Origin: Desulfobacter postgatei
GTDB lineage: Bacteria > Desulfobacterota > Desulfobacteria > Desulfobacterales > Desulfobacteraceae
Assembly: GCA_002747145.1 (NCBI GenBank)
Contig: PDTI01000040.1
Location: 1-49,117, forward strand
Reading direction: 5' to 3'
Length of the DNA: 49,117 nucleotides
Position numbers and translations under genes: made by a program. Under the pieces are notes generated by a model that saw nothing but the letters and a program-made list of their open reading frames with translations, did not search any database and was not told the DNA's origin. This document shows, one piece after another, positions 1-49,117 of this stretch. Within the stretch, counting starts at the first letter, position 1. Each line of letters opens with the position of its first letter.

Positions 1-1
1 A

Positions 2-295
2 GACCGAAAACTTGAAGAAATTTTAACAAAAAATATTAAACGGACCGACCAGGGGGCTTACCTGGCGTTAGAGCCTGTCCTGATTACGGAATTTGTCGGT
101 GCCGTATCAAAACAGGTGGAAAAGCTCATCACTCTGAATACCCAGCCTGTGCTCATGACCCCGCCCACATTACGTCGTCATGTCCGCCGTCTGATTGAGC
201 CGTCTCTTCCCAATGTATTTGTGGTATCCCACGCAGAGATCGTGGATGATATAAATTTGCAGGCTGTGGGAAAGGTAAGCTTAAAGCGTGGATAA
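2..295 (+). CDS. flhA: Flagellar biosynthesis protein FlhA, C-terminal end (partial, begins before window)
   Basis: Frame 2 reads DRKLEEILTKNIKRTDQGAYLALEP...PVLMTPPTLRRHVRRLIEPSLPNVFVVSHAEI...; FlhA C-terminus followed directly by flhF. Confidence 0.85.
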   Translation, partial: DRKLEEILTKNIKRTDQGAYLALEPVLITEFVGAVSKQVEKLITLNTQPVLMTPPTLRRHVRRLIEPSLPNVFVVSHAEIVDDINLQAVGKVSLKRG

Positions 296-1391
296 AAAAA
301 TTTTCAGAGCACCAAGTATCCAGACGGCTCTGGCCGATATCAAGGAGACGTTAGGGGCCGATGCCATGATTCTTTCCACCCGCAAGGTGCCGAAATCACC
401 CAAAACCCCATACGCACAGACCATGTTCGAGGTCGAGGCGGCAATCTCTTCACCCGGTAGTGATACATCTGCCCCCCCTGTTCTGAACGCGGTGGAATCC
501 CTGAAGTCGGATATTTCGCAGATCAAAGAGATCCTTTGTGTGGCCGGTTTTGGTGCCGGGGTGCAGTCCATTTTGTGCAATCATTTTGAATCCGTGGGGG
601 TGTTGGCCTCCCTGCTGCGCTGCGGGGTCAGCGAACGCCTGGCGGCAGATCTTGTTCAAAAAGCAGCCGCAGATCTGGATAAACGCCTTGATACGGTAAC
701 GCAGATGAAACAGTTGAAAAAAAGCGTGATGCATCTTTGTCTGGATCAATTACGCACAAAAAATTTTTTTACCCGGTCCAACAGTCCGGGACGTCCCCAG
801 ATAGCGGCCTTTGTGGGACCCACCGGTGTGGGAAAAACCACTACCATCGCCAAACTGGCCGCCTATTTGAGTTTTACCCGGAAAATAAAGGTCGGGTTAG
901 TCTCCATAGACAACTACAGGATCGGGGCCTTTGAGCAGCTGAAAGCCTATGCCGGCATCATGGGGATTGTCTGTGTGCCCGCTTTTTCGCGCCAGGATTT
1001 GGCAGGGGCCCTGGACCGGATGAAATCCATGGAAATGATACTGATTGATACGGCAGGGCACAGCCATTATGATAAGGAAAAAATTGACAAAATCCTTGAG
1101 CTGATCAGAAATGATTTCCAGATCAGTGTGCATTTAACCTTGAGTGTTACCTCTGAATTGATTAATATGAAGGAAGCGGCATCTGCTTTTTCCGTTTTTA
1201 ATCCAGACACCTATGTGTTTACAAAAATAGATGAGACAAAACGATGCGGGCACATTCTTGACCAGGTGGCCGGCTATGACTTGCCGGTGTCATTGGTGAC
1301 CAATGGCCAGAAGGTGCCCGAGGATTTGATTATTCCGGACACCCATGAGCTTTTGAAAATAATTCTGAAAAAAGAGCCCAAAGGAGACTAG
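288..1391 (+). CDS. flhF: Flagellar biosynthesis SRP-type GTPase FlhF (GTG start)
   Basis: SRP GTPase motifs GPTGVGKTTTIAKLAA, DTAGHS, TKIDET; ADAMILSTRKV N-terminus; flagellar context. Confidence 0.93.
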   Translation: MDKKIFRAPSIQTALADIKETLGADAMILSTRKVPKSPKTPYAQTMFEVEAAISSPGSDTSAPPVLNAVESLKSDISQIKEILCVAGFGAGVQSILCNHFESVGVLASLLRCGVSERLAADLVQKAAADLDKRLDTVTQMKQLKKSVMHLCLDQLRTKNFFTRSNSPGRPQIAAFVGPTGVGKTTTIAKLAAYLSFTRKIKVGLVSIDNYRIGAFEQLKAYAGIMGIVCVPAFSRQDLAGALDRMKSMEMILIDTAGHSHYDKEKIDKILELIRNDFQISVHLTLSVTSELINMKEAASAFSVFNPDTYVFTKIDETKRCGHILDQVAGYDLPVSLVTNGQKVPEDLIIPDTHELLKIILKKEPKGD

Positions 1392-2285
1392 GTGGATCAG
1401 GCAAAAGGACTGCGGCAGATGGCCAGGATAAATGCGATGCAAAAACAGGAACAAAGCGGGGCTTCCAATGCTAATTCATACCCCAGGGTCATTGCGGTGA
1501 CCAGCGGCAAGGGCGGGGTGGGCAAAACCAATATTGTGGGAAACCTGGCCGTGGCCATGGCACGGCTTGGAAAACGGGTGGTGATCATAGATACGGATGT
1601 GGGTTTAGCCAATATTGATATCGTATTTAATTTAAGACCCCAATATAACATCCGCCATCTGATATCCGGAGAAAAAACATTGTCCCAGGTGATGGTGACA
1701 ACAGATCATGGCATCGGCATTCTGCCCGGGGGATCCGGGTTTGCTGATTTGACCCGTTTTAGCGAAGGAGAAAAACTGACCCTGCTGTCTGAGTTTGAGA
1801 CACTTTCCGACATGGCTGATATTATTTTGCTGGATACCGGGGCCGGCATTTCATCCAATGTGCTCTATTTTAATTCATCTGCGGACCAGTGCCTGGTGGT
1901 GGCCACCACGGAACCCACCTCCATTACCGATGCCTATGCCCTGATGAAGGTCATGTCCCAGACCTATGGAATAAAGTATTTCAAGCTGGTGGTGAACATG
2001 GCGGACAACGCGACCGGTGCCAAAAAAGTTTACGGATCTTTGAGCAATGCCATGAATAAATTTTTAAAAAATGTGGTGCTGGAATACCGCGGCTATATCC
2101 CCGTTGACCCAGCTTTGCAAAAGGCTGTGCGGAACAGAAGCATCCTTTTGGATACTGTAAAACACAGTCCGGCAGCCGATGCCATATCCGATCTTGCAAA
2201 AAATTTGCTCAACGACAACAGAACGAACCAGAACCAGGGAAATCTGACCTTTTTTATGAACCAGGTGTTTGCAGCGGCCCAATGA
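1392..2285 (+). CDS. flhG: MinD-like flagellar number regulator FlhG/FleN
   Basis: Deviant Walker A TSGKGGVGKTNIVGNLA; follows flhF. Confidence 0.92.
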   Translation: MDQAKGLRQMARINAMQKQEQSGASNANSYPRVIAVTSGKGGVGKTNIVGNLAVAMARLGKRVVIIDTDVGLANIDIVFNLRPQYNIRHLISGEKTLSQVMVTTDHGIGILPGGSGFADLTRFSEGEKLTLLSEFETLSDMADIILLDTGAGISSNVLYFNSSADQCLVVATTEPTSITDAYALMKVMSQTYGIKYFKLVVNMADNATGAKKVYGSLSNAMNKFLKNVVLEYRGYIPVDPALQKAVRNRSILLDTVKHSPAADAISDLAKNLLNDNRTNQNQGNLTFFMNQVFAAAQ

Positions 2286-2354
2286 CGGTCAATTCCCAAT
2301 AATCTTTACTATGTGTTCGTGAACTTACATTCTACGTTTACGAGTATGAGCACG

Positions 2355-2368
2355 GGCACGAAACAGGC
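2355..2368 (+). promoter_or_regulatory. Degenerate sigma54-type -24/-12 element upstream of fliA
   Basis: GGCACG-AAAC-AGGC keeps the GG/GC spacing of TGGCACG-N4-TTGC, but the -12 TT is AG. Confidence 0.25.
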
Positions 2369-2421
2369 AAAAACATGCTGTATTAAACTTAGAATTGCCG
2401 GAAGGAAATAAGAACATTTCC

Positions 2422-3168
2422 ATGAAATATCCCCTTAAAAAAAATCAAGCGGCGTGGAAAGTCTGGCGGCAGGAAAGTATCGTCAATTACGCGTATCTGG
2501 TCCGGTACATTGCCTCCCGGTTTGCCATGCGTGTGCCTGGCAGTGTGCTTTTTGACGAACTGCTGTCAGCAGGTTCTTTGGGACTCATTGATGCAGTGGA
2601 CAAATTTGATCCGGACAAACATGTCAGCCTGGAGACCTATGCCCGGTATCGTATCAAGGGGGCTATTCTGGATGAATTGCGCAGCATGGACACCTATTCA
2701 AGGTCCATGCGAAAAAAAATCCAGAATATTGCCCGGGCGGCAAAAACCATTGAGGATGAAAAAGGGCGGCCGGCCGATGAAGATGAAATCTGTGACGCTT
2801 TGGGTGTAGATCTGGAAACGTACCAGGATATGCTGACCGATATTCATGGGGCTGCTGTTCTCAGTCTGGATGATTTCATCAAAACGAAAAACAATGATGC
2901 CTCCTCCCGAACCCGTTTTCAAGATAGTCTAAACGGCGACGAAAATCCCGAAGACGACTTTTACCGGGCTGAATTAAAATCCGTCCTGGTGGAGGCCATC
3001 AAAAAATTAACGGAAAAAGAGCAGATTGTTATTTCTCTTTACTATTATGAAGAACTGACCTTGAAAGAAATTGGTGAGGTTTTGTCTTTGACGGAATCCA
3101 GGATCTGTCAGATCCATACAGCTGTTTTGGTGAAATTGCAGGTCAGTCTGGATAGTTATTTGAAATAA
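2422..3168 (+). CDS. fliA: Flagellar sigma factor FliA (sigma28); ORF track begins at 2395 (TTG), ATG at 2422 preferred
   Basis: FDELLSAGSLGLIDAVDKFDP, YARYRIKGAILDELRSMD, EKEQIVISLYYYEELTLKEIGEVLSLTESRICQIH. Confidence 0.93.
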   Translation: MKYPLKKNQAAWKVWRQESIVNYAYLVRYIASRFAMRVPGSVLFDELLSAGSLGLIDAVDKFDPDKHVSLETYARYRIKGAILDELRSMDTYSRSMRKKIQNIARAAKTIEDEKGRPADEDEICDALGVDLETYQDMLTDIHGAAVLSLDDFIKTKNNDASSRTRFQDSLNGDENPEDDFYRAELKSVLVEAIKKLTEKEQIVISLYYYEELTLKEIGEVLSLTESRICQIHTAVLVKLQVSLDSYLK

Positions 3169-3178
3169 TTAGATTTTC

Positions 3179-3339
3179 AGTCCCATAATCAGAATTAAAT
3201 CTGCCACAGATACGCCGGATTTTAAGTCGTTATCAAGGCACGCCAATGCAAGCGTATTTAAAATATGTGCCCTTTGGCGTAACGCCCAGGGTGACTTAAA
3301 AGACAAGTAGATGGACGATTTTATTTTGATCATGGGCCT
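3179..3339 (+). repeat. MITE-like family 2, near full-length copy
   Basis: Terminal inverted repeats AGTCCCATAATCAGAATTAAAT / ATTTTATTTTGATCATGGGCCT; core GCCGGATTTTAAGTCG...GTGACTTAAAAGACAAGTAGATGG shared with copies near 12936, 27325, 41005. Confidence 0.75.
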
Positions 3340-3351
3340 CAGGGAGGAGTT

Positions 3352-4881
3352 ATGTCAGACCCGATTTTAAATGAAGAAGACGATCTAATTTCCCAGGATG
3401 ATATTGATAGACTGATGGAGACCTCCTCAGTCGATGACGATACCGGTGAGTTGTTCCAGGATGATATAGACAGCCTGCTTAATGAATCCGGCCCGGATGA
3501 AGAGGGCTTGGACCCAGGAGAAGAGGTTGAAGGAGAGCTTTCCCAGGACGACATCGACCGCATGATGGCGGTCAATGTATTGGATGATGATGACGAATTG
3601 ATTTCATTGGAAGATATCCAGGGTGTAATAAGCGGCGATACCCAAGACAACGTTAATGATGCATCAGATTCCGGTGCTGAACCAGACCCAGTTCCAGCAG
3701 TGGAAGCTGAATCACGCCAGGACGACGTGACAAAACCAGAGAAAGAAGATGCACCCGTTGACGATGCTCCGGTTCCGTCCGCATCGACCCAGGCAGAAGA
3801 TCCATTTGATGAGCCCATAGATGAAATCCAGGCCGCAGATGTGGCGGATTGTATGATCACCCAGGATGCCATGGATGCCTTGATTGAGGCCGCTTTACCG
3901 GTCCCGGATGTGCCGGAGGAAGGTGACTGGCGCCCTGAAGCCGATGACGGGGACGGCGGAGAGGATGATCTGCCGGATCCTATAAACCTGGTGTCTGAAA
4001 CAGATGGTGACGATCCAGGTGATGCCATCCAAGAAAGTGAAGATGAGATCACCCAGGAAGATATTGATGCGCTTCTCCAGCAATCAGATGAGAAAGATGA
4101 GTTGTTGGATGAAGATGAAGATATCCTTATATCCCAGGATGACATTAATACCCTGCTCATGGCCACAGATCAGGAAGATGAAGACATTCTCGGCGATATT
4201 AGCGGAGAAGACGATGTGTCTGATCTGGAGGACCATCGCAATGATGTGTTTGATGAACTGGAATCCGATGCAGGGCAGGTGGTCCTGGAAGAGATTGACG
4301 GTGCCGGGCACTCCGATGGAAAAGAATCTTCCCCGGCAGTATCGTCTAAAATAGGCGAAAAGATAAAAGCACTTTTCAAAGCAAGGGTAATTCTTGCTGC
4401 CGCTTCTGTCTTGCTGTTCATGGGTATATCCGTTCCTTTAAGTTATTTTTTATTTTTTTCAAGTGAGCCCGAGCCTTTGCCGGAAAGACAGGCCGCCTCC
4501 TTGACTGAAATTGATCTTATCCAGGACGGCCAGGATACTATTTCTGAAGAGATGCCGGTTTTACCGCCCAGCCGCAGGGCAGGAACAATTTTGCTGCCGG
4601 ATTTTATAATTCTGGCATCCGATCAAAGCCGGACCATGACCTATGTGTCTGCAGATGTCTCTATTGATTATTCAGATCAAAGGGCTTATGATGAAATAAA
4701 CGGTAATCTTGCCTTTTACCGGGATTTAATTTACGAAGCGATTCAGACCCGCCTGGTGTCGGAAAAGAACAATGAGGTGACGGAAGCCGATTTGTTATGG
4801 GGTGTGGAGGTTTCATTAAAAAAGGTGTTGCCGCCCCAATATATTGACAAGATCAGTTTTGAATCTTTTAGCGCAACTTAA
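3352..4881 (+). CDS. Acidic multi-motif membrane protein: about seven FliM-like 'LSQDDIDxLL' motifs, one TM helix, FliL-like C-terminal region
   Basis: Motifs LISQDDIDRLM, LFQDDIDSLL, LSQDDIDRMM, LISLEDIQGVI, MITQDAMDALI, ITQEDIDALL, LISQDDINTLL; TM ARVILAAASVLLFMGISVPLSYFLFF; C-terminus LPDFIILASDQSRTMTYVSADVSIDYSDQ... Confidence 0.7.
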   Translation: MSDPILNEEDDLISQDDIDRLMETSSVDDDTGELFQDDIDSLLNESGPDEEGLDPGEEVEGELSQDDIDRMMAVNVLDDDDELISLEDIQGVISGDTQDNVNDASDSGAEPDPVPAVEAESRQDDVTKPEKEDAPVDDAPVPSASTQAEDPFDEPIDEIQAADVADCMITQDAMDALIEAALPVPDVPEEGDWRPEADDGDGGEDDLPDPINLVSETDGDDPGDAIQESEDEITQEDIDALLQQSDEKDELLDEDEDILISQDDINTLLMATDQEDEDILGDISGEDDVSDLEDHRNDVFDELESDAGQVVLEEIDGAGHSDGKESSPAVSSKIGEKIKALFKARVILAAASVLLFMGISVPLSYFLFFSSEPEPLPERQAASLTEIDLIQDGQDTISEEMPVLPPSRRAGTILLPDFIILASDQSRTMTYVSADVSIDYSDQRAYDEINGNLAFYRDLIYEAIQTRLVSEKNNEVTEADLLWGVEVSLKKVLPPQYIDKISFESFSAT

Positions 4882-4909
4882 GAGCCCATGGAAATAATAC
4901 AGGAAAGAG

Positions 4910-5188
4910 ATGACCACAGTTCATGGACATAACCAGATTCTGCAGCAATCCAGTATCGCCCAGGATTTGAGCCATCAGATTCAATCTCCCAAGCCGGACC
5001 CTGACCAGGCAGCAGTACAACATCAAAACCAGCAGGTGGTAAGGAATACAACTGTTCAGGAAAGCGAAGAAACGTTTTGTTTAACACAGGAAAAAGACAA
5101 GGAAACGCGGCAAAAAAAACAGAACCCCAAAGATGACCTGCTGCCGGCTCCGGATGGGATGGGCCGGCTTATAGATACCACGGCATGA
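4910..5188 (+). CDS. Small hydrophilic protein of flagellar operon, function unknown
   Basis: 92-aa ORF overlapping the next start by ATGA; operon context. Confidence 0.55.
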   Translation: MTTVHGHNQILQQSSIAQDLSHQIQSPKPDPDQAAVQHQNQQVVRNTTVQESEETFCLTQEKDKETRQKKQNPKDDLLPAPDGMGRLIDTTA

Positions 5189-5784
5189 TGCTCAAGCTTC
5201 CCATTGAATTTCTTGTTGTCCTTTCATTTATCATTGACCTGTTTTTAATCTTCCTGCTGTTTCTTTTTATTCGGCGGGCCAACCGGTTCCAAGGCCGTCC
5301 AGACCCTAAGCCTGGAACTGACCTTGAAGAAATTGCCGCCCAGACCCGTAAAGAAGTCCAGGTTGTGGTCAGGGAGGTTCTGACTGAAGCGTCTGAAATG
5401 ATTGAACCTATTTTGAAAGCCTCAAAAGATGCGGCCATGGAGTTTGAACGGCTGGCAAAGGAGAAACAGGCACTGACCCGAAAACTTGATCAGTCTCTGG
5501 ACTCAAAAATTATCAGCATCAATCTGCTGTTATCCCGGGCCGAGACCTTGTATACCCAGCTCGAAAATCAGCATAATTCCCTGCTTAATGCCCTGCCCAA
5601 AGGCGGGACTGCGTTATTTCACAAGGAGACTGATACCCTTGATCAACAGCAGCGGATTATAGATCTTTATTATCAGAAGATGGATGTTGACACCATTGCA
5701 GAGAGGCTTTCCATACCCAAGGGAGAGGTGGCCCTTGTCATTGACCTGAAGGAAAAATTTATTGCAATGGAGAAATCCAGATGA
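5185..5784 (+). CDS. DUF2802-like membrane-anchored coiled-coil protein of flagellar operon
   Basis: N-terminal TM, coiled coil, C-terminal HTH-like IIDLYYQKMDVDTIAERLSIPKGEVALVIDL. Confidence 0.65.
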   Translation: MMLKLPIEFLVVLSFIIDLFLIFLLFLFIRRANRFQGRPDPKPGTDLEEIAAQTRKEVQVVVREVLTEASEMIEPILKASKDAAMEFERLAKEKQALTRKLDQSLDSKIISINLLLSRAETLYTQLENQHNSLLNALPKGGTALFHKETDTLDQQQRIIDLYYQKMDVDTIAERLSIPKGEVALVIDLKEKFIAMEKSR

Positions 5785-6890
5785 TCCCAAGCCTGCCCCT
5801 TGCTTCCCTGAAAGTTATCGGTGGTCATCTGGAACCATCCAAGGGGTTGGATCTCATGAATTTAAAGCCCGGGCAGGTGTTAAATGCAAAAGTGCTTGAT
5901 GCCAGCTCCCCAAACCAGGTCCAATTGCTTGTGGACGGTCAGAAACTGACGGTTTCCACCCCGCTTCCTTTGGCCCGGGGCATGGATCTGTCCCTGGCGG
6001 TTGTTCGTTCCCAGGATAGCATTGTGCTAAAGCCGGTTCCTGACGCCCGGTCTGCGTCTGTATCCATTGATACGGCAGGATCTGCACTAAATACCGGTCA
6101 GAACACTGCGTTTCAAGCCGCTTCCCTGACAAAAATTTTTCAGGGGTTGACTGCGCTTAGCCAAACCCGGGAGCCGGCCCTGAATGATATCCTAATGGGG
6201 CTTTCACTGAAATCCGATGTTCGGGATGATCAGTTTTTACCCCGCATTCTAAAAAATATGGGCCTAGGTTTTGAAAAAAAATTGGCAGAGGGTTTTGACG
6301 GTGTCTCGGATAAAAAAACAATTGCCTATGCAATCAAGCAACTGGCAGGCCAGGATCTGAAAGCGGCCTCTTTATCCCTTGCGGTCATGGAAAGCGATCC
6401 GGGCAAGGCCAATGTATTAAAACAGATCTCAGATGCATTGGATCATTTTGCCCAGCTCAATGTCAAATCCGGGGATGGTGGACAAAGTCATGAAGGCACA
6501 CGATTTCTTCTGCCGTTTCCTGTCTGGCAAGAGGATGGCTTTGATTTCGGCCAACTCATGGTGGACACGGGAAAGGCAGGCAAAACAAATAAAGGGAAAA
6601 AAATGCTCAGCATCTCCCTTTTATTGAACATGACGGTTCTCGGTCCTTTGCGGGCGGATTTTTCCATTCTGGATAAAACCATTGCAGGCCGGTTCTTACT
6701 GGAGAATCAGGCAACCTGTGATTATCTTTCCCCCAAGATTTCAGATTTGCGACAGCGTTTGTCCGGGATCGGATACCAGGCAGGAAACATCGACTGCCAG
6801 GTGGCCCGGCCGGAACAGATTTCCCCAACCAGTTTAATGCGTTCCATGAAAGCGCCCGATGACATTCAGGGCTTGAATATTGTGGTTTAA
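5781..6890 (+). CDS. FliK-like flagellar hook-length control protein
   Basis: N-terminal LKPGQVLNAKVLDASSPNQVQLLVDGQKLTVSTPLPL; C-terminal LGPLRADFSILDKTIAGRFLLEN...LRQRLSGIGYQ. Confidence 0.65.
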   Translation: MIPSLPLASLKVIGGHLEPSKGLDLMNLKPGQVLNAKVLDASSPNQVQLLVDGQKLTVSTPLPLARGMDLSLAVVRSQDSIVLKPVPDARSASVSIDTAGSALNTGQNTAFQAASLTKIFQGLTALSQTREPALNDILMGLSLKSDVRDDQFLPRILKNMGLGFEKKLAEGFDGVSDKKTIAYAIKQLAGQDLKAASLSLAVMESDPGKANVLKQISDALDHFAQLNVKSGDGGQSHEGTRFLLPFPVWQEDGFDFGQLMVDTGKAGKTNKGKKMLSISLLLNMTVLGPLRADFSILDKTIAGRFLLENQATCDYLSPKISDLRQRLSGIGYQAGNIDCQVARPEQISPTSLMRSMKAPDDIQGLNIVV

Positions 6891-6892
6891 TC

Positions 6893-7165
6893 ATGGCACC
6901 TGGAACCAAAAGAAAAAAAGCCGTTGCCCTGACATATGACAGGGTCAAAGACGCGGCACCCAAGGTAACGGCTAAAGGCCAGGGAAAGGTAGCTGAAAAG
7001 ATCATTGCCCTGGCACTGGACCATGGGGTCCCGGTAAAGGACGACCCTGATCTGTTAGAGGTCCTGGCATCCCTTGACATCAGCCAGGAAATTCCCGCTG
7101 AAATATATGTCGCAGTGGCGGAACTTCTTGCGTTTGTCTATGGGGTTAATGCTGAGAGGCCTTAA
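6893..7165 (+). CDS. FlhB C-terminal-domain-like export switch protein
   Basis: KKAVALTYD...AEKIIALALDHGVPVKDDPDLLEVLASLDISQEIPAEIYVAVAELLAFVY matches the FlhB/YscU C-domain pattern. Confidence 0.85.
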   Translation: MAPGTKRKKAVALTYDRVKDAAPKVTAKGQGKVAEKIIALALDHGVPVKDDPDLLEVLASLDISQEIPAEIYVAVAELLAFVYGVNAERP

Positions 7166-7206
7166 ATTAACTGTGCTGGATTAAACAATTATTACGGAGC
7201 GTTTCC

Positions 7207-8442
7207 ATGCCTTGTCCCATAAAAATACACCGGCTTATGGTTATGTTATTTGCGATCCTTGCCCTGGATGCATGTACAGTCTTGCATTTAACTTGTGCAG
7301 CAGCTTCCACATCAAATGTATTCATTGTTCCGCCCCAGGAAAATACGGTGGCAGGCCAAACCACCCAGTTTACTCTGTTTGTCCAAAATTCAGGCACCAC
7401 GAATATCATTTCAAAGGATTATGATTCCGTCATGGTAAGGGTGGGCTTAAACGATCAGAAGCGCCTGGTGAGGGCTATTTGTGTGGAAACCACACCTGAC
7501 GGCACAGTGATGATTCCGGCCGGCGGATTCACCAAACTGACCTATGAGTTTGAACTGCCCCAAGACATGACCGGGACGGTCAGCCTGGCCCTTGAAGATT
7601 TCAAGTCCAGCCCGGTGTTGTTTGCCGCGGTTCAATCTGTTGAACCACAGAACCGGAAAAGGGAAAATCCAAGCCAGGGGCAACTGGTCATTGGAGAAAA
7701 ACAGAACGAATTCCAGCCCTTTTTAAAAAATTTGTCTGCCTACGAGCCGGTCTATTTCCTGTTCGGTGTGGATCCAGGACTGGAAAAAAGTAAATTTCAG
7801 GTCAGTTTTAAGTACAAGCTGTTCAATGCGCCCTTTGACAGCCGGGGGTTGAATTCCCTGGTGGATGGTTTTCATCTGGCCTACACCCAGACCTCTTTCT
7901 GGGACCTTGATTCAACATCCAAACCCTTTAACGATTCCAGTTATAAGCCGGAGTTGTTTTACCTGGTACCCAAAATTGATTTAGATCTGCCATGGGTTAA
8001 ATTTTTTGGTGTCCAGAGCGGATTCCAGCATGAGTCCAACGGCAAGGGCGGGAATGATTCCAGGTCCACAAATTATATATACATCAAGCCGATCATGGAG
8101 ATTTCTCTTTTTGACGAGGCTTATCTGGCCGTTGCCCCCAAACTTTGGGTATATGTGATGAATGAGAATGAAAACAACCCCGATCTGGCAGACTTTCGAG
8201 GATATTTTGATTTGCAGATCCAGGTAGGCAAACCCATGGGGCTGTGTCTGGATACCCACACAAGGTGGGCCGAAGCGGGCCCCAGTATCCAGGCAGACTT
8301 AAGTTATCCATTGACCTCGTTTTTCAACAACGGGCTTAATCTCTACCTGCATCTGCAGTATTTCAATGGCTATGCGGAACGTCTGAAGGAATACAGCTTA
8401 GAAGAAGAGATCTTCCGGGTGGGTGTTTCCCTGAGCCGGTAA
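7207..8442 (+). CDS. pldA: Outer-membrane phospholipase A (OMPLA/PldA-like) with N-terminal extension
   Basis: QSGFQHESNGKGGNDSRSTNYIYIKP active-site region; GYFDLQIQVGKPMG; beta-rich C-terminus. Confidence 0.8.
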   Translation: MPCPIKIHRLMVMLFAILALDACTVLHLTCAAASTSNVFIVPPQENTVAGQTTQFTLFVQNSGTTNIISKDYDSVMVRVGLNDQKRLVRAICVETTPDGTVMIPAGGFTKLTYEFELPQDMTGTVSLALEDFKSSPVLFAAVQSVEPQNRKRENPSQGQLVIGEKQNEFQPFLKNLSAYEPVYFLFGVDPGLEKSKFQVSFKYKLFNAPFDSRGLNSLVDGFHLAYTQTSFWDLDSTSKPFNDSSYKPELFYLVPKIDLDLPWVKFFGVQSGFQHESNGKGGNDSRSTNYIYIKPIMEISLFDEAYLAVAPKLWVYVMNENENNPDLADFRGYFDLQIQVGKPMGLCLDTHTRWAEAGPSIQADLSYPLTSFFNNGLNLYLHLQYFNGYAERLKEYSLEEEIFRVGVSLSR

Positions 8443-8622
8443 AAACAAAAAATGTCCTCCATATATAGACGTTGAAGGTTTTGCCCTGACTTACGACCCA
8501 CGAGTTCCATGCCAAATCTACATGCGATTGCCCTGTATCGGGTAATTTTTACCGTTGACATCCGTGGATATTTAGAATAAGTAAAAATCCTTAATGTTGC
8601 GGCTGGAGCCGTATAGCGTTTA

Positions 8623-8786
8623 AGAGCGTGTTTGGTAATTGATGAATCGGCTGCAATCCCATGAAAATGGCTCCAATTTCCCCAAATTTTATGTCAATAG
8701 TCCGGCTATTCACAGAAAATTTGTGAAAAGTTGGTTCTCATTTTCATGGAATTTCGCCTCGATTCCCTAATTATCAAACACGCTCT
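8623..8786. repeat. MITE-like family 1, full-length copy (164 bp)
   Basis: Terminal inverted repeats AGAGCGTGTTTGGTAATT (8623-8640) and AATTATCAAACACGCTCT (8769-8786), one mismatch; internal near-palindrome CCATGAAAATGGCTCCAATTT...GTTGGTTCTCATTTTCATGG. Confidence 0.85.
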
Positions 8787-8806
8787 AAAAAGAGTTAAAT
8801 TTATTA

Positions 8807-8862
8807 AAAGGCCATGAAGGTTCTGCGCTGCTGGAATAGCAGCGTATGATTTCATGGCCTTT
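8807..8862. other. Two-segment stem-loop in the leader region of the DUF4198 gene
   Basis: Outer stem AAAGGCCATGAA/TTCATGGCCTTT, inner stem CGCTGCT/AGCAGCG. Confidence 0.7.
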
Positions 8863-8900
8863 CTGCGTTCTAACCATTTATTTCAAAAGGAGAAATTTTA

Positions 8901-9680
8901 ATGCAAAAAAGATGTATTGGTGTTTTCGGTGTTCTGTTTGTTCTGTCTTGTTTTGTTGTGCCCGCAGCCCTTTCCCATGAATTTATTGTCAAACCGGCAA
9001 CCATGGATCCCCATGCCCATCAGGTGCTGCCGTTAAGCGTTTTGTCCGGCCACATATTTATGGTCAGTGAAGAGATGGAGCCCGCAGAGCATGTGGTTTT
9101 ATCTCTTGTGAAGGGTAAAGATGTCAAGCCGGTTTCCATTGAAAAAAACCCCACCCTGATGACCCTGGATGCTGCTGTTACACTTGAAGGTGAAGGTTCT
9201 TATCTTTTGTGCGGCCATAGACAAGGCGTTATTTGGACCAACACCAGTCAGGGTTGGAAACAGGGCAGTAAAAAAGGATTGAAAAATGTGATTTCAAGCG
9301 GCAAATATGAAAAATTCTGCAAAACCCTGGTTCATGTGGATGTGCCGGATAAAGATACATATAAACACGTCGTTGGCCAGGATCTGGAGATCGTTCCCCT
9401 GGATGACCCTGCGTCCCTGACCCCTGGAGACGAAGGCCGGTTTAAGGTTCTGTTCAGGGGCAGGCCGTTGGCCACTACCGTTTATGCCTCCTATGATGGT
9501 TTCAGTTCCCGGCCCAACACTTGGGCTTATATGACTGAAACCGACGAGACCGGAGTTGCCTATGTTAAATTTCATCACCCGGGGATCTGGATGATCCGGG
9601 TGAAAAACAAGATTGATCAGGCCACAGAGGATTATGATGCCCATGTCATGAAATCTGTCCTGGTTTTCAATGTGAAATGA
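8901..9680 (+). CDS. DUF4198 domain protein (NikK-like, Ni/Co uptake associated)
   Basis: Signal peptide then HEFIVKPATMDPHAHQVLPLSVLSGHIFMVSEEMEP...; TVYASYDGFSSRPNTWAYMTETDETGVAYVKFHHPGIWMIRVKN. Confidence 0.75.
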   Translation: MQKRCIGVFGVLFVLSCFVVPAALSHEFIVKPATMDPHAHQVLPLSVLSGHIFMVSEEMEPAEHVVLSLVKGKDVKPVSIEKNPTLMTLDAAVTLEGEGSYLLCGHRQGVIWTNTSQGWKQGSKKGLKNVISSGKYEKFCKTLVHVDVPDKDTYKHVVGQDLEIVPLDDPASLTPGDEGRFKVLFRGRPLATTVYASYDGFSSRPNTWAYMTETDETGVAYVKFHHPGIWMIRVKNKIDQATEDYDAHVMKSVLVFNVK

Positions 9681-10141
9681 AACAGGCGATTTTAAACAGG
9701 CGTCTTTTGATGGTTCTGGTGTTCTGTAGTCTTTCAGTCGGAACGGTTCATGCCCATGGCACAGGGTTTCGATTGCTGCCAGACAGTGATGTGATTGCAG
9801 TTCGTTTTTTTTATACCGGTGGGGCGCCCATGGCCTATGCCCAGAGCCATATCCAGGGACCGGAGTCGGATCAGCCTGAACATCAGAACGGCCGGACCGA
9901 TTGCAAGGGAATTTTCGCCTTTTGCCCGGATCGGCCCGGAACATGGCATTTGACCGTGGACGATGGAAGAGGGCACAGGGTGAATGCAAAGATTGAGGTT
10001 GACGATAATTTTAAGGCGGCACAGCCCAAGGCTGGTCAGGCCAACAGGCCGGACTCTCCTCGATGGATTGAGATACTTTCAGGCCTTAGTTTCCTGATGA
10101 ATATCGCTTTGATTTCGATCATATTAAAAAAGCGGAAATGA
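9677..10141 (+). CDS. NikL-like secreted protein with C-terminal TM
   Basis: Signal peptide, AHGTGFRLL, YTGGAPMAYAQSHIQGPES...GRTDCKGIFAFCPDRPGTWHLTVDDGRGH; ATGA overlap with preceding gene. Confidence 0.6.
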   Translation: MKQAILNRRLLMVLVFCSLSVGTVHAHGTGFRLLPDSDVIAVRFFYTGGAPMAYAQSHIQGPESDQPEHQNGRTDCKGIFAFCPDRPGTWHLTVDDGRGHRVNAKIEVDDNFKAAQPKAGQANRPDSPRWIEILSGLSFLMNIALISIILKKRK

Positions 10142-10165
10142 GAAGCTCACGATCCCTGTGACATA

Positions 10166-10223
10166 AGGCCCATGATCAAAAAATCCGGCATATCTGTGGC
10201 CGATTTAATTCTGATCATGGGCT
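10166..10223. repeat. Family 2 minimal copy (58 bp, TIR-TIR hairpin)
   Basis: AGGCCCATGATCAAAAAATCCGGCATATCTGTGGCCGATTTAATTCTGATCATGGGCT; lies between convergent genes. Confidence 0.75.
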
Positions 10224-10763
10224 TTATTTTTCAATTTCAAAAAACAGATCGTTGGAGAGATATTCCCTTGCATGGCCCATATAATTATCAGCCGATTTTT
10301 TCAGCTTCTGGTCAATCTCTTTCTGGTTTGCGTAAACTTTTTTTACCCTGCCCGGCGAACCCGTAACAAGAGAGTACGGTTCAATGATTGTGTTTTCCAG
10401 GACAAGGGCCCCCGCTGCAATGACGCAACCTTTCCCAATCACGCTGTTGTTCAAAAGAACGGCACCCATACCGATCAGGCAGCCGTCCCCAATGGTGCAT
10501 CCGTGAACACAGCAACTATGACCGATGGTGACGCCGTTACCGATGATCAAAGGGATGTTTGTGGCCACATGGCCCATGCACAGATCCTGGATATTGGTTC
10601 GTTCACCAATGCGGATTTCAGCGACATCTCCCCTGAGAACCGTTTGAAACCAGACTGAAGAATCCCGGCCGATCTGCACATCTCCTATAATCTTGGCACC
10701 AGGTGCGATGAAAACGGAGTCGTGAATGTCCGGTACAATATTTTTATATGCGTACAGTGTCAT
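10224..10763 (-). CDS. Gamma-carbonic anhydrase family protein (left-handed beta-helix)
   Basis: Hexapeptide repeats SVFIAPGAKIIGDVQIGRDSSVWFQTVLRGDVAEIRIGERTNIQDLCMGHV. Confidence 0.88.
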   Translation of the reverse strand: MTLYAYKNIVPDIHDSVFIAPGAKIIGDVQIGRDSSVWFQTVLRGDVAEIRIGERTNIQDLCMGHVATNIPLIIGNGVTIGHSCCVHGCTIGDGCLIGMGAVLLNNSVIGKGCVIAAGALVLENTIIEPYSLVTGSPGRVKKVYANQKEIDQKLKKSADNYMGHAREYLSNDLFFEIEK

Positions 10764-10788
10764 AAAATTTTCCGTTTGAACGTTTATT

Positions 10789-12258
10789 TTATTTCAAGGT
10801 GTTTTTCTGATCCCGTTCGCGTTTTTTGCGGCTCTGTTCTTTGCGCTGCTTATTCCGCTTTGTTTTAATTTTCTTTTTCTTCTCCTGGATTCTCCTGGAC
10901 GCCTTTGTGTTGCCGGAAAACTCAATCTTACCGGTTTTTTCCCGGAAATAAAGTTTAACAGGGGTCAAGCTCAGCGGGATCATCTGGCGCAGCTGGTTGA
11001 TCAGATACCGTTTGTAAGAAAAGTGTACGGCGTTGGGATAATTAACAAAACAGACAAAGCAAGGGGGTTTCACTGCCACCTGGGACGTATAAAAAAACTT
11101 GATGCGCCGCCCCTTGTGAAGGGATGGCTCGTCTCTGTACACGGCATCCTCAATGATCCGGTTGACCATGCCAGTATTGACCCTATGGCAGTATTCCTTA
11201 TAAACCTTTTCCACCTCATCAAAAATCTTGTGGCAGCGCTGGCCGGTTTTGGCTGAAATGGTTATGGCAGGTGCAAAAGCCAGGAACCTTGCTTTCTGGC
11301 GTAACTCTTTGATAAATACCTGCTGCCCCTTTTCGGACTTGTCCACAAGATCCCATTTATTGAGCAGGAAAATGGCCCCGCATCCCCTTTTTTCAGCATA
11401 GCCTGCAATGGTGATGTCCTGATCTGTGATCCCCTCGGAACAGTCAATGAGAATCAACGCCACATCACAATCTTCCATACTGTCCAGGGCTTTAATAATG
11501 GAAAATTTCTCAAGCTTATCCGTAACCTTACCTTTGCGGCGGATGCCTGCGGTATCTTTAAGGATAAACTTTCGGCCTTTCCGGTTCACGGACAATTCAA
11601 TGGCATCCCGGGTGGTACCGGCCTTATCGTTGACCACCACACGCTGTTCTCCGAAAAGCCGGTTGGCAAGGGATGATTTCCCCACGTTGGGACGCCCGAT
11701 GATGGCAATACGGACAGGGCCGTTGTCATCCTCTTCCTTGGACTCAGCCTGAACCGGCGCATCGGGCAGCAGGGCAACCAGATCGGAGAGAAAATCCCCT
11801 ACCCCCAGACCATGTTCGGCTGACACCTTGTAAAACCGGTCCACACCCATGGTGTAGAATTCCCCAAGCTCGTCCTCCTGGCGATGCAGGCTTTCAATCT
11901 TATTAATCAGATACAAAACAGGCTTTTGCGTACGGCGTAAAAGATCGGCAAGATCCCGGTCATAGGGAGAAAGCCCTGCCCGGCCATCTAAAACAAACAC
12001 CAGGACATCGGCCTGGGCCACGGCTCGCAACAGCTGTTTCTTGATTTGGGATGCAAAATAATCATCATCCGCACTTAAAAAACCACCGGTATCAACCAGG
12101 GTAAAGGCTTTATCCTCCCACTGGGTATCAGCATACTGCCGGTCCCGGGTCACGCCTGGCATATCATCCACCAGGGCATGGCGGGACTTTGTAATTCTGT
12201 TGAACAGAGTGGATTTTCCAACATTGGGGCGGCCGACAAGGGCCACAACCGGTTTCAT
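10789..12258 (-). CDS. der: Ribosome-associated GTPase Der/EngA (track start 12357; MKPVVALVGRPNVGKS at 12258 preferred)
   Basis: Two G domains GRPNVGKST and GRPNVGKSS, KH-like C-terminus. Confidence 0.95.
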   Translation of the reverse strand: MKPVVALVGRPNVGKSTLFNRITKSRHALVDDMPGVTRDRQYADTQWEDKAFTLVDTGGFLSADDDYFASQIKKQLLRAVAQADVLVFVLDGRAGLSPYDRDLADLLRRTQKPVLYLINKIESLHRQEDELGEFYTMGVDRFYKVSAEHGLGVGDFLSDLVALLPDAPVQAESKEEDDNGPVRIAIIGRPNVGKSSLANRLFGEQRVVVNDKAGTTRDAIELSVNRKGRKFILKDTAGIRRKGKVTDKLEKFSIIKALDSMEDCDVALILIDCSEGITDQDITIAGYAEKRGCGAIFLLNKWDLVDKSEKGQQVFIKELRQKARFLAFAPAITISAKTGQRCHKIFDEVEKVYKEYCHRVNTGMVNRIIEDAVYRDEPSLHKGRRIKFFYTSQVAVKPPCFVCFVNYPNAVHFSYKRYLINQLRQMIPLSLTPVKLYFREKTGKIEFSGNTKASRRIQEKKKKIKTKRNKQRKEQSRKKRERDQKNTLK

Positions 12259-12539
12259 ATTTGTTTCTCCCGGACAAAGAATGGAAACAATAAAATCCAC
12301 CATATCACTTGTCCTTTTACCTGGTTTCCCCATTGCGCCAATGGATTCATATTTCAATATACTCCCATTGACGCGCCTTGAAACCAGGCAATCAAATCAT
12401 ATCAATTGGGCGGCACTCTATTTGGTGGGTTTTAAATTTCCGTGGACCTAATCTTACCCCTTGGGTTCTATTATTTACAAAGACAGTCCCTACACCCAGA
12501 ATTCAATTTTCTATACCTAGTCTGCCATATCCATGAAGT

Positions 12540-12660
12540 ATATGGCAAAACGATGTATTTAACAATGGCGTTCTCTATTCTCTGTTTTTTGCTGTCCAAT
12601 TTTTTCAGCTCTTTAGGAAGCTCATCTCCACGCATGCTGCCAAGTTCTATATCTTCCTTA
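12540..12660 (-). pseudogene. IS1182-type transposase fragment
   Basis: Minus strand reads KEDIELGSMRGDELPKELKKLDSKKQRIENAIVKY, like the IS1182 'RGDELPEEL...RxxRLxKI' segment. Confidence 0.5.
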
Positions 12661-12935
12661 GCCACTTGCAGCCTTTGAGTGTGATTATCCAGTTGAAAAG
12701 ATACATGGCTGTGCAAACCGGTTTCTTTCTGCCTATGTTTATCGTGGCCGTGAGCTGGTGTACTGCGACCCGCCCTATCTTCACCATACCCGCAGCTCAT
12801 CTCGTCGATATCGTTTTGACTATGAGCAGCAGGATCATATTGAGTTGCTTACGATTCTCAAGGCACTTCCCTGTTCGGTAATATTGTCCGGTCATCCCTC
12901 TGATCTCTACGATGAACTGTTACCGGATTGGGGTA
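12660..12935 (+). pseudogene. DNA adenine methylase fragment, homologous to the copy at the right end of the window
   Basis: AFECDYPVEKIHGCANRFLSAYVYRGRELVYCDPPYLHHTRSSSRRYRFDYEQQDHIELLTILKALPCSVILSGHPSDLYDELLPDWG; truncated both ends, ended by a family 2 repeat. Confidence 0.85.
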
Positions 12936-13038
12936 AGGCCCATGATCAAAATAAAATCGTCCATCTACTTGTCTTTTAAGTCACCCTCGGCGTTACGCCA
13001 AAGGACACATATAACCAATATGCGTCCGTTGGCGTTTG
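12936..13038 (-). repeat. Family 2 right-half copy, reverse orientation
   Basis: AGGCCCATGATCAAAATAAAATCGTCCATCTACTTGTCTTTTAAGTCACCCTCGGCGTTACGCC = reverse complement of family 2 3' half. Confidence 0.8.
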
Positions 13039-13040
13039 AG

Positions 13041-13200
13041 TATCAACGCAAGGACCGCATTGCCAGGAGTCAGGTTCATCTTGTTAGGAACCATGGTGTT
13101 GATTGTTTCTACCAAATTGATCCGTTCAGCATATTCTTTAAATATTGGGTAAAAACCGAACATCAGTGAAGCGCCATTTTTCAGTCTTGAGTCTATTCAT
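13041..13200 (-). pseudogene. IS1634-type (DUF4277) transposase N-terminal fragment
   Basis: Minus strand reads NGASLMFGFYPIFKEYAERINLVETINTMVPNKMNLTPGNAVLALIL, then runs into the family 2 repeat. Confidence 0.6.
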
Positions 13201-13367
13201 GCTATCCCCTCTATTCTCTTTTGGTTATTTTAGGGGTAGCATAATAGAAGAATTTGAGTTTATCTATGCAAACTTTAATTAATATTAAAAATATGTTAGA
13301 TACATATCTGTTTGTTACAACTTATTGATTTTAATAAAAAATAAAATAGAATAGAATAAAGAATCAT

Positions 13368-14684
13368 CTATAGGGTGCGGAATGTAAGTTGAACAATTCC
13401 CTGGCCCTTATCTACCCCCTGCAGAAATGTGTTCTCCTGGGGCACTATAATTGGGGAACCCTCCTGGGGAATCCTGGGAACAACTTTGTTGTCTGAAGAG
13501 ACCACAAATTTTATTTTCACCGCACCATCCGAGACCATGGACACTTCAATGCCGAACTCTTCAAAGGTTCTGAGCATCACGGCATTGGCAAACTGGGCAG
13601 GCGAACCTTTGTAGGTAACTTCCATAATGGCATGGGAAGAGCCTAATTCCCGGGGGGAAATATCTTCAATTTCCCGAATGTCTTTAAGCTGACGCTTCAG
13701 GGCAATGAACCGGGTCAGAAAATTGTCCCCTTCCACATAGAGGTCAAAGGTTCTTTTTTCCTTCATGATCTGGGCCCAAAACCCTTGAATTTTTTCCTTC
13801 AAGGTTTGCCCGGCAGTCTGTGCTGCCTGGGCCAGAGCCTGGCCTGCACCACGGGTATCTGTACTTTTGGCTGTGGCCGTGGCCGTTGTATAACTCACCT
13901 CTTTTTGTGAAGCCATATCCAGCACCGTAAATGACACATCCGCTTCAAACGTTTTTTCATTCCCCATCCGGTTAGCGGACTTCTGGGCCGATGCCTTGCC
14001 AAAGACTATCATATCGGCTTCAAGGGCCTGCCCAAGCGCCATGGCTGCTGCCTGATCATCCATGGACGAAAATATAACATGATAGGCGCCAGGGTCAGGA
14101 TACTTGTTTTCTGTCACCACCAGCGGAATACGGGCCTGATCAAACACGGCGCTCAATGTTTTTTCAGCAATGGAGGTATAGGGTCGACCTTCCGGCCGCC
14201 ACCACCAGCACCGGGGTTGCTCATCTTCCGGTCCCTGTTCTCCGATGAACAAAAGAACCTTTGGGTTGTTCCGGGCCTGCTTGAAGATGCCCGAATCACG
14301 CAGGTATTTCTCTAAAAGCGCCAGGCTGATCTTCGATTCCACCCCCACAAGATATGCCCCGTTGTAGACCATGCCGTTGATGACCCGGTAAGTGGACACA
14401 ACATCCATGGTGTGGTTCAGGAGTTGGTCATAAATAAAATCAAGATGTTTACCTAATTTCTGCTGGGATACCACAGCGGCAAATGCATTTTGGACCGCCT
14501 TGTCCAGGGCATCTCTCACTGCTGCCTTTTGGGCGCCGGACCTGTCCTGACCACTGATTTGATGACGGCCGATGGTGATATAGGCACTATCCTGCCCGGC
14601 CGCCATGACGCCGGCCAAGGGAAAACAAAAAACCGTAACTATAAATGCGATCAATAAAAACCGTAATGGGGTAATCATGGTCAA
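13368..14684 (-). CDS. FlgT-like / LPP20-like secreted protein
   Basis: Signal peptide; AAVRDALDKAVQNAFAAVVS, VINGMVYNGAYLVGVESKISLALLEKYLRDSGIF. Confidence 0.5.
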   Translation of the reverse strand: MTMITPLRFLLIAFIVTVFCFPLAGVMAAGQDSAYITIGRHQISGQDRSGAQKAAVRDALDKAVQNAFAAVVSQQKLGKHLDFIYDQLLNHTMDVVSTYRVINGMVYNGAYLVGVESKISLALLEKYLRDSGIFKQARNNPKVLLFIGEQGPEDEQPRCWWWRPEGRPYTSIAEKTLSAVFDQARIPLVVTENKYPDPGAYHVIFSSMDDQAAAMALGQALEADMIVFGKASAQKSANRMGNEKTFEADVSFTVLDMASQKEVSYTTATATAKSTDTRGAGQALAQAAQTAGQTLKEKIQGFWAQIMKEKRTFDLYVEGDNFLTRFIALKRQLKDIREIEDISPRELGSSHAIMEVTYKGSPAQFANAVMLRTFEEFGIEVSMVSDGAVKIKFVVSSDNKVVPRIPQEGSPIIVPQENTFLQGVDKGQGIVQLTFRTL

Positions 14685-15664
14685 ACCTTTCTGAGGATGG
14701 AATAATCTGCAATCAATTCCAGTAAATGTTTTGAGTTCGATTCAGGAAAGATATCCAGGGCGCTCCTGGCTGACTGCACATGCTCAAAGGCACGGTTGTT
14801 GGTATACTCAATGCCCCCCAGGCGGGTCAGACGCTCTTTAAGGGCTTGAAACGCTGCTGGATCAAACTGTGGCTGGGCCATGGCCGCCAGCATCCATTGG
14901 CGATCCTTTTGGTCAGCTTTTCCAAGGCTGTGAATCAGGGGCAAGGTGAGCTTGCCTTCCCGCATATCTGCCCCGGGGTTTTTGCCCAATTGTTCGGCGG
15001 TGGCAGTATAGTCCAGCAGGTCGTCCGCCATCTGAAAGGCCATACCCAGGTGCCAACCGTAATTTTTCAGGGCGGTTTCTTCATTCTGATCCGCTTTGGC
15101 GACAATGGCGCCAGTGCGGCAGGCTCCCTGGATCAGAACGGCTGTCTTACGTTCTATGATCTCATTGTACTGGGCTTCCGTAAGATCTGGATCGCCCTTT
15201 TTTTCCATCTGGAATATCTCGCCCTGGGACATGTCTGCTGTAATCCGGGCAATCACTTCAATGACCTGGGGGGATTTTGTTTTTGCGGCAATCACAAGGG
15301 CTGTGGCCAGAAGGAAATCCCCTGTGAGGACCACGGTTGGGGGATCCCACAGGGTGTGGGCACAGGGTTTGCCCCGGCGTGTACCAGAACCGTCCACCAC
15401 ATCATCATGGAGCAGGGTGGCCGCATGAAGATACTCAAAAATAGTGGAAAGCTCAATTTCCTGACCGGTCTGAAACCCGCACATGCGGGCCGCATGGATC
15501 ATCAGCAGCGGGCGCAGCCGTTTACCGCCGGCAAAGAGCAGATGGCCTGCCACCTGCCTGACCAGATCCAGATTCGGGGTCAGATTCCTTTCAAGGACCT
15601 GCTCCACCAGCAAAAGGTCTGTGCCGGCCAGGGCCATAATCTTTTTCTTTATATCGTTTGTCAC
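14681..15664 (-). CDS. ispB: Polyprenyl (octaprenyl-type) diphosphate synthase
   Basis: GGKRLRPLL, LLHDDVVDGSGTRRGKP, MADDLLDY. Confidence 0.9.
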   Translation of the reverse strand: MTNDIKKKIMALAGTDLLLVEQVLERNLTPNLDLVRQVAGHLLFAGGKRLRPLLMIHAARMCGFQTGQEIELSTIFEYLHAATLLHDDVVDGSGTRRGKPCAHTLWDPPTVVLTGDFLLATALVIAAKTKSPQVIEVIARITADMSQGEIFQMEKKGDPDLTEAQYNEIIERKTAVLIQGACRTGAIVAKADQNEETALKNYGWHLGMAFQMADDLLDYTATAEQLGKNPGADMREGKLTLPLIHSLGKADQKDRQWMLAAMAQPQFDPAAFQALKERLTRLGGIEYTNNRAFEHVQSARSALDIFPESNSKHLLELIADYSILRKV

Positions 15665-16995
15665 ACCATCTCTCCGGCAATATCATATTCAAATGCGTCG
15701 GTTATTTTTACCTGAACCAGACTGCCGATGTCCACCCCATCTGAATAAATAAATGTCACCCCATCCACTTCCGGAGCCTGGAACCGGGTTCTGCCGATGT
15801 ATACCCCTGCTTCGGGATTCTCTTCCACAAGCACCGGATAGACACGGCCCAGATGCCGGGCATTGCGTTTTTCGGAAATTTTTGCCTGGGCCGCCATAAT
15901 GGTGTCATGCCGCAGTTCTGCCAGATCTTCGGGGATATGATCGCGTAACTTGTGGGACGGCAGATCCTGGGAATCTGAATAGGTGAATACACCCAGGTGA
16001 TCAAATTCCACCTTCTGTATAAATGCCAACAGATCCTTGAACTGCTCATCTGTTTCACCGGGAAAACCAACAATGACAGTGGTTCTTAGCACTGCCTCCG
16101 GATCCAGGCGGCGGATATCGCAAAAAAGCAGGGCAAGATCCTGCTGGGTGTAAGGCCGGCCCATGCGTTTAAGGACTCCATCATGGGCATGCTGAATGGG
16201 CACATCGTAATATGAACAGATGTTGTCATGGCGTTGCACCGCTTTGATGATCTGTTTATCAAGGGTGCATGGATGGGTATACAGGAATCGAAGCCAGGCG
16301 GACGGAGCTTTTTGGGCCATCTTTTCCGCAGTGATTTCAAGCACCCTGTGAAAGGCTCCTTTGCCCAGGTCCAGGCCGTAATCCGAGGTGTTCTCCGCTG
16401 TGAGGATAATCTCTTTGACCCCTTTATCCAGAAGACCGCAGACCTCCTTGCAGATCTGCGCAACGGGCCGGGAACGCTGGCGGCCCCGCAGACGGGGAAT
16501 AATGCAATAGGTGCAGTGACGGCTGCACCCTTCGGACACCTTAATGTAAGCGATTTTTTCATCCAAAAGCCTGCGGGCCTGTACAGGGATCTCCACCTGC
16601 CGGGAACCGGGCTTGGGAAACAGAATAAAGGGCATCTTACCGGCATGTTCTACGGCGTTTACAATGTGATCACAGGCTGCGGTGCCTAAAAAAGCATCCA
16701 CTTCCGGCAGACTGTCCAAAAGTGACGGGTCATCTTTATACCGCTGGGCAAGACAGCCCGTGACAACCAGCCGCCGGCACCTGCCTGCTGTTTTAAATTC
16801 CGCCATCGCCAAAATAAGATCAACCGCCTCCTGGGAGGCGGTTGAGATAAACCCGCAGGTGTTGATAATGATGACCTCGGCCTGGACTGGGTCAGTTATG
16901 ATCTGATGGCCGGCTGTAATCAACCGGCCGAGCATAATCTCACTGTCCACTTGGTTTCTGGAACAGCCCAGGCTCTCAAGGTAGATTTGCATCAA
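15661..16995 (-). CDS. rimO: Ribosomal protein S12 methylthiotransferase RimO
   Basis: ESLGCSRNQVDSE, radical SAM SEGCSRHCTYCIIPRLRGRQRSRP, C-terminal TRAM. Confidence 0.93.
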   Translation of the reverse strand: MMQIYLESLGCSRNQVDSEIMLGRLITAGHQIITDPVQAEVIIINTCGFISTASQEAVDLILAMAEFKTAGRCRRLVVTGCLAQRYKDDPSLLDSLPEVDAFLGTAACDHIVNAVEHAGKMPFILFPKPGSRQVEIPVQARRLLDEKIAYIKVSEGCSRHCTYCIIPRLRGRQRSRPVAQICKEVCGLLDKGVKEIILTAENTSDYGLDLGKGAFHRVLEITAEKMAQKAPSAWLRFLYTHPCTLDKQIIKAVQRHDNICSYYDVPIQHAHDGVLKRMGRPYTQQDLALLFCDIRRLDPEAVLRTTVIVGFPGETDEQFKDLLAFIQKVEFDHLGVFTYSDSQDLPSHKLRDHIPEDLAELRHDTIMAAQAKISEKRNARHLGRVYPVLVEENPEAGVYIGRTRFQAPEVDGVTFIYSDGVDIGSLVQVKITDAFEYDIAGEMV

Positions 16996-16996
16996 A

Positions 16997-18919
16997 TTAT
17001 ATGGATTTTGCCATCAGGTCTCCCACAAGGGCGGAAAACCGTGCTGGATTATCAAGCTTGCCACCTTCGGAAATCACGGCAATATCATAAAGCAGGTCAC
17101 AATAGTCCGTGAGCACGGGATTTGTGGTATCGGTCTCAAACACAGACTTAATTTTTTCCATGACCGGATGGGTGACATTAACTTCCAGGGACCGCTTCTG
17201 ATCCGGTGCTTTCTGGCCCGAGGCTTTCAGGATTTTTTCCATATAAGCGCTCATGGCCCATTCATCGCCTGACAGGCAGGAGACAGAGTCCTTGAGCCGG
17301 TTGGAGACCACCACATCCTTCACCTTGCTTTCCAATTTGCCTTTAAGAAAAGAGAGCAGCGCAGAATACTCATTTTTCTTTTCGTCATCCACCTTTTCCA
17401 GGTCAAGATCGCCCTTTTCAGCACTTTTCAGTTTCTTTTCCTTGTACTCCGGCAGGGACTGGGTCACCCATTCATCAATGGGGTCCACCATGAGAAGAAC
17501 TTCGTAGTCCTTTGCTTTGAGCGCTTCAAGCAGCGGGGAATTGACAAGGGAGGCCAGATTTTCACCTGTGATGTAGTAAATCTCTTTCTGGTCCTCTTGC
17601 ATGTTTTCAATGTACTGGTCAAGGGTCACATATTTGTCACCGGACTTGGTGGTTTTGTACCGCAGCAACGATGCCAGCCGTTCCTTGTTGTCATAATCCG
17701 TGGGGATACCGGCTTTAAGCGCCTGGCCGAACTCTTCATAGAATTCAATGTATTTGTCATCTTCCATGCCTTCAAGCCGGGCAAAAATCTGTTTGACCAG
17801 ATTTTTTCGGATATTTCTGACCAGGCGGTTTTCCTGAAGAATCTCGCGGCTGACATTGAGATTCAAATCCGGGGCATCCACAATCCCCTGGACAAAGCCC
17901 AGGTATTCGGGCAGAAGCTCCTTGCAGTCATCCATGATGAAAATCCGTTTGCAGTAAAGCTGCATGCCGTGTTTCCGTTCCGGCCGGAACATGTCAAAGG
18001 GGGCTTTGGAGGGAAGATACATGAGCACATCATACTCGGTGACCCCTTCAAATTTTTTGTGAATAATTTCAAAAGGGTCATCCCAGTTATGGGAGATGTG
18101 CTTATAAAACTCCTTGTGCTCATCTTCGGTCACATCATCCTTGGACTTGGCCCAGATCGCTTTCATGGAGTTCAGGGTTTCATCTTTTCTGACTTTCCGA
18201 AAGGTTTCCCCAATGGGCTTGCCGTCCTTATCTTTGATAATCTCATTTTCAGGAATGGGCTCGCTGGTCTCCACGTTCATGATGATGGGGTAGGTTACAA
18301 AGTCGGAATGTTTTTTAACGATGTTGCGGATAATGTACTCTTCGGTGAAATCCTTGTCCCCCTCTTCCGGGTCTTTAAGGAACAGGGTGATCTGGGTGCC
18401 CCGGTCTTGTTTTTCAATCTCTTCAAGGGTATATTCACCCTGGCCGTCGGATTCCCACCGCACACCCTTTTCCTGGCCCGGGGCTTTGGTGTCCAGGCGC
18501 ACCTTGTCTGCCACGATAAACGCAGAATAAAACCCTACGCCAAACTGGCCGATGAGCTCCGGGGAGAGGCCTGTTTCATTTTTTGATTTTTCCAGAGCTT
18601 CCATAAAAGCAGCGGTGCCGGACTGGGCAATGGTGCCGATATTGGCGTCAACCTCGTCAAAGGTCATGCCGATACCGTTATCCGTAATGGTGAAGGTCTT
18701 GGCGTCCTTGTCCGCAGCCAGGCGGATATGATAATCATTGTCATCGGCAAACAGGTCCGGTTCTGTCTGTTCCTTGAACCTGGCCTTGTCAATGGCATCC
18801 GAGGCGTTTGAAATCAATTCCCGGATAAAAATTTCCTGGTTGGAATAAAGCGAGTGGATAATCAGATGCAAAAGCTGTTGCACTTCGGTTTTAAATTGTC
18901 TGGTTTCTTTCTCTGACAT
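16997..18919 (-). CDS. htpG: Chaperone HtpG (Hsp90)
   Basis: [61 protein letters not shown]. Confidence 0.97.
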
Positions 18920-19011
18920 TGCAGCTCCTAAAGGATTTTACAGTTAAAATTAAATTTTTTAATAATAATTATCGCAAAAAGCCGATTGTCAAGCGCAGAT
19001 AAGGAAGATTC

Positions 19012-19590
19012 ATGAACATCCCTTCATATATTGAAAAACTTCATTCCGCTGTTGTTTCGGCCGACCACCCGCCGCCTCCGGACACCGGGCAGTATAAACC
19101 CGCATCTGTGATGGCGCTTTTTCTGTTCAATCAGGAACCGTCGCTGCTCTTTATCCAGAAAGCAGACCGGGAAGGGTATGCCTGGCGCAACCAGATGGCT
19201 TTCCCCGGCGGGCATCTGGAGAAAGCAGATGGGTCGGCCAGCCAGGCGGCCTTTCGTGAGCTGTATGAAGAAACAGGCATTATGCCTGATAATGTGCAGT
19301 ACATCGGATCCCTGGGCCATTTTCAGACCTTGAAAAACAGGGATATCCACGCATTTACCGGAGTCTGGAATCAGCAAGATGAGATCGTTTTTGCGCCACA
19401 CGAAATTTCAAGGGTGTTTGAAATACCCTTTGGAACGCTTCGGCAGACTCACCTGGAAAAGGGATTTGCCGGCCGCAGCCCCAATGTCATGGAATTGACT
19501 TATCCATATAAAGACGTGGTGATATGGGGGGTGACGGCCCAGATTGTTCATCACTTAATCGAAGTGGTCGGAGACATATCAGAAAATTGA
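19012..19590 (+). CDS. NUDIX hydrolase (CoA pyrophosphatase type)
   Basis: AFPGGHLEKADGSASQAAFRELYEETGI. Confidence 0.9.
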   Translation: MNIPSYIEKLHSAVVSADHPPPPDTGQYKPASVMALFLFNQEPSLLFIQKADREGYAWRNQMAFPGGHLEKADGSASQAAFRELYEETGIMPDNVQYIGSLGHFQTLKNRDIHAFTGVWNQQDEIVFAPHEISRVFEIPFGTLRQTHLEKGFAGRSPNVMELTYPYKDVVIWGVTAQIVHHLIEVVGDISEN

Positions 19591-19631
19591 CGCGACAGGC
19601 TGTCCGCTCCCTCTGTTGCGTAAACACAAGC

Positions 19632-19880
19632 TTATTCGTTGTTGATCCTGGTGTTTAACCTGATAGACACCTTAACAACCAGAAAACCGGAAAGTCCTGC
19701 CAACAGCAACGGAAACCATATATGGCGGGCAAACCTAGGGTCGCCGCCAGCCACAATCACCCCGCCCACGGCAAAGCAGAAGACCAGCACCATGGACCAG
19801 ATCAGAACCCGGCAGGCAAAGTTGGAATCATACCAGGGCGTTATGGTTTTTCTAAAAACGGGATTCGGGTCAAGCTGCAT
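19632..19880 (-). CDS. Small membrane protein of unknown function
   Basis: 82 aa with two predicted TM helices. Confidence 0.5.
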   Translation of the reverse strand: MQLDPNPVFRKTITPWYDSNFACRVLIWSMVLVFCFAVGGVIVAGGDPRFARHIWFPLLLAGLSGFLVVKVSIRLNTRINNE

Positions 19881-19910
19881 GGTGCTCCTGGGTGACTTGT
19901 GTCAAAAAAC

Positions 19911-19954
19911 CACAATATATAGTTTTTTTTCTTGACATCTAACTATATATTGCA
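19911..19954 (+). promoter_or_regulatory. Pair of NrdR boxes upstream of nrdD
   Basis: CACAATATATAGTT (19911-19924) and AACTATATATTGCA (19941-19954), starts 30 bp apart, flanking TTGACA. Confidence 0.85.
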
Positions 19955-20039
19955 TTAACCTTGATCTGCAGTCCGGGATTTCCTGCCTGCATTTCCATCA
20001 GAATATGTAAATATCAATCAGATTTCAAGGGGTAGCCAG

Positions 20040-22160
20040 ATGTTTGAACAGATCAAAAAAAGAGACGGGCGGGTAGCTGCGTTTGATTCTTCTAAAATAA
20101 CAAATGCGTTGGTCAAAGCAGGTGCCGCGACCAACGAATTCAACGGCAGGGACGCCAAAAAAATGACCATGCGGGTACTGACCCTTGCCCGGGATCTTCA
20201 CCTGGGACCCATTCCCGAAGTGGAGGAGATCCAGGATATTGTGGAACGGGTGCTTTTGGATTCCCCGTTTTACAAAACGGCCAAGGCATACATCCTCTAC
20301 CGGGAGCAGCATAACCAGATCCGGAAAATAGCCATCAATGAAAACGTCGGTCTCATGGAATCTTATATCAGCCGCATGGACTGGAAGGTCAGGGAAAATT
20401 CAAACATGAGCTACTCCCTCCAGGGGCTGAACAATTACATCTCTTCGGATATCACAGCCGAATACTGGCTCAATAAAATCTATCCCCCGGCCATCCGGGA
20501 TGCCCATTATGCCGGAGATATCCATATCCATGATTTAAGCCTTCTGTCCGTATACTGTGTGGGCTGGGATCTGCAGGATCTTCTCCTTGAAGGATTCAAA
20601 GGCGTGGCCGGTAAGGTGGAATCCTCTCCGCCCAAACATTTCAGAAGCGCCCTGGGCCAGGTTGTCAATTTTTTCTATACCTTGCAGGGAGAAGCGGCAG
20701 GGGCCCAGGCCATGTCCAATTTCGATACCTTGCTGGCCCCCTTTGTCCGGTATGACAACCTTGAATACAAAGAGGTCAAACAGGCGCTGCAGGAATTTGT
20801 TTTCAACATCAATATCCCCACCCGGGTGGGCTTTCAGACGCCGTTCACCAACATTACCATGGATCTGAACGTGCCGGGCACGCTCAAGGACAGCCCTGTC
20901 ATCATCGGCGGAAAATATCAGAAAGAGACCTATGCTGCATTCCAATCTGAGATGGACATGATCAATTCAGCCTTTGCAGAAGTGATGATGGAAGGCGATG
21001 CCAAGGGCAGGGTCTTCACATTCCCCATTCCCACCTATAATATTACGGCAGATTTTAACTGGTCCAACCCCAAACTGGAAAATATCTGGAAAATGACGGG
21101 TAAATACGGCATCCCCTATTTTTCCAACTTTGTCAATTCCGACATGGACCCCGAGGATGCGCGCTCCATGTGCTGCCGCCTGAGACTGGACAACCGGGAA
21201 CTGCGCAAGCGTGGCGGCGGTCTTTTCGGTGCAAATCCGTTGACCGGCTCCATTGGGGTGGTTACCCTGAACCTGCCCAGGATCGGGCGCCTTGCCCAGG
21301 ATGAGGCTGATTTTTTCAAACGCATGGATAAACTGATTGATATCAGTGCAGAATCTTTGGGCATCAAGCGCAAAATTCTTGAAAAATTTACCGAAGGCGA
21401 CCTGTACCCGTATTCAAAATTTTATTTGAGAAAAATCAAGGAAAACACCGGTGTTTACTGGCGCAACCATTTTTCCACCATTGGCGTTCTTGGCATGAAT
21501 GAAGCCTGCCTTAATTTCCTGGGCACGGACAGCGGCATTGCCACCCCCCGGGGCCAGGCCTTTGCCATCAAGGTCATGGATCATATCCGAAGCAAAATCG
21601 AAAGCCTGCAGGAAGCGACCGGTGAAATATTCAACCTGGAAGCAACCCCTGCCGAAGGCACCACCTACCGGTTTGCCAAACTGGATAAAAAGAAATTCAA
21701 AAACATTGTGTGCGCCAATGAAGAACAGTTTAAAAACGGATCTGATCCCTTTTACACCAACTCCACCCACCTGCCGGTGAACTATACCGACGATCTGTTT
21801 GAGGCCCTGGAACTGCAGGACGAACTGCAGACAAAATACACCGGCGGTACGGTTCAGCACCTGTTCCTGGGTGAGGAGGTCGTTGACACTGAAACGGTCA
21901 AACACATGGTATCCAAAGTGTCCAACACCTTCCGTCTGCCATATTTCACCCTGACACCCACCTTCAGTGTCTGCCCCTCCCACGGCTATATTTCAGGGGA
22001 ACATGCCAAATGTGATACCTGCAATGCCGATACGGAAATCTACTCCAGGGTGGTGGGCTATCTGCGGCCGGTGAGCCAGTGGAACAACGGCAAGCAAACG
22101 GAATTTAACATGCGAAAGACCTACACCCCCCATAAAGTGGTGGCAAAGATCGCATCCTAA
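20040..22160 (+). CDS. nrdD: Anaerobic ribonucleoside-triphosphate reductase
   Basis: N-terminal ATP cone, HIHDLSLLSVYCVGWDL, C-terminal zinc cysteines and glycyl-radical region SRVVGYLRPV. Confidence 0.95.
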   Translation: MFEQIKKRDGRVAAFDSSKITNALVKAGAATNEFNGRDAKKMTMRVLTLARDLHLGPIPEVEEIQDIVERVLLDSPFYKTAKAYILYREQHNQIRKIAINENVGLMESYISRMDWKVRENSNMSYSLQGLNNYISSDITAEYWLNKIYPPAIRDAHYAGDIHIHDLSLLSVYCVGWDLQDLLLEGFKGVAGKVESSPPKHFRSALGQVVNFFYTLQGEAAGAQAMSNFDTLLAPFVRYDNLEYKEVKQALQEFVFNINIPTRVGFQTPFTNITMDLNVPGTLKDSPVIIGGKYQKETYAAFQSEMDMINSAFAEVMMEGDAKGRVFTFPIPTYNITADFNWSNPKLENIWKMTGKYGIPYFSNFVNSDMDPEDARSMCCRLRLDNRELRKRGGGLFGANPLTGSIGVVTLNLPRIGRLAQDEADFFKRMDKLIDISAESLGIKRKILEKFTEGDLYPYSKFYLRKIKENTGVYWRNHFSTIGVLGMNEACLNFLGTDSGIATPRGQAFAIKVMDHIRSKIESLQEATGEIFNLEATPAEGTTYRFAKLDKKKFKNIVCANEEQFKNGSDPFYTNSTHLPVNYTDDLFEALELQDELQTKYTGGTVQHLFLGEEVVDTETVKHMVSKVSNTFRLPYFTLTPTFSVCPSHGYISGEHAKCDTCNADTEIYSRVVGYLRPVSQWNNGKQTEFNMRKTYTPHKVVAKIAS

Positions 22161-22172
22161 GCTTATCATCCC

Positions 22173-22904
22173 ATGTATATTGGCGGATTTCAAAAAAATT
22201 CTCTGATTGATTTTCCGGGAACCATCGCCTGTGTCGTGTTTACCCGGGGGTGTAACTTTACCTGCCCCTATTGCCACAATCCCGATCTTGTTGCCGGAAG
22301 GACCGTCCCTGACAGGAAGGGGCCTTCCAGCAGCCCGGGCTCGGACATGTCGGATCAAAAAAAGATTCTGGGATTTCTGGATAAACGCAGAGGCATGATT
22401 GAAGGGGTTGCCATCACCGGCGGAGAACCCAGCCTTCAAGGGGATCTGATTGATTTTATCCAAACGGTCAGGCAGATGGGGTACAAAATCAAACTGGATA
22501 CCAACGGCACAGCCCCCGGAATACTAAGCGCACTGTTTGACCAGGGCGTTGTGGATTATCTGGCCATGGATATTAAAACAGATACAGACCACTATCCTAT
22601 GCTGATGAAGAATCCCGGACACCTGGACCGGGTCATGGAAAGCATTTCGTTGATCATGGAAAAAGCACCGGCCTATGAGTTCAGGACCACCTGCGCAAAG
22701 CCGTTTGTCACACCGGGGATCATGGAAAATATAGGCAGAATGATCCAAGGGGCATCATCCTATATACTCCAGCCCTGTTCCCGGAACGTGAATATGCTGG
22801 ACCCGGATTTTGCCGCCGAAGATGATCATTTCCCAGGTGTCGATGACATGGCGGCATTGAAGGCCGCTGTTTTGCCTTTTGTGGAGAATACCAGAATAAG
22901 ATAA
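22173..22904 (+). CDS. nrdG: Anaerobic RNR activating radical SAM protein
   Basis: TRGCNFTCPYCHNPDLV, GVAITGGEPSLQ; follows nrdD. Confidence 0.88.
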   Translation: MYIGGFQKNSLIDFPGTIACVVFTRGCNFTCPYCHNPDLVAGRTVPDRKGPSSSPGSDMSDQKKILGFLDKRRGMIEGVAITGGEPSLQGDLIDFIQTVRQMGYKIKLDTNGTAPGILSALFDQGVVDYLAMDIKTDTDHYPMLMKNPGHLDRVMESISLIMEKAPAYEFRTTCAKPFVTPGIMENIGRMIQGASSYILQPCSRNVNMLDPDFAAEDDHFPGVDDMAALKAAVLPFVENTRIR

Positions 22905-22946
22905 GCGCCTGTCGAAGTTCGAAGCGAGATCGTATAAACATTTATA

Positions 22947-22980
22947 TGAAAGAACTAAGCAAACCCATTTGGTTCTTTCA
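22947..22980. terminator. Inverted repeat after nrdG, possible weak terminator
   Basis: TGAAAGAAC-N16-GTTCTTTCA, no strong T-run. Confidence 0.35.
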
Positions 22981-23143
22981 TTGTTTGTTGTGGGCAGACC
23001 TCGGTGAAAGACCCGGTCGCCCCATGGGCCGTTCGTTCAGTCCTAAATTTAGAATTGCTTTTGCCGATGCCATTTTGCTTGATGAATCAGACAGTTTATT
23101 ATAGACTTGTCTGGTTTAACAGAATGATAAATAAGGATTCTAA

Positions 23144-26676
<3,533 letters not shown>

Positions 26677-26798
26677 GTAATATTTCAACAAAAACAGGTG
26701 GTTGGAAAAGGGTTTTCTGCATAGATGTGAGGGGGAACATTCTTCTGCAGCGCCCCAGGTAGGGGATTTTGTTCAAACACAAAAAAGGAGCGTTTAAT

Positions 26799-27326
26799 AT
26801 GGCAGGATTAAATAAGGTCATGCTTATCGGCAGATTGGGAAGAGACCCTGAAATTCGGTATTCCCAGCAGGGAACGGCTGTGGTGAACTTTTCCCTGGCG
26901 ACCAGTGAGCAATGGACGGATAAAAATACAGGTGAGCGCCAGGAAAGAACCGAATGGCATAGAATTGTAGTATTCGGCAAACAGGCTGAGACCTGTGAAA
27001 GATACCTGTCAAAAGGCAGGCAAATCTACCTGGAAGGCCGGCTTCAGACCCGGTCCTGGGAAAAAGAGGGCCAAACACATTATACGACGGAAATTGTCGT
27101 TTCCAACTTCATGTTTCTGGGCAGTCGGGATGGTGACAGCCAGTCCGGTTCCGGGGGGGGCGGTTACCAGACAGACGGCTATCAGAACCCGCCCAATTCC
27201 GGCGGTGGGGCAGGGTATACGCCGAACCGGCCTGCGCCTGATTCAGATAATTTCCAGGGGCCTGCCCAGCCTGGCATGCCGGATGGGCATGACCCATCCA
27301 TCCCGGATGACGACATCCCGTTTTAG
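26799..27326 (+). CDS. ssb: Single-stranded DNA-binding protein (track start 26769; MAGLNKVML at 26799 preferred)
   Basis: [31 protein letters not shown], acidic tail PDDDIPF. Confidence 0.96.
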
Positions 27327-27460
27327 GCCGATGCTCAGCATTAAATCCACCACAGCTGCGCCGGATTTTAAGTTGCCCTCAAGGCACGCCAATGGACGTA
27401 TATTGGATATATGTATCCATTGGTAAACGCCCTTAAAAGACAATCAGATGGGTGATTTTG
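27325..27460 (+). repeat. Family 2 copy; its first two bases are part of the ssb TAG stop
   Basis: AGGCCGATGCTCAGCATTAAATCCACCACAGCTGCGCCGGATTTTAAGTTG...CTTAAAAGACAATCAGATGGGTGATTTTG. Confidence 0.75.
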
Positions 27461-27496
27461 AAGCAAAAGCTGATGAACGAAAATTTATGAGAGAGG

Positions 27497-27575
27497 TGTC
27501 CTTAAAGGTATGGTTGATATTGAAGAGGGAAGGGAATTGAGCCTTGAGGATGCAAAAAAACACCTGAATCTTTAA
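27497..27575 (+). pseudogene. Possible antitoxin C-terminal remnant
   Basis: Reads GVLKGMVDIEEGRELSLEDAKKHLNL*, resembling 'G(L/I)ADIEAGRxxSLEEAKxRL' antitoxin tails; no intact N-terminus. Confidence 0.3.
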
Positions 27576-27639
27576 TGATATGCCTCAATTTTTTAAAGTT
27601 TAACAAAACTGGTATGACATTAATGAATACGGTAGGGCA

Positions 27640-27801
27640 ATGATGACTAAATGGGGCATATTTCTTCTTTTCACAGGGTTTCTGGCATTTTTCATCAATT
27701 TTAATAACTCGGTTGTAGCGTTTCTTTGGGCAGTGATTCCCATTACATTCTGTACAATAATGCCAATTGTGCAAACAATAAAATATTCAAAGAGACTGTA
27801 G
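27640..27801 (+). CDS. Small membrane protein (53 aa), low support
   Basis: MMTKWGIFLLFTGFLAFFINFNNSVVAFLWAVIPITFCTIMPIVQTIKYSKRL*. Confidence 0.35.
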   Translation: MMTKWGIFLLFTGFLAFFINFNNSVVAFLWAVIPITFCTIMPIVQTIKYSKRL

Positions 27802-27902
27802 TTCGTTGCTGTAGCAAAACGACAGAGACAGATAGGAAGTTGCTTTTTGCCAAGCAAAGTATAAAAAAGTCGTACAGATGCACAAGAGTCTGAAATATGG
27901 CC

Positions 27903-27946
27903 CCAACCGAGCACGGCCACAACATGTTGTGGCCGTGCTCGGTTGG
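27903..27946. repeat. Perfect 44-bp uninterrupted palindrome
   Basis: CCAACCGAGCACGGCCACAACA|TGTTGTGGCCGTGCTCGGTTGG. Confidence 0.98.
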
Positions 27947-28022
27947 TACCTCGCCTCATGAACGATGGTTGGGAGCAGAAACAATCCCTAAGTGGATGCT
28001 TGGGGGAAATAAAAAAAATTGC

Positions 28023-28051
28023 TTGACACTCATATTGGCACTTGATATACA
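28023..28051 (+). promoter_or_regulatory. Sigma70-type promoter for the tRNA operon
   Basis: TTGACA-N17-TATACA, 12 bp before the mature tRNA-Val 5' end. Confidence 0.8.
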
Positions 28052-28063
28052 TGCTCACGTTTT

Positions 28064-28139
28064 GGGCGATTAACTCAGTTGGGAGAGTGCAAGCCTTACA
28101 AGCTTGAAGTCGCAGGTTCAAGCCCTGCATCGCCCACCA
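28064..28139 (+). tRNA. tRNA-Val (anticodon TAC)
   Basis: GGGCGAT...CAAGC-CTTACAA-GCTTG...GGTTCAAGCCC...ATCGCCCACCA cloverleaf. Confidence 0.97.
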
Positions 28140-28157
28140 TAGAAAGAAGTAAGATAC

Positions 28158-28234
28158 GGGGGTGTAGTTCAGTTGGTTAGAACGCTAGCCTGTCACGCTA
28201 GAGGCCGCGAGTTCGAGTCTCGTCACTCCCGCCA
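28158..28234 (+). tRNA. tRNA-Asp (anticodon GTC)
   Basis: GGGGGTGTAGTTCAGTTGGTTAGAACGCTAGCCTGTCACGCTAGAGGCCGCGAGTTCGAGTCTCGTCACTCCCGCCA. Confidence 0.97.
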
Positions 28235-28240
28235 CAATAA

Positions 28241-28276
28241 AAAAAACTTTTGAGGCTACTCAAAAGTTTTTTTGTT
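28241..28276 (+). terminator. Rho-independent terminator of the tRNA operon
   Basis: AAAAACTTTTGAG-GCTA-CTCAAAAGTTTTTTT. Confidence 0.9.
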
Positions 28277-28312
28277 TTTGATGGACAAAAAACGGCCATG
28301 GAGAAAAAATGC

Positions 28313-29335
<1,023 letters not shown>

Positions 29336-29567
29336 TTAATCAGGTTTATAAATAATAAATTTTATTAAATAATACTGGAATATTTAAGATAAGGCAATAT
29401 ACAAGAACAACAAATTGTGAATAGCGTTTGAACAAAAACCCTGTGTGGGGATATAACCTGAATACGCGACACACTTTTTGAAATGCTTTGAAATCATTGA
29501 TAAAAGGCTATTTTATGACTTCACCTGTGAGGTGAAAGCCAAAATCAATTATCAAAGAGGTGTTGCC

Positions 29568-30782
29568 ATGCCAATTGCAGATAAGATGATCGGAATCGTA
29601 GAATCCGCATCCATGATCCGAAAAATGTTTGAGGAAGGCATCCGGATGAGAGAACAGTTCGGAGCTGAAAATGTATTTGATTTTTCCTTGGGAAATCCCG
29701 ATGTTCCGCCGCCGTCCGTGGTAAAGGAAACGGTACTGGATTTAATCAACGATCCAGAGAACAGCCACGGATATATGCCCAATGCAGGATATCCCTGGGT
29801 ACGCCAGGCCGTAGCCGATTACCTGAACACCCAGTACGGTGCTGGAATAACTGCAGACCTGGTGGTCATGAGTGTGGGGGCGGCCGGTGCTTTGAATGGC
29901 ACCTTAAAAGCCCTGGTCAATCCCGGCGAAGAAATTCTGGTGCCGGCCCCCTATTTTGTGGGGTACAATCAATACGCCTTTATTGCCGGAGCAGACCTGA
30001 AAACCGTCTCCACCAAGCCCGATTTTCACCTGGATCTTGACGCCATTGAAGCAGCTATTAATAAAGAAACCCGCGTCATGCTCATCAATTCCCCCAACAA
30101 CCCCACGGGCGTGGTTTACACCAGACAGGAACTGGATGAATTGGGTCAGCTGATAGAAAAGAAAAGCAAGGCGTTTGGTAAACGCATCTATCTGATTTCG
30201 GACGAACCCTATCGCAAAATTGCCTATGATGTGGATGTGCCCTGGATGTTTGGCGTATATGAGCACACCATTGTCCTGACCTCCTATTCCAAGGAGCTCT
30301 CCTTGGCCGGGGAACGTGTGGGATATATTGCGGTTCACCCAAAAGCTGAAGATGCGGAATTGATTGCATCAGCAGCCGGTGTGGCCAATACCATGCTGTT
30401 CGTGAATGCTCCGGCCCTGTTCCAGCAGGTGGTGGGAAAGCTGCAGGGCGTGAGTGTGGATATTGGCATCTATCGCAAACGCAGGAACATGCTCTGTGAG
30501 GGGCTTGCCGCGGCGGGCTATGAGTTCAACATCCCCGAAGGCGCGTTTTATCTGTTCCCCAAAACCCCCATTGAAAATGATGTGGAATTTGTGGATCTGC
30601 TTAAAAAAGAGAATATCCTGGTCGTACCCGGCTCCGGATTTGGCGGTCCCGGCCATATTCGGCTCTCCTATGCCGTACCTGAACAGACCATAGAAAACTC
30701 CATGGCGGGATTCAAACGGGCCATGAAAGCCGCTCAAAGCGGTTATTTAATTGACCACCTAAAAGGTGGCATGCCTATTTGA
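29568..30782 (+). CDS. PLP-dependent aminotransferase class I/II (track start 29478; ATG 29568 preferred)
   Basis: FSLGNPDVPPP, NSPNNPTGVVYT, SYSKELSLAGERVGY. Confidence 0.92.
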   Translation: MPIADKMIGIVESASMIRKMFEEGIRMREQFGAENVFDFSLGNPDVPPPSVVKETVLDLINDPENSHGYMPNAGYPWVRQAVADYLNTQYGAGITADLVVMSVGAAGALNGTLKALVNPGEEILVPAPYFVGYNQYAFIAGADLKTVSTKPDFHLDLDAIEAAINKETRVMLINSPNNPTGVVYTRQELDELGQLIEKKSKAFGKRIYLISDEPYRKIAYDVDVPWMFGVYEHTIVLTSYSKELSLAGERVGYIAVHPKAEDAELIASAAGVANTMLFVNAPALFQQVVGKLQGVSVDIGIYRKRRNMLCEGLAAAGYEFNIPEGAFYLFPKTPIENDVEFVDLLKKENILVVPGSGFGGPGHIRLSYAVPEQTIENSMAGFKRAMKAAQSGYLIDHLKGGMPI

Positions 30783-30800
30783 ACAAAATCAGTTGCTTTA

Positions 30801-30933
30801 AGAGCCTGTTTGATAATTGATGAATCGGCTGCAATCTCATGAAAATGGCTCCAATTCCCCCAAATTTTCTGTCAATAGTCCGGCTATTAACAGAAAATTT
30901 GTGAAAATTGGTTCTCATTTTCATGAGATTTCG
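30801..30933. repeat. Family 1 copy lacking its right terminal repeat
   Basis: AGAGCCTGTTTGATAATTGATGAATCGGCTGCAATCTCATGAAAATGGCTCC...GGTTCTCATTTTCATGAGATTTCG; then switches to response-regulator coding sequence. Confidence 0.8.
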
Positions 30934-32207
30934 TGAAGATAGCTTCTGGCAAACTCATCCAGGGCTTCTTTTTTGGCTTCTTTATAGTCGGATGTACCTT
31001 GTTTTGTCTCTTCCCGACACGGTTGCCTCTCCCCTTGAACCACCCGAATCAGGGGAAGATCAATGGTGTTCCCGTTGGAAAACACCACAAGCCGTCTCAC
31101 ATAATTGAGCAGCTCCCGGACGTTGCCCGGCCAGGACTGCCCGGCAAGATAGCCTAAGGCTGTCGGATCAATATCCATGGAATCAACATCCAGTTCCCGG
31201 CAGCTTTTCAGTATAAATTTTCGGACCAGGGCCGGAATATCCTCTTTTCTGTCCCGCAATGGCGGAACGGTTACGGAAAGGACATTGAGCCGGTAATACA
31301 GATCTTCCCGAAAAGTGCCGCTACGGATTTTTTCTTCCAGGTTCTGGTTGGTCAAGGCAATAATCCGGACATCCGCCTGCTTAGATACGCTGCTTCCCAC
31401 CGGCTTGACTTCCTTGTCCTGGAGAAACTTTAACAGTTTTGCCTGGATGGCAGGCGCGATGTCCCCGATTTCATCCAGGATCAAGGTGCCTTTGTCTGCA
31501 GACATAAAAAAGCCTGACCGGTCACGGTCCGCGCCGGTAAAGGCGCCCCTGACATGGCCAAAAAGTTCGCTTTCCAAAAGCCCTTTGGGTATGGTCGGGC
31601 AGTTCAGGGCATGGCAGGAACGGTTTTTCCGTTTGGAAAATGTATGGATATTCCTGGCAATAAACTCCTTTCCGCTGCCGGATTCGCCGGTGATCAGAAC
31701 CGTATAATCCGTAGCTGCAATGGTTTCCACTTGTTTCTGGAGTTGCTGCATGACAGGACTCTGGCCAAGGAGAATCCTTCCGGTTTTCAAATCTTTGATC
31801 ACTTTTATAAGGCGCTTATTTTCATTGGACAGCCCATAGTGTTCCACGGCCCTTTCCACAGTATGGTAAAGCGCCTGCCTTTCCACAGGTTTGGTCAGGA
31901 AATCCCAGGCCCCCAGCTTCAACGACTTGACCGCCGTTTCTACGGTCCCGTGGCCCGTGATCATGATCACGCAGATATTGGGATTGATTTTTTTAGTTTC
32001 CTGTAAAAGTTCCTGACCCGATATGCCGGGCATGCGTAAATCGGAAAGCATCACCCCCACATGCTGATCTGTCAACACGGTCAGAGCTTCTTTACCAGAC
32101 AGCACCCCTATAATCTGCCTGTCCGGGAATTTCTTTTTCAGGTTCCGGATCATTCCGTTTAAAAAATCCTTATTGTCATCAACCAGAAGGATGGAGAATT
32201 CATTCAT
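30921..32207 (-). CDS. NtrC-family sigma54 response regulator (REC-AAA+), apparently lacking its C-terminal Fis-type HTH
   Basis: ILLVDDNKDFLNG, GESGSGKEFIARNIH, ELFGHVRGAFTGADRDRSGFF; ends EEFARSYLHEIS-like (KKEALDEFARSYLHEIS*) inside the repeat. Confidence 0.9.
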   Translation of the reverse strand: MNEFSILLVDDNKDFLNGMIRNLKKKFPDRQIIGVLSGKEALTVLTDQHVGVMLSDLRMPGISGQELLQETKKINPNICVIMITGHGTVETAVKSLKLGAWDFLTKPVERQALYHTVERAVEHYGLSNENKRLIKVIKDLKTGRILLGQSPVMQQLQKQVETIAATDYTVLITGESGSGKEFIARNIHTFSKRKNRSCHALNCPTIPKGLLESELFGHVRGAFTGADRDRSGFFMSADKGTLILDEIGDIAPAIQAKLLKFLQDKEVKPVGSSVSKQADVRIIALTNQNLEEKIRSGTFREDLYYRLNVLSVTVPPLRDRKEDIPALVRKFILKSCRELDVDSMDIDPTALGYLAGQSWPGNVRELLNYVRRLVVFSNGNTIDLPLIRVVQGERQPCREETKQGTSDYKEAKKEALDEFARSYLHEIS

Positions 32208-34635
32208 GCCTCATTCCTTGATTGGTAAACCCGCTTTCAATGGGGAAATAAACTTCAAAACAGGTCTCTGCGTGGTTTTTGACCTCAATACGTCCCCCTA
32301 TTTCCGAAATAAAGCCGTAGATAACGGCAAGGCCAAGGCCTGTTCCCTTACCTGGCATTTTGGTCGTAAAGAAAGGATCAAAAATGCTGTTGATTACCGA
32401 ATCGGGGATGCCCGGTCCGTTGTCCTGGATGGATAATAAAACCTCGTCTCCATTTTTTTCAAGGCCCGTGGATATCTTCACCTGGCCGCCGGTTTCCTGA
32501 AGGGCGTCAAAGGCGTTGATCCACAGGTTTGTCAGGATCTGTTCCAGGATTCCGGCATCGCATTTGACCTGGGGAAGCCCCTCTGCCAGCTCTGTGCGGA
32601 CCCGGATCCCCTTTGACGCAGCCTGGGTTTGGAACACCTTTACCAGGTCCCGGACCGTTTCATTGATCCGGCATATCCCTGATACGGGCTGTTTGGGCCT
32701 GGACAGCTTCAGGAGTTCCTTGACAATATGCTTCACATTCTGGGTATGCTTTTCAATCACGGCAATGTCCTCCAGCACGTCCGGATCAGAAACCGCGTCT
32801 TTTATAAGGTCTGTGTAACAGCTGATCACGCCCAGGGGGTTGTTGATTTCGTGGGCCACGCCTGCTGCCATCTTACCTACGGCGCTCAACCGCTCAGCCT
32901 GCTGCATCCGGGACATGATCTGTTTTTCAAGTGTGATTTCCCTTGCATACAGAACGATTTTCAACCCTGCCTGCTCTCGTCGCGTCGGCAGCGGATAAAG
33001 AAATACCCTGAAGGATTGATCCCGGCCGATCCCGATCTCCCGGCTGACTGGTTTCCGGGTTTCCAGCATCTTTTCCCAAACCCCAGCTCCGGAAGATTGC
33101 TGCTTTTTTAAGAATTTTTTGAGTTCCCTTTCCCGGCCTTTTTTGTCCGGGCTTTTAAAAATTTTCCTGCTGCCCTCGTTGGCCATGAGGATGCGGCACT
33201 CTGCGTCGATCAAAAAGAGCGGATCGGAAATTCCCTCAAAAACCGATTGGAGCATATCATTCTGGTACCTTACATTGGAAAAGGCCTGAACATTTTCAAT
33301 CATCGTGGCCAGCTGGCGGCCCAGGGCATGGAGTACCGAATAATCGGTATCCTTGCCGATGCCCGATGCCCATGTAATGCTAAGAATTCCCCAATGGCTT
33401 TCATCGGATTTTACGGGGATGTAAACCGTATTGTCCTTGCAGAACGCATGATCCTTCCATGACACCTCTTTGATATCATCCCTGAGGGGTTCAATGGGAT
33501 CTTTATCCTTCCAGGCATAGGCGTTATCCGATGCCACAGTACAATAGTATATGACCTGGTCTGCATCAAACCTTGTCCCAATGCATTCCAGGGCGCCCCG
33601 TATGATCTGTCCCGATGTGGCACCGCTTCCGAAACGGGATAGAATCTTTACAAACAGCCTGACATCGGCCCTGTGTTTTTCCATCCTGTCATGAATCTCC
33701 TTTGTTCTTTTATCCACCATGATCTCAAGATTCTGTGCATAGGCCTCCAGCTCATCCCTTGCATTGGAAAGACACAGGGCCAGTTCATCCACGCTTTCCA
33801 CCAATCCCTCAATCTCATCTTTTTCCCCCAGTTTCCGGATAATGCCCTGTTCCTGCTCCCCGGAAAACCGGATTTTAAAAATAGTGGTCAGGTGATGCAG
33901 ATTTTTCATGACCAGGCAGTCAAAAAACAGACTGATCAGACATGTAAATATAAGGATGCCGAAAAGATAATACATCAGATATTGCAGGGTAACTTCCTTT
34001 GCCGGATTCTTGATCAGGTTCACAGGAAATCCGGCCACCACAACCCCTCCGACCTCCCCTGGGGAATAGTAAAATCCGTTCTTATCCCCGTATATTTTTT
34101 TTAGCTCTTCCGGGGCCTGTTCCGGGTCTCCGTGGCAGTGCATACAGGATGTCTTGAAAACAACGGGCCGGGCGACAATATGGTATTCCGTGTTTCCCAC
34201 CATGGCATCATCCTCCCATATGGACAGCGCCCTGTTCCGGTTGAACATGCGGATCAGGCCCGCTTCCAGATCATCCGGGGCGGACAAGGGATTTCTGGGC
34301 CGAATGGATACCCGGCTGTAATGGTAGCTCTGGTTCTTTTCAACGTTGAGCCGGTTCATCACTTCCCTTGAAATATAAGAGGATGACATGGCTTTTAAAA
34401 TAAACCGTCCTTCCGGAAGGACGTTGAACATCTCGGGCCGTAAAACCATTTTCACATAATCCTGAACCGCATTGGACTGGGCAAGAACCATCCTTGACCG
34501 CTGGCTGATTTCGGATTTCATAATGGAGTTGAAATGAAAGTAAAGAATAATACTGGTGCAGATTCCCAAAGCCAGGGTAAAAAAAACCAGGCCAAAAATA
34601 AATTTCAGCCTTAAACTTAACCCACTTGAAAACAT
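32200..34635 (-). CDS. Membrane histidine kinase with DUF3365 (Tll0287-like) haem-type sensor domain
   Basis: [15 protein letters not shown] (CxxCH; 34132-34146), PAS-like region, [26 protein letters not shown]...[13 protein letters not shown]. Confidence 0.9.
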
Positions 34636-34705
34636 TAAATTTTCTCCCGCTTTTTAATTGGGCTCAAAATAAAGGGTCCTCCCCAAAAAAGCAAGACCGG
34701 TAACG

Positions 34706-34731
34706 GCATGTGTAGCCTTTAAGACACATGC
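34706..34731. promoter_or_regulatory. Inverted repeat, candidate upstream activator site
   Basis: GCATGTGT-N10-ACACATGC about 100 bp upstream of the sigma54 promoter. Confidence 0.45.
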
Positions 34732-34812
34732 ATGCCAACCCAAGTTAGCGTTAAAAAACAATAAGATATCAAAAATATTTTTATTTTCAATGTGTTATAA
34801 AATAAATTGTAA

Positions 34813-34828
34813 TGGCATGTGTTTTGCT
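34813..34828 (+). promoter_or_regulatory. Sigma54 (-24/-12) promoter
   Basis: TGGCATG-TGTT-TTGCT; GG 34814-34815, GC 34826-34827. Confidence 0.8.
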
Positions 34829-34870
34829 AATTCTGTCGTGTATTTTTTAACAAAAACAGAGAGGTAGATT

Positions 34871-36628
34871 ATGACAGATTCAAGTTCAATTGTTGTCGAC
34901 CAAGCCAGGTGGGAATGGTCGGAAATGTGGAAAAAAGAAGACTGGTGGGCCATCTGGATCGGATTTTTCCTATTGATCGCAGCCATGTTCATCTATTTTC
35001 CCCACAGCGGGGAGATGGAGAATATTATCACCAAGGCACAGTCTGAATACGGACAGGCTGCAGCCAGGACAAATGCCATTAAAACCATAGCCTGGTATAA
35101 GCTTTCCGATGCCAAGAAAAAGGCGGAAGCAAGAAAAATTCCAGCTGGCAAATGGCTGGCGGATTTCACCCACAAAACCCACAGCTGGACCGACAATCCC
35201 CTGGACGCTTTTTTTATGGGCGAAGAAAAGGCAGCCCGGAAAAAAGAGGTTGCTGTGGCCAAATATGAAACCAAAAAGGCAGCCCAGGATGAGACTTACG
35301 CGGCTGCCGTGGAAGCCGAAGAACTGGCCGAAGCTAAGGGATTCAAGGATGAAATACTGAACGCTTCAGCCTCAGCCGCCATCAGCAAGTGGAGAGATGC
35401 AAAACTGCTTGCAGATAAGGCCAAAAAGAAAACAAAGGTAAAACCCTATAATCAGATCCCAAACCTGATCGGCCTTGGCATATTTTTCTGCATTCTTTTC
35501 GGACTCCCCATGAAAATCATGGGCACATCGTTCAGAAAGTTTGCCCTGGGGTTTGTTTTAGTATACGGGATCACGCTGCTGGCATGGTTCTTCAGCTACC
35601 AGACCACCATGAAGCATTACGGGATCGGATATGCGGCCTGGGCGATTTTTCTGGGTATGCTGATCAGCAACACCGTTGGAACCCCCAAGTGGGCGGAAGC
35701 GGCCATCCAGACGGAATACTATATTAAAACCGGCCTGGTTCTTCTTGGGGCCAAAATTCTTTTTGAGAAAATCATTACCATCGGCACCGCCGGTATCTTT
35801 GTGGCCTGGGTGGTAACGCCCACGGTTTGGCTGATTACTTACTGGTTTGGACAGAAACTGATCCGGATGCCATCCAAACGGCTCAATGCGGTCATCTGTT
35901 CCGACATGTCCGTATGCGGGGTATCGGCAGCCATTGCAGCCGCATCAGCCTGCCGGGCCAAGAAAGAGGAGTTGACCCTGGCCGTAGGGCTGTCCCTGGT
36001 TTTCACCGCCATAATGATGATTGCCATGCCTGCGGTCATTAAAGCGGCCTTTCCTGTTGACAAGCAGATGATTCTGGGCGGTGCCTGGATGGGTGGAACC
36101 ATTGACGCCTCTGGGGCTGTTGCCGCAGCCGGTGCCTTTTTAGGAGAAAAAGCCCTTTATGTGGCCGCCACCATTAAAATGATCCAGAACGTACTCATCG
36201 GTGTCATCGCTTTCTTTGTGGCCCTTTACTTCACCACCCGGGTGGAAGTAATGGAAACAGGCGCAAAGGTGGGACTCAACGAAATCTGGTTCCGGTTTCC
36301 TAAATTCGTCATTGGGTTCATCGTCGCATCGGTTACCTTTTCCCTGATCTACTCCGGGTTCAACGACAGCCTGGACGGACTGGGACATGCCATGATCGAC
36401 AAGGGAACCATCAAGGGCGGATCAGACCTTTTCAGGAAATGGTTTTTTACCCTTTCCTTTGTCAGTATCGGACTTGCCACCAACTTCCGTGAACTAAAAG
36501 AACATTTCAAGGGCGGAAAACCCCTGATTCTGTATGTTTTTGGCCAGTCCCTGAACCTGGTTTTGACCCTGCTCATGGCATATATTATGTTTTACATGGT
36601 TTTCCCTGAACTTACGGCAACCATTTAG
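34871..36628 (+). CDS. YeiH-family putative sulfate exporter with long N-terminal extension
   Basis: WAIFLGMLISNTVGTPKW, NAVICSDMSVCGVSAAIAAASACRAKKEEL, LGGAWMGGTIDASGAVAAAGAF. Confidence 0.85.
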   Translation: MTDSSSIVVDQARWEWSEMWKKEDWWAIWIGFFLLIAAMFIYFPHSGEMENIITKAQSEYGQAAARTNAIKTIAWYKLSDAKKKAEARKIPAGKWLADFTHKTHSWTDNPLDAFFMGEEKAARKKEVAVAKYETKKAAQDETYAAAVEAEELAEAKGFKDEILNASASAAISKWRDAKLLADKAKKKTKVKPYNQIPNLIGLGIFFCILFGLPMKIMGTSFRKFALGFVLVYGITLLAWFFSYQTTMKHYGIGYAAWAIFLGMLISNTVGTPKWAEAAIQTEYYIKTGLVLLGAKILFEKIITIGTAGIFVAWVVTPTVWLITYWFGQKLIRMPSKRLNAVICSDMSVCGVSAAIAAASACRAKKEELTLAVGLSLVFTAIMMIAMPAVIKAAFPVDKQMILGGAWMGGTIDASGAVAAAGAFLGEKALYVAATIKMIQNVLIGVIAFFVALYFTTRVEVMETGAKVGLNEIWFRFPKFVIGFIVASVTFSLIYSGFNDSLDGLGHAMIDKGTIKGGSDLFRKWFFTLSFVSIGLATNFRELKEHFKGGKPLILYVFGQSLNLVLTLLMAYIMFYMVFPELTATI

Positions 36629-36748
36629 CGGCTTACCGCAACGCTTAAAAGTGCATTAAAATACGGAGACTGGAGACCGCAGGCCGGAAAACGGCAAAGA
36701 AAGATCCGGTTTCCGGGCTCCATCAAAAAATGAGAAATTGGTAAAAAA

Positions 36749-37090
36749 ATGTCGACAACACCATCAACAGCAAACCGAACCCGGGCGGGAGCTTGGGCAA
36801 AACTGATCTTTTTTTCTTTTCTCATATGGGTTTTCGGCTGGGTTGTGGGACCTTATATTGAGAACAATATTCCCACCTACCGCCAAATTGCACATGTGGT
36901 GGAGGAAAGGGACATTGATTCGGCAGGATATATGTATATGGATTCGGTGGGATCTTATGATGCCGAATATTACCTGACCGATTCGTTCAAGCACTCCAAA
37001 AGAGAGGACTATGGCTTTACCGCGGCCTTTTTTTCCGGGATACTCAGCTGTTTTTTAATCCTGTGGATTGGATGGCGCTATATTATGTGA
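36749..37090 (+). CDS. Small membrane protein downstream of the transporter
   Basis: 113 aa, two TM segments flanking a soluble segment. Confidence 0.6.
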   Translation: MSTTPSTANRTRAGAWAKLIFFSFLIWVFGWVVGPYIENNIPTYRQIAHVVEERDIDSAGYMYMDSVGSYDAEYYLTDSFKHSKREDYGFTAAFFSGILSCFLILWIGWRYIM

Positions 37091-37299
37091 TACTCAATGA
37101 TCCAATGAGAGAATATAGCGACAATAAGGGTGCACATCAACTCACGCCCATGCTTTTCAAGCTCTCTTTCCAATTGGCTCATATCCATTGAATTTCTCTT
37201 GCCCGAATCAAGAAGACCGATGACATGTTCAAAATACTGGCGGCCCTGTTCATAAGAACAGGACCCCTCAAGGGTGGAAAGAGCCGGGGCTGCGCTCAT
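37078..37299 (-). pseudogene. N-terminal stub resembling an ISKra4-type transposase
   Basis: EQGRQYFEHVIGLLDSGKRNSMDMSQLERELEKHGRELMCTLI followed by premature end. Confidence 0.5.
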
Positions 37300-37303
37300 C
37301 GCT

Positions 37304-38203
37304 TTACCTCCCCTCTTTAAGCCGTTGCCGGGCGTTTTTTACAAGCGGATAAACCAGGATGGTTTTCACCGCTTTGCCATGGCGCTTGTTGGCTCTGTCC
37401 ATCCGCCCGCGTCCACTGGTCCTGCCCAGTTCGATCCAGTTGGCAGCCCGGTAACATCCACCATGATACAGCGTTGGGTCTACCAAGGTCTCCAGAAGAA
37501 GGGGGGCAACCCCGTATTGCGCTTCCCAGTCGAATCGAAGATGCGCAACAGATGCGGACAACATGCTGCTTGCCAGATTGCGGATTGGGGCCAGTACCAG
37601 AAAACGGCTGTTGTTAACGACTTGCTGCAGCGCCTCACCACGCCTGTCATCATCCCAGCCGATCCATTGGTCCCTTGCTTTCATCCGCCACGCCGGGCTG
37701 GAAAATTGAATGCAGCCCACCACCTCACGACGGGGCTTGGTCACATGGACCAGATACTGGAGCCTTGCCCCAAAGGGCATGGCATAACCCAGGTAATGGT
37801 AACGGCTCAAAAGGTCCTTAAAAAGGTCACGTTGCGCCCTGCATTGAACACGCTGGATATCAAGAGGAGTGAATTCCTCCACGCTTCCGGAAAGCTTGCT
37901 GTACGGTTCGCTGTTTGTTGCCGCTTTCTTGAGCTTTTGAGGGCCGCAATGGCCGGTTTTCCTTTTTTCAGGAAGTTCGAGGATCCCTTTGTTTTCCAAA
38001 AGCACCAGCAGGTCATTACACTCCCGGGCCTTCAATCCGCCCCTGGGCCGTTTCCAGTTCAGAAGTTCACATACGGTGTAAGCCAGCTCATTGCGACTGA
38101 TGCCGTCACAAGTGCTGACGACTTCTCGAATCATTAACAGCTCCTCCGCTGAAAAGTTTCTGCCGCAGAATCTTTGTGGTCTTATTAATGTCGGCATGGC
38201 CAT
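37304..38203 (-). CDS. DUF4338 / DruA-like protein
   Basis: RELIKS-type N-terminus; LLSRYHYLGYAMPFGARLQYLVHV...VVGCIQFSSPAWRMKARDQWIGW...NNSRFLVLAPIRNLASSMLS. Confidence 0.8.
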   Translation of the reverse strand: MAMPTLIRPQRFCGRNFSAEELLMIREVVSTCDGISRNELAYTVCELLNWKRPRGGLKARECNDLLVLLENKGILELPEKRKTGHCGPQKLKKAATNSEPYSKLSGSVEEFTPLDIQRVQCRAQRDLFKDLLSRYHYLGYAMPFGARLQYLVHVTKPRREVVGCIQFSSPAWRMKARDQWIGWDDDRRGEALQQVVNNSRFLVLAPIRNLASSMLSASVAHLRFDWEAQYGVAPLLLETLVDPTLYHGGCYRAANWIELGRTSGRGRMDRANKRHGKAVKTILVYPLVKNARQRLKEGR

Positions 38204-38344
38204 TCTCCTTTATATCTATCTATCCTTTTTATAATGTATGTATGGCGGCTTGTCCAGCTTTTATTTGTATGATCGATAAAAAATGGTCAAATGGCACATA
38301 ACGACCCGCCTCGTTGTTATTTTGGATAATTTGGGTTTGTTTTA

Positions 38345-39346
38345 CTATTTTTTAAGCCCAAGCAAACGGCTTGTCACATCAACCGGAGCCACAATTTGTT
38401 TCTCCTTGATCATGATGCTTTCGGTCTGTTGCCATGCCTGGGTATTGATCATGCCGATTTTTGTCCGTTGATTCGGTTTAATCAACGGACGGGTGGCTTT
38501 AAGCTGTTTTTGGCGAATATCGTCTTGGGTGCCTTTATCCTTTTTTCTGATTTGGGCTAACACCTGGGCTTCATTGGCCGGATCCACGGCAAACTCCCAG
38601 GCCGCCAGCAGCGCCGCCATAAAGGCCTTTACCGTTTTTGGATGTTTTTTCATCATCGTGCCTGAGGTTACAACCGAGTTGGCCACAAAGGAAACACCGT
38701 AATCTGCAGGATTGAAAAAATTGACCTGTTCGCCTTCTGCCGTCAGCCTTTCTTCCAGAATAACCCCCTGGGAGTTTCGGTATACCGGCCATACATCGAC
38801 TTCCCTTTTTAAGAACGGCGTGAAATCAAACCTGACACTTGAGATGCGGACATCCTTTGACGTAAACCCAGCTTTGGCTAAAAGGGTATTCATGATGGTT
38901 TCATCATTCCCCCCGAATGTAACCCCGATATGCCGGCCCTTTAAATCGGAAAGATTCTTGATTTCAGGTTGGTCTGACCGGTAGATCCACTGCATGGGGT
39001 TGACCTGGAACAGCTGGGCCAGAACCACCACATCAGCCCCTTTTTCCAAAGCCCGGATAACCTGATCGGCAGATGCCACACCAAAGTGTGCATATCCCAG
39101 CTCAAGCTCTTTGATGGCATTTTTCCCGGCCCCACCTTCATTCACGCTGACATCCAGCCCTGCGTTTTTAAAGAAACCGCCGGTATCAGCAATAATGTCG
39201 CCGGCCACAGAGGTGTTGAACAGCCATTTTAGACGGTAATTAAGCGTATCATCTGCAAAGGCAGGGGTAAGGGTGGAAAAAAGCATCATGGAAAGGGCCA
39301 TGAGCCCTGCCCTGATCATGATGCTGGTTTTAATTTTCTGATTCAT
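38345..39346 (-). CDS. ABC transporter substrate-binding protein, NMT1/THI5-like
   Basis: Signal peptide; LNYRLKWLFNTSVAGDIIADTGGFFKNAGLDVSVNEGG; GRHIGVTFGGNDE. Confidence 0.85.
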   Translation of the reverse strand: MNQKIKTSIMIRAGLMALSMMLFSTLTPAFADDTLNYRLKWLFNTSVAGDIIADTGGFFKNAGLDVSVNEGGAGKNAIKELELGYAHFGVASADQVIRALEKGADVVVLAQLFQVNPMQWIYRSDQPEIKNLSDLKGRHIGVTFGGNDETIMNTLLAKAGFTSKDVRISSVRFDFTPFLKREVDVWPVYRNSQGVILEERLTAEGEQVNFFNPADYGVSFVANSVVTSGTMMKKHPKTVKAFMAALLAAWEFAVDPANEAQVLAQIRKKDKGTQDDIRQKQLKATRPLIKPNQRTKIGMINTQAWQQTESIMIKEKQIVAPVDVTSRLLGLKK

Positions 39347-40110
39347 ATCAAATCTCCTCCTTTGGGCGCAGACCATTTGGTTTTCATTTGTTCACCCACT
39401 GTTTCCAAAATACCCTGGTAAACCGAAATAATAATGCCGATGGCAAACAGGGCCACAAGAATCCGGGCAAGATCGCTCTGGTACAGGGCGATGCGTATAC
39501 TGTAACCAATGCCTTGATCTGCGGCAATAAACTCGGCCACAATGGTGCCCGCCATGGCCAGTGTGGCGGCGCCTGAAATCACTGTGGTCAGTTTGTTTAA
39601 ATTTTCAAAGGCCCGGATTTTAACTTCCAGCTGCCAGCGCATCCGGCCTGTGGCAATGTAAAAATGCTCAATATCCTTTATGGGCGAGGCCATGATCCCC
39701 AACACCGACAGGAGCAAAGGAAAATAACAGATCATGGAGGCAATGAGCAAACGGGATAAAAACCCGTCCCCCATGAGAATAAAAATGATCGGAGCCAGTG
39801 CCACAATGGGATAGGCCTGAATATTATAGGCCATGACCTTGATAAACGATCCTGCCCAGGATGATTTGCGGCCGATGATCCCCACAAAAAAGGCCATGAA
39901 AATGGAGATCATCTGCCCCAGTACCGTTACGGAAAGGGTGTTGAGCACGTTAAGGAAATAGCCGGCAAGCATCTGGTGTGCTGTATCAAAGATCAGCACT
40001 AAACCGGGGATAACATAATTGGACAGGCCGGCGACATGTTTGACGGCTAAAAGGCCGGAAACGCCTAAACAATAGACAATCAGAAACTGGTAGATCCGTC
40101 TAAACAGCAT
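39343..40110 (-). CDS. ABC transporter permease
   Basis: Multi-TM; ISGAATLAMAGTIVAEFIAADQGIGYSIRIA. Confidence 0.85.
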   Translation of the reverse strand: MLFRRIYQFLIVYCLGVSGLLAVKHVAGLSNYVIPGLVLIFDTAHQMLAGYFLNVLNTLSVTVLGQMISIFMAFFVGIIGRKSSWAGSFIKVMAYNIQAYPIVALAPIIFILMGDGFLSRLLIASMICYFPLLLSVLGIMASPIKDIEHFYIATGRMRWQLEVKIRAFENLNKLTTVISGAATLAMAGTIVAEFIAADQGIGYSIRIALYQSDLARILVALFAIGIIISVYQGILETVGEQMKTKWSAPKGGDLI

Positions 40111-40795
40111 TCATAATCTCCAGCATGGACCGGTTAATGGCCTGGGGATCGGCCGTATATCCTGTTTCATAATTCTGCCCCTGCACAACGACGGCGCTTT
40201 TGTTTTTCCCGGGCCTGCTTAACACCAGGATCTCTTTGCAGAATCGTGCCACTTCCATGAGATTGTGGGAAATATAGAGAAACATCTTGGCAGGAAACAT
40301 CTCTTTTATGGCCAGGATAATGGTTTCCCGCAAGGCTTCATCCACATTGGCAAGACTTTCGTCCAAAATCAGCAAATCAAAATCCTGGATAAGATAACGG
40401 ATAAGGTTCATCCGGTTCTGCTGGCCCATGGATAACTGGGAGAATCGTGATGCCAAAAAAGCGTCCACTTTGAAAAGTGTAACAAGTTCCTTTTTAAGAT
40501 CTGAATTTTTCGGGGGACACACCTTGTCAAGGTGGCTGCCGGTGCTGGCCCAGCCGGGCAGGCGTTCCTGGTTGTAAGAATACAAAATGGTGCCAATCCC
40601 TTCATAAATCAAGGCATTAGCCCCCAGGCCGCTGCTGCCCCCGGCAAGAATTCTGGCAAAGGACGTTTTCCCCACGCCTGATGGCCCGAAAACAGCATTA
40701 AATCCCGGTGCGGTCATTGAAAAATTAAGATTTTCCAGGACCGGCTTGTCTGCCGCCGGGTAGGTGAAGGTCAGGCCTTTGCATTCAAACCGCAT
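40100..40795 (-). CDS. ABC transporter ATP-binding protein
   Basis: GPSGVGKTSFARILAG, LSMGQQNRMNLIRYLIQDFDLLILDE. Confidence 0.88.
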   Translation of the reverse strand: MRFECKGLTFTYPAADKPVLENLNFSMTAPGFNAVFGPSGVGKTSFARILAGGSSGLGANALIYEGIGTILYSYNQERLPGWASTGSHLDKVCPPKNSDLKKELVTLFKVDAFLASRFSQLSMGQQNRMNLIRYLIQDFDLLILDESLANVDEALRETIILAIKEMFPAKMFLYISHNLMEVARFCKEILVLSRPGKNKSAVVVQGQNYETGYTADPQAINRSMLEIMNAV

Positions 40796-40899
40796 ATCCT
40801 TCTCCGATGGGGTATAGGAACATTACATTAACTCGTTAACACTACAGCGACCCTTGAATGTCTAATTCTTTAGCCAGAGCCATTTTTTTTCTATGACGT

Positions 40900-40924
40900 T
40901 CAAACGCAATATCATTACGTTTGA
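40900..40924. promoter_or_regulatory. 25-bp near-perfect inverted repeat upstream of the ABC operon
   Basis: TCAAACGCAATATCATTACGTTTGA, with outer ATGAC (40893) / GTCAT (40931). Confidence 0.4.
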
Positions 40925-41004
40925 GATGGTGTCATTTTAACTGGCTAATCCATACCGGGTCTGGTGTGAAAAATCAACTTTAAAGGGTAAGTCCGGACCG
41001 GTTT

Positions 41005-41083
41005 TAATATGCGTCCTTTGGCGTAACGCCGAGGGTGACTTAAAAGACAAGTAGATGGGCGATTTTATTTTGATCATGGGCCT
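41005..41083 (+). repeat. Family 2 right-half copy
   Basis: ATATGCGTCCTTTGGCGTAACGCCGAGGGTGACTTAAAAGACAAGTAGATGGGCGATTTTATTTTGATCATGGGCCT. Confidence 0.8.
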
Positions 41084-41084
41084 A

Positions 41085-41121
41085 AGAGCGTGTTTGATAA
41101 TTGATGAATCGGCTGCAATCT
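41085..41121 (+). repeat. Family 1 left-end fragment
   Basis: AGAGCGTGTTTGATAATTGATGAATCGGCTGCAATCT. Confidence 0.85.
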
Positions 41122-41160
41122 CCAGCGATCTGGGGCAGATTTAATTGTAACCATGGGTCT
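41122..41160 (-). repeat. Family 2 left-end fragment, reverse orientation, overlapping the 3' end of the hybrid kinase
   Basis: Reverse complement AGACCCATGGTTACAATTAAATCTGCCCCAGATCGCTGG resembles AGGCCCATGATCAGAATTAAATCTGCCACAGATACGCCGG. Confidence 0.6.
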
Positions 41161-43132
41161 TGTCTTGGCCTCTCACAACCCATTTTCGCAAAGTATCAAA
41201 TAAAAACTGCGGTTCAATGGGCTTGGGAATATGCGCCACCATGCCGGCTCTCATGCACCGTTCTTTATCTTCAGCCGTTGCATTGGCTGTCATGGCAATA
41301 ATGGGAGGATGATTGCAGTCCGAAGATTCAAGAATGGCTGCCGTCGCTTCAAACCCATCCATTTCAGGCATTTGAATGTCCATTAGAATACAGTTGAAAT
41401 CATTTTTATGATTGATGGCCACCGCATCCCTGCCGTTATCAGCGATGGTCACTTCAATACCGGCCTTGATTAAAAATTGTTCTGCCACTTTCTGATTAAT
41501 GGCATTATCTTCCACCAATAAGATTTTTGCGCCTGTTAATCCCTGCAACGGTTCAATGGTCCATTGCCCGTCCCTGCACCGGTGTTTTCCAAGATTGCTG
41601 TCACCCGCAAAAGCGGATCTAACAGTATCCAGAAGCGTTGAGGGTGTGAACGGCTTTTCAAGAAAACCGTCAATATTCAGTTCATTTGCTGTCCGAATAA
41701 TTTTCTCTTTTTCATAAATCGGCGTCATGAGAATTGTGGGCAGTTTTGGGATGCCGGCCAATGCGTGAATCTGTTTTATGGTTTCGATGCCATCCATTCC
41801 CGGCATGTTGGAATCAATTAAAATAAGATGAAAAAAATTTTCTGTGGATTCTTCCCCCAGAACTTTAATGGCAAGCTCTCCGGATTTAACGCAGACCGGC
41901 CTGAATGAAAATGAGCTTAAGGCCTCAAAAAGCATTTGCCGTGTACTGCAAACATCCTCCACAACAAGGATTTTTAGATTTGAAGGGTTGGCCGGCAGAC
42001 ACCCTTGGACGTATGATTGATCCGGTTTAAGCACCACAAAAAAACTAAACAGGCTGCCTTGCCCGGGTGTGCTCCGGCATGTAATCTTACCACCCATCAA
42101 TTTGATCAGATTTTTTGAAATTGCCAGACCAAGACCACTGCCCCCATACTTCCGCGTGGTAGAACTGTCCGTTTGAATGAAGGCATCAAAAACAGTGGGC
42201 AGTTGCTCAGGGGGGATACCGATACCGGTATCCTTGATGCTTATCTTCAACTCAATGGACTGATCGGTTTTATTTTGAGTGCCAATGGTTACGACCACCT
42301 CACCTCTTTGGGTGAATTTGACGGCATTGGAGGTCAGGTTGAGCAGAACCTGCACCAATCGCAGCGGATCACCAATCAAGTTCACCGGTGTGTCGGCAGC
42401 GATGTCAAACAGAAGTTCCAATCCTTTTTCATGGGCCTTCATTGCAATCATGTTGCTCAAATTTGCCAGCACATCATCCAGGCAAAAGGGAAGCGACTCC
42501 AGTTCTATTTTGCCGGCTTCAATTTTAGAAAAATCCAATATGTCATTAATGATATTCAATAACAAATGGGAGGAGTCATAAATTTTTTCTATGTAATCAC
42601 GCTGTTCATCGTTCAGCTGTGTGTCCAGACACAGGTGGGACAATCCAATAACGGCATTGATAGGCGTACGGATTTCATGGCTCATATTGGCCAGAAAACG
42701 GCTTTTCATGGTATTGGCTATCTCCGAATTTTTTGCTGCTTTCTTCAGTTTTTCTTCTCTTAATTCAATCTGGCGAATCATCCAGTTCATGTTGCGCATT
42801 AAAAGCCGTATTTCATTTTCACTTTCCGGTTCATTGGGTTCGTTTGGAAGTGGAAAATAATTATAATCCCCTTTCCTGATTAATTGGCAGATGCCCAATA
42901 TTTGATTCAATTGTCCTAAAAACAACCATCTGAATCCAATGATATATGGACTGAAAATTGGCAGCAGGATGGCCAGTGTAATGCACAGCACCATGGCACT
43001 CTGGAATGCCTCAGCATAAAAAATATCTGTGTCGCCGACAAACCACATCATGACGATGATGGGAAGGAAAGTATAAAGTGTCAGGATAAATCGCAGTTTG
43101 GTTTTAACTTTAAACATCAATAATGCTCTCAT
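41141..43132 (-). CDS. Membrane hybrid histidine kinase (HisKA-HATPase-REC-REC)
   Basis: FLANMSHEIRTPINAVIGLSHL, KYGGSGLGLAISKNLIKLMGG, two receiver domains (LILIDSNMPGMDG; CILMDIQMPEMDG). Confidence 0.92.
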   Translation of the reverse strand: MRALLMFKVKTKLRFILTLYTFLPIIVMMWFVGDTDIFYAEAFQSAMVLCITLAILLPIFSPYIIGFRWLFLGQLNQILGICQLIRKGDYNYFPLPNEPNEPESENEIRLLMRNMNWMIRQIELREEKLKKAAKNSEIANTMKSRFLANMSHEIRTPINAVIGLSHLCLDTQLNDEQRDYIEKIYDSSHLLLNIINDILDFSKIEAGKIELESLPFCLDDVLANLSNMIAMKAHEKGLELLFDIAADTPVNLIGDPLRLVQVLLNLTSNAVKFTQRGEVVVTIGTQNKTDQSIELKISIKDTGIGIPPEQLPTVFDAFIQTDSSTTRKYGGSGLGLAISKNLIKLMGGKITCRSTPGQGSLFSFFVVLKPDQSYVQGCLPANPSNLKILVVEDVCSTRQMLFEALSSFSFRPVCVKSGELAIKVLGEESTENFFHLILIDSNMPGMDGIETIKQIHALAGIPKLPTILMTPIYEKEKIIRTANELNIDGFLEKPFTPSTLLDTVRSAFAGDSNLGKHRCRDGQWTIEPLQGLTGAKILLVEDNAINQKVAEQFLIKAGIEVTIADNGRDAVAINHKNDFNCILMDIQMPEMDGFEATAAILESSDCNHPPIIAMTANATAEDKERCMRAGMVAHIPKPIEPQFLFDTLRKWVVRGQDKTHGYN

Positions 43133-43214
43133 ATGTTATGAATAGAGTGGCAACCACAAGAAATTGTTAATTTTATCAAATCTTCTTAGCCGAGTCAAAA
43201 AAGAATATCCCCAG

Positions 43215-43234
43215 GCAGGGTGAATTTACCCTGC
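43215..43234. other. Short perfect stem-loop between divergent genes
   Basis: GCAGGGT-GAATTT-ACCCTGC. Confidence 0.5.
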
Positions 43235-43320
43235 TGATGCCCAGCCCTGCTATTGCCATCCTAAGTCTAATCTGATAAAAGCATGTATTTTATCAAAGTA
43301 GAACAGTCTTTCGGAACCTT

Positions 43321-45726
43321 ATGATAAAACAACAAAGCCGCATACAGATCCTGAAGAAACGAAGCAAGAAAAAAGAAAAAAGCATATGGGTTTCCCTTTT
43401 CATGTGGATTTTTATCCTGTTACTCCTTGCTGGTATTGCCGGGTGTGCAGCCATTACCGCCGGATTTTTCTATCTGACCCAGGATCTTCCCCAGATCAAT
43501 ACCCTCAATGATTACCGCCCGGCGATCGTGACCAATGTTTTTTCCGATGACGGCAGAAAAATCGGTGAGTTTTACAAAGAACGCAGAATCGTTATCCCCT
43601 TGTCCGACATGCCTGACAATTTGATCAATGCGTTTGTGGCAGCCGAAGACTCCCGTTTCCGGGAACATCCCGGCATTGATATAAAATCCATTATCAGGGC
43701 ATTTATAAAAAATTTTAAGGCTGGCACCATTGTCCAAGGTGGTTCCACCATCACCCAGCAGGTGACCAAATCGTTTCTTCTTACCCCTGAAAAAACGTAT
43801 GAACGCAAGTTTAAAGAGGCCATTCTGGCCTACAAAATTGAAAAAAAGCTTTCCAAAGATGATATTTTATTCCTTTATTTGAACCAGATCTACCTGGGAC
43901 ACGGCGCCTATGGTGTTGAAGCGGCGTCTGAAAATTACTTCGGAAAACATGCCAAGGAGCTGACCCTGGCTGAATGTGCCATGCTGGCAGGGCTGCCCCA
44001 GGCACCCAGCCGATACAGTCCATTTCATCATCCTGAACTGGCCAGGCAGCGTCAGATTTATACCCTGAACCGCATGAAAGAAGAAGGCATGATCTCCAAC
44101 CTGGAGGCCACTGAAGCCATGGGAGCTAAACTGGATATCAAGCCCCGGAAAAACTGGTTCATCGAACGGGTTCCTTGGTACACCGAACATGTCCGACGGT
44201 ATGTTGAAAAAAAATACGGCACACAGATGCTTTATACCCAGGGATTGAGCATTCATACTGCAGTAAACATTGAATTGCAGAAAATAGCCCAGGCCGCAGT
44301 CAATCAAGGCCTGTCAGACTTGGATCAACGCTGCGGATACCGCGGCCCTGTAAAAAATATACCAGCGCTTCAGGTGGAGGACTTCAGCCACTCCATTGCC
44401 GAAGAACTGAACGGCAGCCGCCCGGTCAAGGGGAAGGTCTATAAAGGGGTTACCCTGAAGGTGGACGATCACAACAAGGTTGTCCATGTAAGGGTTGGCA
44501 ATGTCACAGGCATCATCCGGTTAGCCACCATGGCGTGGGCCAGAAAGCCAAACCCTAAAATATCTTATAAAAAGGCCAGGATCAAAAAACCTTCCCAGGC
44601 TTTAAAAACAGGGGATATCATCTATGTGAAAGTGCTTGAGGGGATGACAGGGGAAAAGGCGTATGAATTTACTTTATATCAGGAACCCATTGCACAGTCT
44701 GCCCTTCTGAGCATTGAGGCTGAAACCGGACATGTTAAAACGATGATCGGTGGAAGGGATTTCAAGAATTCCCAGTTCAACCGGGCTGTTCAGTCAAGGC
44801 GCCAGCCCGGCTCTGCGTTTAAGCCAATTCTGTATGCAGCAGCCCTTGATAAAGGCTATACACCGGCTACTATTATCATGGACTCCCCCGTGGTATATGA
44901 AGACAAGTTGAATGACAGGGTGTGGAAACCCAATAACTATGCACATAAATTTTATGGCCCTACTTTGTTTCGCCAGGCCCTGATCAAATCCAGAAACATT
45001 GTCACCATCAAAATCCTCCAGGATATCGGCATAGATTATCTCATCAGTTATGCAAGAAAGCTTGGAATCACCTCTTCCTTCCCCCGGGATCTATCCATAG
45101 CCCTTGGGTCTTCAGGGGTTTCTTTGTTCGAATTAACCAAGGCGTATTCAGTATTTTCCAATCTGGGCTACTTGATTGAGCCGGTATTTATCACTAAAAT
45201 TTATGACCGGGATAATACGCTTCTGGAATCTCCCAAACTGATCCGTAAAAAGGTCATCGATATGGGCACGGCCTATCTCATGACAAATCTGCTTGAGGGC
45301 GTGGTACAGGCCGGCACCGGCCAGAGGGTTAAGGCCCTGAACCGGCCTGCGGCAGGTAAAACAGGCACCACCAATGATCTGCACGATGCCTGGTTCATGG
45401 GATTTACCCCCAGGTACACCACTGGCGTATGGGTGGGGCTTGACCAGAGCGCCCCCATCGGCAGGGGAGAAACAGGCTCCCGGGCTGCAAGCCCCATTTG
45501 GCTGGATTACATGCAGCATGCCCTGGAAGGTAAATCTGTTCGGGAATTCACAGTACCCGAAGGTATCATCCGCGTTAAATTAGACGCAGAAACCGGGCTG
45601 TTGCCCATTGCCCAAAGCAAAAACACCATTTTTGAATGCTTTAAGGAAGGCACGGAACCGACGCAACATACCCCAAGGCCGGATGAGGTTTTGGGTATAG
45701 AAGAGTTGTTCAAGGAAGGTTTTTAG
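43321..45726 (+). CDS. mrcA: Penicillin-binding protein 1A
   Basis: EDSRFREHPGIDIKSIIRA, GGSTITQQVTKSFLLTPEKTYERKFKEAILA, SRRQPGSAFKPILYAAALD, KTGTTNDLHDAWF. Confidence 0.95.
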   Translation: MIKQQSRIQILKKRSKKKEKSIWVSLFMWIFILLLLAGIAGCAAITAGFFYLTQDLPQINTLNDYRPAIVTNVFSDDGRKIGEFYKERRIVIPLSDMPDNLINAFVAAEDSRFREHPGIDIKSIIRAFIKNFKAGTIVQGGSTITQQVTKSFLLTPEKTYERKFKEAILAYKIEKKLSKDDILFLYLNQIYLGHGAYGVEAASENYFGKHAKELTLAECAMLAGLPQAPSRYSPFHHPELARQRQIYTLNRMKEEGMISNLEATEAMGAKLDIKPRKNWFIERVPWYTEHVRRYVEKKYGTQMLYTQGLSIHTAVNIELQKIAQAAVNQGLSDLDQRCGYRGPVKNIPALQVEDFSHSIAEELNGSRPVKGKVYKGVTLKVDDHNKVVHVRVGNVTGIIRLATMAWARKPNPKISYKKARIKKPSQALKTGDIIYVKVLEGMTGEKAYEFTLYQEPIAQSALLSIEAETGHVKTMIGGRDFKNSQFNRAVQSRRQPGSAFKPILYAAALDKGYTPATIIMDSPVVYEDKLNDRVWKPNNYAHKFYGPTLFRQALIKSRNIVTIKILQDIGIDYLISYARKLGITSSFPRDLSIALGSSGVSLFELTKAYSVFSNLGYLIEPVFITKIYDRDNTLLESPKLIRKKVIDMGTAYLMTNLLEGVVQAGTGQRVKALNRPAAGKTGTTNDLHDAWFMGFTPRYTTGVWVGLDQSAPIGRGETGSRAASPIWLDYMQHALEGKSVREFTVPEGIIRVKLDAETGLLPIAQSKNTIFECFKEGTEPTQHTPRPDEVLGIEELFKEGF

Positions 45727-45772
45727 GGGCTGGGAAAAAGTCAACCATCTACAATGAAAAAGCTGGGATTCA

Positions 45773-47251
45773 ATGAAAATGTCTGTGGTTGAATTGCTTA
45801 AAAAGGCAGTCGCCTGCCATCACGCAGGCAAGTTACAAGAGGCTGAGCAAAAGTATCGTCAGATACTTGACCAGGTTCCTGATCATCCTGATGCCACTCA
45901 TTTTATGGGTGTGCTGGCCTACAATACCGGGAAAAACGACCTGGCCGTTACCTATCTTAAAAAAGCCATAGAAATGATGCCGTCAAATGCCGGATGCTTT
46001 AATAACATGGGCAATGTGTTTCAACAGCAGGAAAGATACCAGGAGTCGGTGAAGTGGTATGAGATGGCTGTTAGAATAAATCCAGCGCATAAAATGGCCC
46101 ACAATAATATTGCTGTGGCGTATTTTAATCTTGGCAATCTGGACAAGGCTCTTATCTCTGTTGAAGCTGCCCTGGATCTGGATCCGGGATATGCCGATGC
46201 CCATAATAACCGCGGTGAAATTCTCAGGGCCATGGGGGACAATGACAGGGCCCTTGTTGCCATTGAAAAGGCAATTTCTCTTGCGCCTGACATGGTTAAC
46301 GCACACTGGAACCGTGCCCTGATCCTGCTGTCAAAGGCAGATTTTCAAAATGGATGGCCCGCATATGAGTGGAGATGGCGTCGCCCAACGACCCCCAACA
46401 GAGTCTTTGCCCATGGCGCTGCCTGGCAAGGGCAGGATATTAAAGGGAAAGTTTTGTTTGTTTATGAGGAGCAGGGACTGGGTGATACCTTGCAGTTCAT
46501 CCGCTACCTTCCTTTGCTCCAGGATTTGGGTGCCCGGGTGATTTTTGAAACAAGCCCTGCCCTGATCCGGCTGGTGGCGGAAAATCGGCTATACGACAGG
46601 CTTCTTGTGGGGTTAAGCAAAATGGATACCCGGCCTGTGGACAGGTTTGATTTTCATGTTCCGTTATTATCACTGCCCTATTTATTAAAAACTGAAATAG
46701 AAACCATTCCTGATAAGATTCCGTACCTGACTGCGGATCCGGCGCTTTGCGGTATCTGGAACAACAGGATGGGCACCACTGATTCATTTAAAGTTGGTCT
46801 TGTCTGGGCCGGCCGGCCGGAGCATCAAAATGACGGCAACCGTTCCATCCATTTAAGCATGTTTGAAAGGTTTAGCAGAATAAAAAGGGTGTGCTTTTAC
46901 AGCCTTCAAAAGGAAAAACATGAAAAATGGACCGACATGGACAGTCTGACCTTCTTTGAAAAGGATCTAGGCCCCGAAATTTCAGATTTTGCTGATACTG
47001 CGGCCATTATGGAAAATCTGGATCTACTTATATCTGTGGACACGTCAGTGGTGCACCTGGCAGGTGCTTTGGGAAAACCTGTATGGACACTACTTCCCTT
47101 TGCGCCCGACTTTCGCTGGCTGCTTGACCGTGATGACTGCCCCTGGTATCCGAGCATGCGGCTGTTCAGACAAGACTCTTCTAAAGAATGGGCGCCTGTT
47201 CTTGAACAAGTCGCCTGTGCGCTTGAACAGAAAGCGGTTTGTAGAGATTAA
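45773..47251 (+). CDS. TPR protein with C-terminal glycosyltransferase-like domain
   Basis: Tandem TPRs; KVLFVYEEQGLGDTLQFIRYLPLLQDLGARVIFE; LDLLISVDTSVVHLAGALGKPVWTLLPFAPDFRWLLDR. Confidence 0.85.
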   Translation: MKMSVVELLKKAVACHHAGKLQEAEQKYRQILDQVPDHPDATHFMGVLAYNTGKNDLAVTYLKKAIEMMPSNAGCFNNMGNVFQQQERYQESVKWYEMAVRINPAHKMAHNNIAVAYFNLGNLDKALISVEAALDLDPGYADAHNNRGEILRAMGDNDRALVAIEKAISLAPDMVNAHWNRALILLSKADFQNGWPAYEWRWRRPTTPNRVFAHGAAWQGQDIKGKVLFVYEEQGLGDTLQFIRYLPLLQDLGARVIFETSPALIRLVAENRLYDRLLVGLSKMDTRPVDRFDFHVPLLSLPYLLKTEIETIPDKIPYLTADPALCGIWNNRMGTTDSFKVGLVWAGRPEHQNDGNRSIHLSMFERFSRIKRVCFYSLQKEKHEKWTDMDSLTFFEKDLGPEISDFADTAAIMENLDLLISVDTSVVHLAGALGKPVWTLLPFAPDFRWLLDRDDCPWYPSMRLFRQDSSKEWAPVLEQVACALEQKAVCRD

Positions 47252-47387
47252 GGGTTCACTCAAAAATAAATTACCAATTTTGGTGGTCAAGTCACCAGGC
47301 CTGCAAGGCGTGAAAATGCATGCATATCGGGATACGCCGAATTTTTACAACCCAGCAGGGCTGATAGAATTAGCCTTCAAAATGTAA

Positions 47388-47408
47388 AGTTATTTTGACC
47401 ATGGGCCT
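47388..47408 (+). repeat. Family 2 right-terminal fragment
   Basis: GTTATTTTGACCATGGGCCT. Confidence 0.6.
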
Positions 47409-47409
47409 A

Positions 47410-47467
47410 AGAGCGTGTTTGATAATTGATGAATCGGCTGCAATCCCCTAATTACCAAACAAGCTCT
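47410..47467. repeat. Family 1 internally deleted copy (58 bp)
   Basis: AGAGCGTGTTTGATAATTGATGAATCGGCTGCAATCCCCTAATTACCAAACAAGCTCT, both ends retained. Confidence 0.85.
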
Positions 47468-47550
47468 TACAAAAAACGAATTTAAATCAAAAAAACAGTT
47501 GACAAAAAATCTTAGAATGTATAGGTTCTTCCTGTTTTTGCCATAGCCAA

Positions 47551-47626
47551 GGGCCGTTAACTCAGTTGGCAGAGTATCTGCCTTTTAAGCAGAGAGTCGC
47601 TGGTTCGAGCCCAGCACGGCCCACCA
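47551..47626 (+). tRNA. tRNA-Lys (anticodon TTT)
   Basis: GGGCCGTTAACTCAGTTGGCAGAGTATCTGCCTTTTAAGCAGAGAGTCGCTGGTTCGAGCCCAGCACGGCCCACCA. Confidence 0.97.
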
Positions 47627-47652
47627 CTTAATGAGTGAAGATTAAGTTCAGT

Positions 47653-47730
47653 GTCCCCATCGTCTAGCCAGGTCCAGGACACAGGCCTTTCACGCCTGCG
47701 ACAGGGGTTCGAATCCCCTTGGGGACGCCA
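47653..47730 (+). tRNA. tRNA-Glu (anticodon TTC)
   Basis: GTCCCCATCGTCTAGCCAGGTCCAGGACACAGGCCTTTCACGCCTGCGACAGGGGTTCGAATCCCCTTGGGGACGCCA. Confidence 0.96.
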
Positions 47731-47953
47731 ATTTTACCCCAGTAAAAGGAACCGTGATGCCTTTGAGTAGCAATGACCTGCTCCAAGGCCTTTTTGGTCT
47801 TTGGGGAAAGCTCTATCTCTTTGAACAATCTATTGAAAACCATTTTTAACCCAAGTTTTCGATTATAAATTATATCTATTTGTAATCAGTTTGAATATTA
47901 TCTTCAAAACATCTTAATTATGGCACTACTTTTGTTTAAAAATAGCGTAACTA

Positions 47954-48486
47954 TCAACCCCTATCAGAGTAAATTTGGCCAGAAAAGGCCATTTGGATAG
48001 CGACCAGGGGATTGTACCCTTTATTTGCCATGGTCTGCAGGTAGCTGGTGATACGGCAATAGGCTTCGGCGTACTTAATTGTTCTGAAGCAGCCTGATAC
48101 TTTCTGTTTGACCTTACTCATTCTCAGGTCGCCACAGGTTGTGCGCATCCGGCTTGGCTACCTTGCCTCTTTTAGCGTCTTGTTTGGGTGGGATGGGGGA
48201 AGTTCTTTCCCGCCCCGGGTCAGGATCTTTCTATAGGATTTTTTAGGTTTTTGTACTTCTTCTTGGTTAATTGTTTGGATTCGCGTTTTGTAACAATTAC
48301 GCAGGTCTCCTGCAACAGGCGCTTCATATTGGACGCCCATCTATACTCATTGGAGTCAACAATGAAGGTGAGTTCGCGCAAACCATGACGACAATGATCA
48401 TAACAGAGGTAGGATTGCCAGCAGTCATGGATTACCACCCCGCCATAGCGTGGGATGATGCCAATTTGTTCAATGGCTTCGACAGC
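47954..48486 (-). pseudogene. IS66-family transposase C-terminal relic, frameshifted
   Basis: AIEQIGIIPRYGGVVIHDCWQSYLCYDHCRHGLRELTFI; SYRKILTRGGKELPP; GDLRMSKVKQKVSGCFRTIKYAEAYCRITSYLQTM. Confidence 0.8.
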
Positions 48487-49117
48487 CATTATGGAAGAAA
48501 GAACGGCCAGACGCTTTGCGCGAGGCAGTGCCTGATATTGCCTGCCCCAGCTTTGTGCCTTGCGTTTGATGCGTTGTCGGTCGGTAAAATTTTTGCCCGC
48601 ATAGCGGCACCCGTGTATCCGGTCAGGAACGAAGTTGAACCAGAGTTTTTCGGTTCGTACACCGGTCTGGTTCATCACCTGCAACTCAAGCGTACCCCAA
48701 TCCACTAACAATTCATCGTAGAGATCAGACGGATAGCCGGACAATATTACCGAACAGGGAAGCGCCTTGAGGATCGTAAGCAACTCAATATGATCCTGTT
48801 GCTCATAGTCAAAACGATATCGACGAGATAAACTGCGGGTATGGTGAAGATAGGGCGGGTCGCAGTACACCACCAGCTCACGGCCACGATAGACATAGTC
48901 AGAAAGAAACCGGTGTGCACAGCTATGTATCTTTTCAACCGGATAATCACACTCAAAGACTGCAAGTGGCTTTGGGTCAAGATCAATGGCGATATTGCGC
49001 AATGCGGCAGGCTTGCGCCGCATGATCGCGCCACCACCCAGGTGGGTCTCGATATAGGTGTCATGAGGTGGCATCATAGCGATAATGGGTTGACACAAAC
49101 CCGATGTTGCCTTTGAT
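48486..49117 (-). pseudogene. DNA adenine methylase (partial, continues past window end), fused in frame to the IS66 relic
   Basis: PPHDTYIETHLGGGAIMRRKPAALRNIAIDLDPKPL...ELVVYCDPPYLHHTRS...ILSGYPSDLYDELL; in-frame codons continue to the window edge. Confidence 0.8.

Follow-up and report, generated by a model that had tools for sequence, protein, structure and literature searches.

The sigma54 activator gene at 30921–32207 of the window (the whole stretch of 49,117 nucleotides analysed here) stops inside a copy of a short repeat, and this raises the questions of whether the gene lost its DNA-binding domain at that repeat, by what kind of event, and what the shortened product may still do for yeiH, its probable target. 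The genes of the locus are as follows:

29568–30782, plus strand: class I/II aminotransferase (Pfam), convergent with the activator gene and not its neighbour in any relative checked
30921–32207, minus strand: response regulator, NtrC-type EBP, C-terminally truncated with the HTH missing (open reading frame, Pfam and 24 intact, HTH-bearing orthologs)
32200–34635, minus strand: partner sensor kinase, Tll0287-like/DUF3365, with PAS_4, HisKA and HATPase_c domains (Pfam), also found upstream of intact orthologs
34871–36628, plus strand: YeiH-type membrane protein (Cons_hypoth698; Pfam), the probable target gene, with a YeiH homologue nearby in most relatives that have the module

Domain content of the truncated activator

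The open reading frame call gave a protein of 428 aa with the C-terminus KKEALDEFARSYLHEIS, whose final residues before the stop are SYLHEIS. Pfam analysis of this protein identified Response_reg, Sigma54_activat and AAA_lid_14, with no match to HTH_8 or any other DNA-binding domain. The receiver is recognized by PF00072 (E=1e-23) together with an aligned phospho-Asp motif, ML(S/T)DLxMP, and the sigma54 AAA+ domain by PF00158 (E=3e-65) with GESGSGKE, GAFTGA and ILDEIGDI all present, so that Walker A, GAFTGA, Walker B and the phospho-Asp are unbroken in the alignment. The C-terminal Fis-type HTH of the NtrC family is absent, as the protein stops at residue 428, after roughly 9 residues of the HTH_8 region. 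An AAA+ domain in a protein lacking a DNA-binding domain is the composition that defines type Ic EBPs. The first-pass annotation had described an activator without a Fis-type HTH, and the open reading frame, Pfam and ortholog alignment all agree with it; its further statement that no HTH remnant is left holds for the helix-turn-helix proper, but part of the first HTH_8 helix, some 9 residues, remains.

HTH in the orthologs and its loss here

Searches with the activator protein covered 59 relatives first and 86 genomes of the family afterwards. Orthologs with a readable tail were found in 24 other genomes (54–75% identity, window excluded), not counting one in G008 that runs off its contig ahead of the tail region. 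All 24 adjoin the same Tll0287/DUF3365 kinase, and a YeiH gene is close by in most. Each intact ortholog extends beyond the cut site through a segment such as FKITRGNISETSRISGLERASIQKIVKRLGMDMSRYR and carries a C-terminal HTH of the form GNISETSRxSGLERASIQKI. HTH_8 was the top Pfam match in all five ortholog tails tested, yet only two scored above the curated cut-off and three fell below it, indicating a divergent Fis-type HTH.

Two checks had been proposed in the first-pass annotation, namely an alignment with orthologs beside the DUF3365 kinase and a search for the HTH as a separate gene. None of the 24 orthologs, all of them HTH-bearing, ends at the cut residue, and when a tail of the type found in the closest ortholog (G026, 75% identity, which carries the HTH) was searched in the activator's own genome, the single match was the activator gene itself, with no detached HTH piece in this 57% complete assembly. 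Since the HTH occurs in all 24 intact orthologs and no detached copy was found in the assembly, these results support the conclusion that this lineage once had the HTH and lost it, at a breakpoint that falls within the repeat. A short form that is ancestral or clade-wide and has no tie to the repeat was rejected and is extremely improbable, as none of the 24 intact orthologs is short, G026 and several members of the same genus included.

The junction between the repeat and the gene

The repeat is a MITE, and the following features mark its contact with the activator gene:

30799–30801: TAA, left copy of the TNA-type 3-bp target duplication (flanks of complete copies)
30802–30933, plus strand: truncated MITE with left TIR and internal hairpin present and the right 29 bp, including the right TIR, missing (alignment with 30 complete copies)
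30921–30935, minus strand: junction of part of an H codon, the E, I and S codons and the TGA stop, reading into the MITE, with the breakpoint at 30933/30934 (sequence and MITE alignment)

According to the 30 complete copies in the same genome, the full MITE is a palindromic element of 161 bp with inverted ends and a flanking 3-bp TNA duplication. The copy at the activator retains 132 bp, of which 130 are identical to the consensus, and diverges abruptly after 30933, where the consensus continues as CTTCGATCCCCTAATTATCAAACAGGCTC while the window reads TGAAGATAGC, which is activator gene sequence. The E, I and S codons and the TGA stop are MITE sequence and the H codon spans 30933/30934; alignment to the consensus confirmed what had been read from the sequence before, both that the repeat supplies the last residues and stop and that its right TIR is missing here. 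The gap to the convergent aminotransferase stop, earlier given as 18 bp, is indeed very short but is corrected to 16 bp when measured to the TAA duplication and 19 bp when measured to the element. The stability of the inner hairpin of the MITE greatly exceeds that of shuffled sequence (z = -7.3), and the breakpoint is 3 nt away from the hairpin base, on its outer side.

The MITE family in this genome

Pattern counts found the right-arm core approximately 99 times and the left end approximately 127 times in this genome, in partial or complete copies, whereas reversed-pattern controls for core and left end gave 0 matches, showing that the repeat is not a product of chance. Its length of 161 bp, its copy number, its TIRs and the TNA duplications of complete copies identify the family as a MITE, with the activator copy lacking the right TIR. 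The GAGCcTGTTTG-type ends and the TNA target duplication recall MITEs of the IS5/IS1031 type, a presumed affinity that we take as a lead only. The 1.48 Mb assembly carries about 100 or more copies, and the family is also abundant in G001, G006, G009, G012, G017 and G018 of the same genus. Other copies within the window lie at 8620–8790, 41085–41123 and 47410–47466; one is complete, one is a left-end fragment and one is internally deleted.

Of the 30 copies that have a perfect right-arm core, one is the activator copy; breaks within 9 bp of its breakpoint occur in two of the others, and in a third the break is nearer to the element end. These few cases suggest that the right end of the MITE is a weak spot. 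The fragment joined to one right-broken copy reads like the C-terminus of what is presumably an IS66-type transposase. Additionally, contig C12 of this genome carries another EBP gene with an intact HTH and a complete MITE about 20 bp past its stop codon, which by analogy may represent how the activator locus looked before the deletion.

Origin and reliability of the truncation

In the history we propose, the ancestor was a sigma54 activator of the usual REC-AAA+-HTH architecture that worked with the Tll0287-type kinase and probably activated yeiH, and its last 40–50 codons would have been lost in this lineage. The event, a deletion or a rearrangement, would have cut the gene inside the first helix of the HTH and fused it to the interior of an IS-derived palindromic MITE, from which the activator now takes three codons and its stop. 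The event was probably recent, because the remainder of the gene shows no decay. That an activator of this architecture was truncated by an event ending inside the MITE, recently and with impairment of specific activation, is in our view a likely account as a whole.

The course of the event is less narrowly defined. The first-pass annotation had proposed a repeat-mediated deletion. Its claims of an HTH lost by this lineage and of a break within the repeat are supported; mediation by the repeat and a simple deletion are unproven. Synteny comparison showed that the downstream neighbour of the activator gene varies among relatives and in every relative checked is a gene other than the aminotransferase; the aminotransferase in turn has different genes downstream of it there. 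A rearrangement is for this reason as possible as a simple deletion. An adjacent deletion made by a transposase normally starts at an intact element end and keeps it; because the right TIR was lost, an ordinary event of this kind is unlikely, and hairpin-assisted deletion or illegitimate recombination would fit better. Our preferred route is breakage just outside the inner MITE hairpin, where both the order of events and the mechanism are inferred.

Alternatively, the gene could really be full length and its MITE junction an artefact of assembly or amplification. The source genome is a draft assembly of 65 contigs that is 57% complete, and it is fragile at the MITE, as several contigs begin within approximately 60 bp of a copy. 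However, the junction joins the MITE interior to unique gene sequence, which a misjoin in the repeat graph does not yield without junction reads; comparable loss of the right end is seen in other MITE copies, and no HTH-bearing fragment is left over in the assembly. A chimera is consequently very unlikely. The MITE–gene junction could exist only with junction reads and can be trusted fairly well, more so than the aminotransferase side, which a graph misjoin could create.

The yeiH promoter and its upstream site

Two candidate regulatory elements lie between the kinase and yeiH genes:

34733–34750: probable upstream activating site TGCCAACCCAAGTTAGCG, a palindrome in weakened form, located 62 bp above the -24 box (matches in relatives and score)
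34813–34828, plus strand: sigma54 -24/-12 promoter TGGCATG-tgtt-TTGCT upstream of yeiH

A sigma54 promoter is kept upstream of yeiH at all 17 loci compared, among them the window, where it reads TGGCATGTGTTTTGCT, and RpoN is encoded in this genome. The palindrome TGNNAACTYRAGTTNNCA was found 51–76 bp above the yeiH promoter, mostly at 61–64 bp, in 15 of 16 relatives; it is low-scoring in G068 and absent in G035. We infer that this palindrome is the binding site of the activator. In the region 34640–34870, the conserved sigma54 promoter, the palindrome that in relatives usually stands 61–64 bp above it, and a looser second site-like sequence, seen about 22 bp further up in several of them, together make up a probable regulon signature of the kinase/EBP pair. 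A search by name for the kinase/YeiH module in the D. vulgaris sigma54 regulome paper gave no match.

The upstream site of the window scores 16.7 (leave-one-out) in comparison to 19.9–24.6 in 12 of 16 relatives. Among relatives with an intact HTH, however, the site is equally weak in two, weaker in one and missing in one; because of these four, the weakened site is only suggestive as a sign of decay after HTH loss, and upstream-site decay was set aside as proof of adaptation because it is not decisive.

Selection and fate of the product

The truncated activator departs from the orthologs at 3 otherwise invariant columns, a number within the range of the other orthologs (0–4, except for the distant G055). 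Terminal branches against the sister G026 were 0.319/0.149 for the EBP and 0.306/0.158 for the kinase, and dN/dS against G026 was approximately 0.13 for the EBP, similar to the kinase. Relaxed selection specific to the EBP was therefore not seen in invariant columns, branch lengths or dN/dS, and the intact motifs together with kinase-like branch lengths and dN/dS indicate a truncation that is recent or tolerated.

Phosphorylation and ATPase formation would be expected to persist in the truncated product, while binding at the site upstream of yeiH would be gone. Specific activation has most likely been lost or strongly reduced; activity from solution is possible, at most as weak enhancer-independent activation. 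What is left is a REC-AAA+ protein of recent origin that would be either crippled as an activator or independent of an enhancer, in the manner of FlgR or CtcC. Sigma54 activators without an HTH form a recognized minor class (type Ic) to which CtcC, FlgR and FleT belong (PMC3162934), and CtcC, which has no DNA-binding domain, nevertheless hydrolyses ATP and has been used in reporter assays (PMC7482065).

The existence of such proteins makes it conceivable that the truncated protein is functional and selected, activating from solution while the unread yeiH site decays. This reading would be consistent with catalytic and receiver domains that are unbroken and evolve like the kinase, and with an intact yeiH sigma54 promoter beneath an upstream site that scores below most orthologs. 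We consider it unlikely nonetheless, as the site is just as weak, weaker or absent in the four intact-HTH relatives noted above, a recent null would be expected to show equally little decay, and cross-talk would be expected of an unspecific activator in a genome with about a dozen other EBP genes in its 57% complete assembly. That a MITE-edged deletion recently made a working enhancer-independent activator with a decaying yeiH enhancer, as an early stage toward FlgR/CtcC-like activators, is a still more doubtful proposition.

Comparison with known systems

Helicobacter FlgR, Chlamydia CtcC, Rhodobacter FleT and the truncated activator are all AAA+ sigma54 activators without a DNA-binding domain, and FlgR, CtcC and the truncated activator alike have a regulatory domain. 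In FlgR, CtcC and FleT the absence of the HTH is a stable trait and their action has been demonstrated, whereas the present case is known from sequence and is private to one genome. Unlike type Ic EBPs, the truncated activator was cut in mid-helix by a repeat, in a genome rich in HTH-bearing EBPs.

Protein C-termini altered by MITEs have been described for Coxiella enhC (PMC5896051) and for enterobacterial RU-1 (PMC2759123). In both Coxiella QMITE2/enhC and RU-1 in the amidase ECA3499, the repeat contributes codons to the C-terminus, is associated with an indel that alters the stop, or both, as here. QMITE2 and RU-1, however, mostly lengthen proteins past a conserved domain, whereas this locus has lost an entire functional domain, and its repeat is cut off at the junction as well. 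The repeat-edged loss of the HTH is a new instance, on a small scale, of known processes (repeat-associated truncation and HTH-less EBPs) and not a new kind. If real in a living population, it would be domain loss caught early, with the intact form in 24 relatives and the former site and promoter identifiable, and the origin of HTH-less sigma54 activators would become a testable question; otherwise, it is one more gene harmed by a very abundant repeat.

Additional observations

The kinase/EBP/YeiH module (30921–36628) groups with G026 of another genus and not with copies from the same genus (EBP 62–65% identity), in contrast to leuB and the aminotransferase, which are 87–95% identical to several genomes of the same genus. 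Judging from these identities, horizontal transfer or differential loss of the module is possible. In the genome of the truncated activator, another sigma54 activator (contig C18:855–2003) has its HTH in another frame near an A-run, reflecting a frameshift or a sequencing error. A second gene end in the window touches repeats: the hybrid histidine kinase gene at 41144–43132 (minus strand) ends in RGQDKTHGYN, and its last codons and stop lie in or next to a repeat of a second family (41085–41200), within which a piece of the MITE described above is found.
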